This document shows positions 1-64,000 of a stretch of 64,000 bases of DNA, one piece after another. A program made the position numbers and the translations under genes. The stretch comes from Spirulinaceae cyanobacterium SM2_1_0. GTDB taxonomy: Bacteria; Cyanobacteriota; Cyanobacteriia; Cyanobacteriales; Spirulinaceae. A model generated the notes under the pieces. The model was given only the letters and a program-made list of their open reading frames with translations. It had not been told where the DNA came from and did no database searches. The stretch lies in NCBI GenBank assembly GCA_012031265.1, contig JAAUTY010000007.1, positions 1-64,000 on the forward strand, written 5' to 3'. How positions within the stretch are numbered: the stretch's first letter is position 1; every line of letters begins with the position of its first letter.

Positions 1-2
1 TC

Positions 3-140
3 AATCCGCAGAAATTGCAACAAGACGGCTTTTTCGCTGTTGAACCCATCCGCCAAAAATGGCAAGAACACTTAGAGGGTACTCATAATTGGCAATATTA
101 CCTCTGGGATGTTCTAATGTTCCAAGCGTGGCTATGGTAG
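3..140 (+). CDS. Asparagine synthase (glutamine-hydrolysing), C-terminal fragment
   Basis: The reading frame is open at the window edge and ends at a TAG at 138-140. The 45 visible residues (NPQKLQQDGFFAVEPIRQKW, then EHLEGTHNWQYYLWDVLMFQ and AWLW) resemble the extreme C-terminus of AsnB-type amidotransferases, where a W-x-x-H-L-x-G-x-x-N-W-x-x-x-L-W-x-V-L-M-F-Q-x-W pattern closes the synthetase domain. AsnB transfers the amide nitrogen of glutamine onto aspartate; relatives in polysaccharide clusters may amidate sugar acids. A second full-length paralogue follows at 1080. The assignment rests on the tail only. Confidence 0.7.
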   Translation, partial: NPQKLQQDGFFAVEPIRQKWQEHLEGTHNWQYYLWDVLMFQAWLW

Positions 141-267
141 ACTCATATGTATCTTCAGCTTGGGTCTAAGGATTCTATTTCCTGAGAGTATTGGCATACT
201 CTTTTCAATTTCAGCATTCATCTTGGTTGTTTCAATTTTCGAGCGTTTAATACCATCAGAACTAAGA

Positions 268-1071
268 ATGACTGACTTAAGTGCAAGGACAATTAGTGAC
301 TTTGGCGATCAGTGGCTTGCCTATCAGGATAATGAGGGATACTACGCTTCTGCAGCTTTGCTGGAGGATATTTCTGGACCACTTTTGGCTTCCCAAGATC
401 TTACTGGTTGCAAGGTAGCAGACATAGGCAGTGGGACAGGGCGAATTGTGGACATGCTTCTAGCGTGTGATGTCCAGCATGTGGTCGCTCTAGAACCCTC
501 ACAAGCGTTCGAAGTTCTTAAGACTAACACTAGAGAACAAAGCAATCACATAACCTACCTAAATACTACTGGCAACAACCTTCCATCCTACGGGGATATC
601 GATTATGTGTTCTCTATTGGTGTCTTACACCATGTTCCTGATCCGCAGCCTACTGTTAGAGCCGCCTATTCGGCACTGAGACCCGGTGGTAGGTTCCTAG
701 TTTGGCTTTATGGGAAGGAAGGAAATGAGTTGTATCTACTTTTTACAGGGTTAGCCCGTCTATTTACCACCCGTCTTCCTGATCCCTGGCTGAAACGATT
801 TGTACGTTTTATTGACATTCCTCTGGTGCTTTATATACACCTCTGCCAGAGGCTTGCACTGCCATTGCATAGGTATATGCGTAACCACATGAGTAAATTG
901 ACACCCAGCGTGCGAAGGCTGACGATTTTTGATCAGCTCAATCCAGCTTATGCGAAATACTACTCCTATCAGGAATGTCGAATTCTCCTTGAGGAAGGTG
1001 GCTTTACAGATATCCATCTATACCATCGCCATGGTTACAGCTGGACAGCTATTGGAACCAAGCGTTATTAG
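268..1071 (+). CDS. Class I SAM-dependent methyltransferase
   Basis: I start at the ATG at 268 (MTDLSARTISDFGDQW). An upstream in-frame TTG at 160 would add a hydrophobic stretch not usual for the family. The opening DFGDQWLAYQDNEGYYAS is typical of methyltransferases in nucleotide-sugar and surface-glycan clusters. The SAM-binding motif I (VADIGSGTGR) lies at about residues 50-59, followed by an acidic ALEPS strand end and a VFSIGVLHHVPDP segment typical of motifs II/III. The length of 267 aa is normal. The stop is 8 bp before the next asnB gene, so the two are probably co-transcribed. The substrate is unknown; a sugar or glycolipid of the surrounding cluster is likely. Confidence 0.75.
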   Translation: MTDLSARTISDFGDQWLAYQDNEGYYASAALLEDISGPLLASQDLTGCKVADIGSGTGRIVDMLLACDVQHVVALEPSQAFEVLKTNTREQSNHITYLNTTGNNLPSYGDIDYVFSIGVLHHVPDPQPTVRAAYSALRPGGRFLVWLYGKEGNELYLLFTGLARLFTTRLPDPWLKRFVRFIDIPLVLYIHLCQRLALPLHRYMRNHMSKLTPSVRRLTIFDQLNPAYAKYYSYQECRILLEEGGFTDIHLYHRHGYSWTAIGTKRY

Positions 1072-1079
1072 CTCAGAAT

Positions 1080-2975
1080 ATGTGTGGGATTACTGGTAAG
1101 CTATCGTGGAATTCACCGCCAACTCCACAGTTGATTAAGAGTATGAATGACGCTCTAATTCACCGTGGGCCTGATGCCGAGGGTGTTTACATCAATGGAT
1201 CTCTCGGCTTGGGGCATCGTCGGCTCTCAATCATTGATCTTAGTGAGTCCGGTAATCAGCCGATGTCTGATACCTCCGGGCTGTTCTGGATAGTGTTTAA
1301 TGGTGAAATATATAACTATCAGGAAATTAGATCTACTTTACAGCGCCTAGGTACTTCCTTCAGAACTCAGACTGATACAGAGGTGATTCTGGAAGCATAC
1401 AAACAATGGGGAGTCGAATGCCTTCAACGGTTCAATGGAATGTTTGCATTCGCCTTATGGAGTGAGCCTCACCAGACACTCTTCCTGGCACGAGATCGCC
1501 TTGGAGAGAAGCCATTATTTTATTACCCTTTGCCAGACGGTGGTGTTGTTTTCGCCTCTGAGCTAAAATCTCTGCTAAAGGATGAAATTATATCGAGGCA
1601 AATCAATCTAACAGCCATTAGTCACTACCTATCACTAGGCTATTTACTAACCTCTGAATCAATTGTTCAAGGGGTTAAAAAGTTGGCTGCTGCTCATTAT
1701 TTAATAGTTCGTCAAAGTTCCTCCTTTCATGAGACTCGTTATTGGAATTTGATTACTGCTTTCCAAAATAAGAATTCATTTGTCTCTCAGGTGGAGGCAG
1801 GAGAGGCATTCAATAGTCTTCTAGAAGATTCTGTGCGTCTGCGCATGGTTGCTGATGTTTCGCTGGGCTCATTCCTAAGTGGGGGAATTGATTCATCGAG
1901 TATTGTATCCGCAATGTGTCGTCTAAGCCCGTCTGTTCAGCACCGTACCTTCAGTATTGGCTTTCTTGAAGCAAGTTATAATGAGTTACCGGAAGCGCGC
2001 GCAGTAGCTAACCTTCTCAATGTCAATCACACTGATCAATTAGTCAATGCTGATGCTTTAAGCTTATTAGCTAAAATTGCGTGGCATGCTGATGAACCTT
2101 TTGCAGATACTTCGATCATACCCATGTACTTTTTGGCTGCACTGGCTCGAAAGCATGTAACCGTGTGCCTATCTGGAGATGGTGCGGACGAAATATTAGC
2201 TGGCTATGAAACCTACGTTGCAGATAAGTTACATTATCTAACTTGTTGGCTTCCTCAATTTTTTACTGGTGCCCTTGCTCGAGTTTCTAACCACTTAGTC
2301 CCAGTAACTTTTAATAAGGTTAGTTTTGACTACAAACTTAAGCAGTTTCTGGCTGGTTATCAGTACAATAGCTTGTCCAAAGCTCATTATTTTTGGAGAA
2401 CGCTTTTCTCCGAATCGGAAAAACGTTCTACATTGCCAGACTTATCAAAAGTATTTTCGTCATCCAATCCCTATACTTGTTTTCATCAGTATTGGCAGGA
2501 GGCTGAAAATTGTCATTACTTGGACAGAGCTATGTACGTCGATATAAAAACCTGGTTGGCTGATGATATTTTGGTTAAGGTAGATCGCTCAACTATGGCT
2601 CATTCCCTTGAGACGAGAACGCCATTCTTAGATCATCGCTTGGTGGAATTTTCAGCATCTTTGCCAGTTGAGATGAAACTCAAGGGACTTCAGACAAAGT
2701 ACCTTTTAAAGCAATCACAATCTGCACACCTACCTAAGGCAACACTTCGTAGATCAAAGAAGGGCTTTAATGCTCCTGTATCTCACTGGATTCTGAGTGA
2801 GCAAAAGAACTATTTTACATCAAACTTATTCAATGGAAATGGGATGATCAATCAAAACTTTGTTCATGAGTTGCTGGATTCTCATATCGACAAAAAGCAA
2901 GATAATTCGCTCAAATTATTTGCACTTGCTAATCTCAATCTTTCGCTGGGAACTCAGCAGTTGCGTTTTAGCTAG
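1080..2975 (+). CDS. asnB: Asparagine synthase (glutamine-hydrolysing), AsnB type
   Basis: The protein has 631 aa, the usual length of the long AsnB group. It begins MCGITGKL, so Cys2 is the N-terminal nucleophile of the class II glutaminase domain (about 1-210). The ATP-pyrophosphatase loop SFLSGGIDSSS falls near residue 262, and CLSGDGADEILAGY is a conserved synthetase motif. The enzyme makes asparagine from aspartate, glutamine and ATP. Inside glycan clusters such genes are often thought to amidate uronic-acid residues instead. Here it follows a methyltransferase after 8 bp, and the tail of another AsnB lies upstream. Codon use and the absence of HIP1 sites match its immediate neighbours rather than the rest of the window. 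Confidence 0.9.
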   Translation: MCGITGKLSWNSPPTPQLIKSMNDALIHRGPDAEGVYINGSLGLGHRRLSIIDLSESGNQPMSDTSGLFWIVFNGEIYNYQEIRSTLQRLGTSFRTQTDTEVILEAYKQWGVECLQRFNGMFAFALWSEPHQTLFLARDRLGEKPLFYYPLPDGGVVFASELKSLLKDEIISRQINLTAISHYLSLGYLLTSESIVQGVKKLAAAHYLIVRQSSSFHETRYWNLITAFQNKNSFVSQVEAGEAFNSLLEDSVRLRMVADVSLGSFLSGGIDSSSIVSAMCRLSPSVQHRTFSIGFLEASYNELPEARAVANLLNVNHTDQLVNADALSLLAKIAWHADEPFADTSIIPMYFLAALARKHVTVCLSGDGADEILAGYETYVADKLHYLTCWLPQFFTGALARVSNHLVPVTFNKVSFDYKLKQFLAGYQYNSLSKAHYFWRTLFSESEKRSTLPDLSKVFSSSNPYTCFHQYWQEAENCHYLDRAMYVDIKTWLADDILVKVDRSTMAHSLETRTPFLDHRLVEFSASLPVEMKLKGLQTKYLLKQSQSAHLPKATLRRSKKGFNAPVSHWILSEQKNYFTSNLFNGNGMINQNFVHELLDSHIDKKQDNSLKLFALANLNLSLGTQQLRFS

Positions 2976-3088
2976 GGCTATTGGGTTGTATAGCGGATCT
3001 CAACCTGATGCAATACAGACAGCCCGCCCAAACCAAGCACTAATGGGTTGTGGGTGTACTGTACTGGTCTGGGAAACGCCATATTACA

Positions 3089-3219
3089 TAAGTAGGTCGG
3101 GGTTGATTTCGTGAACCATGTAACGGATTATTTCGTCGGCTGAATTCTAGTGCCAGCACGGGTTTTGGCTTGAGATGCCCAAAATTATCTGGCGCGGCAA
3201 TTCTAGCCTGACCTACTTA
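3089..3219. repeat. Miniature inverted-repeat element, type A (131 bp)
   Basis: The ends are a perfect 10-bp inverted repeat, TAAGTAGGTC at 3089-3098 and GACCTACTTA at 3210-3219. No coding sequence lies between them. A second copy with nearly the same ends and length (130 bp) is at 41858-41987; the left 35 bp of the two copies are clearly alike and the middle has diverged. If the outer TA is a target duplication, the element would resemble MITEs mobilised by IS630/Tc1-type transposases. That family link is inference. Confidence 0.65.
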
Positions 3220-3226
3220 GCAACTT

Positions 3227-3300
3227 GGTACCGCTCCGCGGAAGTCAGAAGGTAGAATGTCGATTTGAATGACATTCTTATTTCCGCCTTCGTGTGCTAG
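3227..3300. repeat. Miniature element, type B (shortened copy)
   Basis: The left end GGTACCGCTCCGCGG and right end ATTTCCGCC-n7-TGCTAG match the ends of the type B elements at 41809-42033 and 55510-55622 (ACTAGTACCGC with GTACTAGT). This copy is only about 74 bp and its terminal repeat has decayed. It sits 7 bp from the type A element at 3089-3219, and the two types are also combined at 41.8 kb. Confidence 0.5.
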
Positions 3301-3676
3301 GATGTGTTGACTTTTGTAAGAATCACGCTACCAGTAGGATTTGATCCATCAGTCACACTCTACAGACGGTGCCAAATCGGAGAATGTCAAAATAACCTAG
3401 TGAACCATTTTGCATGAACGTCGCCATTCTCAGGCGGGTCTAGAGGCTTTTCTCAGGCTGCGGCTGCCTGAAAGTTAATGGGCATATTCGAGGGGAAAAA
3501 CCAACTAGGTTAATAGTTGAAAACCCACTGGGGCTGCAAATCTCGCTGTCTAAAGGCTGTGGCACAATGATATTCTCAGAAATCATGATGGATTGCTAGA
3601 AGATGTTTTTCTGAAAATGGTTTTCTGGTTTTTGAGCTAAAGTAATGTAGAGTTCATTAAAATTGGATCAGAGAAG

Positions 3677-4402
3677 ATGGATACTTTGCCTGAGCCTGCT
3701 GCTGGTTTCTCAACCATGTCCTCAGCAATCGAATTTGCTGATAACTATAATAATTGGATTGTCGAATCATTACTACCATACGCAGGGTTACGTATTCTAG
3801 AGGTTGGCACGGGTCAGGGGAATTTCCGACGCTATTTGCCTGCTAGCCAGGAGTATGTTTCAATTGACATTGATTCTCAAGTTATCCAACGGGCATCACA
3901 ACGTGATCCAGAAGGTCACTACTTTCTTGCCAATATTGCCGACTCTACAAGTTTATTCGAACTTCAAAAGTTTGAGTTTGACACTATTCTCTGCACCAAT
4001 GTCCTTGAGCATATTGAGGATGATCATCAGGCAATTAAAAATATGCTTTCTTTACTTTGTCCTCAAGGTAAAATACTGCTGTTCGTTCCCGCAATTCCTT
4101 TTTTGTATTCCAGCATGGATAAGCTAGCTGGTCACTACCGCCGGTATACTAAGCAAAGCCTCCACCGTCTGGTGGCTGGTGATAGCGGTGGCAAGGTTGA
4201 TTGCATAGAGTACTTTAATCCGGTCGGAGGGGTTGGTTGGGGGCTAAATAAACTCCTCGATCATCGGAGCTTAGACGACAATAAAATTAACAAGCAAATT
4301 GAAATTTTTGACAAACATATTGTCCCCATATCAAAGTCTTTGAATTATTTTACAAAATCTTTCTTTGGTCAATCCCTGATATGTGTGATCTCAAAGCTTT
4401 AG
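3677..4402 (+). CDS. SAM-dependent methyltransferase, glycan cluster
   Basis: 241 aa from ATG 3677. Motif I (ILEVGTGQGNFRRYL) lies near residues 41-55, followed by a YVSIDID acidic strand end and TILCTNVLEHIEDD, the usual arrangement of class I methyltransferases. The later segment KILLFVPAIPFLYSSMDKLAGHYRRYTK is characteristic of the type found beside dolichyl-phosphate-mannose-synthase-like GT2 genes. The 3' end overlaps the following GT2 gene by 22 bp, so translation is probably coupled. The substrate is not known. Confidence 0.75.
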   Translation: MDTLPEPAAGFSTMSSAIEFADNYNNWIVESLLPYAGLRILEVGTGQGNFRRYLPASQEYVSIDIDSQVIQRASQRDPEGHYFLANIADSTSLFELQKFEFDTILCTNVLEHIEDDHQAIKNMLSLLCPQGKILLFVPAIPFLYSSMDKLAGHYRRYTKQSLHRLVAGDSGGKVDCIEYFNPVGGVGWGLNKLLDHRSLDDNKINKQIEIFDKHIVPISKSLNYFTKSFFGQSLICVISKL

Positions 4403-5271
4403 ACCTCAGTGTATCAGTTGTAATTCCTGCTCTGAATGAGCAGTTTGCAATTACTGAAACGGTCAAAACTATTATGCTTGCTTTATCAGATGCCGGTATA
4501 TTTGATATTGAAATTATTGTCGTTGATGATGGCTCTGTTGATGAGACAGGTGAACTTGCTCGGCAGGCTGGTGCTGTAGTGATTACCAATCCACATAATA
4601 TTGGGTATGGCTTTGCTCTGAAGACAGGAATCCTCGCAGCTAGGTTTGATACCATTGTGATTACGGATGCCGACGGAACTTACCCAATCGAAAGAATTCC
4701 TCGCCTGCTCAGCGAATATCAAAAAGGTTTTAATCTTGTGGTCGGGGCTAGAGCAGGCAGGCACTATAGAGAGTCGCTGTTGAAAATGCCTCTGCGTATA
4801 CTTCTGAGATGGCTTGTTGAATTTGTTGTCGGTCAGAGAATTACTGACATCAACTCAGGCTTGCGAGTTTTTTCTCGACAGGCAATCATTCCCTACTTCG
4901 ACCAATTGTGTGATACCTTCAGCTTCACGACATCTATGACTCTTGCTTATGTGATGACTAAGAAATTTATCTATTATGTACCAATTGATTACCGCAAGCG
5001 TGTAGGACAAACCAAGGTTCGACTTTTCAAAGACTCCCTGAGAACTTTACAGTACATTATTCAGGCAATTATCTACTACAATCCCCTAAAAATGTTCGTG
5101 GTGCTTTGCCTGCTAGTTATGTTACTGGCACTTTTAAGTTTAATCCTCGCTATTTTCACAGAGACATCTGGGCTATTATTCTTGGGATTTGGCTGTATCC
5201 TAGCAACTCCGATTCTCTTTTCGATGGGTTTGTTAGCAGACCTGCTGCGACAGATAATGTTGAAACAATAG
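4381..5271 (+). CDS. Glycosyltransferase family 2, polyprenyl-phosphate sugar synthase-like
   Basis: 296 aa. The GT2 fold is evident from VSVVIPALNEQFAI near the N-terminus, IIVVDDGSVDETGELARQ (UDP/GDP-sugar site) and VITDADGTYPIERIP (DxD-like metal site). The middle resembles DPM1/GtrB enzymes that load a sugar onto a polyprenyl phosphate. Two hydrophobic segments near the C-terminus (about 236-263 and 266-285) would anchor it in the plasma membrane. It overlaps the upstream methyltransferase and is followed after 34 bp by a large membrane protein, a common pairing in which the lipid-linked sugar is used by a GT-C enzyme. Confidence 0.8.
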   Translation: MCDLKALDLSVSVVIPALNEQFAITETVKTIMLALSDAGIFDIEIIVVDDGSVDETGELARQAGAVVITNPHNIGYGFALKTGILAARFDTIVITDADGTYPIERIPRLLSEYQKGFNLVVGARAGRHYRESLLKMPLRILLRWLVEFVVGQRITDINSGLRVFSRQAIIPYFDQLCDTFSFTTSMTLAYVMTKKFIYYVPIDYRKRVGQTKVRLFKDSLRTLQYIIQAIIYYNPLKMFVVLCLLVMLLALLSLILAIFTETSGLLFLGFGCILATPILFSMGLLADLLRQIMLKQ

Positions 5272-5305
5272 CTCCCAGTCATCTCGCTTTGGTAAGTCAA
5301 GTTCC

Positions 5306-6961
5306 ATGACACGATCTAGACTGTTACGTTTTTTGCCACTCTGGTACTGGTTCCATGCGCTTACCGTATTTATGGTCTGGAAATTCTCTGGGCTGCTTAC
5401 CTTGGTCTCAGCGCCTGATTCTAGTTCGTACGCTTTGGGTGTTAATTTGTCTGCCGCTTTATCGAGCCCTAGAACTTTAGGGTATCCCATTTTTTTAAAC
5501 GTAGTTTCCTGGCTATCTCCTGACTTTTCGCTACTGCCGGATATTCAGTTTGTCCTTTATAGCATCGGTGTATTTATTTTCCTCCTGGGTTTAAGATACT
5601 TTGGTATCCCAAGACTAAAGAGCTTAATTTCGATCATCCCATTATTCTACTTGCAATTTGCCAAGATTTATGTGCCCTATCAGCTTACAGAGTCTCTCGC
5701 TGTTACCTTTGCAATCTGCGTTTTGGGTCTTCTGCTTATACTAATTTCCCACCCCCGGAAATTGATCATTTGGACTCTCATTTGTGTTGGGATATTTTGC
5801 ACCTACCAAATCAGACCTGCTTTCCTTTTCATGATACCCCTTATCCCAAGTCTGGGTATTGGCTTGTGGTATTTGAAGCATTACTGTATGGAATTTAATG
5901 GTTTAACTGTTCAACGTTTTGGTGTTTACCTAACGTTAGTATCCCTTCTCCCTCTTCTTGCCTTCAGTACACTGAGATTTGCTTTAGTAGATCATTTTGG
6001 ACTAGTATCCTTCGGAGGATTTAATATAGTCGGAATTGCGTCCCAGATGCTTACCAAAGAACTTGTCGTGAACCTACCTGATCGAGATAGGGAACTTGCA
6101 ATTTCAATCATCGAAAGGCGAGATGAGGATAGAAAGGTCATTAGCAATGCTGGTAGTTATCCTGATGATCATCCATTGATTGTTAACAACATACCCCTGG
6201 AATGCACTAGACCTATGCCGATGATCTTCAGGGATTGGGTTAATTGTTACAATTATCATATCTGGCTCTTGTCAGTTCCGCTATCGGCGGAACGCACTGG
6301 TCACGGGAACATTGTTGAAGTCAATCGAGAGCTTAAGTCTTTATCTAAACATATAATAGCTGCAAATCCAAAGCTTTATTTTACTTGGCTTCTGAGAGCA
6401 TTTGGAGACTCATTTTTTTGGCTACCTCGAATCGATGTTTTGGTCAGTAATGCCTCTAAGGTTCTCACTCTGGTAGTAATCATGGAGTTGATTTTTCAGC
6501 TCTATGCTGACATGGCTTCTCATTTCAGGAAAATGGGCAAAGCGACTTTAATTCTTTCGTTGGTTGTCCTGGGGGCTACTACAGCTTTGCTTGCCGGAAC
6601 TGGAGCAACAAAAGGTATTGCCACAGCAGCTTTCAACTTTGTTTTCGAGTCTTCTTTTTGGATCAGTTTGGGTTACATCTTGATGGTCGGAGTTGTGGGA
6701 ATCATGGTTCTGGCAAAACCTGATATTAAAGAGTTCCGTTATTTGTCTATTTTTGCTTTTGCAGAAAATTTATACTTGATTCTTATTGCCCTAGGATACT
6801 TTCTTTTTGGTATCCTTCTAGTGATTGCGGTGGAGCCTCCCATATCAAGATATTTAATGGCGGTCTATACATTTTTCCCTAGCTTATTCCTTGTTCAGGC
6901 ATATTCGATGGTTGCGCGCCGGTTTGCACAATTCCGATTGCTGATTAACAGGACTAAATAG
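5306..6961 (+). CDS. Polytopic membrane protein, possible GT-C glycosyltransferase
   Basis: 551 aa with roughly ten or more hydrophobic segments and one long polar loop (about residues 245-350) between the sixth and later segments. No diagnostic motif is recognised. It follows a DPM-type GT2, so a GT-C enzyme that uses polyprenyl-phosphate sugars is the best guess from context, but the usual acidic motif in the first periplasmic loop is not obvious. Start ATG 5306. The ORF is low in GC and lacks HIP1 octamers, like genes 1-6 kb. Confidence 0.55.
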   Translation: MTRSRLLRFLPLWYWFHALTVFMVWKFSGLLTLVSAPDSSSYALGVNLSAALSSPRTLGYPIFLNVVSWLSPDFSLLPDIQFVLYSIGVFIFLLGLRYFGIPRLKSLISIIPLFYLQFAKIYVPYQLTESLAVTFAICVLGLLLILISHPRKLIIWTLICVGIFCTYQIRPAFLFMIPLIPSLGIGLWYLKHYCMEFNGLTVQRFGVYLTLVSLLPLLAFSTLRFALVDHFGLVSFGGFNIVGIASQMLTKELVVNLPDRDRELAISIIERRDEDRKVISNAGSYPDDHPLIVNNIPLECTRPMPMIFRDWVNCYNYHIWLLSVPLSAERTGHGNIVEVNRELKSLSKHIIAANPKLYFTWLLRAFGDSFFWLPRIDVLVSNASKVLTLVVIMELIFQLYADMASHFRKMGKATLILSLVVLGATTALLAGTGATKGIATAAFNFVFESSFWISLGYILMVGVVGIMVLAKPDIKEFRYLSIFAFAENLYLILIALGYFLFGILLVIAVEPPISRYLMAVYTFFPSLFLVQAYSMVARRFAQFRLLINRTK

Positions 6962-6997
6962 TAGTTGCTGGTTAACTGTAGGATCAGGCTTACTGAT

Positions 6998-8277
6998 GTG
7001 GATTACCAAATTGCGGTGATTGGCTTGGGTTATGTAGGGTTGCCTGTAGCAATTGCCCTCGCCCGCTATTTCCCTGATACTGTCGGCTTTGACGTCGATC
7101 AGGTTAGGCTCGCTGAGCTGGGGCAGGGCAGAGATGTCACGGGTGAGACCCCAGCAGCGGTTTTGCAGGAAACGAAGCTGCGCTTCACAAGTAACTTGGA
7201 GGATCTGCGCGATCGCACCTTCTTCATCGTCGCTGTCCCGACTCCGATTGACCGCGATCGCCGCCCCGATCTGACACCCCTGATCAAAGCATCGGAAACG
7301 ATCGGTCAGGTTCTCCAACCCGGCGCGATCGTCGTCTACGAATCCACCGTCTATCCCGGCGTGACCGAAGAAATCTGTGGGCCGATCCTCGCGAAAACGT
7401 CGGGATTACGCCAGGGGATCGACTTCAAGCTGGGCTACTCCCCCGAACGCATCAACCCCGGCGATAAAGAGCACACCCTGGAGAAGATCGTCAAAGTCGT
7501 CGCGGCTGAGGATGAGGAGACCCTGGAGCGTGTGGCTCGGGTTTACGAGACGATTATTGCAGCCGGTGTCTATCGCGCGCCCTCGATCAAAGTCGCTGAG
7601 GCGGCGAAGGTGATTGAGAATACCCAGCGCGACCTTAATATTGCGCTGATGAACGAGCTGGCGGTGATTTGCGATCGCTCGATATCCGCACCCACGATGT
7701 CCTCCAAGCCGCCCGCACCAAATGGAACTTCTTGCCCTTCACGCCCGGTTTGGTCGGCGGCCACTGCATCGGTGTCGATCCCTACTACCTGACGACCAAG
7801 GCGGAAGAATTGGGCTATCACCCTCAAGTCATCCTCGCCGGTCGGCGCATCAATGACAGCATGGGGGTCTACATCGGTCAGCGGGCGATCAAGCTACTGG
7901 TGCAAGCGGGGATCGCACTCAAGGACGCGCGTGTCGGCATTCTCGGTCTGACTTTCAAAGAAAACGTCGCGGATCTCCGCAACAGCCGCGTTCCCGACAT
8001 TGTGCGCGAGCTGCGCGAATTTGGCATTGCGCCGCTGATCCATGACCCGCTCGCGAATATGGCGATCGCCCAACATGAGTATGGCATCCAACTCGCTGAC
8101 TGGGCAGAACTGGTCAACCTCGATGCGCTGATCTTTGCTGTCAACCACCGCTTCTATCTCGACCAACCGCTTGACGAACTCCTGCAACGCCTGCGACCTG
8201 ATGGTGTGCTCGTCGATGTCAAGTCTATTTTCGATCCTCGGACACTTCCCCAGCAATTGCACTACTGGAGCTTATAA
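6998..8277 (+). pseudogene. UDP-sugar 6-dehydrogenase (TviB/WbpA type), one-base frameshift
   Basis: Two overlapping frames together give a complete nucleotide-sugar dehydrogenase of about 427 aa. The first carries the NAD fold ([18 protein letters not shown]) and [13 protein letters not shown]. The second carries [20 protein letters not shown] with the catalytic Cys, and the C-terminal UDP-binding domain. The frames join at 7671-7680: the sequence reads GCGATCGCTCGAT where homologues need GCGATCGCCTCGAT (DRLD), so one C is missing directly after a HIP1 octamer. The family oxidises UDP-HexNAc to the uronic acid for capsule or O-antigen. I take GTG 6998; TTG 6965 is an alternative. Either a real lesion or a sequencing error. 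Confidence 0.85.
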
Positions 8278-8339
8278 AACAGTCCGTAACGGTCAACAGG
8301 AACTAAGCTGGTGACTGACGACGGCGGGTTGTTTTTTTG

Positions 8340-9494
8340 ATGAAGCTTCTGCACATTTGCGCCATTGGTTTCACGGTTAAGAACTTGCTCTTGCCACAGA
8401 TTCAGCACTTTCTCGAGCGGGGATTGCAAGTTGAAGTGGCCTGCTCACCGGGAAGTGAGGTTGAGGAGCTACAACAACGCGGCTACATCGTGCATCCAGT
8501 GCCCATCGACCGCCGCATTGCCCCCGCCAGCAACCTTCGTAGCGTCATGCAGCTCGCACGGTTGATGCGACGCCAGCGCTACGACGCGGTTCACGTTCAT
8601 ACTCCGATTGCCTCCGTGCTGGGTCGTTTTGCCGCTAAGCTGGCTGGAATCTCTCGCATTCTTTACACCGCTCACGGCTTCTATTTTCATGACGAGATGC
8701 CGCGCCGGACTTATCGCTTCTACCACAGCATCGAACGGGCAGCGGGTTGGCTGACCGACTTGATCTTGACCCAGAGCCGCGAAGACCTGGTAACGGCTGA
8801 AAAATCGGATCTGTGTCCAGCGCGTAAGCTGCGCTACCTCGGCAATGGAGTTGACATCGGCCGGTTTCGGCGCGATCGCCTCTCCCCCTCACACCAAACC
8901 CAACTCCGCTACGATTTACGCATTCCTGCCGACGTCTTCCCGCTGCTCGGCATGACCGGACGCATCACGGCTGAAAAAGGCTATGCCGAATTGATTACGG
9001 CTCTCGCTCAGCTCCGGCAACAATTTCCGCAAGCCTGCCTATTGGTCATCGGCGGACAACTCAGTAGCGAGCGCGATGCTTTTCAGAGCGAACTGCGCGA
9101 TCGCATCCAGCAGCAAAATTTAGCCTCACAGGTCATCTTCACCGGCTTCCGCAGCGACATCCCTGAGCTACTCGGTCTCCTTGACATCTTTTGCCTGCCC
9201 TCCTATCGCGAAGGTTTGCCCCGTTCCATCCTTGAGGCGATGGCGATGGAGCTGCCCATTGTCACGACCGATATACGCGGTTGCCGTGAAGCCGTGCGCC
9301 ACGGGCAAACTGGGCTGATCGTGCCGCCGCGCCAGAGCCAGCCGCTTGCTGCTGCTCTCCAGCAATTAGCCACCCACGCGGAGCAGCGCCAAAAGCTGGG
9401 GCTGGCTGGGCGCGATCGCGTCGAAGCTGAGTTCGACGAGCAGCTTGTATTTCAACGCCTCGCCGCCGCTTACCGCGATTTAGGGATTCTGTAA
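8340..9494 (+). CDS. Glycosyltransferase family 4
   Basis: 384 aa from ATG 8340 (MKLLHICAIGFTVKNLL). It has the GT-B layout: an N-terminal acceptor domain with VHVHTPIASVLGRFAAK and YTAHGFYFH, then a nucleotide-sugar domain with LGMTGRITAEKGYAELI, VIFTGFRSDIPELL and FCLPSYREGLPRSILEAMA, whose E-x7-E pattern is the GT4 signature. It resembles enzymes acting after the lipid-linked first sugar in exopolysaccharide assembly. The gene starts 62 bp after the frameshifted dehydrogenase, and the epimerase-like gene begins 3 bp after its stop, so the two form an operon. It is HIP1-rich, unlike the genes before 7 kb. Confidence 0.8.
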   Translation: MKLLHICAIGFTVKNLLLPQIQHFLERGLQVEVACSPGSEVEELQQRGYIVHPVPIDRRIAPASNLRSVMQLARLMRRQRYDAVHVHTPIASVLGRFAAKLAGISRILYTAHGFYFHDEMPRRTYRFYHSIERAAGWLTDLILTQSREDLVTAEKSDLCPARKLRYLGNGVDIGRFRRDRLSPSHQTQLRYDLRIPADVFPLLGMTGRITAEKGYAELITALAQLRQQFPQACLLVIGGQLSSERDAFQSELRDRIQQQNLASQVIFTGFRSDIPELLGLLDIFCLPSYREGLPRSILEAMAMELPIVTTDIRGCREAVRHGQTGLIVPPRQSQPLAAALQQLATHAEQRQKLGLAGRDRVEAEFDEQLVFQRLAAAYRDLGIL

Positions 9495-9497
9495 TTC

Positions 9498-10382
9498 ATG
9501 TCTGCCAATCTCCTGATCACGGGTGCGACTGGCTTCACCGGCACCCTGTTTTGCCAGCAGCTCGCCCATGCCCAGCCAGAAACTACTGCTACTATCTTGG
9601 TCAGACCCAAGAGCGATCGCACGCCCCTGATGGCTCTCAATCTGTGCCTCAGCTACGAAATCGGCGACGGCAGTGAAGCGGCAACTTGGACAAGGCTGAT
9701 CGCCGACCATCAACCGAACACGATCATTCACATCGCCTCGATCCGCCACGTCCCCGCGCTGCTTGCTGCTCTACAACAACACCCGCAAACCCCTCGCCTG
9801 ATTGTTGTTGGGACAACCGGTGTTTACTCGCAGTACAACCAGTATGCCGCCGGTTATCGCCAAATTGAGGCTCAGCTTGCTGACTATTCCGGGTCTCATT
9901 GCCTGCTGCGACCGACGATGATCTACGGTTCCGCGCGCGATAAAAATTTGCATAAATTGATTCAGTTCTGCGATCGCTACCACAGCTTCCCAGTCTTTGG
10001 TTCCGGCCGCAGCCTCCTTCAGCCCGTCCACGCCGACGATCTAGCCGAGGCAATCCTGACGGCGTACCAGCGTCCACAAGTGACTGGCGCTTACGATCTC
10101 TCCGGCGGCAGTGTTGTCAGCTTTCGGGAGCTGCTCGCCTTAATTTCTCGGCTGCTAGACAAACCCGTGCGCCCGATCCCGTTGCCGCTGCGAGCCAGCG
10201 CGATCGCCGCCGGTCTGCTTGAAACCCTCCTCGGCCGCCGCTCCCCCATCCGCCGCGAGCAGATCCTCCGTTTGCAAGAGGATAAAGCCTATCCCCACGA
10301 CGCCGCCCATCGCGATCTCGACTTTGCGCCGCGATCGCTCGCTGCTGGACTGCAAGCCGAAATCGCGCAACTGCGCGCTTAG
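9498..10382 (+). CDS. NAD-dependent epimerase/dehydratase (extended SDR)
   Basis: 294 aa. The N-terminal LLITGATGFTGTLFCQQL is the Rossmann GxxGxxG motif. The usual YxxxK is weak here: YAAGYRQIEAQL has Tyr but Gln in place of Lys. LLRPTMIYGSARDKNL and PVHADDLAEAIL are standard for nucleotide-sugar epimerases/reductases. The likely role is to convert a sugar in the preceding polysaccharide cluster, with the GT4 3 bp upstream. The stop overlaps by 4 bp the stop of the opposite-strand DUF58 gene. The missing Lys should be checked before assuming catalysis. Confidence 0.75.
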   Translation: MSANLLITGATGFTGTLFCQQLAHAQPETTATILVRPKSDRTPLMALNLCLSYEIGDGSEAATWTRLIADHQPNTIIHIASIRHVPALLAALQQHPQTPRLIVVGTTGVYSQYNQYAAGYRQIEAQLADYSGSHCLLRPTMIYGSARDKNLHKLIQFCDRYHSFPVFGSGRSLLQPVHADDLAEAILTAYQRPQVTGAYDLSGGSVVSFRELLALISRLLDKPVRPIPLPLRASAIAAGLLETLLGRRSPIRREQILRLQEDKAYPHDAAHRDLDFAPRSLAAGLQAEIAQLRA

Positions 10383-11719
10383 AGCAAACTCCGCGCCTTG
10401 AGCTGCAAGTAGCGATCCACCAACTGCGTACTGATCCGATCCGCTGGCGCATCCAGCACCAGAACACCCTGACGCTTCAGTTCTGCAAAAGCGATCGCCC
10501 GTTGCGCGAGCAAATCCAGCGCCACCGCCCGCTGATAGGCCGCCGCCAGCTCGCGACGGGGGGCCGGGGTTGATTCATCCTGTGGCTCTGGCGGCCGGGC
10601 GATCGCATCCACCTGCGGATCGCGGAGCGTCACACAAAAGGGCAAATAGCGAGGCGACAGGCGCATCAGCGCCGCCAGCAGTTCCGCCGAAGCGGTGCGA
10701 TCCACCACATCGGTCAGCACCACCACCAGCGCTCGCCGGGGCTGCTGCTCCGCCACCTGGGTCACCGCCCCAAAATAGTCTGGTTCCAGTAAGGCTGGTT
10801 GCAGCGGTGTCAAACGTTCAAGCAGGCGATTGAAGCGGTATGCGCCACGCTCCGGCGGCAGCCACAGACTCAGCTCGCGGTCAAAAACACCAATGCCGAC
10901 GCGATCGCCGCGATGCAAGCCCGCGAGCGCCAGTGCCAGCGCCGCATTCAGTCCCCAGTCAAATCGCAGCAGGCCCTGCACCCGCGCCGTCATCAGCCGA
11001 CCGCGATCGAGCAGGATAATCAAGGTTTGCTCCCGCTCCGGCTCCAGCACTCGCACCAACGGCTTCGAGCGCCGCGCGGTTGCCTTCCAATCAATCAGCC
11101 GCGTGTCGTCACCAACGCGGTATTCGCGCAACTCCGCAAACTCTGTGCCTTGGCCCAGTCGCCGCGACTGTCGCAGCGCCCCACTATTCTGCACCGCCAG
11201 CCGCACCGCCAGCGATCGCAATCCCATCAAATCTGGATAAACTGCCACGGTTTGCGCCGCTGGGACTGTCCAATCGTGCCAAGCCAAGCCCAACGGCCCC
11301 AACTGCCGCACCTGTACATCGCCCCAGTCGAACTGCCCGCGCTGATCCGGGTGAATGGTATAGCTCAAAGTCTGCTGGCGCTGCGGTGCGATCGCCACCG
11401 TCAGCACCGACTGCGAAACGGTGAATTGCGGCGGATAGGCATCCCGCAGCCGGAGCGGCGCGCCGTGCTTTCCCGCTGTCACGGTGAGTTCAATCGGATT
11501 GTCGCGCCCGACTGAGAGCTTGGGGATCAGTGTCCGCTCGACTTGCACCCGGCGCACGCGGGCAAGCTGCCCATCAATTAGAGCCAGTAGCAGCAAGCCC
11601 CCATCCGCCGCCAGCGTAATCACGGCACTGCGACCCGGCCCCAACAGGTCGGCCAAGGCTAGCGCGCTGACCAAGCCGAGCACGAGCAGGAAATAGAAGC
11701 GGGGAGCAGGAATCGGCAT
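10379..11719 (-). CDS. DUF58 domain protein
   Basis: 446 aa from ATG 11719 (MPIPAPRFYFLLVLG). Two hydrophobic segments at residues about 8-50 are followed by a beta-rich region and the DUF58 core, recognisable from GTEFAELREYRVGDDTRLIDW and a vWA-like part (LIILLDRGRLM, VVVLTDVVDR). DUF58 proteins are membrane-associated, often accompany MoxR AAA-ATPases and transglutaminase-like proteins, and have no settled biochemical role. No moxR lies beside it; instead yidD ends 1 bp upstream, so the pair is co-transcribed. Confidence 0.85.
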   Translation of the reverse strand: MPIPAPRFYFLLVLGLVSALALADLLGPGRSAVITLAADGGLLLLALIDGQLARVRRVQVERTLIPKLSVGRDNPIELTVTAGKHGAPLRLRDAYPPQFTVSQSVLTVAIAPQRQQTLSYTIHPDQRGQFDWGDVQVRQLGPLGLAWHDWTVPAAQTVAVYPDLMGLRSLAVRLAVQNSGALRQSRRLGQGTEFAELREYRVGDDTRLIDWKATARRSKPLVRVLEPEREQTLIILLDRGRLMTARVQGLLRFDWGLNAALALALAGLHRGDRVGIGVFDRELSLWLPPERGAYRFNRLLERLTPLQPALLEPDYFGAVTQVAEQQPRRALVVVLTDVVDRTASAELLAALMRLSPRYLPFCVTLRDPQVDAIARPPEPQDESTPAPRRELAAAYQRAVALDLLAQRAIAFAELKRQGVLVLDAPADRISTQLVDRYLQLKARSLL

Positions 11720-11720
11720 T

Positions 11721-11951
11721 TCATTCAACCGGTGGGTCAGCGGGAGGCACCGGATCGTAGCCGCCCGGATGGAAAGGGTGACAACGCGAGATCCGACGCA
11801 CCGCCAGCCAGCTCCCGCGCACCACCCCAAAACGGGCGATCGCCTCTAGCGCATACTGCGAACAAGTCGGCTGAAAACGGCAACTCGGTGGCAACAGCGG
11901 CGAGATCGCGAACCGATAGCCGCGAATCAGGGTTAATAGAATAGCCTTCAT
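11721..11951 (-). CDS. yidD: Membrane protein insertion efficiency factor YidD
   Basis: 76 aa from ATG 11951 ([20 protein letters not shown]). The diagnostic [15 protein letters not shown] and [17 protein letters not shown] motifs with three cysteines are present. The family is a small amphipathic inner-membrane protein that assists YidC-dependent insertion. The TGA stop is separated by one base from the ATG of the DUF58 gene. An upstream extension to 12002 is possible but not conserved in type. Confidence 0.92.
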
Positions 11952-12055
11952 CAATACAACCCTCCGGCAGTTGGTTGCAAGTCGCCAGCCAAGGCGGTAC
12001 AAGTGAAACAGGTCGGCGCGCTCGACACCCTACTCACTTCACCTTAGCCGATTCC

Positions 12056-12751
12056 TTGCTTGAGTCTGTCACCGGCTTTTCCCCACCCCTGCCGTTACCC
12101 ACTGCGATCGCCCTCGTTGCGCTCTACCTCGCCGCCATCGTCGGCCTTGCCGAAGGACTCAACCGGCTTCTCGCCGCCGATGCCGAGTTTACCCGCAAAA
12201 TCGTTCACATCGGCTCGGGTCAGGTCATCCTGCTCGCTTGGCTGTTGGCGATTCCAGGCTGGGTTGGCGTTGCTGCTGCCGTCGTCGCCGCCGCGATCGC
12301 CCTCCTCTCCTACTTCCTGCCGATCTTACCGAGCATTAACAGTGTTGGCCGCCAGAGTTTGGGCACCTTTTTCTATGCCAGCAGCATCGGCATTTTGTGC
12401 GGCTACTTCTTCCCGCAACAATTGCCGCAGTATGCCGCGATCGGCATCTTGGTCATGGCTTGGGGGGATGGCCTCGCCGCGATCATCGGCCGCCAGTTCG
12501 GCCGCCACCCTTACAAAATTGCCGGGAACCAAAAGAGCCTCGAAGGAACCCTGGCGATGCTGACCGCTAGCTTTCTGGTGACGTTTGTGATTCTTGGCCT
12601 CGCCGACAGCAGTTGGGCTACCGCTTGGCCGGTGGCACTGGCGATCGCCCTCGCCGCAACTCTGCTGGAAACCTTCTCCCAATTCGGCATCGATAATCTG
12701 ACTGTGCCCGTCGGCAGTGCCTTTCTCAGCTTTTACCTCAGCCGTTTCTAA
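12056..12751 (+). CDS. Phytol/polyprenol kinase-like membrane protein (SEC59/VTE5 family)
   Basis: About 231 aa if translation starts at TTG 12056; the frame is open back to TTG 11975 and has no ATG, so the start is unsettled. It has roughly six hydrophobic segments. The RKIVHIGSG motif near the N-terminus, the MAWGDGLAAIIGRQFG and NQKSLEGTLAM motifs, and the FGIDNLTVPVGSAFLS tail are those of dolichol kinase/phytol kinase/CTP-transferase relatives. In cyanobacteria such enzymes phosphorylate phytol for tocopherol and chlorophyll recycling. It is divergent to yidD, so the short gap holds both promoters. Confidence 0.8.
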   Translation: MLESVTGFSPPLPLPTAIALVALYLAAIVGLAEGLNRLLAADAEFTRKIVHIGSGQVILLAWLLAIPGWVGVAAAVVAAAIALLSYFLPILPSINSVGRQSLGTFFYASSIGILCGYFFPQQLPQYAAIGILVMAWGDGLAAIIGRQFGRHPYKIAGNQKSLEGTLAMLTASFLVTFVILGLADSSWATAWPVALAIALAATLLETFSQFGIDNLTVPVGSAFLSFYLSRF

Positions 12752-12857
12752 CTCTCCTGCCGGTACAGCCTGTTGCAACAACTGAATCTCCCCCTGACCA
12801 TGAGTGATCCATGATTGCCAAGGGACTCCAGAAAAAAGCGATCGCTCCAAAACGCCC

Positions 12858-15800
12858 CTAAACATCACTCCCTGACAGCTCGCGCCGCTGCTGCAACCAA
12901 TAGGTCATCATCTCGCCCTTGCCTTTGATCGGGATCGGGCCGCGCGGTTCGAGGTGGAAGTGATCCTTAATCCGAACATAGGTGGATTCTGTGACTTGGA
13001 TGCAGCCGGGCTTGCCCTGAGACTCCATGCGACTGGCGATATTCACGGCATCGCCCCAGAGATCGTAGATGAATTTTTTGGTGCCAATAACCCCCGCGAC
13101 CACGACACCAGTATTAATACCGATGCGAATCTGTAATGGCGCGCCGTGCGGCGTCCGCAGCGAGGTCACGACCCGTTGCATGGCAAGTGCCATCTCCGCC
13201 ATCGCGGCGGCATGGTCGGCGCGCGGCACGGGCAACCCGGCCGCCACCATGTAGGCATCGCCGATCGTTTTAATTTTTTCGATCTCCAGATGCTCGGCGA
13301 GGTTATCGAACTGGGAAAAGACTTGGTTGAGCAGATCGACGAGTTCGATCGGCTGGAGGCTGGCTGAGAGGGGCGTGAAGCCCACGATGTCTGCAAAGAG
13401 AATCGTGACTTCGTTGAACTGCTCCGCGAGCGAACCGGGGCGCTGCTTGAGTTTTTCGGCGATCGGTTTGGGCAGGATGTTGAGGAGCAATCGTTCTGAT
13501 TTTTCTTGCTCAAGGCGTAGGGCGGCCTCGGCTTCGCGACGGGCTTGGGCGATCGCCACCATTTCCCCCAGCAGCCGCAGCAGTTTGATGTGCTCATCAT
13601 CCCAGGCGAGTCGCTGGCGCACGGCGTCGAGACCGAGAAAACCGACGAGCCGCTCCGAGTACAGCATCGGCACATTCAGCATTGACTGAATGCCTTCGCG
13701 TTCCAGCTCGGCCCGCTCCGCGCTGGCGCTGTCGGGCAACTGGTCGCGGCGGTCGAGCTGAATGACCTCACCGGCCAGGTAGCGGGTGTGGAACCAGGGA
13801 AAGGTGTCGGCTGGAACCGCCTGCATATCTTGCATCGTGGGCAGGATGGCGGGGCGGCACCATTCGTGGGTGTTGGTGAAGTTGCTGAGGTCGGGGCTGT
13901 AGCGCATCACATAGGCGCGATCGCAACCGACAAACTCACCCACCGCTTGCAGCGCGTCGCTGATCGTTGTATCAAGGTCACGGTCGAGCAATTGGCGCGA
14001 AGTATGGCTGAGCAGATTGTCACGCTCGGCTTGGCGTTGGAGGGCGAGGGTGGCCTGGCGGCGTTCTTGCCAGAGACCGACCGCAGCGGCGATCGCCTCC
14101 AGTAGCGCGATCTCGTCCTGCTCCCAGCGACGCGCCTGCTGACACTCATCGAAGCTAATGCAGCCAAAGAGTTCGCCATTGACCAAGATCGGCAGAATCA
14201 GGATCGCCTGGATGTTTTGGGCTTGCAGGAGTTGCCGCTCGGGGCGAGGGAAATCGCTCGTGAGGCCGACGATCGGGCTACCCCGTCGCAGCGACTCACT
14301 GAAATGCGGCAGATATTCATCCAAATCGAGATTGGGTTGGGCCGCCGCTTGATTGGTCTCCGTGATCCCCGGCGCACACCATTCGCACTGCTGATTGGCG
14401 AGCAGGTGCTGGTTCGGAGTCTCGGGCTGAATGGCGAAGAGTGAGACGCGACTGACGCCCGACACTTCCCCCAAGGGCGTGAGCAGGGTCTGGTAGTCGA
14501 AGTCCCCCGCTACGCCCTCGGTGCTGAGCAGAGCACGCTGAATCTCCACGACGGCTGCTGAGTAGCGCTGACGTTTGAGCAACGTCGCCTCGGCCGCCTT
14601 GCGATCGCTGATGTCTCGTGCCACCCAGATCACACTATCGAGGGAAATGGGCGAAATACTCGCATCTGACCAAACCTCGCGTCCGTCCAGTTCCAGGTGA
14701 TATTCCACATGGACAGTTTCCTGCGAGCGCAAGGCCTGGCGAATGTAGCCGAGAAACTGATCGGCGACCGTTCTTGGGAAAATGTCGTGTAGTGTGCGAC
14801 CGATGCGCGAGTTGGTCGGTGAGTAGAGCAGGTTGGTCGAGTTGGTGACCGGGATTTTCAGGTGGCGGCCGTTGGCGTCGTAGACAAAGATCAGGTCGGT
14901 CATCGCTGCGAACAGAGCCTTCAGCTCGGCGTCAGCCCGGCGCTGCTGCAACGCCGAACCCAGTTGACCAGCGACATCCGCCACCAATTGACTAAAGCGG
15001 GCATCGCGATCGCTCGGTTCATTGGTAAAGAAAGTCAACACCGCCAAGAGATTCGTCCCAACTGTGGCAGCGGCACTTGTCGAGGTCACCAAAATGGGCA
15101 GACTGAAGCCTGCCTGCAAACCACATTCGAGACCGCGTTCGAGGCGCAGATAGGTATCGTCGCTGCAAGCCGTTAATGACTCAAATGGCAAGGGTTCGCC
15201 GCTTTGCCAAGCCCGTCCCGGCAATTCCTCACCCGGTAGAAAAACCAATGCCTCGCTGTACTCACGGAAACTGATGATGTCTGCGCGTTGCTCCGGCGGC
15301 AGCTCACCGCAATACCAACTCGGGTGGCACTCTAGGGCGGTGCCATCGATGCTCGGCACCCAGACTTCGCCATAGCACCAATCGGCGGCTTCGCAGATCG
15401 AGCGCAGGATCGCGTGCAGCGCCCTGCCAAAGTCGGGAGCCGCATTGACCGCCTGCGAAACAGTCAGCAACAACTTGACATCAGCTTCCGCGCGCTTGCG
15501 GTCGGTGATGTCGCGGGCGACCCAAATGGCCGCCGTATCAGAGATCGGCGAGAGGCTCGCATCGAACCAGACGGCGCGACCGTCGAGGTCGAGGCGATAG
15601 TCGAAGTTAATCGCTTCTTGGGTGAGAATCGCGCGCTCAATGGTTTGTAGCCACTGCGCGCCCGTGGCATTGCTGGCAAACAGGGTGATCGTCGCCCCGA
15701 TCGGATCAGCGGCGGCTCCGTAGAGGCGCGATGGATTCGTGGGCGGGATCTCGATGTTGGCGATCACACCATCACGCACTTCCAGAACCAGGACAATATC

Positions 15801-17552
15801 ACTCATTGCCTCGAATACGGCGCGCATCTTGCCCTCGGAGGTTCGCAGTTGTCGCTCAAGCAGGCGACGTTCGCTAATGTTGCGGGCAACCCAGACCACT
15901 TGCTCATCGGCAATCGGCGAGATATTGGCGGCAAACCCGATCATCTCGCCTCTGATGTTGAGTTCGTACTCAAAGTGTTGGGGTTGGCCCGTCTCGAGCG
16001 CCGTACAGATCTGCTGAAGAAAATGATCCGCTTGTTCAGCGGGTAAAAAGTCATGTAGCCTGCGGCCCAGCATCACCTCACGGGGGCGATAGAGCAAGTC
16101 AGGGTTCGCCGAGGGGATTTTGAGATGGCGGCCGTCGCGATCAAAGACGAAAATAATCTCAGTCATCGCCTCAAACAGCGCGTCCATCTCGGCTTCAGCG
16201 GCACTGAGGCGGACGGTGCGATCGCGCACGCGCTGTTCCAGTTCAGCCCGGCTGGTTTCCAGAGCAGCAAATGAGTCCTGCATTTGCACGGCCATGCCAT
16301 TGAAGGCCTGGGCAAGCTGCCGGAGTTCAGTGATGCTCGGCAGCCATGGGCGATGGGGGCGCAGGGGTAGCTCCTGGTCGAGGTCACCATCCGCGATCGC
16401 CCGGCTGGCGTGGCCCAGTCGCCGGATCGGCTGCGTAATCCAGCGCGCGGTCAGGAGCCCGGAACCAGTGGCGACAATAACCGCCAGCACGCAGAGCAGC
16501 AGCGTATGGCGTTGATTGGCTCGAATCTCGCTGAGAAAATCGCTTTCGGGGACGACGACCGCGATCATCCAATTGAGGCCGGTCGCCGCGCTCAGCGGTT
16601 GGATGCGCGCCAAGTAGCGCTGACCCGCGAGCGTGAATGTGAAGTCCGGGGTTGGCGTTCCGGCTTGACGCGGGCGAGTCGCGATCGCTCGCGCCGCCGC
16701 CGCAATCACGGGATCCTGGCTTTGACGAGCAATTTGGCGATCGCCCTGTACCGAGGTCAGAGCATCGCCAGCCCTCGAGCTAGCAATCAGCGCCCCGTCC
16801 GGCTCAAAAATAAATGTTTTGCCATTCTGACTCACCGGCAGCATAGCGAGGAAGTCGCTCAGCTCCGCAAGTAAGATGTCGGTGCCGACTACACCCAACA
16901 CCTCACCCGCCGAATCTTCCAGCGGCTGCGCCAGCGTCATGCCCAATAATTGCTGGTCAAAGGTGACATAGACCGGACTCCAGACCGGCTGGTCAGCAGC
17001 GATCGCCGCAATATACCAAGACTGTTGGCGCGGATCATAATCAGGGCGGCTGGCGAGGAGTTCTGTGGCGCGGCCGTTGACATCGGTGGCATAGGTGCGC
17101 AATTCGCGATTGGTAATGTTGGGATTGGCACGTTTGAGCGTGAACTGCCCTTCAGGCCCGCGACCGGCCCCCAGATAGCGGCCATCAGCCGTGCCGAGTT
17201 GGATGGTGTCGATACTGGACAAGACGCGAACCTGCCGCCAAAAGTAGCGTTCAACCTGGTCACTGTCCTGCGGATCGATGGCGTCGGGGGTGAGAGCAGC
17301 GATCGCACTCTGAGTCGCCATACGGGGCACAGCTAAATATTCATTGAGCTGCTGTTCAATGCGCGCGCTCGTTTCGCGATGCAGTTCAGCACTGAGATTT
17401 TTGATCGCCGCCCGACCACCCCGGAGGGATAGCCAGCCAGTCAACCCCACCGCCACAGAGACTTGCAGTACAAAAGGCAAAATCAGCACGACTCGCAGCG
17501 GCAGACGGAGTGTGCGCGGCGTTGCGGCTTCAGCAGGTGACGGTCGAGCCAT
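12858..17552 (-). CDS. Multi-sensor adenylate cyclase (Cache-HAMP-PAS-GAF-CHD)
   Basis: 1564 aa. In order: transmembrane segment (about 20-42), extracytoplasmic double-Cache-like domain (50-345), second transmembrane segment (350-370), HAMP (372-425), PAS (455-563), PAS (575-685), GAF (695-870), PAS (878-985), GAF (1000-1165), GAF (1180-1340) and class III cyclase domain (1365-1550). The metal aspartates are D1388 (FADIVGFT) and D1432 (TIGDAYM). K1428 and D1497 (YDLWGD) occupy the purine-selecting positions and match adenylate, not guanylate, cyclases; N1504 and R1508 are the transition-state pair. It should make cAMP in response to an external ligand plus GAF/PAS ligands. It lies 121 bp downstream of sasA on the same strand. 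Confidence 0.9.
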   Translation of the reverse strand: MARPSPAEAATPRTLRLPLRVVLILPFVLQVSVAVGLTGWLSLRGGRAAIKNLSAELHRETSARIEQQLNEYLAVPRMATQSAIAALTPDAIDPQDSDQVERYFWRQVRVLSSIDTIQLGTADGRYLGAGRGPEGQFTLKRANPNITNRELRTYATDVNGRATELLASRPDYDPRQQSWYIAAIAADQPVWSPVYVTFDQQLLGMTLAQPLEDSAGEVLGVVGTDILLAELSDFLAMLPVSQNGKTFIFEPDGALIASSRAGDALTSVQGDRQIARQSQDPVIAAAARAIATRPRQAGTPTPDFTFTLAGQRYLARIQPLSAATGLNWMIAVVVPESDFLSEIRANQRHTLLLCVLAVIVATGSGLLTARWITQPIRRLGHASRAIADGDLDQELPLRPHRPWLPSITELRQLAQAFNGMAVQMQDSFAALETSRAELEQRVRDRTVRLSAAEAEMDALFEAMTEIIFVFDRDGRHLKIPSANPDLLYRPREVMLGRRLHDFLPAEQADHFLQQICTALETGQPQHFEYELNIRGEMIGFAANISPIADEQVVWVARNISERRLLERQLRTSEGKMRAVFEAMSDIVLVLEVRDGVIANIEIPPTNPSRLYGAAADPIGATITLFASNATGAQWLQTIERAILTQEAINFDYRLDLDGRAVWFDASLSPISDTAAIWVARDITDRKRAEADVKLLLTVSQAVNAAPDFGRALHAILRSICEAADWCYGEVWVPSIDGTALECHPSWYCGELPPEQRADIISFREYSEALVFLPGEELPGRAWQSGEPLPFESLTACSDDTYLRLERGLECGLQAGFSLPILVTSTSAAATVGTNLLAVLTFFTNEPSDRDARFSQLVADVAGQLGSALQQRRADAELKALFAAMTDLIFVYDANGRHLKIPVTNSTNLLYSPTNSRIGRTLHDIFPRTVADQFLGYIRQALRSQETVHVEYHLELDGREVWSDASISPISLDSVIWVARDISDRKAAEATLLKRQRYSAAVVEIQRALLSTEGVAGDFDYQTLLTPLGEVSGVSRVSLFAIQPETPNQHLLANQQCEWCAPGITETNQAAAQPNLDLDEYLPHFSESLRRGSPIVGLTSDFPRPERQLLQAQNIQAILILPILVNGELFGCISFDECQQARRWEQDEIALLEAIAAAVGLWQERRQATLALQRQAERDNLLSHTSRQLLDRDLDTTISDALQAVGEFVGCDRAYVMRYSPDLSNFTNTHEWCRPAILPTMQDMQAVPADTFPWFHTRYLAGEVIQLDRRDQLPDSASAERAELEREGIQSMLNVPMLYSERLVGFLGLDAVRQRLAWDDEHIKLLRLLGEMVAIAQARREAEAALRLEQEKSERLLLNILPKPIAEKLKQRPGSLAEQFNEVTILFADIVGFTPLSASLQPIELVDLLNQVFSQFDNLAEHLEIEKIKTIGDAYMVAAGLPVPRADHAAAMAEMALAMQRVVTSLRTPHGAPLQIRIGINTGVVVAGVIGTKKFIYDLWGDAVNIASRMESQGKPGCIQVTESTYVRIKDHFHLEPRGPIPIKGKGEMMTYWLQQRRELSGSDV

Positions 17553-17673
17553 AACTTGCGTGCTGGGAGGAGATAACGGGGCACCAGGTCAGACAGTAGA
17601 TCGCGCTACAGCGATCACCCGGTTCGCTCGGAACCATAGTTCACGACACCATCCTTTAATTATTCCCTGTTTC

Positions 17674-18828
17674 CTAACGATAAACCGGCAGCGTGAAGTG
17701 AAAACAACTGCCCTGGTCAAGCACACTATCGACCCAAATCTGACCGTAGTGGGCGCGGACAATGCGCCGACAGAGCGCCAAGCCGAGTCCGTAGCCTTCC
17801 TTGCCTTCATCGCGCTTGAGGCGAAAGCGACCTTCAAAAATAAGCTCACATTGTTCTTCAGGAATGCCCGGCCCGGTATCGCAGACACTGACCTGTACTT
17901 TTTGCGTGGTGCGATGCAGGACAGAGAGCGAAACACGACCGCCAGCAGGGGTATATTTGAGCGCATTCTCCAGCAGGTTGGTCAAAACCTGGCGGATCAG
18001 CTCGGGATCAGCATAGACCGGCGGCAAGTCTTGGGGGACATCCTGTTCGAGTTGGAGGGATTGAGATCGCGCTGGCTCACGAAACTGCGCGAGCAACTCA
18101 GCGCACAGTCTCGTAATTTGCATACTGTGCGGCTGCACATTCAGCTTGCTGCCACTGGTGCGCGTCGCCTCCAAAATATCAGTGATCATGCGATTCATAG
18201 TGCGAAACTGTGCCCGAGCCTGTTTGTGCAATTGCTGGCTGAGGCGCGCCTTTTGCTCAGCGTCAGGCTGATTTTGCGCGAGTTCCAATGTCTCAACCGC
18301 AATCGACGCAGCGGTGAGCGGACTGCGGAGATCGTGGGCTAGCATCGCCAGAATCTGGTCTTTGAACTGGAGCTGAGCGACTAGGTCTTCCTTATCTTTT
18401 TGCAACTGAAAAATTTCGTCGGTGAGGCGAATATAGTCCAGAGAATAGCGCGTGTTGGCGTTGCTGCTGTGGCTCGGATTCTCAGTAGAACGACGCGCCA
18501 GAGCATCACTGAGCCAGCGCTGCCAGGAGCGTTGCAACTGTTCGAGTAGGTCACTGCCCGCCAGGATCTGCGACGGCTCCGGCTGTAGTTTGACCAATGA
18601 AGGCGTGGCGACGAGGCGAAAATGCTCAACCAGATCGGGACGTTGGCTGACTTCAACGGTCTGGAGATCGTAGTTGTAATCTTCGCTGAGCTGGTTGAGA
18701 GCATTGCGGATGCGCTGGGCATGCTCGTGCGAGTTAGGCCGGTCATCAATGAACAAAAGAAATTGCAGCAATGCACCTGAAGCAGTGTCACGCTCAGAGT
18801 TAGTAGGCTGGCTGTTGGACTGTAGCAC
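17674..18828 (-). CDS. sasA: Circadian clock output histidine kinase SasA
   Basis: The N-terminal domain (LLQFLLFIDDRPNSHEHAQR to VATPSLVKLQPEP) is the KaiB-like thioredoxin fold by which SasA docks on KaiC. Then come a coiled region, the dimerisation domain with the phospho-accepting His in LAMLAHDLRSPLTAA, and a HATPase_c domain (NLLENALKYTP, DTGPGIPEEQ, GYGLGLALCRRIV) ending FHFTLPVYR. SasA autophosphorylates on binding KaiC and passes phosphate to RpaA, also encoded in this window (36543-37286). I choose GTG 18828 because it gives about 384 aa, close to known SasA; the frame continues to TTG 18879. No ATG is available. Confidence 0.93.
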   Translation of the reverse strand: MLQSNSQPTNSERDTASGALLQFLLFIDDRPNSHEHAQRIRNALNQLSEDYNYDLQTVEVSQRPDLVEHFRLVATPSLVKLQPEPSQILAGSDLLEQLQRSWQRWLSDALARRSTENPSHSSNANTRYSLDYIRLTDEIFQLQKDKEDLVAQLQFKDQILAMLAHDLRSPLTAASIAVETLELAQNQPDAEQKARLSQQLHKQARAQFRTMNRMITDILEATRTSGSKLNVQPHSMQITRLCAELLAQFREPARSQSLQLEQDVPQDLPPVYADPELIRQVLTNLLENALKYTPAGGRVSLSVLHRTTQKVQVSVCDTGPGIPEEQCELIFEGRFRLKRDEGKEGYGLGLALCRRIVRAHYGQIWVDSVLDQGSCFHFTLPVYR

Positions 18829-19120
18829 CAGGGCAAGGGCAAAGCGGCTTGACGACGAACGCAGGCGCGCAACCTGCAATTCAGCAATAATTTAAGCTTA
18901 GCTTAATTATTCCACTGCTTACGGGCGACTCGGAGCCAAGGCGGCTGAGAGCGATCGCCCCCAACTGCCCACGCACTCAATCGGCATTGCTCATGCCGTC
19001 CCCCGCCAAAGGGGATTTAGAAGTTCATCTTCCAGAGTTCGGAGCGAGATGCAGAGTGAGGGCGACAACACCGGCAAAGCTCATCCCAACGTTTAGCGTT
19101 GACCGCCGGCTCGCCCCACC

Positions 19121-20116
19121 TCACGCCGACTGGGGCAGGCTCTCGGCTCCATGAGGCCTGACCCAACAAGCCACAGCCTGATCATCCGCAATGGTTTCCA
19201 GCGGCGGATCCTCCTGGCGGCAGCGGTCTTCGACAAACGGACAGCGGGACGCGAAGGGACAGCCAGTTGGGTAGTTGGCTAAATCGGGCGGCATTCCAGG
19301 GATCGCCTGGAGGCTGGCTTTGTGTCCTTGGTCGAGACGCGGGATGCTCCGTAGCAGACCGAGGGTGTAGGGATGGCGGGGGTTGGCATAGAGCTGATGC
19401 AAGGGTGCGGATTCGACAACCTGACCGGCATACATCACCAAGATGCGATCCGCGAGACCGGCGAGCAGCGACAGGTCATGGGTAATCCAAATCACAGCCA
19501 TGCCCAGTTCAGCTTGCAGGCGCTTGATGAGTTCGACAATCTGGGCCTGAATCGTGACATCGAGCGCTGTCGTCGGCTCATCGGCAATCAAGAGCTTCGG
19601 GTTGCAGGCTAAACCCATGGCAATCATCACCCGCTGCCGCATCCCGCCCGAAAACTGGTGCGGATAGCCACGAATGCGGCGGGTCGCATCGGCAATACCC
19701 ACGAGTTGTAGGAGTTCGATGGCGCGATCGCGCGCCTGACGCTGACCCAGCTTTAGATGCAAGCGGATCGCCTCCGTCAGTTGCCGCTCAACCGTCAGTA
19801 CCGGATTCAGCGAGGTCATCGGGTCTTGAAAAATCGTGGCGATGCGATTGCCTCGCAGGGCGCGGATTTGGCGCGAACTGAGCTGGAGCAAGTCTTGCCC
19901 CTCAAACCAAACCTCACCGCCGACGATTTTGCCGGGGGGCTGCGGGATCAGTTGCAGCACCGACAGCATGGTAATGCTTTTGCCAGAACCGGACTCGCCC
20001 ACGACGCCAAGAGTTTCCCGCTCGCGGACTTGAAACGAGACATGATTCACCGCCCGCACTACGCCAGTGTCGGTAAAAAAACAAGTTTGCAAATCGCGAA
20101 CATCAAGCAGTGGCAC
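19121..20116 (-). CDS. Oligopeptide/dipeptide ABC transporter ATP-binding protein (OppD/DppD)
   Basis: 331 aa. Walker A is [13 protein letters not shown], the signature is [16 protein letters not shown], and Walker B is [12 protein letters not shown]. The C-terminal oligo_HPY extension ([15 protein letters not shown], and [14 protein letters not shown] with clustered cysteines) defines the OppD/DppD group. It would power peptide uptake as one half of an ATPase pair. No permease, binding protein or OppF partner is next to it, so the transporter is scattered, which is common in cyanobacteria. Confidence 0.9.
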
Positions 20117-20231
20117 GATATTGGTCTCGGTGAAGGGTCTGATTGTGGAGATACTGAGCGCTGGATCGCGTGTCTGATCAATTTAGAGCGTCCCAGCAAC
20201 CTTGCTGAGTGAGGTCGCAGTCCGCCGGAGT

Positions 20232-21119
20232 TTATGATGGCGGCGGCTGGTGGTAGGCGCGAATCATCGCCTGCGTGCCCTGCTCGTCGCCGCCCAGCGC
20301 TTGCACTTGTTCAAAAAATTGCTTGGCCATTGCTGTCCCTGGGATTGCCTGTCCAACGGCGGCGGCATTCGCTTGCACCAGGCGCAGATCCTTGAGCATA
20401 TGTTTGATCGCAAAACCGGGGGCAAAATCGGCGATCGCCACCTTCTCGCCCAGATTCGCCAGCGCCCAAGAACCCGCCGCCCCGCTACCACAGACTTCAA
20501 CAATTTGTTGCGGATCGAGTCCCATTTTCTCCGCCAGCAGCATTGCCTCGCAGATGCCGACCAGGTTAGCAGCGCAGAGGATCTGGTTGCACATCTTCAC
20601 GGCTTGCCCGCTGCCTACCGGCCCGCAGTGGTGGATCTGCGCGCCCATCGCCGCGAAATAGGGCTGAGCCACTGCAAAATCGGCCGCTTCGCCCCCGACC
20701 ATGAAGGTGAGCGTGCCGCGCTGAGCGCCAATGTCACCGCCGGAGACCGGGGCATCGAGGAAACGTAAACCTTGAGCGGCGAGCGATCGCCCCACCGTCT
20801 GCGCCGCCAGCGGCCCGATCGTGCTGGTATCGACGACTAAGGCACCAGCTTTCGCCCCGGTCGCCGCACCCTCGGGCGGCAGCAGCACAGCTTCGACATC
20901 GGGCACGTCGCCGACGCAACTGAAGATGACTTCAGCGTCAGCGACGGCGGCGGCGAGTGAAGAGGCGATCTGCGCCCCGGCGGCAGCGGCAACCTGAACC
21001 CCCGGTCGGTTGGGGGTACGATTCCAGCCGCTGACCGCGAAGCCCGCCCGCGCTAAGTTTGCAGCCATCGCACCGCCCATCGTGCCCAAGCCGAGAAACG
21101 CTAATTTGAGGTCAGTCAT
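20232..21119 (-). CDS. NAD(P)-dependent beta-hydroxyacid dehydrogenase
   Basis: 295 aa. The N-terminus LAFLGLGTMGGAMAANLA is the dinucleotide motif, followed by GWNRTPNR, whose R/T residues suggest NADPH preference. The substrate loop DAPVSGGDIGAQRGTLTFMVGG and the catalytic Lys in GSGQAVKMCNQ are those of 3-hydroxyisobutyrate/tartronate-semialdehyde/succinic-semialdehyde reductases. In cyanobacteria similar proteins reduce succinic semialdehyde or glyoxylate, but motifs do not fix the substrate. It is alone on its strand. Confidence 0.85.
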   Translation of the reverse strand: MTDLKLAFLGLGTMGGAMAANLARAGFAVSGWNRTPNRPGVQVAAAAGAQIASSLAAAVADAEVIFSCVGDVPDVEAVLLPPEGAATGAKAGALVVDTSTIGPLAAQTVGRSLAAQGLRFLDAPVSGGDIGAQRGTLTFMVGGEAADFAVAQPYFAAMGAQIHHCGPVGSGQAVKMCNQILCAANLVGICEAMLLAEKMGLDPQQIVEVCGSGAAGSWALANLGEKVAIADFAPGFAIKHMLKDLRLVQANAAAVGQAIPGTAMAKQFFEQVQALGGDEQGTQAMIRAYHQPPPS

Positions 21120-21324
21120 GTTGTTAGATTGGCTGGCGTTTTGTCTGGCTGGCGATCGCTCACCGTCAGCCGCAGCTTCGGTGACATGGCTGGTAGAGAT
21201 TCGTCGTTATTTTACTCTTACTGGAGAGATTTAGAACAGGTGACACAGCGCGGCACAAGGTGCATGACATTGTTGAGAACTGGGCTGATTTTCGGCTACT
21301 TTCCTGACCAGCCATAGGAAACCC

Positions 21325-21357
21325 GTATCAGGGAATAGATAAGTCTAACCCTGATAC
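21325..21357. promoter_or_regulatory. Perfect 9-bp inverted repeat in the leader of the RGSGR gene
   Basis: GTATCAGGG (21325-21333) and CCCTGATAC (21349-21357) flank a 15-nt spacer and end 11 nt before the ATG at 21369, next to the GGGAG Shine-Dalgarno sequence. The spacer and right arm include GTCTAACCC, which equals one half of the HetR recognition palindrome as I recall it from hetP/patS-type promoters; the other half is not present. The repeat could be an operator or an RNA hairpin that hides the ribosome site. Confidence 0.5.
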
Positions 21358-21368
21358 AGGGAGCTGCT

Positions 21369-21623
21369 ATGCACATTTACGTTTCTCTAATACTGCTGAG
21401 CTTACTATCGATCTCGCTTTCTGTGAAGGCGGATGTAGCGAGCGCTCAGCCAGTGACTGGCCCTACGGAACAGAAGACGGCGGCGAGCTGCAAGTATCCT
21501 TGCAGCGATCGCGGCAGCGGTCGGCGGAGTTTCCGACGGGATGAGGTTGATGTTGAGAAGGCACGGGGTAGCGGCCGTCGCGAAGCGGATCTTCGGACTC
21601 GCAAGCTAGCGAATCTCGGCTAA
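21369..21623 (+). CDS. Small secreted protein with two RGSGR pentapeptides, PatX-like
   Basis: 84 aa from ATG 21369, with a GGGAG ribosome site. Residues 1-20 form a hydrophobic signal peptide (YVSLILLSLLSISL), with possible cleavage after the ADVASAQ region. The mature part has two cysteines (C41, C45) and two identical RGSGRR repeats, RGSGR at 48-52 and 66-70. RGSGR is the active pentapeptide of PatS and of HetN, inhibitors of the regulator HetR; PatX proteins of filamentous cyanobacteria combine a signal peptide with a C-terminal RGSGR-type motif and are of this size. I infer a PatX-like morphogen precursor; the second copy of the motif is unusual. HetR itself is not in the window. Confidence 0.6.
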   Translation: MHIYVSLILLSLLSISLSVKADVASAQPVTGPTEQKTAASCKYPCSDRGSGRRSFRRDEVDVEKARGSGRREADLRTRKLANLG

Positions 21624-21794
21624 GACATCTGCAACTCTCCACCAATCATCAGGGGGATGGTTCTACATCCCTTTTTTGTTGGCTGTTGCTCCCGACCGAC
21701 CAGCGCGCCGCCGTAAAGAAACGCAACATTTCGGCGATCGCCCCCAATCAAGGCAGTATCGTGAGTGAAATCATTTGTGTAGCAAGCGTTACCC

Positions 21795-23765
21795 ATGTCA
21801 CAAGCGACCATTGAATCGATCCTGAAGGAGCAGCGTACCTTTCCGCCGTCACCGGAGTTCGCAGCGCAGGCGTCGATCAGCAGCATGGACGAATATCGGC
21901 AACTCTACGAAAAAGCGCAAGCCGATCCCGCAGGCTTCTGGGCCGAACTCGCCGAGCAAGAATTGCACTGGTTTCAAAAGTGGGATCAGGTGCTCGACTG
22001 GCAGCCGCCCTTTGCCAAGTGGTTTGTCAACGGCAAGCTGAATCTGTCCTACAACTGCCTCGATCGCCACCTGACCACCTGGCGCAAAAATAAGGCAGCG
22101 CTGATCTGGGAAGGCGAACCCGGCGACTCGCGCACCCTCACCTACGCGCAGCTCCACCGCGAAGTCTGCCAGATGGCGAATGTTTACAAGCAACTGGGAG
22201 TGAAGAAGGGCGATCTGGTCGGGATTTATATGCCGATGATCCCCGAGGCCGCGATCGCCATGCTCGCCTGCGCCCGCATCGGCGCAGCCCACAGCGTCAT
22301 CTTCGGCGGCTTCAGTGCCGAGGCGCTCAAAGCACGTCTCCTGGATGCCAATGCCAAGCTGGTCGTCACCGCCGACGGCGGTTTCCGCAAAGACAAGATT
22401 GTGCCGCTCAAACCGGCCGTAGACGAGGCACTGCAAGATGACGGCGTGCCCAGTGTGGACAATGTGCTCGTCGTCCGCCGCACCGAACAGAAAATTCACA
22501 TGGAACCCGGTCGCGACCACTGGTGGCACGACCTGCAAGCCGGTGCGTCCAAAGACTGCCCCGCCGAGCCAATGGACAGCGAGGATCTGCTCTTCATCCT
22601 CTACACCAGCGGCACAACCGGCAAACCAAAAGGCGTCGTCCACACCACCGGCGGCTACAATCTCTACACCCACATCACCTGCAAGTGGACATTTGACCTC
22701 AAGGACACCGATGTCTACTGGTGTACCGCCGATGTCGGCTGGATCACCGGCCACAGCTACATCGTCTACGGCCCACTGTCAAATGGCGCGACCAGCCTCA
22801 TGTTTGAAGGCGCGCCGCGTCCCTCGAATCCCGGCTGCCTCTGGGATGTCGTCGAGAAATACGGCGTCACCATTTTCTACACCGCCCCCACCGCCATCCG
22901 CGCCCTGATCAAGATGGGTGAGCACCTGCCCAATGCCCGCGATCTCTCCTCGCTGCGCATCCTGGGGACGGTCGGCGAGCCGATCAACCCCGAAGCCTGG
23001 ATGTGGTATCACCGCGTCATCGGCGGCGGACGCTGCCCGATTGTCGATACCTGGTGGCAGACCGAGACAGGCGGCTTCATGCTCACACCGCTGCCCGGAG
23101 CGACGGCGACGAAGCCGGGATCAGCGACCTTCCCGTTCCCCGGGATCATCGCCGATATCGTTGACCTCGAAGGCAATCCGGTGGCGGACAATCAGGGCGG
23201 CTATCTCGTTATTAAGCATCCCTGGCCGAGCATGATGCGAACCGTCTATGGCGATGACGAGCGCTTCCGCCGCACTTACTGGGAGCACATTGCCCCCCAG
23301 GATGGGCAATCCCTCTACTTTGCCGGTGATGGCGCGCGTCGCGATGAGGATGGCTATTTTTGGGTGATGGGTCGCGTCGATGACGTGATCAATGTCTCCG
23401 GTCACCGCCTCGGCACGATGGAGGTGGAGTCGGCGCTGGTCTCCCACCCGGCGGTGGCCGAAGCAGCGGTGGTCGGTCGCCCCGATGAGGTCAAGGGCGA
23501 GGATGTCTTTGCGTTTGTCACTTTGGAAGGGAGTGGCGATGGCTCAGAGGCGCTAGCTGAAGAGCTGAAGGCGCATGTGGTGAAGGAAATCGGCGCGATC
23601 GCCCGTCCCAGTGAAATCCGCTTCACCGACGCCATGCCCAAGACCCGCTCCGGCAAGATCATGCGCCGCCTATTGCGCAACCTGGCGGCTGGTCAGGAGG
23701 TCGCAGGTGACACCTCGACGCTGGAAGATCGCAGCGTCCTTGACAAACTACGCGGCGGCGCATAA
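21795..23765 (+). CDS. acs: Acetyl-CoA synthetase (AMP-forming)
   Basis: 656 aa, the normal length. The adenylation signature [17 protein letters not shown] is near residue 270; [10 protein letters not shown] and [20 protein letters not shown] are the core motifs of the family, and [14 protein letters not shown] near the C-terminus holds the catalytic lysine that protein acetyltransferases modify in relatives. The enzyme activates acetate to acetyl-CoA via acetyl-AMP. It is monocistronic, with the hairpin at 23828-23851 downstream. Confidence 0.96.
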
Positions 23766-23827
23766 GCCCTGACTGCCTGACACATCTTTTCGTAGGTTTG
23801 GTTGAGCCTAGCGTGATTTCCTCTGGA

Positions 23828-23851
23828 GACGCTCCGCGAACGCGGAGCGTC
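23828..23851. terminator. Perfect 11-bp hairpin after acs
   Basis: GACGCTCCGCG and CGCGGAGCGTC are separated by AA and lie 62 bp after the acs stop. The stem is very GC-rich but has no T-run, so it is a terminator-like or transcript-stabilising hairpin rather than a classical rho-independent terminator. Confidence 0.45.
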
Positions 23852-24200
23852 TTCTAAGAAACTTCCGGGAGCGGAGATTGGGGGACAAGCTCGAACCCCA
23901 TCTGCTGAGATGGCTGAGTCATGAGGATTCTAAGGAACAGCAAGGGGCTCTAACCGGGGACGGTTGTTGGAGAATCTTCTAAACGGGATAGCTAGGGCTT
24001 CACCAGTGTCTTCACCACAGCTCCCAGGACCATGCTCCAAAACAGGCATTAAGGCACCAGTGGCACTGCGGTCTTAACTGTTAGAGCTTACGGTTACGAT
24101 AGACACATCCCCCTGTTTATTCCGTACATTACCCAACATTTGGGGTTGGGTCTGTTGCTCCAGAGGAGATAGCCCAACAACCATAAGGGTTAGAGTTGGG
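23852..24200. other. Non-coding stretch after acs
   Basis: I see no convincing gene here. Several short frames on both strands are broken by stops and carry no motif. The sequence could be a decayed mobile element, but no terminal repeats or transposase motif support that. Confidence 0.35.
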
Positions 24201-24539
24201 TTGCTCGCATCAACTGTAGTGGATACACTCCAAGCCCTGACCCGGCGGTTAGAGGCTCCTGAGCACAGGCTGACCTCAGAGAAGAAACGCCTATGGTCGT
24301 GCAATGATGACGCCCTCGAAGCTGATACTGACGCGCAGATCGAGTTTCTGGAGGCGCAGGAAGCGACCCAAAAACAGCGCTTGCAGCAGTATATTCAAGC
24401 CTATGACCACCTAGCTGAGAAACAGACCCGCTTGACGTCCATCAACGTGAGCTTGTGCCGTGAGCGTTGGCGGATTCCTGAATTCGATCCCGCACCCCCA
24501 AGCTACAGTGGCGCTCAGTCCTCAGGCTCATCGACGTGA
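24201..24539 (+). CDS. Hypothetical coiled-coil protein, doubtful
   Basis: A 112-residue frame starting with TTG. Residues about 40-75 (DAQIEFLEAQEATQKQRLQQ and following) are rich in Glu/Gln/Leu and could form a coiled coil. The last 25 bases overlap the 3' end of the opposite-strand smtB-like gene. There is no recognised domain and no clear ribosome site, and the upstream region looks degraded. It may be a remnant rather than an active gene. Confidence 0.25.
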   Translation: MLASTVVDTLQALTRRLEAPEHRLTSEKKRLWSCNDDALEADTDAQIEFLEAQEATQKQRLQQYIQAYDHLAEKQTRLTSINVSLCRERWRIPEFDPAPPSYSGAQSSGSST

Positions 24540-24913
24540 TCGGCAACAGCGCGATAGACATCGAAAATATGCTGATCCTTGAGCGAGTAGTAGACCTTGC
24601 GACCTTGTTTACGGTAGCGGACGAGACGGCGATCGCGCAGTGTGCGGAGTTGGTGCGACACAGCCGACTCCGAGAGCTTAACCAGGGCGGCGAGATCGCA
24701 GACACACAGCTCTCGCTCTGCCAGCACCGCGAGGAGCCGCAGGCGATTGGGATCGGCGAGAACCGCAAAGAGTTCCGCCATCTGCTGCGCCTTGTCAGCC
24801 GTCAGGACGCTGACATTGAGGGCGCGAACTTGTTCAAGGTCGATGGGATGACGAGTCTCGCACTGGTCAGCGTGAGCAGGGTCAGGGGTGGCGGGTTGGG
24901 AGGGGGCAATCAT
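24515..24913 (-). CDS. smtB: ArsR/SmtB-family zinc-sensing repressor
   Basis: 132 aa from ATG 24913. The winged helix with LADPNRLRLLAVLAERELCV and SESAVSHQLRTLRDRRLVRY is close to SmtB/ZiaR. Both metal sites are visible: alpha-5 residues D113, H115, H126 and E129 (spacing as D104/H106/H117/E120 of SmtB), and an alpha-3N site with C70 and C72 in ELCVCDL, plus C18 and H22 near the N-terminus. ZiaR and CadC also have this CVC, so ziaR is an alternative name. It is divergent from smtA, 265 bp away, the classical smt arrangement, and should repress smtA until zinc binds. Confidence 0.88.
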   Translation of the reverse strand: MIAPSQPATPDPAHADQCETRHPIDLEQVRALNVSVLTADKAQQMAELFAVLADPNRLRLLAVLAERELCVCDLAALVKLSESAVSHQLRTLRDRRLVRYRKQGRKVYYSLKDQHIFDVYRAVADHVDEPED

Positions 24914-25092
24914 AAAACGTGTAGGGAGTGAGGGCGCGCTAGAGCACCGATACAGAACTCTGGTTGCTTGCCTGAGAAGTGCCAAATCTCGTACGCCAAC
25001 CAACGAAGAAATCAGGATTCTAGAACTACTGTACCGGCGCGCTAGCTCAGCGCGGCATATCGCTTCAATAAATCTTTATCCATCCTACTATA

Positions 25093-25146
25093 TCTGAACC
25101 TTGATTCATGTGTTATGGTTTTATATATGAGCAATCGCTCATGTAT
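25093..25146. promoter_or_regulatory. Candidate SmtB operators in the smtB-smtA intergenic region
   Basis: Two inverted repeats lie upstream of smtA. The stronger, at 25123-25146, is ATATATGAGC-AATC-GCTCATGTAT with one mismatch between arms, close to the 12-2-12 palindromes bound by SmtB/ArsR zinc sensors. The weaker, at 25095-25108, is TGAA-n6-TTCA. The former ends 32 bp before the smtA ATG. The assignment is by position and symmetry. Confidence 0.6.
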
Positions 25147-25178
25147 TCAGTCTATCAATTCCTACGAGGTTTTACGCC

Positions 25179-25346
25179 ATGACTACCGTGACTCAGATGA
25201 AATGCGCCTGCGAGTCCTGCCTTTGCGTTGTTGATGTCGCATCTGCCGTGCAGAAAGACGGCAAGCCCTATTGCAGCGAGGCCTGCGCCAATGGGCATCC
25301 AGATGGTGCGGGTTGCGGCCATGCGGGTTGCACCTGCCACAGCTAG
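25179..25346 (+). CDS. smtA: Metallothionein SmtA
   Basis: 55 aa, missed by size-based gene finding. The sequence MKCACESCLCVV, YCSEACANGH and GCGHAGCTCHS reproduces the SmtA pattern: nine cysteines (C9, C11, C14, C16, C32, C36, C46, C51, C53) and the metal-binding His pair (H40, H48), with an extra C-terminal H54. SmtA binds four zinc ions in a Zn4Cys9His2 cluster and buffers excess zinc and cadmium. It is transcribed away from the SmtB-type repressor gene, with a palindrome in the promoter. A GAGG ribosome site precedes the ATG. Confidence 0.95.
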   Translation: MTTVTQMKCACESCLCVVDVASAVQKDGKPYCSEACANGHPDGAGCGHAGCTCHS

Positions 25347-25533
25347 TATCGCTCCCGGAAGGCAGAAAAACTCTATTTTCAAGCCTTCCCACCAACTCAA
25401 ATGGTGTGCTCACTGCCGTCTTCGACTGGAGACGCGCTCATATCTACGGCGCTGCGCGTGGAGATCGGCTGATGCTAAATCTCCACGCACTTTTTTGGGG
25501 GCTGGTGGTGCGATCACGGCGGTGAGCAGTGTA

Positions 25534-25567
25534 GAATGATCCTCACTTCATAGAATGATTCTCATTC
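25534..25567. promoter_or_regulatory. Tandem Zur/Fur-type boxes upstream of znuA
   Basis: The site at 25553-25567 is a perfect 6-3-6 palindrome, GAATGA-TTC-TCATTC. A second, GAATGA-TCC-TCACTTC, starts 19 bp upstream at 25534. They lie 31-64 bp before znuA, where a Zur repressor would block transcription when zinc is sufficient. Assignment to Zur rather than Fur rests on the zinc-uptake gene downstream. Confidence 0.6.
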
Positions 25568-25597
25568 TTAGCTGTTTCCCCGCTTGGAGCACTAGAT

Positions 25598-26659
25598 ATG
25601 CTGACTCAACGTCACATCGGCCGCACACTGGCAAGCATTTTGGGGCTGGGGCTGCTCAGTTGTGCCGCCCCCGATTCGCCTCCTGCTGCTGATCCCCCTG
25701 CCGCTGAAACCGATCCTCCAGCCGCCGCGAGCATCGTTGCCACGGATACGATCCTCTGTGACCTCATCCAGCAACTGGCCGCTGAGACGATCGAGCTGAC
25801 TTGTCTCATGGAACCGGGTCAAGACCCCCACACCTACCAGCCAACGCCATCCGCTCGCCGCGCCCTCGAACAGGCGGATCTTGTCTTTCACGGCGGCTAC
25901 CAAATCGCACCCGGTTTGGAGGGGGTGATCACCGCGACGGTCGCGTCGTCAGTGGCGATCGCGGTCTACGAGGAGGCTGTGCCAGAACCAATCCTGGCAG
26001 AGCACCACCACCATGATCACGGCGATGAGTCTCATGCTGACGACGAAGCGCATGACCATGACCACGCTGAAGATGAAGCCCATGCAGACAGCGAGACGGG
26101 AGAGCTAGAGCCAGATCCTCATGTCTGGCATGACGTGGCAAATGTCATCGCGGCTATCGACATCATTGCCACGCGGCTCAGCCAACTTAATCCCGACCAG
26201 GCTGAGCGCTACCAACAAAATGCGGCAACACTCACCGCCGAACTTCAACGCTTAGATGCTTGGGTGCTGGCTCAGATTGAGACCATTCCCAGGGAGCAGC
26301 GCGTTTTGGTGACCACTCACGATGCGTTCAACTACTACGCCGCCGCCTATGGGTTGACGAATACCGCGCTGCAAGGCATCAGCACTGATGATGCGCCCTC
26401 AGCCGCCCGTATTAAAGAGTTGACGGAAACGGTGGCGACGACTCAGGTGCCGATGATTTTTGTTGAAGCCACGGCTAATCCTAAGGCTCTAGAAACCGTT
26501 GCCCGCGAGGCCGGAATCCAAGTGGCGGCTGAGCCGCTGTTTACGGGGTCGCTGGGCGAGGCTGGCAGTGAGCAGGCCAACTATGTGCAGGCGATCGCCT
26601 ACAACACCTGCACGATCGTCACCGCGCTCGGTGGTCAGTGCCAGCCCTTTAGCGATTGA
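25598..26659 (+). CDS. znuA: Zinc ABC transporter substrate-binding lipoprotein (ZnuA-like)
   Basis: 353 aa. The N-terminus ends in a lipobox (GLGLLSCAAP), so it should be a lipid-anchored periplasmic protein. The cluster A-I fold is shown by the metal-ligand segments DPHTYQPTPSA and DPHVWHDVANV, the TTHDAFNYYAAAYGL segment and the late FVEATANPKA. Between the first two lies a His/Asp/Glu-rich loop (about 130-165, EHHHHDHGDESHADDEAHDH) typical of zinc-binding ZnuA. No znuB or znuC is adjacent. The Zur-like boxes upstream and smtA/smtB next door fit a zinc role. Confidence 0.9.
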   Translation: MLTQRHIGRTLASILGLGLLSCAAPDSPPAADPPAAETDPPAAASIVATDTILCDLIQQLAAETIELTCLMEPGQDPHTYQPTPSARRALEQADLVFHGGYQIAPGLEGVITATVASSVAIAVYEEAVPEPILAEHHHHDHGDESHADDEAHDHDHAEDEAHADSETGELEPDPHVWHDVANVIAAIDIIATRLSQLNPDQAERYQQNAATLTAELQRLDAWVLAQIETIPREQRVLVTTHDAFNYYAAAYGLTNTALQGISTDDAPSAARIKELTETVATTQVPMIFVEATANPKALETVAREAGIQVAAEPLFTGSLGEAGSEQANYVQAIAYNTCTIVTALGGQCQPFSD

Positions 26660-26703
26660 TACCCAGTCCAAATTTTTTGCCCCCGAAATGAAATTAACGG
26701 TGG

Positions 26704-26724
26704 GGGAGGGTTTGAAACCCTCCC
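26704..26724. terminator. Hairpin between convergent znuA and omp85 genes
   Basis: A perfect palindrome with arms GGGAGGGTTT and AAACCCTCCC around one G, placed between the stops of two convergent genes. It may end or stabilise transcripts from both sides. No long T-run follows on either strand. Confidence 0.5.
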
Positions 26725-26786
26725 AATATTGCAAATTTTGGGGTTCACGCTCCGGATTTAGTACGAGGCGGCGATCGCCGTGACCC

Positions 26787-28778
26787 TTAAAAGCGGTGAC
26801 CAAGGCCAAAATGCAAGCGTGTGTTACCGCGATCGCTGAAGCCCAGATCAGCGCGAATCACGCCCAAGGGCGAATCCAACCGCAAGCCCGCCCCATAACC
26901 AAAGCCACTGCCTTGGCGGACTTCTTCACCGTTTTCTCCTTGCACGGGGGCGCTCGAGCCGAGATCGGTGCCAAAGTCAGCGAAGACCACGCCAGTCAAC
27001 GGCGTTGTGAGAATCGGCACGCGGTACTCTGCTGAGGCGAGCGCATAGCTGCGGCCGCCGCCGATTTCGCTGAAGTTGTAGCCGCGAATCGAATGGCTGC
27101 CCCCGAGATTAAACGCCTGGTGGGGCGGCAAATCGCCGATCGTCGTCCCCGCTTGCACATTCACGGCCAGCACTTCCGGATTCTCCTGACCGAAGAGACG
27201 GGTGGGGACAAATTGCGCGTAGTTGGCCTCAAGGCGGTTGTTCAAAATGCTGCCACTGCCCACCGGTAAGGATTGCTCACTGCTCAGGCTCAAGTGCGAG
27301 CCGGTCGTGGGGTTGCGGGGATTGTCGCGCTGGTCGTTGGCGACATTGGCTTGGACGGTGACCAGATCGTCGATGCCCGTTGCGCTGAAGGATAGCGGGT
27401 TGCCGTAGCGATCGCGCGGCGCGAGATCCCCAGCCCCATCGCGGATACTGACGCGGCTGACATCCAACCCCACGGCGGCTTGCCAATCCTCAGCCACAGG
27501 GCGTTCGAGGGTGAAATTGCCACCGAAGCGGCCTTCTTGCGGGCGATCGCCATTCGGCAACCGCACATCAGCGTTGAAATTGCTGGCGGGACTGCGCTGT
27601 CGGAAGGCACTGGCGCTGTAACCAGGAGTGTCGGGTTGGCTAGCACGATAGGGATTGCGAAACTCGCCGTCGAATTGCAAATCACGGCGACCGGCCTGGA
27701 CATTGAGGTCGAGATTTTGACCCATGCCGCCCAGGTTGCGGTCGTTGTAATTCACGGTGCCGAAGACGCCGGTGGACTCGCTATAACCGCCGCCGACATT
27801 GACGCCGCGTGCTGGCACTTCACGCAATTGATAGGTCAAATCCGTCTGGTTGGCGTCGCCCTGAAGATCGACGGTGATGACTTGGAATAAACCCAGTTCA
27901 TAGAGGCGGCGCAAGTCGGTTTCCGCTGCCGCTACGCTGAAGATGTCACCCGGCTGCAAGGTGAGCTGGTCGGTGAGAAATTCTGGCTGGCTGCGCCCAT
28001 CAGTCGGCTGACCATCACTGTCAAAGAAACGAACATTCACCGACCGCAACTGTCCCTCGGCAACAGCCACTTGCACGCTGCCATCGGTTTGCACTTGGGC
28101 ATCGATGACGCGCGCCAGCGGGTAACCATTGTCCTCGTACCATTGATTCACTCGTTCGACTCCCTGACGCATCGCCTGCGGGCTGACGGGTTGCCCGAGT
28201 TGCGTTTGGAAGGCTTGCTGGGCAACTTCCGGCGTCAAGGCGCGGGCATTTTGCAGTTGCAGCGATCGCGCCACCACCGGTCTCACCTGATACACGACAT
28301 CGATGCCAGCATCATTAACAATCGTGCTGACAACATCTACCTCAGCAAACAAGCCAGTCGCAATCAGCGCTTGGACATCGACCGCTAGTTGGCGATCGCT
28401 GGTCGTTCCCCCTGGCTGCGTGGCGATCGCCCCCAGCGCGATCTGGCTCAGCTCCTCACTGACCCCCAGCACGCGCACACTCGTCGCCGTCAGCGCATAA
28501 TCACTGACGGTCGTATCCGTGGATTGGGGCAGACGACCACCGCCTGCGGGTCGGGCGGGTGCAAACTCAGGTACGGCCTCAACAGTGATCGTTGGTGTGG
28601 CGGCAATCGGGGTCGGCGGCGCGATCGAGGTTGCGGATGGCGCGCTGGTTAGGGCGACGGGTTCCGAGGGTGATGTGGCCGCCACTGGGAGTGTGGCGGT
28701 GGGGGCCGCGAGCGCCGCGCTACCCACCGCGCTTGCGGCAGTCAAGGTGCTCAGAGCCAGCCAGGGGTAGCGGATCAT
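26787..28778 (-). CDS. Omp85/BamA-family outer-membrane protein
   Basis: 663 aa. Residues 1-25 form a signal peptide. An Ala/Pro/Thr-rich linker (about 26-100) is followed by POTRA repeats (about 100-340), for example VDVVSTIVNDAGIDVVYQVR and QVITVDLQGDANQTDLTYQL. The C-terminal half is a 16-strand-type barrel with SHSIRGYNFSEIGGGRSY (the lid motif region) and YGAGLRLDSPLGVIRADLGF, ending in the outer-membrane signature Phe (GHRF). In cyanobacteria such proteins insert outer-membrane proteins or move solutes. The proline-rich linker is typical of the cyanobacterial branch. The 5' leader carries a hairpin (28793-28828). Confidence 0.92.
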   Translation of the reverse strand: MIRYPWLALSTLTAASAVGSAALAAPTATLPVAATSPSEPVALTSAPSATSIAPPTPIAATPTITVEAVPEFAPARPAGGGRLPQSTDTTVSDYALTATSVRVLGVSEELSQIALGAIATQPGGTTSDRQLAVDVQALIATGLFAEVDVVSTIVNDAGIDVVYQVRPVVARSLQLQNARALTPEVAQQAFQTQLGQPVSPQAMRQGVERVNQWYEDNGYPLARVIDAQVQTDGSVQVAVAEGQLRSVNVRFFDSDGQPTDGRSQPEFLTDQLTLQPGDIFSVAAAETDLRRLYELGLFQVITVDLQGDANQTDLTYQLREVPARGVNVGGGYSESTGVFGTVNYNDRNLGGMGQNLDLNVQAGRRDLQFDGEFRNPYRASQPDTPGYSASAFRQRSPASNFNADVRLPNGDRPQEGRFGGNFTLERPVAEDWQAAVGLDVSRVSIRDGAGDLAPRDRYGNPLSFSATGIDDLVTVQANVANDQRDNPRNPTTGSHLSLSSEQSLPVGSGSILNNRLEANYAQFVPTRLFGQENPEVLAVNVQAGTTIGDLPPHQAFNLGGSHSIRGYNFSEIGGGRSYALASAEYRVPILTTPLTGVVFADFGTDLGSSAPVQGENGEEVRQGSGFGYGAGLRLDSPLGVIRADLGFSDRGNTRLHFGLGHRF

Positions 28779-28792
28779 GCTTGTGTATCCTC

Positions 28793-28828
28793 AGTCAAGA
28801 CGCAAAACAATGTTCTTTGCTCTTGACT
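28793..28828 (-). promoter_or_regulatory. Hairpin in the omp85 leader
   Basis: AGTCAAGA (28793-28800) pairs with TCTTGACT (28821-28828), and inside it GCAAA pairs with TTTGC with one bulged base. It lies 15-50 nt upstream of the omp85 ATG. It could be a regulatory stem in the mRNA leader. No conserved RNA family is recognised. Confidence 0.4.
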
Positions 28829-29091
28829 CACCCGCGAAACGGCGGTTCCGGAACCTGTGGCGGCTGCCAGGGTGGCACAGTCTCAGATGATCCAAGCATA
28901 AATTTGTAGCGGTCAGGACTGAGGCGGGATTGAGACGAGTCGGCGATCGCCCACAGCTCATGACTAAATTCTGCTGATGGAGCGCTTAAACTATTGAGGG
29001 ATGTCGATCAACTGGGAATCCTGTTGCCTAGCTTTGGCCGCCCCAGCCAACCATCCATCTTGCGATCGCGCTCCAACTTTCACTAACGCTT
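28829..29091. other. Divergent intergenic region omp85 / aspartic protease
   Basis: Holds the promoters of two divergent genes. I see no repeat or gene in it. One HIP1 octamer lies in the middle. Confidence 0.4.
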
Positions 29092-29802
29092 ATGAAACCC
29101 CGTGCCCTACTGCTTGCGATTCCCCTACTGTTCGGTGGCCTGACAGCCGCCCGTCCAGCTCAGGCTCAGAGCTACCTCAACGAAACCTTGAGCCAAGCCA
29201 TCTGCGCGCAGGATTGGTTTCAGGCGATCGTGGTGCTGGAGGAAATGAAGCGGGTGCTGCCCAATCGCGCAGAGCGCTTAACGATTTATCAAAGCCAATT
29301 GCAGAACTTGGCGGATCGCAACGTCTTCATGCCCGGTTGGGATTGCGCGACAGGGGGCTTACCCAGCGCCACGTCAGCGCCCGGATCAGAACCCGATCCC
29401 ATCGCCGTCGCTCCGATGGGCACCTTCCGCGTGCCGATTAAGCGACGCATCTCCGGAATTCCCGTCGTCGATGTCACCTTCAACAGTTCCGAAACCTTCG
29501 AGATGCTCTTTGACACGGGCGCATCGGTCACGAAAATCTTGCCGAGTATGGCGCAGCGACTGGAGCTAGAATCCGTGGGGCAAATCCGCACAACGGTTGC
29601 CGACGGCCGTGCCATTGACAGCGATCTCGGTCGCTTGCAATCAGTGCAGTTGGGCGACCTGATTGTGAATAATGTGGATGTCACCTTCGCCGCTGGCACC
29701 AACGAGGATAACCTCGGCGGCATGGGCTTGCTGGGGCAGAATGTTTTTGGCAATTACGATGTCACGATCGGCGAGGAATTTATTGAACTACGGGAGCGGT
29801 AG
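29092..29802 (+). CDS. Retropepsin-like aspartic protease, secreted
   Basis: 236 aa. A signal peptide (residues 1-24, ending PAQAQ) is followed by a helical region of about 75 residues and a Ser/Pro linker, then a single retroviral-type protease domain from about 105. The catalytic motif is LFDTGASVTKI, with a hydrophobic-hydrophobic-Gly partner MGLLGQNVFGNYDV. The family (clan AA, TIGR02281-like) works as homodimers in the periplasm or membrane. Substrates are unknown. Helical N-terminal domains of this kind occur in cyanobacterial members. Confidence 0.8.
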   Translation: MKPRALLLAIPLLFGGLTAARPAQAQSYLNETLSQAICAQDWFQAIVVLEEMKRVLPNRAERLTIYQSQLQNLADRNVFMPGWDCATGGLPSATSAPGSEPDPIAVAPMGTFRVPIKRRISGIPVVDVTFNSSETFEMLFDTGASVTKILPSMAQRLELESVGQIRTTVADGRAIDSDLGRLQSVQLGDLIVNNVDVTFAAGTNEDNLGGMGLLGQNVFGNYDVTIGEEFIELRER

Positions 29803-30173
29803 TCCCCAATGCAGAGATGCAACTCTGGTGGGTGGCGTGTGGGTAGCCTGCATGAGTGAACCTACAGTCGCGCCATGTTCAGGTTGAACAGCATCATTTT
29901 TGAATCTGTATATTTACTAAAAAAACAATAGTCTTCCACAAGAGGCATTAACTCTAGTGAAGAGATTGATCCAGTGAAGAGATTGATAGAAATGTTTTTG
30001 GGCATTCCTCTACCAAAGAAGGTCAATTGACGAACACAAAATTACTGGTATGCAAATCAAACTATAGTCACAACCAAGATCCCAAATATTGCAACTTGGA
30101 AGCCGTATCAACTACTGATGAGTGGCGGCTCACAGTTTAGCAATTGAATGCTTGACGCTGCCGCGTTAAATGC
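29803..30173. other. AT-rich intergenic region with tandem 15-mer
   Basis: No gene seen. A 15-mer AGTGAAGAGATTGAT occurs at 29956-29970 and again at 29973-29987, 17 bp apart. The AT-rich composition contrasts with flanking coding DNA. Confidence 0.4.
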
Positions 30174-31337
30174 TCACAGGTTTTGGTAGAAGGCGAGTTG
30201 TTCGCGCGCCAAGGCGATGTTGGTGTAGTGCTGCATGGCGCGCTCGTAGCCACGCCGCCCCAATTGAGCGGTTTGCTCCGGGTTGGACATGAGTTGCCGC
30301 AGGCGATCGCTCAGCGCCTCCGCATCCCCTTCCGGAAAAATCAACCCGGCCTCACCAATGACATGGGGGATTTCACCGGAATCGGAGCCGAGGGTCGGCA
30401 CCTGACAAGCCATGGCTTCGATCAGGACATGGCCGAACTGTTCTTTCCAACCTACGGCCGTCAGGGTTCTCACATTGGCGGTTGTTTCGGAGGGCAGCAC
30501 CAGAACACTCATCAAGTTGATATAGCGCGGCACTTCGTCGTGGGGAACGCTCTCGATGAAGATGACGCGATCGCCAATCCCGGCAGCACTCGCCTGTTGG
30601 GCGATTTCCTGACGCAGGGTTCCTCGCCCGAGGAGCAATAGCTTCCAGGGAAGCTCGACCAGTTTTGCTAGTGCTGCCAACAGAGTGAGGATGCCCTTCT
30701 CCGCCACGAACCGGCCCGCAAAGCCGACTACAAATTCGTCCGGCGTGAGGTTGAGCTGTGCCGCCAGTTCAGGCTGCGGCTGTGGCTGGAACAGTGTTTC
30801 ATCCACGCCCAACTGGGGCATGACGGCGATCACGCCCCGGTAGCCATGTTCACGCAGAATATCAGCTCCGTCCTGGTTACCGGCGATCGCGCCATGGGTG
30901 TTCTGGAGATTGAAGCGCTCCAGCCAGTTGATCGGAAACTGGTTCTGATAGGGAAGATTCCACCAGGTAAAAAAGCAATTTTTTGCCTTCAAGCCCAGCA
31001 ATTTATTGAGCACAATCGTCTGAGCATAGGCGAGAGATTTTGCCCCTTGCTCGACTTGAATGATGTCGGGTTTGAACTCACGCAGTAGCTTGATCAGCTC
31101 CAACCCAAAGGTCAGTAATCCCTGATTATTCTCACTGAAATTCGCCACTGGCACAAGACGAAAGCCACCATCCTGATATGGCTCGGACACGATCGTTTTC
31201 CTCTGCACGCCACCGGGCCGCCAGCGCTTCGGGACAACGACGGTGACTTCGATGTCATCTGCAAGCTGGGCGATCGCCCGCAATTTTTCACGATTGAGGG
31301 CGACGATGTAGGTGTGACTGGCAACCAGAATACGCAT
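30174..31337 (-). CDS. Glycosyltransferase family 4
   Basis: 387 aa from ATG 31337 (MRILVASHTYIVALNREKL). GT-B fold with GFAGRFVAEKGILTLLAALA, KLLLLGRGTLRQE, VIFIESVPHDEVPRYINLM and a late GHVLIEAMACQVPTLGSDSGEIP E-x7-E signature (one Glu in LIEAMA). It follows a GT2 after 10 bp and an O-antigen polymerase-like gene further upstream, all on this strand, so it belongs to a polysaccharide operon. The donor and acceptor are unknown. Confidence 0.83.
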   Translation of the reverse strand: MRILVASHTYIVALNREKLRAIAQLADDIEVTVVVPKRWRPGGVQRKTIVSEPYQDGGFRLVPVANFSENNQGLLTFGLELIKLLREFKPDIIQVEQGAKSLAYAQTIVLNKLLGLKAKNCFFTWWNLPYQNQFPINWLERFNLQNTHGAIAGNQDGADILREHGYRGVIAVMPQLGVDETLFQPQPQPELAAQLNLTPDEFVVGFAGRFVAEKGILTLLAALAKLVELPWKLLLLGRGTLRQEIAQQASAAGIGDRVIFIESVPHDEVPRYINLMSVLVLPSETTANVRTLTAVGWKEQFGHVLIEAMACQVPTLGSDSGEIPHVIGEAGLIFPEGDAEALSDRLRQLMSNPEQTAQLGRRGYERAMQHYTNIALAREQLAFYQNL

Positions 31338-31347
31338 TGGCTCTCCC

Positions 31348-32355
31348 TCACACGGCGACCGTAGGCTGGGCAGCGCGCTCACCCGCTTCGGGATCTTGGC
31401 GAGTGTAGACTTGTCCGTCTTGCCAAATACCTTGGAAGCGCGTCTTTAGCGCATCCAAAAACCCTAGTTTATAGAACAGTCCCCGTACCAAGATTTTCAC
31501 AGGCGAGCCACTTTTGTTGCAAGGAGGATTGCCAAGGACGTGGCAATCGAAGAGTTTGACGTACAAGCGCGCTTGCTGACCGAGGGTGAGGTTCTTCTGC
31601 GCCATCAGGAAGTGATTGTGGTAGAAGGTGACCTGATAGCGGAGCGATCGCGTGCTGATATCGTGACACCCCCCCGTCTCCTCGCCCAAATGCACCAGAT
31701 TCGCCCCCGGATCGTACCAAATCCGGTAGCCCGTGCGCCGCAAGCGGAGGCAAAAATCGGACTCCTCACGCACCGCCGAACCCCGAAACCGTTCATCAAA
31801 CCAGACGCCGTGCTCCACAAAAATCGCGCGCCGATAGGACATATTGCAACCACGCGCTGAGATCACCCACTGCGGCTTTATGGTGTGAACCAGATCGATG
31901 TGATACCAAGCAATGCCCGGATCCATCGCGGCGGCGGGAAGGTCTTCGATGACGACATCACCACCAGAATCTGACAGCTTCATCCGGTCAAACACCCGTC
32001 CCGCTACCGCCCCGACTTCTGAGCGTGTGTAGTGGCGGGCATGGGCGTGCAAATAACCAGCCGGAATCTGTACATCATCATCAATGAAAACGACCACTTC
32101 TCCGCGCGCGCGTCGCACACCATAGTTGCGTGCTCCCGGCAAGCTCGCCCAATCCAAGCGCCACCAAGAAATTTTGCCAGCCGCGCTAAGGTCTTGCAAA
32201 AACTGCTGAGTTGCCGATTCATGGTCACGGGTCTGATCGACTACCAACACCTCGAAGTCAGGATAGTCTTGCTCTAAAATCGAACGCACCGAGTCACACA
32301 AGATAGACTCGCGCCCATAGGTAGGAATGATGACCGAAAGTTTCGGGAGGTTCAT
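31348..32355 (-). CDS. Glycosyltransferase family 2
   Basis: 335 aa from ATG 32355. LSVIIPTYGRESILCDSVRS, VLVVDQTRDHE and VVFIDDDVQIPAGYL (DDD metal motif) are classical GT2 features. WFDERFRGSAVREESDFCLRL corresponds to the acceptor/catalytic region ED motif. No membrane segment is evident, except a weakly hydrophobic C-terminus. It sits between the polymerase-like gene (76 bp upstream) and the GT4 (10 bp downstream) and is probably translated with them. Confidence 0.85.
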   Translation of the reverse strand: MNLPKLSVIIPTYGRESILCDSVRSILEQDYPDFEVLVVDQTRDHESATQQFLQDLSAAGKISWWRLDWASLPGARNYGVRRARGEVVVFIDDDVQIPAGYLHAHARHYTRSEVGAVAGRVFDRMKLSDSGGDVVIEDLPAAAMDPGIAWYHIDLVHTIKPQWVISARGCNMSYRRAIFVEHGVWFDERFRGSAVREESDFCLRLRRTGYRIWYDPGANLVHLGEETGGCHDISTRSLRYQVTFYHNHFLMAQKNLTLGQQARLYVKLFDCHVLGNPPCNKSGSPVKILVRGLFYKLGFLDALKTRFQGIWQDGQVYTRQDPEAGERAAQPTVAV

Positions 32356-32430
32356 AACCAAAAATATTAGCGCTTACAATTCAGCATCAAGATTCCGTAA
32401 GGGATGTACCCATTGCGTAACACCAAAGCT

Positions 32431-34158
32431 TTAGGCAACTTCGTCCTTGACCTCAAGACCCAATGCTCGCCGACGCCGCGCCTGCTCCTGGCGCAAGAGT
32501 TCAGCTTCTTGTTCTTGAGCTAGCTTAGCTTGTTCTTGCTCCTGTTTGTCCAACTCGGGTAGCTTGAGAATGACTCCAACCAATAGCCAATAATAAACCG
32601 CAACTGGGTCAGTATCCAGAGGATACCAGTAGGGAAAATAACTGATAATCATGATGAAAACCCAGTAACTCGCACCGAAATCACGGAGGACTTTGGTTTT
32701 GAGTTTGCGGTTGCTCTTGAAGGTGACAAGCGTGACCTGGGTGGTAAATGCGAGAAAGGCAATTAAGCCCATCCACCCCATCTCGTAAAGGAGCTTGGGA
32801 TGAAAGGTTTCAACCAAGGCAGTAGGCCCGAAGACGCGCGTCGAGTTGGTGGCGCGACCTAGGCCGCGGCCGAGGACACCTCTTTGCTCTTTGACCGCCC
32901 ATGTAAATTGTTCTTGAATAAAGGCATGAGGGGGGGATGCTTCAGCACGGCTCCTGAAACTATCAACTCTCTCTTGGATGATTTCAGGATTGGTGCTGAG
33001 TGCAATGGTGGCGACAAGTGCTAAGCCAATACCGATGGGCAAAAATCGTTTCAGGTTCGCCAACTGCCCCGTCATCACCAAAAGAATCACTGTGACAACA
33101 GGAACCAGCGCCAGGGCGATGCGTTGACCGGAAATGAACGAGTTGACAAAGACCAGCGCCATCCCTGCTAAGCCCGCTAAGCGCCAGAGAACCGCGGGAT
33201 CATTAAAGGCAACTGTGAAAGTCAGAGCACCGTTGGCGATCAGAAACCAAGCCCAATGCCAGGGTGAGGCAAAGGTTCCGGGCAGGCGAATTTGATTCTG
33301 AGAGGGGCTAAAAGTTAGTGAGCCGCCAATGAAGCATTTCGCATCGAGCGATGCCTTGAATAAGTCAACCCCAGTAGCATTGCGAGTCCCTTCGCAGACA
33401 CCGGAGTCGAGCAACACATACTGGTAAATGCCGAGTGAACAGCAGATGAGTGCAAGAATCAGGTGAAGTCGGGCGAGCCAAAGGAGATGCTTTTTGGTTT
33501 CGATCAGGTAATAGGCGCAGAAGATGAGCGGGACATAGCCAACTAACACTTTGAGACCGAGAATCCCCTGCGCGATGGGAATGCCCTCACTACAGGGGAT
33601 TTTTGCCTGCTTCATGGCTCGTGTACACTCTGGCAGCAATTGCTGCATTCCGTTGACGACTAGCATCGTCAGCAGCGCACAGACCAATAAGAAAATCAAA
33701 GTGCCAACGAGTTTTTTGGAGACAATGATTGGCTTTTTTTTGCGTTGGCACTCAAGCATCAGCGCTAAGCAGGCAGGGAGAAAAAAGCCGTCCTTCGCCA
33801 AATTAAACAGGGCATTGCCGCCCATGAACTGATAGAGGACTGTACCTCCGAATGGCATGTAGATCAAGAACAGCCAAAGCGCGGTACGGGGATACATATA
33901 CGAAACGTACATGACCGGGACGCCTGCGCCGAGAGCCGCCCCGATTTTGGGGTCGATCGCCACCAATGGCAGGCCGAGGCAAACGAAGCAGGTAATCGCT
34001 ACCGCTGAAACCTGAATCAACTTTTGTCGTTGCTTCTTGGCCGTTCGCTTCAGCGCGGCTTCTTCCTTTTTGCTCAGTGTGGTTTGTGCGGCTTGTTGTT
34101 GACCTGACTGGCGCTTTGACTTGGCTGGCTGCTTATTCTTTTTCTTGCCCTTCAGCAT
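32431..34158 (-). CDS. O-antigen polymerase/ligase-like membrane protein, possibly HpsL
   Basis: 575 aa. A strongly basic cytoplasmic N-terminus (MLKGKKKNKQPAKSKRQ) precedes about 11-12 transmembrane segments and a polar periplasmic loop containing RVDSFRSRAEASPP and GRGLGRATNSTRVFGP, as in Wzy/WaaL proteins. The C-terminus is a charged Glu/Gln/Arg helix. The layout (lysine-rich start, charged tail) reminds me of HpsL of hormogonium polysaccharide synthesis in filamentous cyanobacteria, but I cannot confirm it. It probably polymerises or transfers the repeat unit made by the next two glycosyltransferases. Confidence 0.6.
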   Translation of the reverse strand: MLKGKKKNKQPAKSKRQSGQQQAAQTTLSKKEEAALKRTAKKQRQKLIQVSAVAITCFVCLGLPLVAIDPKIGAALGAGVPVMYVSYMYPRTALWLFLIYMPFGGTVLYQFMGGNALFNLAKDGFFLPACLALMLECQRKKKPIIVSKKLVGTLIFLLVCALLTMLVVNGMQQLLPECTRAMKQAKIPCSEGIPIAQGILGLKVLVGYVPLIFCAYYLIETKKHLLWLARLHLILALICCSLGIYQYVLLDSGVCEGTRNATGVDLFKASLDAKCFIGGSLTFSPSQNQIRLPGTFASPWHWAWFLIANGALTFTVAFNDPAVLWRLAGLAGMALVFVNSFISGQRIALALVPVVTVILLVMTGQLANLKRFLPIGIGLALVATIALSTNPEIIQERVDSFRSRAEASPPHAFIQEQFTWAVKEQRGVLGRGLGRATNSTRVFGPTALVETFHPKLLYEMGWMGLIAFLAFTTQVTLVTFKSNRKLKTKVLRDFGASYWVFIMIISYFPYWYPLDTDPVAVYYWLLVGVILKLPELDKQEQEQAKLAQEQEAELLRQEQARRRRALGLEVKDEVA

Positions 34159-34554
34159 GACAATCGTGCCGCCACAGCGAACTGCTAATCTTAAGCTAGG
34201 TTAGCGATGCTGCCCAAAGTATAGCCCGTCTCACTGGGTTCTGTAGTGGCGGGATCGAGGCGTCGTTGACGGGGACAAGCTATGAGTGGTAATGGCTTCT
34301 TGCGTGAGAATGGGTCTGATACCTAAGCCTGTTCTTGGAACCCAAGAGTTGTATCCCTCATCCCCAGCTCTTCTCCCAGCTTGGGTGAGGGTTGGGATTT
34401 TTGGGGTACGGATACCGTAATTTACTCTGAAAATAGACTCCTTTTTCATCCTTGAGGGTGACGCCACCCCAGGGTTGCGACGTAACCCAGGCTGCGATCA
34501 TGCTTTTGCTCTCTCCCTACAACCACCAAATCTTGTCTATCCGAAGACTCAGCC
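34159..34554. repeat. Intergenic region with a type C-related repeat at 34353-34398
   Basis: The stretch between the two divergent polysaccharide genes has no gene. At 34353-34398 the sequence ATCCCTCATCCCCAGCTC and GCTTGGGTGAGGGTTGGGA is a partial copy of the repeat family represented by the 191-bp elements at 49912 and 51285. The remainder should hold both promoters. Confidence 0.4.
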
Positions 34555-35703
34555 ATGACAACTCGTAAACGGATTGCGCTCTACTATCCAAACTTTGCTG
34601 GCGGGGGTGCGGAAGCCGTAGGACTGTGGATTTTAGAAGCGCTCAAGGATGACTATGATTTGTCTCTCTTCACGCTGACCCCTGTTGATCTGGCAAAGCT
34701 GGATCGAATGTATGGGACGCAATTAATGGGGGTTGGGGTCAAGGTGCAATCAGTCTGCCCGCCCCCGCTCACCGGGATCGCGAAAGTGGCGATCGCCAAT
34801 TCAGCCGTCGGACGCTACATTAGCTTGCACTGGCCGCTCCGCCGCCTCAAAGCCGAGCACGCCGACTACGACTTGGCGATCTCGGGTTATAACGCCGCCG
34901 ATCTAGGTGCGCCCGGCATCCAGTATGTCCACTGGGTCGGGGTCGTGGATAATATTGTCCGCAAACAGCCCATTTATGGTCGCATTGCCGATTTCGATCC
35001 GGCGCGCCTCCTAGAAAATTGGTCGCTGGCCAATTCGCAATTTGTCGCGGAGCGCTTCCACAAGGACTATGGCAAAACAGCGCGGGTGGTCTATCCGCCG
35101 GTGGTGATGGATGTCCAGGACATTCCGTGGGAGGCGAAGGATGATGCCTTCATTTGCAGTGGCCGTTTGGTCAAAGCCAAAAGCCCGCACAAAGCGATTC
35201 AGATCCTCAGTCGGGTGCGCCAGCAAGGCTACGATGTGAAGTTGCACCTCACGGGCGGCGGCGGCGGGACTTATGCTTGGCAGTACGGGCGATTTCTGAG
35301 GCAGATGGTCGCGCGGAATGCTGACTGGGTGACGCTGCACGAAAATTTGAATTATCGGGATTATGTCAAGTTGCTGGCGACCTGCCGCTATGGCATTCAC
35401 CACAAGCCGGAGCCGTTTGGCATCTCGATTGCCGAGATGGTGAAAGCGGGAGCGATCCCGTTTGTGCGATCGCGCGGTGGTCAAGTAGAGATTGTTGGGA
35501 TCGAAAATGAGGCGCTCTTTTTCGATGGTATCGACCAGGCGGTGGAGAAAATCGTCGCGGTGCTGGGCGATCGCCAGCGCCTGGACGACCTCCGCACCCA
35601 GCTCACGGCGCGCAACCAACTGTTCTCAACTGAGCGCTTCATGACTGAGATTCGTCAGGCGGTCGCCGAGTTTTTTGCGACGCCAGCACCGGTTCAAGCG
35701 TAG
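34555..35703 (+). CDS. Glycosyltransferase family 4 (ALG11-like)
   Basis: 382 aa from ATG 34555. ALYYPNFAGGGAEAVGLWIL is a glycine-rich N-terminal loop; GRLVKAKSPHKAIQIL and YGIHHKPEPFGISIAEMVKAG form the donor site with the E-x7-E type motif. The central YVHWVGVVDNIVRK and VYPPVV are features of eukaryote-like mannosyltransferases such as ALG11. It is divergent from the HpsL-like operon and probably serves the same polysaccharide. Confidence 0.8.
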   Translation: MTTRKRIALYYPNFAGGGAEAVGLWILEALKDDYDLSLFTLTPVDLAKLDRMYGTQLMGVGVKVQSVCPPPLTGIAKVAIANSAVGRYISLHWPLRRLKAEHADYDLAISGYNAADLGAPGIQYVHWVGVVDNIVRKQPIYGRIADFDPARLLENWSLANSQFVAERFHKDYGKTARVVYPPVVMDVQDIPWEAKDDAFICSGRLVKAKSPHKAIQILSRVRQQGYDVKLHLTGGGGGTYAWQYGRFLRQMVARNADWVTLHENLNYRDYVKLLATCRYGIHHKPEPFGISIAEMVKAGAIPFVRSRGGQVEIVGIENEALFFDGIDQAVEKIVAVLGDRQRLDDLRTQLTARNQLFSTERFMTEIRQAVAEFFATPAPVQA

Positions 35704-35765
35704 CAAGTCTGGTATTGCGGTTTGCGCCCTGGTGGACAGGCTGAGCACTGAGTTTCTGAGGCATC

Positions 35766-36494
35766 ATGCAGCAGGTTTTGATCGTAGAAGACGATCGTGA
35801 AATCGCCCAACTGGTCGAGACGACCTTGACCCGTGAGGGCTTTATCTGTCGGCGTGTGGCGGATGGTAGACAGGCGATCGCCACCTTTCAGGACTGGCAA
35901 CCTGATGTCATTGTGTTGGATCTGATGCTGCCCGAACTGGATGGCCTCGAGGTCTGTACCCGCATTCGCCAGCAATTCACCCACAAAGACCCCTACATCC
36001 TGATGCTGACGGCACGGGGCGAAGAGATCGATCGCGTCATTGGCCTCTCGACTGGTGCCGATGACTATCTGACCAAGCCTTTTAGTCCCCGCGAGCTCGT
36101 GGCACGGGTGCGCGCCCTGCTGCGACGCAGCCTGCGCCATGGCGATCCCCAAGCCCCAGCCGCCGCCAACGTCTATCGCAGCCGTCATTTCAGTGTTGAT
36201 CTCGATCGCCATGTGGCGAGTCGGCAACTGGCGGGGGAGACGGAACCGCAGCACCTCGAGCTGACCCAGCTCGAGTTCAAGCTGCTCGCTGCCTTCCTGA
36301 GCTATCCGGGTCGGGCTTGGACACGGTTGCAACTGATCGAGAAACTCTGGGGCGATGATTTTTTCGGCGATGAGCGGGTCGTCGATACCCACATTGGCCG
36401 CCTGCGGAAGAAAGTGGAACCCGAACCAACCCAACCTAGCTTTATTAAAACTGTGGTCGGAGTGGGTTACAAGTTTGAAGACGAGCGCAGCTAA
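35766..36494 (+). CDS. OmpR-family response regulator
   Basis: 242 aa. The receiver domain has D9/D10 acidic pair, phospho-acceptor D52 (VIVLDLMLPELDG), and the conserved T and K in LMLTARG and YLTKPFSP. The winged-helix output domain contains LTQLEFKLLAAFLSYPGRAWTR and VVDTHIGRLRKKVEPEP, FIKTVVGVGYKF. No kinase lies next to it. The DNA targets cannot be told from sequence. It is convergent with rpaA 48 bp away. Confidence 0.88.
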   Translation: MQQVLIVEDDREIAQLVETTLTREGFICRRVADGRQAIATFQDWQPDVIVLDLMLPELDGLEVCTRIRQQFTHKDPYILMLTARGEEIDRVIGLSTGADDYLTKPFSPRELVARVRALLRRSLRHGDPQAPAAANVYRSRHFSVDLDRHVASRQLAGETEPQHLELTQLEFKLLAAFLSYPGRAWTRLQLIEKLWGDDFFGDERVVDTHIGRLRKKVEPEPTQPSFIKTVVGVGYKFEDERS

Positions 36495-36542
36495 GCCGGA
36501 GGAGCGATTTTTACGGTTGTGGCTGGGGCGATCGCGCCGTAA

Positions 36543-37286
36543 CTAGACTGCCGCCGACTGATCGCTGCCGGTGACCGACTCGGCATCTGTCGGCAACTCC
36601 AGGCAATAGCCCGCGCCATAGACCGTCTTAATGAACATCGGGTGGCGAGGATCAGGTTCTAACTTCGTCCGCAAGTGGCGGATATGAACCCGAATCGTCT
36701 CAATGTCATCGTCAGGATCGTAGCCCCAGACTTCCTTGAGGATTTCGCTTGGCGAGACAGTCTGACCGTGGCGTTGCAGTAGGCAGTGCAACAGCTCGAA
36801 TTCCAGGTGGGTGAGCTTCACAGTCTTGTCAAACCAGATCGCCTCAAAGCGCTCCGGAATCAGGGTGAGGGGGCCGTAGTTGAGAATTTCAGAGTGCTTC
36901 GCCGCCTGTGGGATGCGATCGGTGCGTCGCAGCAAGGCCCGCACCCGCGCCAGCATTTCCTCAAGTTCAAAGGGTTTTGTCATGTAGTCGTCAGCACCGG
37001 CGTTGAAGCCGCCGACCTTGTCCTGAGTCTGGTCTAGCGCCGTCAGCATCAGAACTGGAATATCTGCGGTGCGATCATCGCGACGCAAGCGTTGGCAAAC
37101 GGTGAAACCGTCAACTTTGGGCAGCATCAGATCCAGCATGATCAAGTCAGGCTGCAACTGTACAGCCAGTGCCTGACCCTTAATGCCATCACTAGCTAGG
37201 CTGACATCATAGCCAGCCATCTCCAGGTTAATGGAGACCAAGTCGGAGATTGCGGGGTCGTCATCAATGACCAAAATTCGAGGCAT
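36543..37286 (-). CDS. rpaA: Circadian output response regulator RpaA
   Basis: 247 aa from ATG 37286 ([20 protein letters not shown]). The phospho-acceptor is D52 in [13 protein letters not shown]. The segments [39 protein letters not shown] and [20 protein letters not shown] are nearly word-for-word those of RpaA. RpaA receives phosphate from SasA under control of the KaiABC clock and drives dusk genes. Its partner kinase is in this window (17674-18828), 18 kb away on the same strand. A longer frame upstream to 37388 is not typical. An inverted repeat lies just upstream (37318-37340). Confidence 0.95.
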
Positions 37287-37317
37287 TACCCTACCAAAGC
37301 AGCTACTGCATTTTAGG

Positions 37318-37340
37318 TTACAGTTCGCTAAGAACTGTAA
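37318..37340. promoter_or_regulatory. 8-bp inverted repeat upstream of rpaA
   Basis: TTACAGTT (37318-37325) and AACTGTAA (37333-37340) are a perfect palindrome with a 7-nt spacer, 32 bp upstream of the rpaA ATG. The half-site resembles the TTACA repeat unit recognised by RpaB-type regulators, though here in inverted not direct order. A possible operator; the rest of the 332-bp gap to the next gene shows no other feature. Confidence 0.45.
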
Positions 37341-37618
37341 TGCAAACGTGAAGATTCCTGTACTGATTATAAAGGGTAAATTTCGCATCGCTCGCCAGAA
37401 ACCTAATCGGTTGCAGGTAGGACGGCGAGAATCAACAGTGGAATGTTAATAGTTTTTAACAAACTTGCTCATTCGTCAACAGATGCTGACATCGCGAGTG
37501 CTCAAAATTGGCAGTGGCACCCGAGTGGCCGCCCCCTGACTGGTTGCAAGTGTGAGCAATTGCTACGACTGGTCTCAGCGGCGAGTTGGGTGGGCCACAC
37601 CCGATTGGGGGTTGACCT

Positions 37619-38674
37619 ATGACTGATGGCATGGTTGCCGCACCGCCTTACCAGCCGCTGTGGTTTTTGCAAGATGGTTTAGTCCAAACGCTGTGGAGTG
37701 TGACCCGCTATGGCTGGGGCTGGCAGCGTTGGGGCGATCGCGCATCTTGGCTGATCAGCCTGCCCAAGATCCCCTGGCAAGAGCAGATCTTTCGCGGGGC
37801 GGAGGATGTACCACTCTGGGGTCAATGGAGCTGTCCGCCTCAGGCCAAAGGAACGGCGATCATTACCTACGGCATCACTGGTAGCAGTGAGACCGCCTGG
37901 TACGCGCACACCCTCGCCCGCAAAGCCTATGCGTGTGGCTGGGCTGTGCTGATCTACGATTGGCGCGGCCACGGTCGCTCGGCGGCCCTCTCACCGACGC
38001 CCTCGTCCGACGGCTGGCGTGAAGGCGACGACCAGCGGCGGCTGGCGGCGCAACTGGTTGAACTTGGCTGTCCGCCTTGGGTGGCTTTGCTGGGGTTTTC
38101 CCTGGGTGGACAATTGGCGCTCTGGGGCTTGCATGCGGCTCAGGTCGCCGACGATCCGCTGATCCGCACGGCGGCGGTACTCTGTCCGGCCCTGGAGTCG
38201 AATCGCTCTCTCGATCACTTGGTCTCGACGCCGATCGGTCGCTGGATTGAGCAGCGCTTGACGCAGGAGTTGCGGGCGGAAGCGGCGCGGCGGCGCGATC
38301 GCTTTCCCGATAGCGTCCCGGCTGGTGCGGTCGAGCGCATTGACAACATTCGCGCCTTTGATCACGAAATGGTGATTCGATTTTACGGCTTTGCCAGCGT
38401 CACCGATTACTATGAACGAACAAGCCCGCTGTACCAGCTCGCCGCTCTTGCTCGCCCGCATCTGATCATTTATGCGGCGGATGACCCCATGTTTGCGCCG
38501 TGTCTGGTGCCGGAACTGCGCGATCGCGCCGCCCAAAATCCCCAAACTCAACTGCTCCTGACGGCGCACGGCGGTCATATTGCCCATCTGACCACGGCGA
38601 CAGCTTCAGAAGACCAATTTTGGGGTCTGAATCGACTGCTGCAATTTTGCGATCGCCAGCGCGCCCTCGCTTAA
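37619..38674 (+). CDS. Alpha/beta hydrolase (YheT-like)
   Basis: 351 aa. IITYGITGSSETAWYAHTLA precedes YDWRGHGRS, and the nucleophile elbow is GFSLGGQLAL. The acid is in IIYAADDPMF and the His in TAHGGHIAHL, giving a complete Ser-Asp-His triad. The arrangement matches the YheT/EMB8 group, carboxylesterase-like proteins of unclear substrate. The next gene starts 34 bp after the stop, so co-transcription with the PEP-synthase relative is likely. Confidence 0.8.
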   Translation: MTDGMVAAPPYQPLWFLQDGLVQTLWSVTRYGWGWQRWGDRASWLISLPKIPWQEQIFRGAEDVPLWGQWSCPPQAKGTAIITYGITGSSETAWYAHTLARKAYACGWAVLIYDWRGHGRSAALSPTPSSDGWREGDDQRRLAAQLVELGCPPWVALLGFSLGGQLALWGLHAAQVADDPLIRTAAVLCPALESNRSLDHLVSTPIGRWIEQRLTQELRAEAARRRDRFPDSVPAGAVERIDNIRAFDHEMVIRFYGFASVTDYYERTSPLYQLAALARPHLIIYAADDPMFAPCLVPELRDRAAQNPQTQLLLTAHGGHIAHLTTATASEDQFWGLNRLLQFCDRQRALA

Positions 38675-38708
38675 GTCCCGACCGCGAGCAAGAGGTTCAA
38701 CCTGGCTT

Positions 38709-41003
38709 ATGGCTAATCAATTTATTCAGGATCGCTCCATGCCACTGGTGTTGCACTGGCTCGCCAGCATGACTCCCGAAGTCCGCGCCGAGGTTGGTGA
38801 CAAGGCCTTTCTGCTTGGACAGCTTCGACAACGCGGCTATCCGGTGTTGCCGGGTTTTGTGATCGCGACTTCGATGCTGCCAGAGTTTTTGCTCAGGAGC
38901 GGGATCGAGTTGCCTGAACTCGCGACCCTACCGAGCGATCGCCCGTCACCACTCCAAGCCTTAGCCCGCCAACTGCGTCGCGCGCTGCTTGCGGCTGAAC
39001 TTCCGGCGGCCTGGTTGCAGTCTTTGGTGACTGCCTGCGAGACAATGTCTAGTCCGGTGCTGCTCTTCCGGCCCTCGCTGTCCCTCGAACACGGGACGCC
39101 TCCGGCTCACCTGCTCCTCGCCCAGTGGTGTTGGCAGCAGCCTGACGCGATCGCCCACGGGCTAAAACAGACTTGGGCGGAACTGCTGCGGGCACGCAGC
39201 CTATTTTATTGGCAGCGCCTGGGGCTGACTTGGCAACAACTGCATTTGGCAGTTCTGGTGCAACCGGCGCGAGATGCGATCGCCTCTGGCACAGCAACGA
39301 GTCGTGGCAGACTTTGGCAGTTTCAAGCTACGCGCGGTTTAGCTCTCAGCCAAGAACGGGGCGAGACCATTCCGGACACCTACCAGGTTGAAGCGGCTAC
39401 GGGACGATGGCAGCAGCGCCGAGGGGGTCACCAGAGTCGCATTTATCGCCTGCGCACGCGGCCACCGGCGGTCAGCGCTGACTGTGTGGAGATCATGGCA
39501 CTCAATGAGCACGACTCGCTGCCCATGGCAATTACCCCCGATCAGCAGCAACAATTGCTAGCGATCGCGGTGCGGCTGAATGCAGATGGCGTCGATGTCC
39601 CTGGCTGGGAGTGGCTGGCAACCCCGGTCGCCCTGGAAACCGAGATCATTCTCACCCAGCTCCACGACCAAAATCCGCTTGTGCAATCTACTTCTACAGC
39701 GGGGCCTGGTTCACTGCGCCTTTTGGGCATCGGGGCTGCACCCGGACAAGCGATCGCCCCTGCCTGTTTACTGGCGGGGATCCAGAAGCATTGGCAGAGC
39801 ATTCCCCCCAATTGTATTCTGGTGATTGACCACATCACACCCGATTGGCTCCCGCTGCTCGAACAGGCAGCCGGTTTGGTGATCGAGCAGGGAGGAACCA
39901 CCAGCCACGGGGCGATCGTCGCGCGCGAGTTGGGGATTCCCGCCGTCGTCGGTCTGGCTGATGCGACTCAACACCTGCACAATGGTGATCGCCTGGCCAT
40001 TGATGGCACCAGTGGCGAAGTTTGCCTGCTGTCGTCGCCGTCCCCGGCGACTCCACCGACTTCAGGGTTGACCCTTCCCTCCCGCGCCAATGAACCGCCT
40101 GCCACAGCCGTCACTGGGCCGACGGTTGCCCTGAGCACTCAGTTGTGGGTCAACCTCAGTCAGCCGAGCGCGATCGCCCATGCAGTCACATTGCCGGTGC
40201 GCGGCGTTGGCTTGTTGCGAGCTGAACTAATGATGCTGCGCTTGCTGCGGGCGCATGATCTCGCTTGGTGGCTACAACATCCGATCATGCTGAGCGATCA
40301 CCTGGCACGCTTGCTCGAATGCTTCGCTGCCGCCTTTGCACCGCGCCCGGTGTTCTACCGTTCGACCGATTGGCGCGCCCCAGAATTTCCCCTGTTGCCC
40401 GGAACTCGCGCTGCCCTCAATCCCCTCCTCGGTGTGCGGGGGACTTACAGCTACCAGGTGTGCCCAGAACTATTTGCCGCAGAGCTAACCGCCTTGGCAG
40501 CGGTACAGAAAACTTGTGGGAACTTGAGCTTGATTCTGCCGTTTGTCCGCAGTGTTGAAGAGTTCGAGCAGGCGCGCGATCGCGTTGAGCAAGCAGGCCT
40601 ATTGGCGCTACCCGATTTCCAGCTTTGGTTCGCGGCCGAAGTGCCTTCGGCGCTTTTCCTCCTGCCCGACTACGTGCGGGCGGGCGCGCAGGGGGTCGCG
40701 ATCGGCAGCAATGACTTGACCCAGTTGCTACTCGGAGCCGATCGCGACGATCCGAGCCTGTCACAAACGCTGACTGATAACCATCCCGTCGTCTGGCAAG
40801 CGATCCAGCAGCTCATTCGTAGCGCTCAGTCAGCCGGTATTCCCTGTTCAGTTTGCGGCCAAGCGCCAGTCAAATGGCCGGAGCTGGTGGATTTACTGGT
40901 GAATTGGGGAATCACGGCAATCTCTGTGGAGCCGACGGCGGTGCTCAGCATGTACCAGGCGATCGCCGCCGCCGAACAACGCCTGCGTCGCACCAACTTC
41001 TGA
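38709..41003 (+). CDS. PEP synthase-like protein with degenerate ATP-binding domain
   Basis: 764 aa. The C-terminal two-thirds keep the PEP-utilising enzyme pattern: the swivel His domain (EQGGTTSHGAIVARELGIPAVV), GVGLLRAELMML, FYRSTDWRAPEF, NPLLGVRG, FAAEVPSALF, GSNDLTQLLLGADRDD and the Cys in SVCGQAPV. The N-terminal third aligns in layout with the PPDK nucleotide domain, but FAVRSSATAED is replaced by LLFRPSLSLEHG and the DPxTG and GLGE motifs are altered, so ATP binding may be lost. Possible roles are a regulator or a partner of the true PEP synthase beginning at 63547. Start ATG 38709; ATG 38739 is also possible. Confidence 0.75.
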   Translation: MANQFIQDRSMPLVLHWLASMTPEVRAEVGDKAFLLGQLRQRGYPVLPGFVIATSMLPEFLLRSGIELPELATLPSDRPSPLQALARQLRRALLAAELPAAWLQSLVTACETMSSPVLLFRPSLSLEHGTPPAHLLLAQWCWQQPDAIAHGLKQTWAELLRARSLFYWQRLGLTWQQLHLAVLVQPARDAIASGTATSRGRLWQFQATRGLALSQERGETIPDTYQVEAATGRWQQRRGGHQSRIYRLRTRPPAVSADCVEIMALNEHDSLPMAITPDQQQQLLAIAVRLNADGVDVPGWEWLATPVALETEIILTQLHDQNPLVQSTSTAGPGSLRLLGIGAAPGQAIAPACLLAGIQKHWQSIPPNCILVIDHITPDWLPLLEQAAGLVIEQGGTTSHGAIVARELGIPAVVGLADATQHLHNGDRLAIDGTSGEVCLLSSPSPATPPTSGLTLPSRANEPPATAVTGPTVALSTQLWVNLSQPSAIAHAVTLPVRGVGLLRAELMMLRLLRAHDLAWWLQHPIMLSDHLARLLECFAAAFAPRPVFYRSTDWRAPEFPLLPGTRAALNPLLGVRGTYSYQVCPELFAAELTALAAVQKTCGNLSLILPFVRSVEEFEQARDRVEQAGLLALPDFQLWFAAEVPSALFLLPDYVRAGAQGVAIGSNDLTQLLLGADRDDPSLSQTLTDNHPVVWQAIQQLIRSAQSAGIPCSVCGQAPVKWPELVDLLVNWGITAISVEPTAVLSMYQAIAAAEQRLRRTNF

Positions 41004-41044
41004 ACTCAGCGCCAGCCCCTTCTCGACCGCAAACCGACAGCCAG

Positions 41045-41743
41045 CTACGACTCAAGTTCAGTCGGATCAACCCCCAGCTCGCGGAGCTTTGCCGCTAATC
41101 GTTCGGCTCGCTCTTCACCCGTCAATAACAACTGACCCGTGTGATCCCACCAGCGCAGCCAAGGCAGGGTCACATTTTGATAGGTTCCCGGCCAAATCCC
41201 TAACTCAACCCCCAGTTCGTCAATCGGAAAATGCCCCCGCTCATTGGCGGGAAGCAATTGGTAGTGGGTTTTCTCCAAGAAATACACCTCAACCTGGGCT
41301 TTCTGGACTTCATAGATGGCATAGTAGGCGGGCCGAATTGCTGTCTCATAGACCCAAAACTTTCCTGTCCAAGGCGTGCGATCGCGCTCTTCCGCCCCCG
41401 TCCCCGAAACAAATTCGATCACAATTTGCGGAGGTATGATTTCCTGCCACAGCACATAGGAACGTCGCATCTGACCATCAAGAGCAGGCGGCACATTGGG
41501 CACATAGAACCAGTCGGGGGCTTCGGCACCTCGCTGGGGCGGGTCTGTCAAACGCCAGTAGATGCCGCTATCTTGCCCGATGCAGTACTGTCCGTCGGGA
41601 TGGATGGTTTGTAGAATCGGGCGGATTGAATCCGTCAGCAGAACGCTTTGGGGATGCTCCTGAAAATTCTTCACGAACGATCCATCTTCGCAGGGAAGTT
41701 GGGTGTGGTCAGGCAACGGTGTGAAGGTTTCAACATCGGTCAT
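41045..41743 (-). CDS. Uma2 family (DUF820) nuclease-like protein
   Basis: 232 aa. The conserved core is EAPDWFYVPNVPP, IPPQIVIEFVSGTGAEERDRT with PD-(D/E)xK-type residues (APDW, IEFVS), and WVYETAIRPAYYAIYEVQK. A C-terminal EERAERLAAKLRELGVDP helix is typical. The family is hugely expanded in cyanobacteria and has the restriction-endonuclease fold; targets are unknown. It is convergent with the PEP-synthase relative. Confidence 0.85.
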   Translation of the reverse strand: MTDVETFTPLPDHTQLPCEDGSFVKNFQEHPQSVLLTDSIRPILQTIHPDGQYCIGQDSGIYWRLTDPPQRGAEAPDWFYVPNVPPALDGQMRRSYVLWQEIIPPQIVIEFVSGTGAEERDRTPWTGKFWVYETAIRPAYYAIYEVQKAQVEVYFLEKTHYQLLPANERGHFPIDELGVELGIWPGTYQNVTLPWLRWWDHTGQLLLTGEERAERLAAKLRELGVDPTELES

Positions 41744-41808
41744 AGTTCGTGCAGAGATAATAGAACTTAGCTCATTAATTTGGCATCATTACTCAGAATT
41801 TAGTCATC

Positions 41809-42033
41809 TAGTACCGCTACGCGGAGTTTTGAGTTCTGAGTGCCTGCAATACGGGAATAAGTAGACCAGGGTAGATTTCGTTCACTCTGTAACAGATTGT
41901 AACGATATGCGAATCTCAGTACTAGCAAGAGTTTCAACTCGATCGTGACAAAATCCCTGATGTCTCAATTCTGTCCTGACCTACTTACTGTGGATCTTGA
42001 ATCGGACTCTCATTTCCGCCGTCTTGTACTAGT
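41809..42033. repeat. Miniature element type B, interrupted by type A
   Basis: Left end CTAGTACCGCTACGCGG and right end ATTTCCGCCGTCTTG-TACTAGT agree with the uninterrupted 113-bp copy at 55510-55622. Between GCAATACGGGAA and CTGTGGATCTTGAAT a 130-bp type A element (41858-41987) is inserted; the uninterrupted copy runs CAATACAGGCATCC directly into GGATCCTGAAT. Without the insert the element is about 95 bp. Confidence 0.65.
41858..41987. repeat. Miniature inverted-repeat element, type A (130 bp, nested)
   Basis: The left end TAAGTAGACC and right end GACCTACTTA are inverted repeats with two mismatches. Length and left-end sequence agree with the copy at 3089-3219. It lies inside the type B element at 41809-42033. 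Confidence 0.65.
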
Positions 42034-42136
42034 ACATAAAGGCGGCAGTCAGGACACCATTCAAGTTGGTGGGACGCCCTGAAAATCAAAGCTTGCTGAC
42101 TTCTAAATTCCACCTTCTCACCTCCGCTTAGCAGTA

Positions 42137-43102
42137 CTAGGCACTCAACTCAAGCATTCGCTGGATGGGCTTCAGAGCCGCGACGCGAATGTCATCGGGC
42201 AGGCTGATTTCTGGTTCACGGTGCTGCATTGCTAAATACAACTTTTCCAGCGTATTTAGCCGCATATGCGGGCATTCGTTGCAGGCACAATTATTAAGTG
42301 CCGGAGCTGGAATAAGCTGCTTTTCAGGCGCAAGCTTCTGCATCTGGTGGAGAATACCCGGTTCTGTGACCACGATAAAAGCGGGAGCCGCGCTGTTTTG
42401 GACATGATGCAATAGTGCCGTCGTCGAGCCGATATAGTCGGCATGACGGAGGACAGGTGGCTCGCATTCTGGGTGGGCGATGACCTCAGCATCGGGATAC
42501 GCGACTTGCAGTTGCACGATTTTCTTCTCCGAGAAGGTTTCGTGGACAATGCAACTGCCTTGCCAAAGCAATAAGTCGCGGCCGGTCTGTTCGATCACGT
42601 AGCGACCAAGGTTACGATCCGGTGCAAAAATAATTGGCTGCTCGGCAGGAATTTGCTCGACGATCCGCACCGCATTGGAGCTGGTACAGATGATGTCGCT
42701 CATGGCTTTGATCGCCGCCGTGCAATTAATATAGGAGATGACCAAATGGTCAGGGTGCGCGGCTTTGAAAGCGGCAAAGGCTTCAGGGGGGCAACTGTCC
42801 GCCAGCGAGCAACCGGCGTTGAGATCGGGCAGTAAGACGAGCTTATCGGGATTGAGGATTTTCGCGGTCTCGGCCATGAAATGCACCCCTGCGAACACGA
42901 TGACCTCCGCCTCAGTCATCACGGCTTGGCGAGCGAGGCCGAGGGAGTCGCCGATGTAGTCTGCCACATCTTGGATCTCACTCTCCTGGTAATAGTGGGC
43001 GAGGATGACGGCGTTGAGGTCGCGTTTCAGAGTCGCGATCGCCCCAGGGAGATCGCTCGGCAGCGCAGGCATTTGGGGACGAGATAAAGTAGTGGCAAAC
43101 AC
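42137..43102 (-). CDS. nadA: Quinolinate synthase NadA
   Basis: 321 aa. The enzyme condenses iminoaspartate with dihydroxyacetone phosphate to quinolinate for NAD synthesis, using a 4Fe-4S cluster. [25 protein letters not shown] opens the first domain; the cluster cysteines are in [10 protein letters not shown] (first repeat), the HPECEPP segment, and [11 protein letters not shown] near the C-terminus. Motifs VVSYINCTA-type ([12 protein letters not shown]) and [13 protein letters not shown] are conserved. It is monocistronic, with a motif shared with nadE upstream (43147-43168). Confidence 0.95.
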
Positions 43103-43146
43103 AGCAGTCTCCGGCTCCAGTACCGACGAACTCTAGGTTCTAATAA

Positions 43147-43168
43147 TTATAGTTAAATTTACCAAAAT
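43147..43168 (-). promoter_or_regulatory. 22-bp nad motif upstream of nadA
   Basis: Read on the minus strand the site is ATTTTGGTAAATT-TA-ACTATAA. It matches the site at 53268-53289 upstream of nadE (ATTTTGGTAAATT-CT-ACTATAA) at 20 of 22 positions. It lies 45-66 bp upstream of the nadA ATG. The core GTAAATTTAAC is nearly palindromic, as expected for a dimeric repressor such as NrtR, which governs NAD genes in cyanobacteria; the regulator is inferred. Confidence 0.6.
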
Positions 43169-43337
43169 TGGCGGTGGTGGCAGTTCACGACCGGCAACAC
43201 GCGGCTGAGCATAGGGCGGTGACGCGATGAGCACTACGGTTTTCCTCTTTTCGCTCTAGTTTCTCACACCCACTTCTCTGAGTCTTTATACTTAGTGCTA
43301 ATCTGGGATGCTCCCATTGGTTAGAACGGATTGCAGA

Positions 43338-43592
43338 ATGCCGAAAACACCCCGAATCTCGATTCCGCTAGCCGTCAGAGAACTCGTGCTTCAGCGCGAT
43401 AACTATCAATGCCAGAGCTGTGGCAAGCAAGGTCAGTGTGTGGGTCTACAGATCGACCACATCATCCCACTAGCACTGGGAGGGTCTAATGATCTGAGTA
43501 ATTTCCAGGTGCTTTGCGGCCCTTGCAACCGCCGCAAGCGCGATCGCCTTGACCCACGCTTTCAGCGTCGCTTCACTGGATCAGTTCAATAG
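43338..43592 (+). CDS. HNH endonuclease
   Basis: 84 aa from ATG 43338 (MPKTPRISIPLAVRELVLQR). The motif is complete: zinc CxxC pairs in YQCQSCGKQG and LCGPCNRRKRDR, the catalytic QIDHIIPLALGGSNDLSNFQ with DH and the Asn, and a terminal helix. Stand-alone HNH proteins of this size are frequent in cyanobacteria; the target is unknown. It does not lie in a visible phage or intron. Confidence 0.85.
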   Translation: MPKTPRISIPLAVRELVLQRDNYQCQSCGKQGQCVGLQIDHIIPLALGGSNDLSNFQVLCGPCNRRKRDRLDPRFQRRFTGSVQ

Positions 43593-43665
43593 GGTGTCAT
43601 TCGGCGAAGCGATCGCCCCGGTAGATCGCTTAGAATCGTTGCCAGTGTTGAGGAGTTTCGGCATC

Positions 43666-44004
43666 ATGAGCGAATTTCTGGATTTCTTGCGTCATAAGTG
43701 GGCCTACGTGGCGATCGGTGAATTCAAGCCCGGCAAGTTTGCGGAAGCCGAGCAACTGTTTGTCAAAGCCGTCTCGACTTATAAACAAGGGTTCGAGGGC
43801 GCGTACTTGCTGCAAGAGCCGGATACTGATCGCGGCATCGCGATTATTCTCTGGGACAACCGCGAAGATATGGATGCCAACCGCAACACCGTGCAAGAAG
43901 CGATGGTGCGCGAGATGGGGCATCTGTTTGCCAAGATGCCCGAGACGAAGTTTTACGATGTCTGTAGCGAGATCGGCGCTTCGCCGGAAGCAGGGCAAGT
44001 CTAG
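43666..44004 (+). CDS. Small ABM-domain-like protein
   Basis: 112 aa from ATG 43666 (MSEFLDFLRHKWAYVAIGEF). The pattern GKFAEAEQLFVKAVSTYKQGFEGAYLLQEPDTDRGIAIILWDNREDM is that of a dimeric ferredoxin-like fold related to antibiotic biosynthesis monooxygenases. No catalytic residues define a function. It starts 74 bp after the HNH gene. Confidence 0.6.
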   Translation: MSEFLDFLRHKWAYVAIGEFKPGKFAEAEQLFVKAVSTYKQGFEGAYLLQEPDTDRGIAIILWDNREDMDANRNTVQEAMVREMGHLFAKMPETKFYDVCSEIGASPEAGQV

Positions 44005-44102
44005 AGCGCACCGACCGACAGGCTGATAGCGCTCACGGCGATCGCCAACCTCACCCGGTCGTACCCACCGAGATTTTGTCTGGCGATCGCCAAGCAACGG
44101 CA

Positions 44103-44864
44103 ATGGACGAGCAAGCGGAACAACTGCGGCAGTGGCTGGCCACCGTTCAGCAACAGCCCCGAACCAGTCTGGCGTGGCGTCGCGCCATGCACCACTTGCT
44201 GTTGACGATCCAGCAGTTGCCCGGCTTGGCGCGGTCGAGCCATCCCGACTACGGCGAAGTCCTCGATGATGTGCTGCTGCGACTCGCGGATGAAATTGGC
44301 GAATTCGTGCCTCAGGGCGACTCGCTGACCCAGAGTCTGACCCACTGGCTCAACCTGAAGCTGCGGCTCAAATACGCCGTGCGTGATCTACACCAACCAC
44401 CGCGATCGCGCCGCCGCGCCCAGCAGCGCACCGCTCAGCGCGAGTTCGCCGAACAAGCCCGCCAACCGCCGCTCTCGCTGGATGCCCCCCTCACGGACGA
44501 TAGCTCAGAAAGCTTTGCCGACCGCCTACTCGCCGATCTGCCGCGCAATTTTTGGGAGCTGCAAGCTCAGATTGCCCAAGCCCAGCAGCAACAAGCGACG
44601 GAACAAGTCGGGCAAGCGGTGCAACGCTACATTGAAACCGATCCTGACGGTCGCCTGCGCGCCAGCCATCCGCAAGCGCATCCCGATTGCCACAGTCAGA
44701 TGCTGAGCCAGCGCTTGCTCCTGAAGCAGCCGCCGGATAAGTTGGTGATGATCGCCCGGGACTGCAATATCAACTACCACACCCTCAACTGGCACTGGAA
44801 GCACAAGGGACTACCGTTATTACGGGCGATCGCGGCGGAATTGGGTCAAGCGCAGCAACCATAA
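44103..44864 (+). CDS. Sigma-70-like protein (cyanobacterial group)
   Basis: 253 aa from ATG 44103. WLATVQQQPRTSLAWRRAMHHLLLTIQQLPGL and DYGEVLDDVLLRLADEI correspond to a cyanobacterial family annotated as sigma-factor-like; SLTQSLTHWLNLKLRLKYAVRDLHQ resembles the end of sigma region 2. A C-terminal helix-turn-helix-like part (KLVMIARDCNINYHTLNWHWKHKGLPLL) could bind DNA. The middle is Gln/Ala rich. Whether it acts with core RNA polymerase is not established. Confidence 0.6.
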   Translation: MDEQAEQLRQWLATVQQQPRTSLAWRRAMHHLLLTIQQLPGLARSSHPDYGEVLDDVLLRLADEIGEFVPQGDSLTQSLTHWLNLKLRLKYAVRDLHQPPRSRRRAQQRTAQREFAEQARQPPLSLDAPLTDDSSESFADRLLADLPRNFWELQAQIAQAQQQQATEQVGQAVQRYIETDPDGRLRASHPQAHPDCHSQMLSQRLLLKQPPDKLVMIARDCNINYHTLNWHWKHKGLPLLRAIAAELGQAQQP

Positions 44865-44944
44865 CCCTTGTCAACATTGAGTGGCGTCTGCATTACGCGA
44901 CGAATTGCAGGGCGTATTGGGTCGTCAAGCCGTGCCTACTCAGG

Positions 44945-45235
44945 CTAATTGCGACGACGCCGGGGAACTGTGCAGAGGCCGTGCAGGGCGATCGCCGCCA
45001 GCGTTGCACTTTGCAGCACCCAAACCCCCTCAGCAAAGAGATTGAGACGGTGAATATTCTGCTGCGCTTCAGCGGCAAAGAGAGCATTCAAACTGCTGCC
45101 ACTTCCGGCTAGCGCCGCAAAATTGGCGTAGGATTGCTCTAAGGCGACCCAATCGATCAAAGCGTAGAAGCCGAAGGCAACGACGCCGACACTACCGAGC
45201 AAGAAGACGATGGCGAGCGGGATGAAGCGCAGCAT
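44945..45235 (-). CDS. Small membrane protein, conserved hypothetical
   Basis: 96 aa from ATG 45235 (MLRFIPLAIVFLLGSVGVVA). Two hydrophobic segments at about 3-28 and 70-88 flank a polar region, and the tail is RRRRN. This looks like a small cyanobacterial inner-membrane protein without assigned role. It is divergent from gltA. Confidence 0.6.
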   Translation of the reverse strand: MLRFIPLAIVFLLGSVGVVAFGFYALIDWVALEQSYANFAALAGSGSSLNALFAAEAQQNIHRLNLFAEGVWVLQSATLAAIALHGLCTVPRRRRN

Positions 45236-45513
45236 GGTTATGACCTTCGCAGCAATTGCGCCTAGAATATCGTGCTGGCTCACTCAGCAAAAGTGCTCAC
45301 GATGGACAGCGCGATCGCCCGAGCCACATTCAGAATCGTAAACCCCGATACTGCTAAGCTTCAGCCAATTCTGTCAAGCTTGTAGAATTTAACTTTGGCT
45401 TGGCTGAGGTTGACCGTCCGCCGCTCTACAGTCAAACGCCTTGCTACCCCTACGGAAATTTTTGGGGTCAGTTAACCCTTCAGATCACTCTCATTCATTT
45501 ATCGGTAACGCTC

Positions 45514-46649
45514 ATGACCGTTTGCGACTATGTTCCTGGCTTGGAAAATATCCCCGCCGCTCAATCAGGCATTAGTTATGTTGATGGCAAACAAGGCATC
45601 TTAGAATATCGCGGCATTCGCATCGAAGAATTGGCAGCTAAGAGCAATTTTGTTGAGTCTGCCTATCTGTTGATCTGGGGCAAATTGCCGACCCAAAACG
45701 AACTGGAAGCCTTTGAGACCGAGATCCGCTATCACCGCCGCATCAAATATCGGATTCGCGACATGATGAAGTGTTTCCCGGAGACTGGGCATCCGATGGA
45801 CGCCCTGCAAACCTCCGCCGCTGCCCTCGGCTTATTCTACGCCCGCCGAGCGCTCGCCGATCCCCAGTATATTCGTGAAGCAGTTGTCCGCCTGCTGGCG
45901 AAGATTCCAACCATGGTTGCTGCCTTCAAAGTCATGCGGAAGGGGAATGATCCCATCCAACCCAATGACAACTTGGACTACACGGCGAATTTTCTGTATA
46001 TGCTGACGGAGCAGATCCCTGACCCGATCGAGGCGCATATTTTCGATGTCTGTCTAACCCTACACGCCGAGCACACGATCAATGCCTCGACCTTTTCGGC
46101 AATGGTCACCTCGTCAACGATGACCGATCCCTATGCGGTCGTAGCTTCAGCCGTGGGGACATTGGCAGGGCCGCTACATGGTGGTGCCAACGAGGAAGTG
46201 ATCCAGATGCTTGAAGAAATTGGCTCGATCGACAATGTGCGCGCCTATGTCGAAGCTTGCGTAGTCAATAAAAAGCGCATTATGGGCTTCGGTCACCGCG
46301 TCTACAAGGTCAAAGATCCGCGCGCAACAATTTTGCAAGAGCTGGTGGAGAAACTCTTTGCCAAAGAAGGCGTTGATTACTTCTACGAAATCGCCGTGGA
46401 ACTGGAAAAAGTCGTCGAAGAAAAGCTGGCGCACAAAGGCGTCTATGCCAATGTCGATTTCTATTCCGGCCTGGTGTATCGAAAATTGGGGATTCCGACT
46501 GATCTGTTTACCCCCATTTTGCGATCGCCCGCGTCGCCGGTTGGCTGGCCCATTGGCGCGAGCAGATCGAGGAAAATCGCATCTTTCGACCGACACAGAT
46601 CTATCGCGGCGAGCACAATCAGCCCTATATCCCCATGGCAGAGCGGTAG
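45514..46649 (+). pseudogene. gltA: Citrate synthase, one-base frameshift near the 3' end
   Basis: Translation from ATG 45514 (MTVCDYVPGLENIPAAQSG) is a normal type II citrate synthase, with the His in LHGGANEEVIQ, GFGHRVYKVKDPRA and DFYSGLVYRKLGIPTDLFTPI. The frame breaks at 46517-46521: CATTTT-GCGATCGC should be CATTTTT-GCGATCGC. Adding one T restores FAIARVAGWLAHWREQIEEN, RIFRPTQIYRG and PYIPMAER, with stop at 46647-46649, the family's normal end. As read, a longer abnormal tail runs to 46719. The enzyme makes citrate from oxaloacetate and acetyl-CoA. A one-base sequencing error beside a HIP1 octamer is likely. Confidence 0.88.
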
Positions 46650-46842
46650 CGTCAGGGTGGTTTTAGCCTGGCGATCGCCTCCCTCGGCATCCGCGACCCC
46701 GCTCTCTATCGATTGGTAGAAATTACCCCCCGGCGACCCTAAGAGTCGCGGCATCCAGGGATATACTGTCTACAGCAACGAATCTTCACAGTTTCGACTA
46801 AGCTTGCTGCCTCACCATTGCTCTCTTATTAGTGGATTATTC

Positions 46843-47961
46843 ATGAGCGCGGGAATTGATCTGAAAGGAAGCTTCATCGACTCTCTCAGCGACTTGGGGT
46901 TGCCACCCGGAGCGGCAACCGCCTTGTGGATTCCGCTCCCGATCACGCTCATGATCCTCAGCGCGACAGTAGGTCTACTGGTCACCGTTTGGCTCGAGCG
47001 CAAGGTCTCAGCCGCCGCCCAACAACGCATCGGCCCCGAGTATGCCGGGCCGCTCGGCGTCTTACAGCCCGTCGCCGACGGCTTGAAGCTGGTGTTCAAA
47101 GAGAGCATCACCCCCGCCAAGACCGATCCTTGGCTCTTCACCCTCGGGCCAATCTTGGTGGTCATTCCCGTCTTTCTCTCATTTCTGATCGTCCCCTTTG
47201 GTCAGAATCTGGCGATCACGGATCTGAATGTCGGCATCTTCCTCTGGATCTCGCTCTCCAGCATTGCCCCGATTGGCCTGTTGATGTCCGGCTATGCGTC
47301 CAATAACAAGTACTCGCTCCTGGGAGGCTTGCGGGCGGCGGCACAGTCGATCAGCTACGAGATTCCGTTGGCGCTCTCCGTGCTGGCCGTCGTGATGATG
47401 TCCAACAGCCTCAGCACCATCGATATTGTCGAACAGCAGGCCGGTTACGGGATTCTCGGCTGGAATGTCTGGCGGCAACCGGTGGGCTTCATCATCTTTT
47501 GGATTGCCGCCCTGGCAGAGTGCGAGCGCTTACCCTTTGACCTCCCGGAAGCAGAGGAGGAATTGGTAGCAGGTTATCAGACTGAATACTCCGGGATGAA
47601 ATTCGGTTTGTTCTACATTGGCTCTTACGTCAACCTGGTGCTCTCAGCGCTGATTGTCGCCATCATTTATCTCGGTGGCTGGGAGTCGCCCCTGCCTGTC
47701 GGGAGCCTCGCCAATTGGCTGGGCGTCAGCGAAACCAGCTCTTGGTTACAGGTGATCGCCGCTTCGCTGGGGATTGTCATGACGGTGCTCAAGGCTTATC
47801 TGCTGGTCTTTATCGCTGTCCTCCTGCGCTGGACAGTGCCTCGGGTTCGCATCGACCAGTTGCTCAACCTCGGCTGGAAGTTTTTGCTTCCCGTCTCCCT
47901 GGTCAATCTGTTGCTGACCGCCGCCCTCAAGTTGGCATTTCCCTTCGCCTTCGGGGGCTAG
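46843..47961 (+). CDS. ndhA: NAD(P)H-quinone oxidoreductase subunit 1 (NdhA)
   Basis: 372 aa from ATG 46843 ([18 protein letters not shown]). About eight transmembrane segments. [21 protein letters not shown] and [26 protein letters not shown] are hallmarks of the ND1 subunit that lines the quinone site. It is a membrane-arm subunit of cyanobacterial NDH-1, which carries cyclic electron flow, respiration and CO2 uptake. It heads the ndhA-I-G-E cluster behind gltA, an arrangement common in cyanobacteria. Confidence 0.97.
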
Positions 47962-48014
47962 AATGCTTCGATTTCCTCTGCGCTCTCTCGTTATCACGCT
48001 CGCTCTGTAAAACC

Positions 48015-48605
48015 ATGTTTAAACTCCTTCAACAAGTCGGCGACTACGCTAAAGAAGCTGCCCAAGCGGCTAAGTTTATCGGTCAAGGTCTTTCGGTCAC
48101 CTTTGACCACATGAAGCGGCGACCAGTCACGGTGCAATACCCTTATGAAAAGCTGATCCCCTCGGAACGCTATCGCGGCCGCATCCACTTCGAGTTTGAT
48201 AAGTGCATTTCTTGCGAAGTCTGTGTGCGGGTCTGCCCGATCAATTTGCCGGTTGTGGATTGGGAATTCGACAAGGCGGCTAAGAAGAAAAAGCTTAATC
48301 ACTACAGTATCGATTTTGGTGTTTGTATTTTCTGCGGCAACTGTGTTGAGTATTGCCCGACTAACTGCCTGTCAATGACGGAAGAGTACGAGCTGGCCGC
48401 CTACGATCGCCACCAGTTGAATTACGACAGCGTGGCACTCGGTCGTCTGCCCTACAAGGTGACCCAAGACCCGATGGTGACGCCGTTACGCGAGTTTGCG
48501 TATCTGCCCAAGGGTGTGGATGATCCCCACGACCTGCCGGCTGGCGCGCAACGAGCGGGTCGCCGCCCAGAAGAAATAGTTGAAGAGATGTCCGCGAAAA
48601 ATTAG
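48015..48605 (+). CDS. ndhI: NAD(P)H-quinone oxidoreductase subunit I (NdhI)
   Basis: 196 aa from ATG 48015 ([16 protein letters not shown]). Two 4Fe-4S motifs, [12 protein letters not shown] and [12 protein letters not shown] with the later C, carry electrons from the hydrophilic arm toward plastoquinone. The N-terminal amphipathic helix is typical. It begins 53 bp after ndhA in the same direction. Confidence 0.97.
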
Positions 48606-48658
48606 TCGGGTCGGGGGGATTGACCTGCGACTGACCGTAGCTACTGAGGAGTGAGTCT

Positions 48659-49258
48659 GTGAATTTGTCGGAAGGGGTTCAGATTGTTTCGTTTGTGGTG
48701 CTGGCGGCGCTGACGCTCTGCGCTGCACTGGGCGTTGTTTTGCTGGAAGAAATTGTCTATTCGGCTTTTCTGCTCGGTGCTGTTTTCATTGGTATCTCTG
48801 GCTTGTTCATTTTGCTGAATGCGGACTTTGTGGCGGCGGCACAGATTTTGATCTACGTTGGCGCGGTTAATGTCCTGATTCTGTTCGCGATCATGCTGGT
48901 GAATAAGCGCGAGCCGTTTGCGCCCTCCCGCAATTTGTGGATTCGCCGCAGTGCGACGGCTGTTGTTTGCCTGGGGATCTTTGCGCTGTTGGGCACGATG
49001 GTGATTGCGACGCCTTGGGCGATCGCGCCGTCACCCGGCCCAGTCGATACGGTGTTGAAAATCGGTATTCACTTCTTCAGCGATTATCTGCTCCCGTTTG
49101 AACTGGCATCGGTGCTGCTGCTGATGGCGATGGTCGGGGCGATTATTTTGGCGCGCCGCGATTTCATTCCGGAAGTGACAATACCCGGTGCCACTTCGGA
49201 GCCACTGGCGTTGCCGGAGCGGCCACGAGAACTGCCGAGCGAGCGTGTGGGTTCCTAG
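48659..49258 (+). CDS. ndhG: NAD(P)H-quinone oxidoreductase subunit 6 (NdhG)
   Basis: 199 aa from GTG 48659, chosen because AGGAG lies 8 bases upstream and the N-terminus (NLSEGVQIVSFVVLAAL) fits. About five transmembrane segments; the segment NADFVAAAQILIYVGAVNVLILFAIML is the conserved ND6 core, and LLPFELASVLLLMAMVGAIILARR ends it. It is a membrane-arm subunit. Confidence 0.96.
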   Translation: MNLSEGVQIVSFVVLAALTLCAALGVVLLEEIVYSAFLLGAVFIGISGLFILLNADFVAAAQILIYVGAVNVLILFAIMLVNKREPFAPSRNLWIRRSATAVVCLGIFALLGTMVIATPWAIAPSPGPVDTVLKIGIHFFSDYLLPFELASVLLLMAMVGAIILARRDFIPEVTIPGATSEPLALPERPRELPSERVGS

Positions 49259-49399
49259 TATCACGATCGGGAAGGCAGAAGTCAGAAGTTGGCAAGCTTG
49301 ATTTTTGATGCTGCTGTCTGGCTTGAGTCGCCCGCGCGCTTTCGTTGAGCTGTTGTCCTCACAGTTTTGCTGAATCAGACCAATCTATTTCAAACTCTC

Positions 49400-49711
49400 A
49401 TGCAACTCTATCTGCAATATTTTCTGCTACTGGCTGCCGCCCTCTTTTGCACCGGCATCTATGGCTTGGTCACGAGTCGCAATGCTGTGCGCGTGCTGAT
49501 GTCGATCGAGTTGTTGCTCAATGCCGTCAATTTGAACCTGATGGGTTTCTCGAACTACCTCGATCCGTCTGAGATCAAGGGTCAGGTTTTCGCGGTGTTT
49601 GTGATTGCGATCGCCGCTGCCGAATCAGCCGTTGGCTTGGCGATCATCTTGGCGATCTATCGCAACCGCGACACGATCGACATGGAGCAGTTCAACTTGC
49701 TCAAGTGGTAG
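49400..49711 (+). CDS. ndhE: NAD(P)H-quinone oxidoreductase subunit 4L (NdhE)
   Basis: 103 aa from ATG 49400 ([17 protein letters not shown]). Three transmembrane segments; the ND4L Glu in [15 protein letters not shown] and the second in [11 protein letters not shown] are present, and the protein ends [11 protein letters not shown] longer start at 49367 is not needed. It is the last gene of the ndhAIGE cluster. Confidence 0.97.
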
Positions 49712-49911
49712 TCTTCTCAACCGCATTGTTAGGTGGTTTTGATACTCCTCGACTGGCAGGCACTGGACTCTTAGGAGGTGATGACAGTGCTGAATCCCTG
49801 ACCCATCAGGGGTTTTGATGATGATCGCTAGAACCCTTTGCCTCACAAGGTTTACAGCCTCAATCACCCGTTAGTAGTCCAGTGCCGACTGGCGGACTAT
49901 AGTCGCTTGAT
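49712..49911. other. Spacer after ndhE
   Basis: 200 bp with no gene. The frame that continues into it from downstream is unlikely to be translated. No terminator with a T-run is evident. Confidence 0.4.
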
Positions 49912-50102
49912 GGGAGCATCCCAGTTTGGCAATCCTGCGTTCCTACGGAACAGGCTCCGCCAATACCCTAAGTCCCTCTCCCAATCTGGGAGAGGGACTT
50001 CTAGCTCCTCTTCGCCTAGCTTGGGAGTAGGGGTTGGGGGATGTAGGCGCGCGGCGACTGCTCGCAGAGTGGGAAACCGCAACGCCAAAGTGGGATGCAC
50101 CC
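49912..50102. repeat. Type C miniature element, left copy (191 bp)
   Basis: Ends are imperfect inverted repeats, GGGAGCATCCCAGTTTGGC and GCCAAAGTGGGATGCACCC. The interior has a 31-nt perfect palindrome at 49970-50000 (arms AAGTCCCTCTCCCA and TGGGAGAGGGACTT). A direct copy of equal length lies at 51285-51475, differing by only a handful of bases. The frame running through it is not a gene. Confidence 0.8.
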
Positions 50103-50539
50103 ACTTGCCGAGCGCAAGTAGTAATTGGCGTAAAGCCGATGAGCCTCAAAATGTACTGAAAGTCACAGAAAATGTGAACTGGCATAAAGTTCGAGAACCC
50201 GACTCAAAATCGGCTCTTTGGGTAACAAGAGGTGCAGAGTTTTGGGATCTTGAACGGCTAGATGAAGCCGAAGACTGTGCAGCCCAAGCGAGGGAATGCC
50301 AACATGGAAGTCACCAGCCCTACACCTTAATGGGGGCAATTTATTATGACCGACGCGAATATTTAGAGGGTGATAAGTGGTTTGAGATGGCAGCAGAACG
50401 TGGAGCCGATGATACTGATGATGAGATTGAAAGAATTGTCAGAATGACAAGAGATAAGGATAAACGTAGAGAAGTTGCAGAGTATCTTCTCAAAAAAGAT
50501 CCAGGTCGTTATGGTTGGGCAAATTCATACCTTAAGTAG
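50103..50539 (+). pseudogene. 5'-truncated TPR-like gene
   Basis: An open frame with no start of its own directly abuts the left element. The C-terminal 120 residues (AEFWDLERLDEAEDCAAQAR and GAIYYDRREYLEGDKWFEMA, ending YLLKKDPGRYGWANSY) read as two TPR-like helix pairs and resemble the tail of larger cyanobacterial TPR proteins. The 5' part is missing where the 191-bp element begins. It may be expressed as a fragment from a start inside, but I treat it as a remnant. Confidence 0.5.
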
Positions 50540-50547
50540 GAGAAACT

Positions 50548-50820
50548 ATGGAAACATTAATTGCAGAAATCGTGCGAAAGCTCCATTCTCTATCTGAGAT
50601 TAAAATCTTAGAAGTTCTAAATTTTGTTGACTTTTTGACTTGGGACAAAGAGCGTTTAGCTTCGCGACCATTAAGCAATGATATTCTTCAAGAAGATGAA
50701 GAGTTTGAGGCGATCGCTGATCATCTAGCTGACGAATTCCAAAGCTATGGTGGCTCCAATATACCTTGCCTATCAGATTATTCTGTTAGTCGAGCAGGAA
50801 TTTATGGAGAGCATCCCTAA
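50548..50820 (+). CDS. Antitoxin-like protein (DUF2281 type)
   Basis: 90 aa from ATG 50548 with AGGAG upstream. The N-terminus METLIAEIVRKLHSLSEIKILEVLNFVDFL is the alpha-helical segment of small cyanobacterial antitoxins of the DUF2281 kind. The rest (about 40-90) is acidic with DEEFEAIADHLADEF. It starts 8 bp after the truncated TPR gene; the PIN gene begins 2 bp after its stop, the usual antitoxin-first order. Confidence 0.7.
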   Translation: METLIAEIVRKLHSLSEIKILEVLNFVDFLTWDKERLASRPLSNDILQEDEEFEAIADHLADEFQSYGGSNIPCLSDYSVSRAGIYGEHP

Positions 50821-50822
50821 TT

Positions 50823-51281
50823 ATGATTTACTTGGTGGATACGAATGTTCTGTTGCGATTTGTAGATCGCTCTCATCCTCTCCATCCTTTGCTTAGAACT
50901 GCTATCCGGGAGCTACGTCAAGATGGACACAAGCTACAAGTCTTTTCTCAAAATTGCATTGAGTTTTGGAATGTTGCAACTCGTCCCATTGAAAGAAATG
51001 GATTTGGATTAGCTCCGCCTGAAACTGAACGGCTGTTGCAACTGATTGAGCGTCTCTTTCCAGTCTTACCTGATAGTTCTGAGATTTATAAGGAATGGCG
51101 CAGATTGGTTGTTGCTTTTGGTGTTTCAGGAGTTCAGGTTCATGATGCTCGACTAGTTGCATTAATGAAAGTCAATGGTATATCGTGCATTCTCACGTTG
51201 AACGTAGAGGACTTTAAACGCTACATCTCCGAAGGAATTAAGGCTGTTGCACCAAGAGATGTCGGTAGGGCAACCACCTAA
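50823..51281 (+). CDS. PIN-domain ribonuclease toxin (VapC-like)
   Basis: 152 aa from ATG 50823. The acidic PIN residues are seen in YLVDTNVLLR (D6), QNCIEFWNVATRP (E47), VHDARLVALMKV (D near 107) and LTLNVEDFKRY (D near 128). VapC toxins cleave RNA and are neutralised by the adjacent antitoxin. The C-terminus looks complete (GIKAVAPRDV). The stop is only 3 bp before the right-hand 191-bp element. It is AT-richer than the neighbouring ndh and nadE genes. Confidence 0.85.
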   Translation: MIYLVDTNVLLRFVDRSHPLHPLLRTAIRELRQDGHKLQVFSQNCIEFWNVATRPIERNGFGLAPPETERLLQLIERLFPVLPDSSEIYKEWRRLVVAFGVSGVQVHDARLVALMKVNGISCILTLNVEDFKRYISEGIKAVAPRDVGRATT

Positions 51282-51284
51282 CAA

Positions 51285-51475
51285 GGGAGCATTCCAGTTT
51301 GGAAGCTCTGCGTTCTTACGGAACAGGCTCCGCCAATACCCTAAGTCCCTCTCCCAATCTGGGAGAGGGACTTCTAGCTCCTCTTCGCCTAGCTTGGGAG
51401 TAGGGGTTGGGGGATGTAGGCGCGCGGCGGCTGCTCGCAGAGTGGGAAACCGCAACGTCAAAGTGGGATGCACCC
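51285..51475. repeat. Type C miniature element, right copy (191 bp)
   Basis: Same length, orientation and nearly the same sequence as the element at 49912-50102. It lies 3 bp after the PIN-toxin stop and 4 bp before the nadE stop, so it fits exactly between two genes. Left end GGGAGCATTCCAGTTTGG, right end GTCAAAGTGGGATGCACCC. Confidence 0.8.
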
Positions 51476-51479
51476 GCGT

Positions 51480-53186
51480 TTATAGCTCAACCAAAGCGGC
51501 TGGCGACTTCGCCTCCGGGTGACGACAAGCGATCGGCATCCGCCAGCCTGTACCGAAGGCACGATCGGTAATTTTCAGACCCGGTGGCGCTTGGCGGCGC
51601 TTGAACTCGGCGCGGGCGACTAGTTTGAGGACGCGACTGACGGTTTCTGGATGGTGCCCGCCGGCGATGATCTCATTTGCGGCTTGGCGTTGAGCTACGA
51701 GGCGCTCCAGGATGTCGTCGAGGCTGTCGTAGTCGGGCAGGGAATCGCTGTCCAATTGATCAGGGCGTAGCTCGGCACTGGGTGGTTTGGTGATGACATT
51801 GGCCGGAATCCGCTCGCGATCGCGGTTCAGCCAGCGACAGAGCGAAAACACCCGCGTTTTGGGGACATCGGCGATCGCCGCCAAGCCGCCATTCATGTCG
51901 CCATAAAGCGTACAATAGCCGACTGCCATCTCGGATTTATTGCCGGTTGAGAGCAGGAGATAGCCAAATTTGTTGGCGATCGCCATCAGCAGATTGCCAC
52001 GAATTCGCGACTGAATATTCTCCTCGGCGACGCCAAATTCTGTACCGGCAAACAACGGTTCGAGGATCTGATCGTAGGCAGTCATTGCCGGGGCAATTTT
52101 CAAGACCTGGCTGCGAATTCCTAAATTTGCCACCAAGGCCTCGGCATCTGCGAGCGAATGGTCGGAACTGTAGGGCGAGGGCATGAGCACACCGAGCACA
52201 TTTTCGGCACCGAGTGCCTCGGCAGCGATCGCCGCCACCAGCGAGGAATCGATGCCGCCGCTCAGGCCTAGCACCGCCCGCCGGAAGCCACATTTGCGTG
52301 CGTAGTCACCGACGCCGAGCACCAGCGCTGCCCAGATTTCGGCGTCATCCCCCTCGGGGCGAGGGGCGATCGCGCTCAGTTGCAGATCACGCGGCGTCGC
52401 GTCGAATTCCACCAAGGTCAGAGCGGGCTGGCAGTGCGCCGCGCGGCTGACCACCTCCCCCGCCCGGTTGCAAGCCACACTGCTACCGTCAAAGAGGAGG
52501 TCGTCATTGCCGCCGACTTGATTGACATAAATAATCGGTTGCTGGAAGCGGCGCGCCGCATGGCTCAGCATCGCTTCACGCAATCTTTGCTTGCCGACGC
52601 TGTAGGGCGAGGCTGAGAGATTGACGATCAGATCGGCACCGGCAGCGGCGAGATCGGCGAGCGGATTGACCTCGTAGCTGCGTTTTCCCCAAAACTCCTC
52701 GTCGTTCCAGAGGTCTTCGCAGACGGTGACCCCGATGGTCATGGCAACGGCGTTGACCGCGAGTTGAAAACAGTTGCTGCGATCGCCCGGTTCAAAATAG
52801 CGGTCTTCATCAAAAACATCGTAGGTTGGCAGCAGTCGCTTGCGGAAATATTGCTGCACGCGACCATCGGCTAATTGGGCGATGCTGTTGAATAGCGGCT
52901 TTTCACCGCGCGCGTCGGCATTGGGGTTGGCTTCCACCGTACCGACGAGGGCGACTAGGCTGGGTGGCAGGTCGCGGGCGAGTTGCGTCAGTTGCTGCAC
53001 GGTCGCCATCACAAAGCCCGGATTCAACAGGAGATCGCGGGGCGGATAGCCGCAGAGTGCCAGTTCGGGGGTGAGCAACAGTTGGGCGTCGGCCGCTGCT
53101 GCTTGGCGTGCTGTGGCAAGAATCTGCTCGGCGTTGGCCGCAAGGTCGCCGACGGTGGGATTGAGCTGGGCGATCGCAATTTTCAT
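51480..53186 (-). CDS. nadE: Glutamine-dependent NAD+ synthetase NadE
   Basis: 568 aa from ATG 53186 (MKIAIAQLNPTVGDLAANAEQ). The N-terminal nitrilase-type glutaminase has E in LTPELALCGYPPRD, K in YFRKRLLPTYDV and C in VTVCEDLWNDEEF. The C-terminal synthetase domain holds VLGLSGGIDSSLVAAI (ATP-pyrophosphatase loop), VGYCTLYGDMNGGLA and KPPSAELRPDQ. It amidates nicotinate adenine dinucleotide. The last codons lie next to a repeat but the C-terminus looks intact. Tandem motifs upstream are shared with nadA. Confidence 0.95.
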   Translation of the reverse strand: MKIAIAQLNPTVGDLAANAEQILATARQAAAADAQLLLTPELALCGYPPRDLLLNPGFVMATVQQLTQLARDLPPSLVALVGTVEANPNADARGEKPLFNSIAQLADGRVQQYFRKRLLPTYDVFDEDRYFEPGDRSNCFQLAVNAVAMTIGVTVCEDLWNDEEFWGKRSYEVNPLADLAAAGADLIVNLSASPYSVGKQRLREAMLSHAARRFQQPIIYVNQVGGNDDLLFDGSSVACNRAGEVVSRAAHCQPALTLVEFDATPRDLQLSAIAPRPEGDDAEIWAALVLGVGDYARKCGFRRAVLGLSGGIDSSLVAAIAAEALGAENVLGVLMPSPYSSDHSLADAEALVANLGIRSQVLKIAPAMTAYDQILEPLFAGTEFGVAEENIQSRIRGNLLMAIANKFGYLLLSTGNKSEMAVGYCTLYGDMNGGLAAIADVPKTRVFSLCRWLNRDRERIPANVITKPPSAELRPDQLDSDSLPDYDSLDDILERLVAQRQAANEIIAGGHHPETVSRVLKLVARAEFKRRQAPPGLKITDRAFGTGWRMPIACRHPEAKSPAALVEL

Positions 53187-53267
53187 GGCAGGGCAAAGGT
53201 AGGGTTGAAGCCACAAGTGCAGTGTAGCGATAGACTTCGACGCTCGCGGCGGCTGGAGGCCTGATTG

Positions 53268-53311
53268 ATTTTGGTAAATTCTACTATAAATTTTGGTAGG
53301 AATTACTATAA
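53268..53311 (+). promoter_or_regulatory. Tandem 22-bp nad motifs upstream of nadE
   Basis: Two adjacent copies, ATTTTGGTA-n4-CTACTATAA-like at 53268-53289 and ATTTTGGTA-n5-TACTATAA at 53290-53311, repeat with exactly 22-bp spacing. The first matches the single site of nadA at 20 of 22 positions. They lie 82-125 bp upstream of the nadE ATG and also upstream of the divergent shc gene, so either gene could be controlled. Confidence 0.6.
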
Positions 53312-53531
53312 CCAGAAATGTAACGGCAGTCGTCTCGTCTTGCTACCGCGATCGCCCACCGCCTCATAGAGCGGCCAGGCTTGCTCTCGGTAATTCAACT
53401 TCTGAGGCAGCTCCGGTTGCCCTGCGATGGCAATCCTGCCGCTTGGGCGGGATGTCACAAGCCATAACTTGCTAGGCTATATGGCTGGAGTGAATCTCTG
53501 GCAACGCCGTCCAGTCGAGGAGAAGAAACGA

Positions 53532-55477
53532 ATGCAGACACAGGAACGAGTCGGTAGCGAGGTGCAGTCGGCGATCGCCGCTAGCCAGAGCTATCTGATC
53601 AGCCAGCAACAGACCGACGGCTACTGGTGGGCGGAGCTGGAGTCCAATGTCACGATGACGGCTGAAGTCGTGCTGCTGCATCAAATCTGGGGAACGAGCG
53701 CGACTCGCCCGCTCGCCAAGGCGGAACCATACTTGCGATCGCAGCAGCGCGAGCATGGTGGCTGGGAACTCTTCTACGGCGATGGCGGCGACCTGAGTAC
53801 CTCGGTGGAAGCCTACATGGCGCTACGGCTGCTCGGGGTTCATGCTGAAGACGCAGCCTTGACCAAGGCACGCGAATTCATCCTGGCGCATGGCGGCCTC
53901 AGCAAGACCCGCATTTTTACAAAAATGCACCTGGCGCTGATCGGGTGCTACGACTGGCGCGGCGTGCCCTCGATTCCGCCTTGGATCATGTTGCTGCCCA
54001 ACAGTTTCCCGATTTACGAAATGTCCAGTTGGGCACGCGGCAGCACGGTGCCGCTGCTGATCGTGTTCGACCAAAAGCCGATTTTTCCCACCCAGCCGGC
54101 GCTAAAGCTGGATGAACTCTACAGCGAAGGGGTGAAAAATGCCCGCTACGAAATGCCTCGCAACGGCGACTGGACAGACATTTTCGTGTTGCTGGACGAT
54201 AGCTTCAAGCTAGCCGAGACGTTGAATTTCATTCCCTTTCGCGAGCAGGGGCTGCGTGCCGCCGAGCGTTGGGTGCTGGAGCGCCAAGAGGCGACAGGCG
54301 ACTGGGGCGGCATCATTCCGGCGATGCTCAACTCGCTGCTGGCGCTGCGCTGCCTCAACTACAGCCCAGATGATCCAGTGGTGCGACGCGGGTTGGCGGC
54401 GGTGGATCGTTTCGCGATTGAGACGGCAGATGGCTATCGTATGCAGCCCTGTATCTCGCCGGTTTGGGATACGGCTTGGGCGGTGCGATCGCTCGTCGAG
54501 TCCGGCCTCGCACCCGATGACCCCGTGGTGACAAAAGGCGCACAGTGGCTCATTGACCAGCAGATCCTGGCTTATGGCGACTGGGCAGTCAAGAATCCGC
54601 TGGCAACACCAGGGGGCTGGGCGTTTGAGTTTGACAATCGCTTTTATCCCGACCTGGATGATTCGGCCGTGGTCGTGATGGCGCTGAATCAGGCGCAGGT
54701 GAGCGATCGCGCGGCACAACAGGGAGCGATCGCCCGTGCCCTAGACTGGATGATGTCGATGCAGTGTCAACCCGGCGGCTGGGGCGCATTCGACATCGAC
54801 AATGACCACGACTGGCTCAACCTGCTGCCCTACGCCGACCTGAAGGCCATGATCGACCCCAATACAGCCGATGTCACCGCGCGGTCTTGGAAATGCTGGG
54901 GGAATTGCTGGCGAGCGATCCCGAACCGGAGCGAAAGGCGCAAATCCAGCGCTATCAGGGACGGGTGACCAAAGCACTGGCGTACCTCGCACGCGAACAG
55001 GAAACCGATGGCTCCTGGTTTGGGCGCTGGGGGGTCAACTACATCTATGGCACGAGCGGCGTGCTGTCGGCGCTGGCCCTGCTCACGCCGGAGCGCCACC
55101 AAACGGCGATCGCCCGGGGCGCGGCTTGGTTGGTCAGCTGCCAAAACACCGACGGCGGCTGGGGCGAAACCTGTCGCAGCTACAACGATCCCCACCTCAA
55201 GGGACAGGGGAACAGCACCGCTTCGCAGACCGCTTGGGCGCTGCTGGGTCTGCTGGCAGCAGCTCAGGCTACCGGCAACGTGGCGCGTGCCGCCCTGGAT
55301 CGAGGCATCGCTTACCTCACCACAACGCAACTGCCCGACGGTCGCTGGGATGAGTCAGAATTCACCGGCACGGGTTTTCCTGGCCACTTCTATCTCAAAT
55401 ACCACTTCTACCAGCAATATTTCCCGCTGCTAGCTCTGGGGCGCTACCGAGCACAGGTGAGGAGCATGACCGACTGA
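53532..55477 (+). pseudogene. shc: Squalene-hopene cyclase, one-base frameshift
   Basis: From ATG 53532, with GAGGAG upstream, the first frame runs through the QW-type repeats (GWELFYGDGGDLSTSVEAYMALRL, GDWGGIIPAML) and the catalytic DLDDS (D374 to D377, numbering from this start), with VWDTAWAVRSL and GGWGAFDIDNDHDWLN. The frame breaks at 54881-54884: CGCGGTCTTGG should read CGCGGGTCTTGG. One extra G leads into LEMLGELLASDPEPE and QETDGSWFGRWGVNYIYGTSG, and the family's C-terminus GTGFPGHFYLKYHFYQQYFPL. The restored protein is about 648 aa, the normal size. SHC cyclises squalene to hopene for membrane hopanoids. Lesion or sequencing error. Confidence 0.88.
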
Positions 55478-55509
55478 GGAAAAACCTCATCCCAGCCCAG
55501 AAGCTCGGT

Positions 55510-55622
55510 ACTAGTACCGCTACGCGGAATTTTGAGTTCTGAGTTTTGAGTGATGAGTGCAGACAATACAGGCATCCTACGGATCCTGAATGGGGATCTC
55601 ATTTCCGCCGCCTTGTACTAGT
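55510..55622. repeat. Miniature element type B, intact copy (113 bp)
   Basis: Ends ACTAGTAC (55510-55517) and GTACTAGT (55615-55622) are perfect inverted repeats. The interior TGAGTTCTGAGT-n-GATGAGTGC and ATCTCATTTCCGCCG are shared with the 41.8-kb and 3.2-kb copies. It lies between shc and tRNA-Lys. The remaining bases of this 377-bp gap show no other feature. Confidence 0.65.
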
Positions 55623-55854
55623 CTCGTCGGCAGCAGCACGACGAGGCACGCATTTAGGCTTCGGCGGCGGTGACTCGTGGACGTCAGCGGTTACAGTATG
55701 ACCCAGCCAACGTCCCGATCGAGGGCCAAAACCCAATATTCTTGTGGAAATCCATTTGCAATTTGCTGACTCAAAGCCTGATGCCCCAAGGATCTTGCAG
55801 CAACCTTCTCTGTTGTGAGTCACTTCCAGTTTTGGCTGGGAATCCTTGAAGGTA

Positions 55855-55926
55855 TGGGTCGCCTGGGATTCGAACCCAGAACTAATCGGTTAAAAGCCGA
55901 GTACTCTACCTTTGAGTTAGCGACCC
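55855..55926 (-). tRNA. tRNA-Lys (UUU)
   Basis: On the minus strand the 72-nt sequence folds as a cloverleaf: acceptor GGGTCGC pairs with GCGACCC, the D arm follows TA at positions 8-9, the anticodon loop CTTTTAA carries TTT, and the T arm has the GGTTCGAATCC motif. CCA is not encoded. Confidence 0.95.
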
Positions 55927-56014
55927 AAAATATCGCTCGCACAGTCTAGAATGATAACATAATCTTCTGATTGTCAGCCAAGGGGCAACGTTGACATTTT
56001 TCGCCCATCCCGAC

Positions 56015-56425
56015 TTAGGAGACTTGCAGATAAGCTTGCGTACAGAAGGCAGCCAAGCGACCGAGGAGCGGATCATCAGCACGAGTCGCCAGCAGTGATT
56101 GCACGCAGTGGACAAACTGACCATCCAGGGTGTCATCGAGCGTCACCGTTTTGCTCGCGGGATAGAGGACTTGAACCTCGGTTTGCAGCTCGTTGGTTGT
56201 CCCCGTCTGCCAGCCCGTCCCATCACGCCGCCAGCAGAGGAAGCGGCCGCGCAAGGTGACTTGAAACCAGTCAATCTCACCGGCTTTCAAATCCACAAAG
56301 ACATCGAAGTAAGGCTCACCGCCCTGATACCAAATGCGGGTCGAGACATCCGCTGGCTTGCGGAGCAGACTCGGGTTGATACGACGGAGAGAGCGACCCA
56401 ACGCTTCCAGTTCAGCACGTTTCAT
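56015..56425 (-). CDS. Conserved cyanobacterial hypothetical protein
   Basis: 136 aa from ATG 56425 (MKRAELEALGRSLRRINPSL). The region VSTRIWYQGGEPYFDVFVDLKAGEIDWFQVTLRGRFLCWRRD suggests a beta-sheet-rich small domain. No motif with known function and no signal peptide. The antisense frame here is a shadow. Confidence 0.55.
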   Translation of the reverse strand: MKRAELEALGRSLRRINPSLLRKPADVSTRIWYQGGEPYFDVFVDLKAGEIDWFQVTLRGRFLCWRRDGTGWQTGTTNELQTEVQVLYPASKTVTLDDTLDGQFVHCVQSLLATRADDPLLGRLAAFCTQAYLQVS

Positions 56426-56625
56426 GATGTTGATCGTCAGGGGAGTGAGAAGGGAGGATGACAGACTCAAGCGGGGAGGCTCGTTTTGAGTGGGAAAGCG
56501 CCGCTGACTGTTGCTCAGGATACGCTGACAGCAACAGCCAATTCTCGTTAGTCAGCCGCTCAATACGTATTGCTGATTGATAGTCTGAAGCAGTGTACCG
56601 CGAGTGTTTCACCCAATCCTAACGG

Positions 56626-57753
56626 TCACTGGGCGCGAATGGAGCCAGCGGTCACTGTTAAGATTTGTGCGGCCTCGAGCCAGGGTTGGTGAAAGGAGTC
56701 GAGGTGAGTGGTGGTGATCAGGGTCTGGAAGCGATCCTGAATGGCGACGAGCAAGTGATTTTGGCGAGTCGGGTCGAGTTCCGCCAGTACGTCGTCAAGG
56801 AGTAATAATGGCGGTTCGCCAATGACATCTTCGATCAGTTTTAACTCGGCGAGCTTGAGGGCGAGCACGAGCGTGCGTTGCTGCCCTTGTGAGCCGTAGA
56901 AGCGGGCGGGGGTTTCATTGATGGTCAGCTCGATCTCGTCGCGGTGCGTGCCGACCATCGATTTACCTTGGTGTTGCTCGGCGGTGCGGCGCTGGGCGAT
57001 TTTTGCGAGAAAGGCTTGTTGCACGGCGATCGCGTCATCGGTTGACCAGGCGACATTGGGGGCGTAGCGGATCGTCAGTTGCTCGGTTTCGCCGCTGATC
57101 TGCCGGTGCCAGAGCTGGGCGAGTGGAGCGAGACGTTGGAGAATGCGCGATCGCCTGCGGGTGACCCGCGAGCCAGCCGCTGCTAGTTGGGCGTCCCAGA
57201 TCGCCAACTGGTCGCTCTGGTGTGCGGTCAGCGGCTCTTCGCGCTGCTTCAATTGCTTTAGCAAAGCATTGCGCTGACGCAGCACCTGGTTGTACTGCTG
57301 CAAAATGTAGGCATAGACCGGTTCAAGCTGGATTGCCAGACTGTCGAGCCAATCACGGCGCGCCTCGGGGCTACCCCGGACGAGATCGAGATCAAGGCTA
57401 GAGAAGCGCACGGCATTGAGCTGACCGAGAAAATCCAGTTGGCGGCGCAGGGTTTGGCAATTGACGCTGGCGGTGCGGCGACCTTTTTCGCGCAGGATCA
57501 GTTGCAGATCCACCGAACCAGCATCATGTTGGACGTGGGCGGTGATCTGCGCCTGAGCATGGTCATTGTGAACGAGGTCGCGATCGCGGCTTGCCCGATG
57601 ACTTTTGAGCGATGCCAGCAGTTCGATCGCCTCCAGAAGATTGGACTTGCCCTGCGCATTGTTGCCGACCAAAATTGTTTTGCGGGCGGTGAACTCCACC
57701 TTTTGGTCGCGATAGTTGCGAAAGTCGCGCAGGTGCAGCCATTGGAGGTTCAT
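56626..57753 (-). CDS. recF: DNA replication/repair protein RecF
   Basis: 375 aa from ATG 57753 ([21 protein letters not shown]). Walker A is [18 protein letters not shown], the signature region [18 protein letters not shown] and Walker [21 protein letters not shown]. RecF loads RecA at gapped DNA via RecOR. It ends the strand cluster starting with the rhodanese gene 24 bp upstream. Confidence 0.95.
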
Positions 57754-57777
57754 GCCGAGTGTGTGCAGTCCAAGCCC

Positions 57778-58734
57778 TCATTCTAAGGGATGGCTGTCGG
57801 CGGGCGCGGCTGACCATTGCCAGGTTGACCCGGCATAGTTCCTGACCGTATAGCCGAGGTCGGCGAGTACCACGGCCAGCCAAGCCGAACGCACGCCGCC
57901 CGTGCAGTAGACCACGATTTCAGTGGCGGCGGTAATGCCGCGTTGGGCAAGTTGTACCGCAATCTGGTCACGCGGGAGGAGCTTGCCGTTGTCAGCAAGC
58001 AAATCTTGGAAATACAGGTGCTCTGCGCCCGGTAAATGACCGCCGCGCTGCTCGCCGTAGGGGGTCGCGCCTCGGTATTCGCGGGCTTCGCGGGTGTCGA
58101 GGAGCACCACTCCGGGCTGGGTGAGGCGAGCGCGAACTTCGGTTTGCGAGATGCTCCAGTCGGCTTGCCGCGCGATGGTGAAGTCACCAGGGGTAGCCAC
58201 TGGCAGATTTTGCGGCCGATCAGTCGCGGTGAGAGCGGCATAACCGCCATCCACAAGCACCGCTTGCGGGTGACCGAGGCTGCGGAGCATCCAGACGATG
58301 CGGCCGTCTTCGCCCCAGTCGCGCCTCGGGTCGCCGACGACGATGACGGGGCGATCGCCCCTCACACCCAGTTCTCGCAGCCTCGCGGTCAGCACATCAT
58401 CATCGGTGAGCAGTTCACCGCGTTGTCCGGAGGCGGTTTGGGAAAATTCTTGCCATCGAACCACGCGGGCACCGGGGAGCGGACGGGCCTGGGGATGGGG
58501 GCGGGCATCCAACAGCGTCGCGCCTTGCTGTAGCAGGGCCTTAGCTTCGACAGCACTGACGATCCAGGCGGGCGATCGCGCCTCGCGGGCACTGGCGAAT
58601 TGTGATTCGGGGTCGCTCATGACGGATGTCGGCGCGGGCAAGCGGACAATAGCAATGGTGAGGGCGATCGCCAAACCGATTCCGAGCCAGAGGGCGATCG
58701 CCCGCGACCCGCCCAGCGCAACTTTTAGCAACAT
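57778..58734 (-). CDS. Two-domain rhodanese (sulfurtransferase) with membrane anchor
   Basis: 318 aa from ATG 58734 (MLLKVALGGSRAIALWLG). One hydrophobic segment (about 9-32) would anchor it in the membrane or serve as uncleaved signal. The first rhodanese domain (about 50-180) lacks the active Cys (VGDPRRDWGEDGR region), the second has the catalytic loop VVYCTGGVRSAWLAVVL. This is the pattern of 3-mercaptopyruvate/thiosulfate sulfurtransferases. It is the first gene of a pair with recF. Confidence 0.85.
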   Translation of the reverse strand: MLLKVALGGSRAIALWLGIGLAIALTIAIVRLPAPTSVMSDPESQFASAREARSPAWIVSAVEAKALLQQGATLLDARPHPQARPLPGARVVRWQEFSQTASGQRGELLTDDDVLTARLRELGVRGDRPVIVVGDPRRDWGEDGRIVWMLRSLGHPQAVLVDGGYAALTATDRPQNLPVATPGDFTIARQADWSISQTEVRARLTQPGVVLLDTREAREYRGATPYGEQRGGHLPGAEHLYFQDLLADNGKLLPRDQIAVQLAQRGITAATEIVVYCTGGVRSAWLAVVLADLGYTVRNYAGSTWQWSAAPADSHPLE

Positions 58735-60293
58735 TACTCGCCAGTAAAGTGGACTTTTCCCTACTAAACCTAACGAGGACATCTGAAAATTGGCTGAGGA
58801 TGCCGCCGGTCAATACCATCTTTAGGAGCGCTGCGCCAATGCCTGGAAGGTGGCAGGAAGGGCGATCGCCCCGCATCAGGAGTACATCTATACAACTGAC
58901 CTCGTAGACAATCATGAAAATTTTGACCACTCCTATCTAGATCAATACACACCTCGGGCGGCCTCAACAGAGCCTGAATTCGGCGCGACCGTCGCTCGCC
59001 CGCTGTCCTGACCCGCTAGCCATCTGGTGCCGATGTGCGCTTGCGAAGATGCCGGCTGGGTGCAATCTCGATTAAGCCGACGGGCGGGAAATCATTTTGC
59101 CTGCAAATACCTGGCATCTGAAGCAGTTAGCATTCGATTGCGACTCCGAGTCAGATTCCCACCTGATGCCAATGCGTGATCGAATTGGCGCAGATTGTTT
59201 AATCAAACACAGCCGTAGAGATTGATTAAATGCTACATTAATTGTTTTGCTGTTGATCGATTAGTTTGCGTGTGATAAATCTTGCCCCCAAGGCGTAATC
59301 GGGGCAAAAATGTGGCTGCTGCTCACTTGAGTTTTTGCGGGCAATCACCGAACCTGTTGACGCTTACAGAACTCAGATTCTAGGCTGCCCGTCATCCTCC
59401 CCAGCGCTCAGCCGGAGCTAATCAAAGCTGACGAACCTTGTTGTCAAATTGATTGCTGTTAGCAAGAGTTGCGATCGGGAGCCGCCCACTTCGGCATCGC
59501 CATTACCCTCATCCTCCAGCCCCTACTCCCAGAGCGGGCGTAGGGGAGCTAGAAGCCCTCCCAACTTGGGAGTGGGATTGGGGGGTGAGGGTTGCCAATC
59601 CGGGATACTCCCCTGCGATCAGGCGCTAGCTCTCTTTGACCGGCTCGCAAGCGAACGCACCAGCCTAGAACCAATAACCATGCATCCGTTCAACCACAAC
59701 TCATGTCTGTTATTGACCGTCCAAGGGGCAGAAAAATTTTGGTGGCGGGTCGGCGATCACTTTTTTTCGTAACCGTACCAACCCAAATTGCTCTCGAGGT
59801 CAGATTGTGTAAAGTCTTGTATCTCCGTGTTACTATGTACTTACACCTATTTACTGGAACATCCCAAATAGCTTTACTGAGCAGGCAGTGTGCGTAGCCT
59901 CCACTAGTGCAGATATGCCTAGGTCAATATTGCAATGCATCCTGTAGCCCCGATCGATTGCAGCTTAGAGTTGCTAGTAGGTGCTACATCTGAGGTTGCA
60001 GCTTTCTAGCTGGGGAAGTGCGATCGCCAACTCAAGATGACTCCCCTTGGATTCAGTTTGAGGCGCTGGTTATATACTGCCCTCATTAAGGCAGTGCTGT
60101 AACAATTGTGATGTTCTGCTCATGCATTGGGGACAGCGCTCCAGTGACATTTCATGGTAACCACCGACCCCTAACTCATAACCTGATGTTAACCCTTGGA
60201 TGCCATTTCCGAGCGGTCGTGGGTTGGGACTTTGTATCTTAGCTAATCTTGCATTAGCGAGTCTTGCAAACGCGGTTTTTTCTAGGATTAGCA
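58735..60293. other. 1.56-kb intergenic region without a supportable gene
   Basis: Long gap between rhodanese and the cyclase. It holds a type C-related element (59477-59612) and a short hairpin near 59283-59308 with arms GCCCC and GGGGC, lacking a T-run. Frames in it have no motifs and overlap the repeat. The final 250 bp should contain the promoter of the cyclase gene. Confidence 0.45.
59477..59612. repeat. Type C element, inverted and shortened (136 bp)
   Basis: Read on the minus strand it begins GGGAGTATCCCGGATTGGC and ends GCCGAAGTGGGCGGCTCCC, the same terminal repeats as the 191-bp elements, with the shared interior CTTCTAGCTCCCC and GGGAGTAGGGGCTGG. About 55 bp of the interior are missing. 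Confidence 0.6.
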
Positions 60294-62063
60294 ATGACCA
60301 AGACTATCTCAGCCGTTCAGTCGTTCATTGGTGCCTACGGCAGCACCGCTTTGGCCGATGATGACTTGGATCGAGCCATCGAAACAATCTGTAATTCCCA
60401 GCAGTTCAGAGCGTTACTGCTCGCCTTCACTAGCATCCCAGCCTTCTCGGAAACCATCGGGCAAGAATTCGCAGCCGTGGGAGCCATCCAAGGCTTAGCC
60501 GCTTGTCGCCGCTTACGCAGTTGTCTGAATCTGTCGCTGAATCGCTTCTTCAGTCTGCTAGCTGAGCTGATTTCAGCCCTTGACGCCGCCGCGAGTACCG
60601 ATTGGATTGTCTTCGCCGCTCGCTTGCATCAGTCCAATCTCGGTGCCACGAAGCTCCTGAATCGCCTGCTCCGTAGCCAAACCGGAGACTTCTACCAAGA
60701 CCTCGCCCTGCGGCTGATTGAGGAGAATCCCCACGCGATTTATCCCACCTCCAGCTACCGCGAGAGCCAAGGGCACATCGTCAGCACCGCTGATGATCGC
60801 ACCATCGAGGCGGTTGTGAGTACCAGCACCTTCACCTCAATTAAGCTGGTTGACCACGCCCTTGACCCAGAACAGCACCTACTCCGCGATACCTATCGGT
60901 CGCTCGGCCGCTGCGTCTGCCTCGTCGATCAAAATGTGGATCGCTACTACGGCGAGCAAATTGCCCACTACTTCCACAATCACAACATCCATCTGGAAAA
61001 GCTCGTCTATCGGGCGATGGAAGTGGATAAGGGGATCACGACCGTCGAGCGGATGTTGGGCGACCTCAAGCGCTTGGGGGTCTCCCGCAACGAGCCGGTT
61101 TTGATTGTCGGTGGCGGGGTTCTCGCAGACACGGCGGGCTTGGCTTGTGCCCTGTACCATCGCAACACGCCCTACGTCATGCTTTCCACGTCAATCGTGG
61201 CCGGGATCGATGCCGGGCCCTCGCCGCGCACCTGCTGCGACGGCTTTGGCTACAAGAATCTCTTTGGCGCTTACCATCCGCCCGTCCTCTCGATCACCGA
61301 CCGCTTCTTCTTCAAAACCCTGCGGGAAGGCTGGCTCCGCCACGGCATTATTGAGATCGTCAAGATGGCGGTGGTCAAGGATGCCGAGCTGTTCGCTGAT
61401 CTGGAAAAAGCCGGCCCGCGCCTGATCAGCACGCGCTTCGGTACTGTCAACTGTGAGCCAGAGGACGAAATCGATATCCTGTCGCAGAAGATTCTCGGCG
61501 GCGCACTCCGCAGCTATGTCGCAGCGGAATATGGCAATCTCTACGAGACCCACCAATGTCGCCCGCACGCTTATGGTCATACCTGGTCACCGGGCTTCGA
61601 GATCGAGGCGGGTCTGCTGCATGGGCACGCGGTCGCGATCGGTATGGGCTTCGGAGCCTATCTCAGCTACCGCCTAGACTGGATTGATGAAGCCGAGCTA
61701 CATCGCATTCTGCGCTTGATTAGCTCTTTTGGCTTGAGCCTGTGGCACGACATTTTGCTCAAGAAGGAAACCCTCTGGGCCTCCCAAGCGAAGATCGTGC
61801 AGAAACGCGGTCAAAACCTGGCGGCTCCGCTGCCCAGAGGGGCGATCGGTCAGTGTGCCTATCTCAATGCGCTGACTCAGGACGAACTCTATGCGGCCAT
61901 TGAAGCCTACCAGGTGATCTGTGCAGACTATCCACGCCAAGGCTGGGGGATCGAGCCGCATTGCAGCGATGTTGGCCTCGAAGATCCGTCCACGGTCGGA
62001 CAACCACTGGTAGAGCCGATCCTGCCCTCTGAGGAACCCACCGAAGCATTGTCAGGCGTTTAG
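60294..62063 (+). CDS. Sedoheptulose-7-phosphate cyclase (EEVS-like) with N-terminal extension
   Basis: 589 aa from ATG 60294. About 180 N-terminal residues are helical and match no domain I know. Then comes a dehydroquinate-synthase-like core with VDKGITTVERMLGDL and LIVGGGVLADTAGLACAL (NAD site), and metal ligands E354 (RHGIIEIVKM), H429 (HAYGHTWSP) and H443 (LLHGHAVAIGMGF). The stretch STSIVAGIDAGPSPRTCCDG, then YKNLFGAYHPPVL, resembles 2-epi-5-epi-valiolone synthases rather than the mycosporine-type cyclase, as I recall. The product would be a C7 cyclitol. There is no mysB or mysC next to it. The nearest neighbour is the glycosyltransferase-like gene at 62197. Confidence 0.8.
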   Translation: MTKTISAVQSFIGAYGSTALADDDLDRAIETICNSQQFRALLLAFTSIPAFSETIGQEFAAVGAIQGLAACRRLRSCLNLSLNRFFSLLAELISALDAAASTDWIVFAARLHQSNLGATKLLNRLLRSQTGDFYQDLALRLIEENPHAIYPTSSYRESQGHIVSTADDRTIEAVVSTSTFTSIKLVDHALDPEQHLLRDTYRSLGRCVCLVDQNVDRYYGEQIAHYFHNHNIHLEKLVYRAMEVDKGITTVERMLGDLKRLGVSRNEPVLIVGGGVLADTAGLACALYHRNTPYVMLSTSIVAGIDAGPSPRTCCDGFGYKNLFGAYHPPVLSITDRFFFKTLREGWLRHGIIEIVKMAVVKDAELFADLEKAGPRLISTRFGTVNCEPEDEIDILSQKILGGALRSYVAAEYGNLYETHQCRPHAYGHTWSPGFEIEAGLLHGHAVAIGMGFGAYLSYRLDWIDEAELHRILRLISSFGLSLWHDILLKKETLWASQAKIVQKRGQNLAAPLPRGAIGQCAYLNALTQDELYAAIEAYQVICADYPRQGWGIEPHCSDVGLEDPSTVGQPLVEPILPSEEPTEALSGV

Positions 62064-62090
62064 TTAGACTCACAGCTGCTTCGGATGAGC

Positions 62091-62121
62091 GCGTCGGGGC
62101 GTGTTTGCTACGCCCCGACGC
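62091..62121. terminator. 12-bp perfect hairpin after the cyclase gene
   Basis: GCGTCGGGGCGT (62091-62102), loop GTTTGCT, ACGCCCCGACGC (62110-62121). It lies 27 bp after the cyclase stop and 75 bp before the next start. No T-run, so it could also protect the transcript or act as attenuator between the two genes. Confidence 0.45.
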
Positions 62122-62196
62122 TGTTGTAAATTCGTTGGCGCGGATTTCCAAAGCCTCCCGACCGGTCATCTTGAGATTGTCAACGTCAAGAATGTT

Positions 62197-63198
62197 ATGC
62201 CACAGGAACCGTTTGATTTTGTGATCCCTCTCTATCGCCAGCGCTGGAATACGCGCGCTGTGCTGGAGGGTTTGACGCTGCATTATCAGCCGCGTGCTAT
62301 CCATATCATTACCCCGGAGCCAGAGGTGGCGGCATTGCGATCGCAGTCCTCGCATTGGCAAGTCGCTCCCCTCGACATCCATGCAGAAGAGCCTTTTTTT
62401 CAACCCCAGGGTCTTGATAAGGAGACGATCTGTGCTGAGTTGGATCTGGGCGAATCGCTTTATACCCCTGGCTGGTTCTATCAGCAGCTCCTGAAGCTAG
62501 GAGCCGCTGCGGGCATCCCCACCCTGAGCGAGTGGTACATGGTCTGGGACAGTGACCTGCTGCCGGTGGCGACTTGGCCGCTGGTGACGCAACAGGCTGC
62601 TGGGTCACAGCACGCCTTCGCGCTCCTGCAACACAACCAATGGGGCAATGCCAGCATCGTGGCCAAGTGGGATCGGTGGATTCGCGAAGTGCTTGGGGTG
62701 GAGCCGCTGACGGATGTGGAAGGAACTTTTGTGCCGCATCATATGTGGTTCAAGCAGGCACATCTCCAGACCTTTCAGCAACAGGTTGGCCGCTACTTCC
62801 AGTCCGATGACCACTGGCTGCTGCTGATGATGCGGTCGGCGAACCAGTTTGGCACCTTCAGCGAGTACTGGGCCTATGTCTCGTGGGTTGCTGCGCAGTC
62901 ACCGGCGGATTTATGCTTCTATCCTTATGCCGAGTATGGCACGACCACCGAGCGCTTCTTTGATGATGGCACAGCGGTCTTTTCAGCCGCGTTGCGACAG
63001 TGCTTGGCGATCGCCAGTCCCGACGGCTTCTCCCCCGCTTATACCGAAGTCGATGCCTTCATTCGTGCTGAGTATGGTGCTGAGGCACTGCCCTCCTCGC
63101 TCGCCTTTGAGAGCAGCCCGCGTCACTTGAAAAAAGGCAAGGAAAATATGCACATTGAAGAGCAGCGATCGCGCTGGCATCCGCTTAACCAGTCCTAG
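62197..63198 (+). CDS. DUF6492 family protein, probable glycosyltransferase
   Basis: 333 aa from ATG 62197 (MPQEPFDFVIPLYRQRWNTRAV). FVIPLYRQRW and WYMVWDSDLLPV resemble a GT-A layout with DSD as metal site. The remaining sequence (TDVEGTFVPHHMWFKQ and FSEYWAYVSW) matches what I know of DUF6492 proteins. It begins 134 bp after the cyclase, in the same direction, so it may glycosylate the cyclitol; this is context-based inference. No signal peptide. Confidence 0.6.
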   Translation: MPQEPFDFVIPLYRQRWNTRAVLEGLTLHYQPRAIHIITPEPEVAALRSQSSHWQVAPLDIHAEEPFFQPQGLDKETICAELDLGESLYTPGWFYQQLLKLGAAAGIPTLSEWYMVWDSDLLPVATWPLVTQQAAGSQHAFALLQHNQWGNASIVAKWDRWIREVLGVEPLTDVEGTFVPHHMWFKQAHLQTFQQQVGRYFQSDDHWLLLMMRSANQFGTFSEYWAYVSWVAAQSPADLCFYPYAEYGTTTERFFDDGTAVFSAALRQCLAIASPDGFSPAYTEVDAFIRAEYGAEALPSSLAFESSPRHLKKGKENMHIEEQRSRWHPLNQS

Positions 63199-63546
63199 GT
63201 TATGGGACTAACAGAGTTGATGCGTCAAAAGTTGAAGTGATTTAAGGTCGATTGCCTGACACATCTCGGTTGATGCTCCGCATGGGGTGCTAACGATCCG
63301 ATAGAAACACGCGAGCAGTGTTATTGCCCCGTTGCAGCACCCTTTTTCCGGCGGATGGATGCCCTGTCGGAGCACCGCCGCGCTAGAGCGGTCGCGAGGG
63401 CAGTCGGAAACCAACCTGGATTCTTACCCGTGACCGGTTAATAGATTTGGCGGCGCTAGTTTTTCGACGGCGCGCCGCGTACAGTATGGGCGACAGCATC
63501 GCCGAGGCGCGGCGTAGAATAAATACAGCCGTACTGAGTTGCTGTC
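63199..63546. other. 348-bp gap before PEP synthase
   Basis: No gene or repeat seen. It probably contains the PEP synthase promoter. Confidence 0.4.
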
Positions 63547-64000
63547 ATGCCTCTGCTCTCCCCTGCCGCTCTTGCCATGCAGTATATCGTCCGCCTGCAA
63601 ACTGACCCGCGCGACCTCCCCGACTCGCGCCCGCAACTGGGTGGCAAAGCCAGCACCCTGATGACGCTGCGACAGCAGGGCTTTGTGATTCCGCCGGGGT
63701 TTGTCGTGACGCCGACCGCTTTTGCCGCTAGCCTGAGCACCAGTCAGCGGCAGGCCTGGGCACAGGCGCAGGCGGCGGCAGATGTGGCGAGTTTGCAGGC
63801 GATCGCCGTGCGAGTCCAACCCAGCGAAGCCGTGCAATTGGAGTTGTTGCAGATTCTGGCGGAGACCTTCCCCTATGGCGGTCAATTTGCCGTGCGTTCG
63901 TCGGCCGCCAGCGAAGACATTGCTGCGCATTCCTTTGCCGGTCAGTTGGACAGCTTCCTCGGCATCGATCCTGATGATCTGCAAATGGCGATCGCGGCGG
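63547..64000 (+). CDS. Phosphoenolpyruvate synthase-like, N-terminal part (cut by window end)
   Basis: The frame from ATG 63547 (MPLLSPAALAMQYIVRLQTD; ATG 63577 is an alternative) is open to the edge with about 151 residues visible. LGGKASTLMTLRQQGFVIPPGFVVTPTAF and FAVRSSAASEDIAAHSFAGQLDSFLG are the PPDK nucleotide-binding signature, here intact, in contrast to the relative at 38709. PEP synthase converts pyruvate, ATP and water to PEP, AMP and phosphate. The C-terminal swivel and PEP domains lie outside the window. Confidence 0.75.
   Translation, partial: MPLLSPAALAMQYIVRLQTDPRDLPDSRPQLGGKASTLMTLRQQGFVIPPGFVVTPTAFAASLSTSQRQAWAQAQAAADVASLQAIAVRVQPSEAVQLELLQILAETFPYGGQFAVRSSAASEDIAAHSFAGQLDSFLGIDPDDLQMAIAA

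Follow-up and report, generated by a model that had tools for sequence, protein, structure and literature searches.

The locus and its upstream region

The analysed window comprises 64,000 nucleotides of contig JAAUTY010000007.1 from Spirulinaceae cyanobacterium SM2_1_0 (genome of 5.03 Mb in 149 contigs; G+C content of the window 56%). At positions 21369-21623 it contains a short gene encoding an 84-residue protein, in which the pentapeptide RGSGR occurs twice. The gene is preceded by a divergent dehydrogenase-like gene (20232-21119, minus strand), whose best model, 2-hydroxy-3-oxopropionate reductase, scored 246 bits (below its cut-off of 341), and is followed by an acetate-CoA ligase gene (21795-23765, plus strand; 1016 bits, above the cut-off). 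The following features were distinguished:

21302..21307, plus strand: DIF1-like box TCCTGA at -67, one base off the consensus TCCGGA
21325..21357, plus strand: inverted repeat GTATCAGGG-N15-CCCTGATAC, a candidate operator near the transcription start (from the sequence; a related dyad occurs in family members)
21358..21363, plus strand: ribosome-binding-like AGGGAG before the ATG (from the sequence)
21369..21623, plus strand: gene of the PatX-type precursor, running from ATG to TAA and encoding 84 residues; homologues in all 13 family genomes searched
21369..21446, plus strand: residues 1-26, a putative Sec signal peptide with ASA|Q at its end (mean hydropathy of the best 11-residue stretch 2.71; cleavage site placed by eye)
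21489..21503, plus strand: C-X3-C pair at residues 41-45, shortly ahead of motif 1; present in 8 of the 13 family members
21510..21524, plus strand: RGSGR copy 1, residues 48-52, context SDRGSGRRS
21564..21578, plus strand: RGSGR copy 2, residues 66-70, context KARGSGRRE
21651..21674, plus strand: intrinsic-terminator-like hairpin 3' of the gene (one found, 0.5 expected by chance)

Translation, hydropathy and shuffling confirmed what the earlier note had read at this site, i.e. a hydrophobic N-terminus (the signal peptide being putative) and two RGSGRR repeats separated by 13 residues. In 200,000 shuffled versions of the protein a single RGSGR appeared 137 times and a pair never. Forty first-order Markov copies of the window contained on average 0.9 RG[ST]GR over six frames, with no close pairs, against four in the real window. 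The matches at 56236 (plus strand; a 98-residue stop-to-stop frame with no hydrophobic start) and 23128 (minus strand; a 20-residue frame) were rejected, as neither lies in a plausible secreted frame. The two motifs of the SM2_1_0 gene are spelled with different codons, and therefore do not result from a fresh DNA duplication. A Pfam search with the 84-residue protein gave no match.

For the -35 region of promoters driving patX, DIF1 (TCCGGA) has been proposed (PMC7377430). Of 115 patX-like upstream regions, 85 have TCCNGA within -54 to -70, compared with 0 to 5 of the 115 in each of six other bands of equal width. Among 113 distinct 90-base upstream regions, this interval held TCCGGA in 31 cases, TCCTGA in 44 and no such box in 30. 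A search for a sigma-70 consensus promoter found none.

In family members, the stretch from the DIF1-like box to the start codon of patX contains a dyad, CCGTRTCAGG-N8/9-CCTGAYACGG. Eight of the 13 family genomes have it, each at a single site, always directly upstream of patX (L227-L234), while its reversed control produced no matches over the 13 genomes; the variant at the SM2_1_0 gene has a loop of 15 bases. The dyad looks like a patX-specific operator of some regulator. When the best inverted repeat was compared in 108 distinct upstream regions, the promoter surpassed the region further upstream (Wilcoxon p = 2e-4), but the repeat was strong in only nine of them. Another dyad, TCCGTATATCCACGGA, is present at -82 before the hetR gene of SM2_1_0 (L001 765-780). 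An operator common to hetR and patX is not claimed, as TCCGTATATCCACGGA is absent from eight other hetR upstream regions with a located start (three further hetR loci, whose start was not located by the pattern, were left out of this comparison).

Family homologues and the HetR partner

The Spirulinaceae-type family of SM2_1_0 (f1) includes Spirulina subsalsa FACHB-351 (G071) and Spirulina sp. SIO3F2 (G195). Ten homologues, nine from f1, were aligned and used as the query; with a limit of E<=0.1 this revealed a patX homologue in every one of the 13 family genomes, the weakest match having 8.6e-6. Nine of these genomes had contributed rows to the query, and the independent finds are G137, G176, G195 and G196. 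Used alone as the query, the SM2_1_0 protein detected seven relatives with E values under 1e-4. In 12 of the 13 genomes the homologue has two to four exact copies of RGSGR. Two RG[ST]GR motifs are present in SM2_1_0, G028, G052, G071, G088, G105, G163, G176, G188 and G196, three in G195 (which encodes an additional single-motif protein) and four in G122. G137 combines one RGSGR with RGCGR, and G163 carries RGCGR besides its two RGSGR copies.

The hetR gene co-occurs with patX in 12 of the 13 family genomes, the exception being G188, whose assembly is 82% complete. In three of these 12 (G122, G163 and G137) patX is located just upstream of hetR on the same strand, with 265-343 bases between the reading frames; such adjacency was not seen in the other nine, SM2_1_0 included, some of which have the genes on short contigs. 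The earlier note had proposed a search for hetR elsewhere in the genome, and had regarded its absence, together with lack of the motif in relatives, as evidence against its reading: one hetR was found in SM2_1_0 (139 bits), on a different contig from the patX-like gene, and the motif is conserved in the relatives.

Alignment of the HetR protein of SM2_1_0 (299 residues) with solved HetR structures required no gaps (540 and 516 bits). The protein retains all six residues (R223, E253, E254, D256, D270 and D278) reported as needed for the binding of PatS6, an interaction demonstrated experimentally in Nostoc (PMC4649674). According to the same source, the mature form is argued to be XRGSGR, with any residue at X, N-terminal extension to at least seven residues reduces the affinity, and R223 lies near the C-terminal carboxyl of the peptide (PMC4649674). 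With this length limit and the position of R223, internal motif copies such as those of SM2_1_0 should need cuts on both sides.

On contig C109 of SM2_1_0 (L162), nifU, nifH and nifD lie in a row, all above their curated cut-offs, so the strain is probably a nitrogen fixer. Members of f1 are filamentous and not known to form heterocysts, and no result supported the proposal of the earlier note that this strain patterns differentiation by the peptide.

The NCBI PatX model NF047413 gave the SM2_1_0 protein 15.8 bits, below the 30-bit cut-off, which was reached by none of the ten family relatives scanned. Two of the seven multi-motif proteins scanned did pass NF047413 (L042, four copies, with 98.4 bits and L067, five copies, with 71.8 bits), so several motifs do not exclude membership. 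On sequence grounds the SM2_1_0 protein is a PatX-type multi-motif variant, not a member of NF047413; it is placed here because of its architecture, its HetR partner, the position of the box and its homology to hetR-linked genes. The PatX-like character put forward in the earlier note is supported by the presence of hetR, the homologues in 13 of 13 genomes, the three hetR-adjacent genes and the DIF1-like box at the usual distance.

With PatX (NF047413; Nostoc asl2332) the protein shares small size, putative secretion, RG(S/T)GR and co-occurrence with hetR, which patX in places precedes, and a box resembling DIF1, though one base off in SM2_1_0, lies at about -60; it differs in having two motifs, both internal, and in scoring below the curated cut-off. 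The 'alternative PatS' of heterocyst formers is likewise a short RGSGR protein other than classical PatS, although it has conserved prolines before Y/HRGSGR (PMC5812504), whereas the SM2_1_0 protein has two copies and the C-X3-C pair. PatS and HetN also carry the RGSGR that inhibits HetR. PatS is a peptide of 13 to 17 residues (PMC9284123) and HetN a putative ketoacyl reductase (PMC4649674). Membership in either group was ruled out by length and architecture (84 residues with internal motifs, as opposed to a PatS peptide ending in RGSGR).

Multi-motif precursors in other cyanobacteria

The two-copy form is not peculiar to SM2_1_0. Among 165 distinct complete patX-like proteins, which pool every fetched locus and are not independent by descent, 52 have several motifs (2-17 copies) and 113 a single one. 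Within the order sample of 195 genomes, 25 of 78 genomes encode a protein with two or more copies (a count that leaves out the f1 members G137 and G176), and only single-motif proteins were seen in the other 53; the 78 are genomes with a fetched RG[ST]GR frame and a hydrophobic start, weaker starts or frameless matches having been dropped (e.g. L047, L052, L076). By family, multi-motif forms were present in this sample in 9/9 genomes of f1, 8/8 of f21, 5/5 of f32, 2/9 of f9 and 1/5 of f12. None was found in f2 (12 genomes), f10 (10), f33 (11), f15 (3), f22 (2), f23 (2), f3 (1) or f6 (1). Several f33 proteins have prolines ahead of HRGSGR, a trait described for the 'alternative PatS' of heterocyst formers (PMC5812504), and f33 presumably consists of heterocyst formers.

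High copy numbers were found in G096 (17), G008 (11) and G121 (6), and three copies each in Planktothricoides sp. SR001 and the Oscillatoriales metagenome bin S07.Bin090. In the 291-genome class sample, all 19 f45 genomes with matches have a protein with 2-6 copies; this count is biased, since the query was a multi-motif alignment and 31 f45 genomes have hetR as against 19 with a patX match. In 16 of the 19 the multi-motif gene precedes hetR on the same strand, at a distance of 843-1339 bases from the HetR_C match (judged from match positions, so that small genes may lie between). In the remaining f45 genomes hetR is on another contig (G275), has no position among the matches listed (G305) or was not found (G426). 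The eight-copy gene of G374 (f48) is on the same contig and strand as hetR and precedes the HetR_C match by 1723 bases.

The repeat units differ between families, which suggests that copy number expanded several times independently. The copies in four long arrays with codons listed are mostly spelled alike (in G096, three spellings among the first 13 copies), which points to recent DNA expansions, and conservation of the motif there says little. By contrast, the motif copies are never spelled alike in nine f1 genes with codons listed.

Several individual observations accompany these data. In G351:C4 (L250), RASGR and RGSGR copies are mixed in one array, the former being possible decoys or a second type of ligand. 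Contig G008:C156 (L069), from a genome 99% complete, encodes the 11-copy secreted RGSGR protein; neither a family search nor a protein search found hetR in that genome. The HetR of G096, the genome with the 17-copy precursor (L276, L226), has an acidic, EP-rich insert near the C-terminus. Finally, family f2 (L023, L111, L123) has two single-motif patX genes in tandem on the contig and strand of hetR, which may represent another route to a higher copy number.

The 52 multi-motif proteins present RG[ST]GR in 145 contexts (each distinct context counted once per protein). The first residue after the motif is I, L, V, F, R or K in 138 of them, against a background of 27.2% outside motifs, and the second is D or E in 68 of the 145 (background 18.3%). 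Where a protein has a single motif (113 proteins), the next residue is R in 49 cases and K in seven, while in 35 the protein ends with the motif. The SM2_1_0 protein, in which R follows both copies, belongs to the R type. We infer that this preference may mark the recognition site of a protease or a trimming enzyme. The sole PatP cut mapped so far, in E. coli, does not directly follow the motif but falls 27 residues ahead of HRGTGR (PMC12756182).

Proposed mechanism, alternatives and significance

We consider it probable that the SM2_1_0 gene encodes a PatX-type secreted precursor that yields two HetR-inhibiting peptides. The N-terminus would direct the precursor across the inner membrane, and proteolysis outside the cytosol, by analogy with characterised PatX, would release two short XRGSGR peptides per chain. 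By the same analogy these peptides would arrive at cells along the filament and occupy the lateral clefts of the HetR dimer, and HetR carrying the peptide would detach from DNA. In Nostoc, PatX requires export, PatP cleaves it and HRGTGR inhibits HetR, to which it binds with 88 nM, blocking DNA binding (PMC12756182). Both SM2_1_0 motifs may be released and act on the HetR of the strain, and the extra motif copies would raise the inhibitor yield per precursor. The two peptides per precursor envisaged in the earlier note remain plausible, as multi-motif precursors are widespread.

Precursors of the prohormone type, such as those of yeast alpha-factor, neuropeptides and plant peptides, likewise carry several copies of one peptide, with spacers, on one secreted chain. 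No homology to them is claimed, and RGSGR, unlike their products, is thought to target a cytoplasmic transcription factor and not a surface receptor.

Several observations speak against the PatX-type reading, namely the score below the cut-off (shared by the ten family relatives and by five of the seven multi-motif proteins scanned), the nine of 12 family genomes without hetR adjacency, the DIF1 box one base off, its lack in 30 of 113 patX-like upstream regions, the position of the mapped PatP cut and G008 without hetR. The strongest result against a simple HetR-inhibitor reading comes from the non-heterocystous Leptolyngbya BL0902, in which patX also precedes hetR: the transcriptome of the patX deletion is not opposed to that of the hetR deletion, i.e. 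it does not resemble the loss of a HetR inhibitor (PMC11298460). These transcriptomes suggest PatX effects without HetR (PMC11298460), and a PatX-type protein with a HetR-independent role in the growth of filaments or in cell death, its motif being read by another receptor, would also fit G008, which keeps its 11-copy protein with no detected hetR. We regard this reading as doubtful, though worth keeping in mind, as the peptide-binding residues are intact in the HetR of SM2_1_0 and multi-motif genes are repeatedly located upstream of hetR.

It is also rather unlikely that the protein is a PatX-type precursor with one functional motif, the other copy being a decaying or spacer sequence. Degenerate copies do exist in relatives (RGCGR in G163 and G137, RGSDR in G014, RASGR in G351), and 53 of the 78 genomes contain only single-motif proteins. 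Against this, two or more exact copies are present in 12 of the 13 family genomes, five aligned proteins have both motifs unchanged (the four relatives being 29-44% identical to that of SM2_1_0) and the codons differ within the family while the residues stay the same. That the gene encodes no signal at all, but an arginine-rich secreted protein in which RGSGR is structural or fortuitous, is hardly credible: the arginine-rich composition, the lack of a Pfam match and the score below the PatX cut-off are outweighed by the absence of paired motifs in the 200,000 shuffles, the homologues in 13 of 13 genomes, the linkage to hetR and the DIF1-like box.

We retain the two-peptide PatX-type precursor as the preferred reading. 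A broader proposal, whose chances we see as evenly balanced, is that outside heterocyst formers PatX of many filamentous cyanobacteria is a polyprotein, i.e. an exported chain with 2-17 inhibitor copies, each followed by a cleavage signature ([ILVFRK], often then [DE]), and that copy number, expanded independently in several families, acts as a gene-encoded dial of inhibitor dose.

In the portions of the RGSGR literature covered here we met no description of several copies per PatX; the founding paper of 2018 lay outside this scope, and novelty is therefore not claimed. That paper, by Elhai and Khudyakov, reportedly introduced PatX and may already mention multi-motif forms.

PatX has been screened by HMMs at trusted cut-offs, with patX reported in Spirulinales and patP plus hetR without patX in 12.0% of genomes (PMC12756182). 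In f45, the NCBI PatX model lists no genomes at E<=0.01, yet 19 have multi-motif forms, which warns that model-based surveys can miss PatX. At a guess, some of the genomes classed as 'hetR without patX' in the HMM survey may carry multi-motif forms, although patX was reported there in Spirulinales (PMC12756182).

The role of HetR and PatX in strains without heterocysts has been called a mystery (PMC11298460). The conserved residue after each copy predicts a possible site of the maturation cut. The range of 1 to 17 copies of one inhibitor constitutes a natural series in which to ask whether the amount of inhibitor determines a pattern or a threshold.
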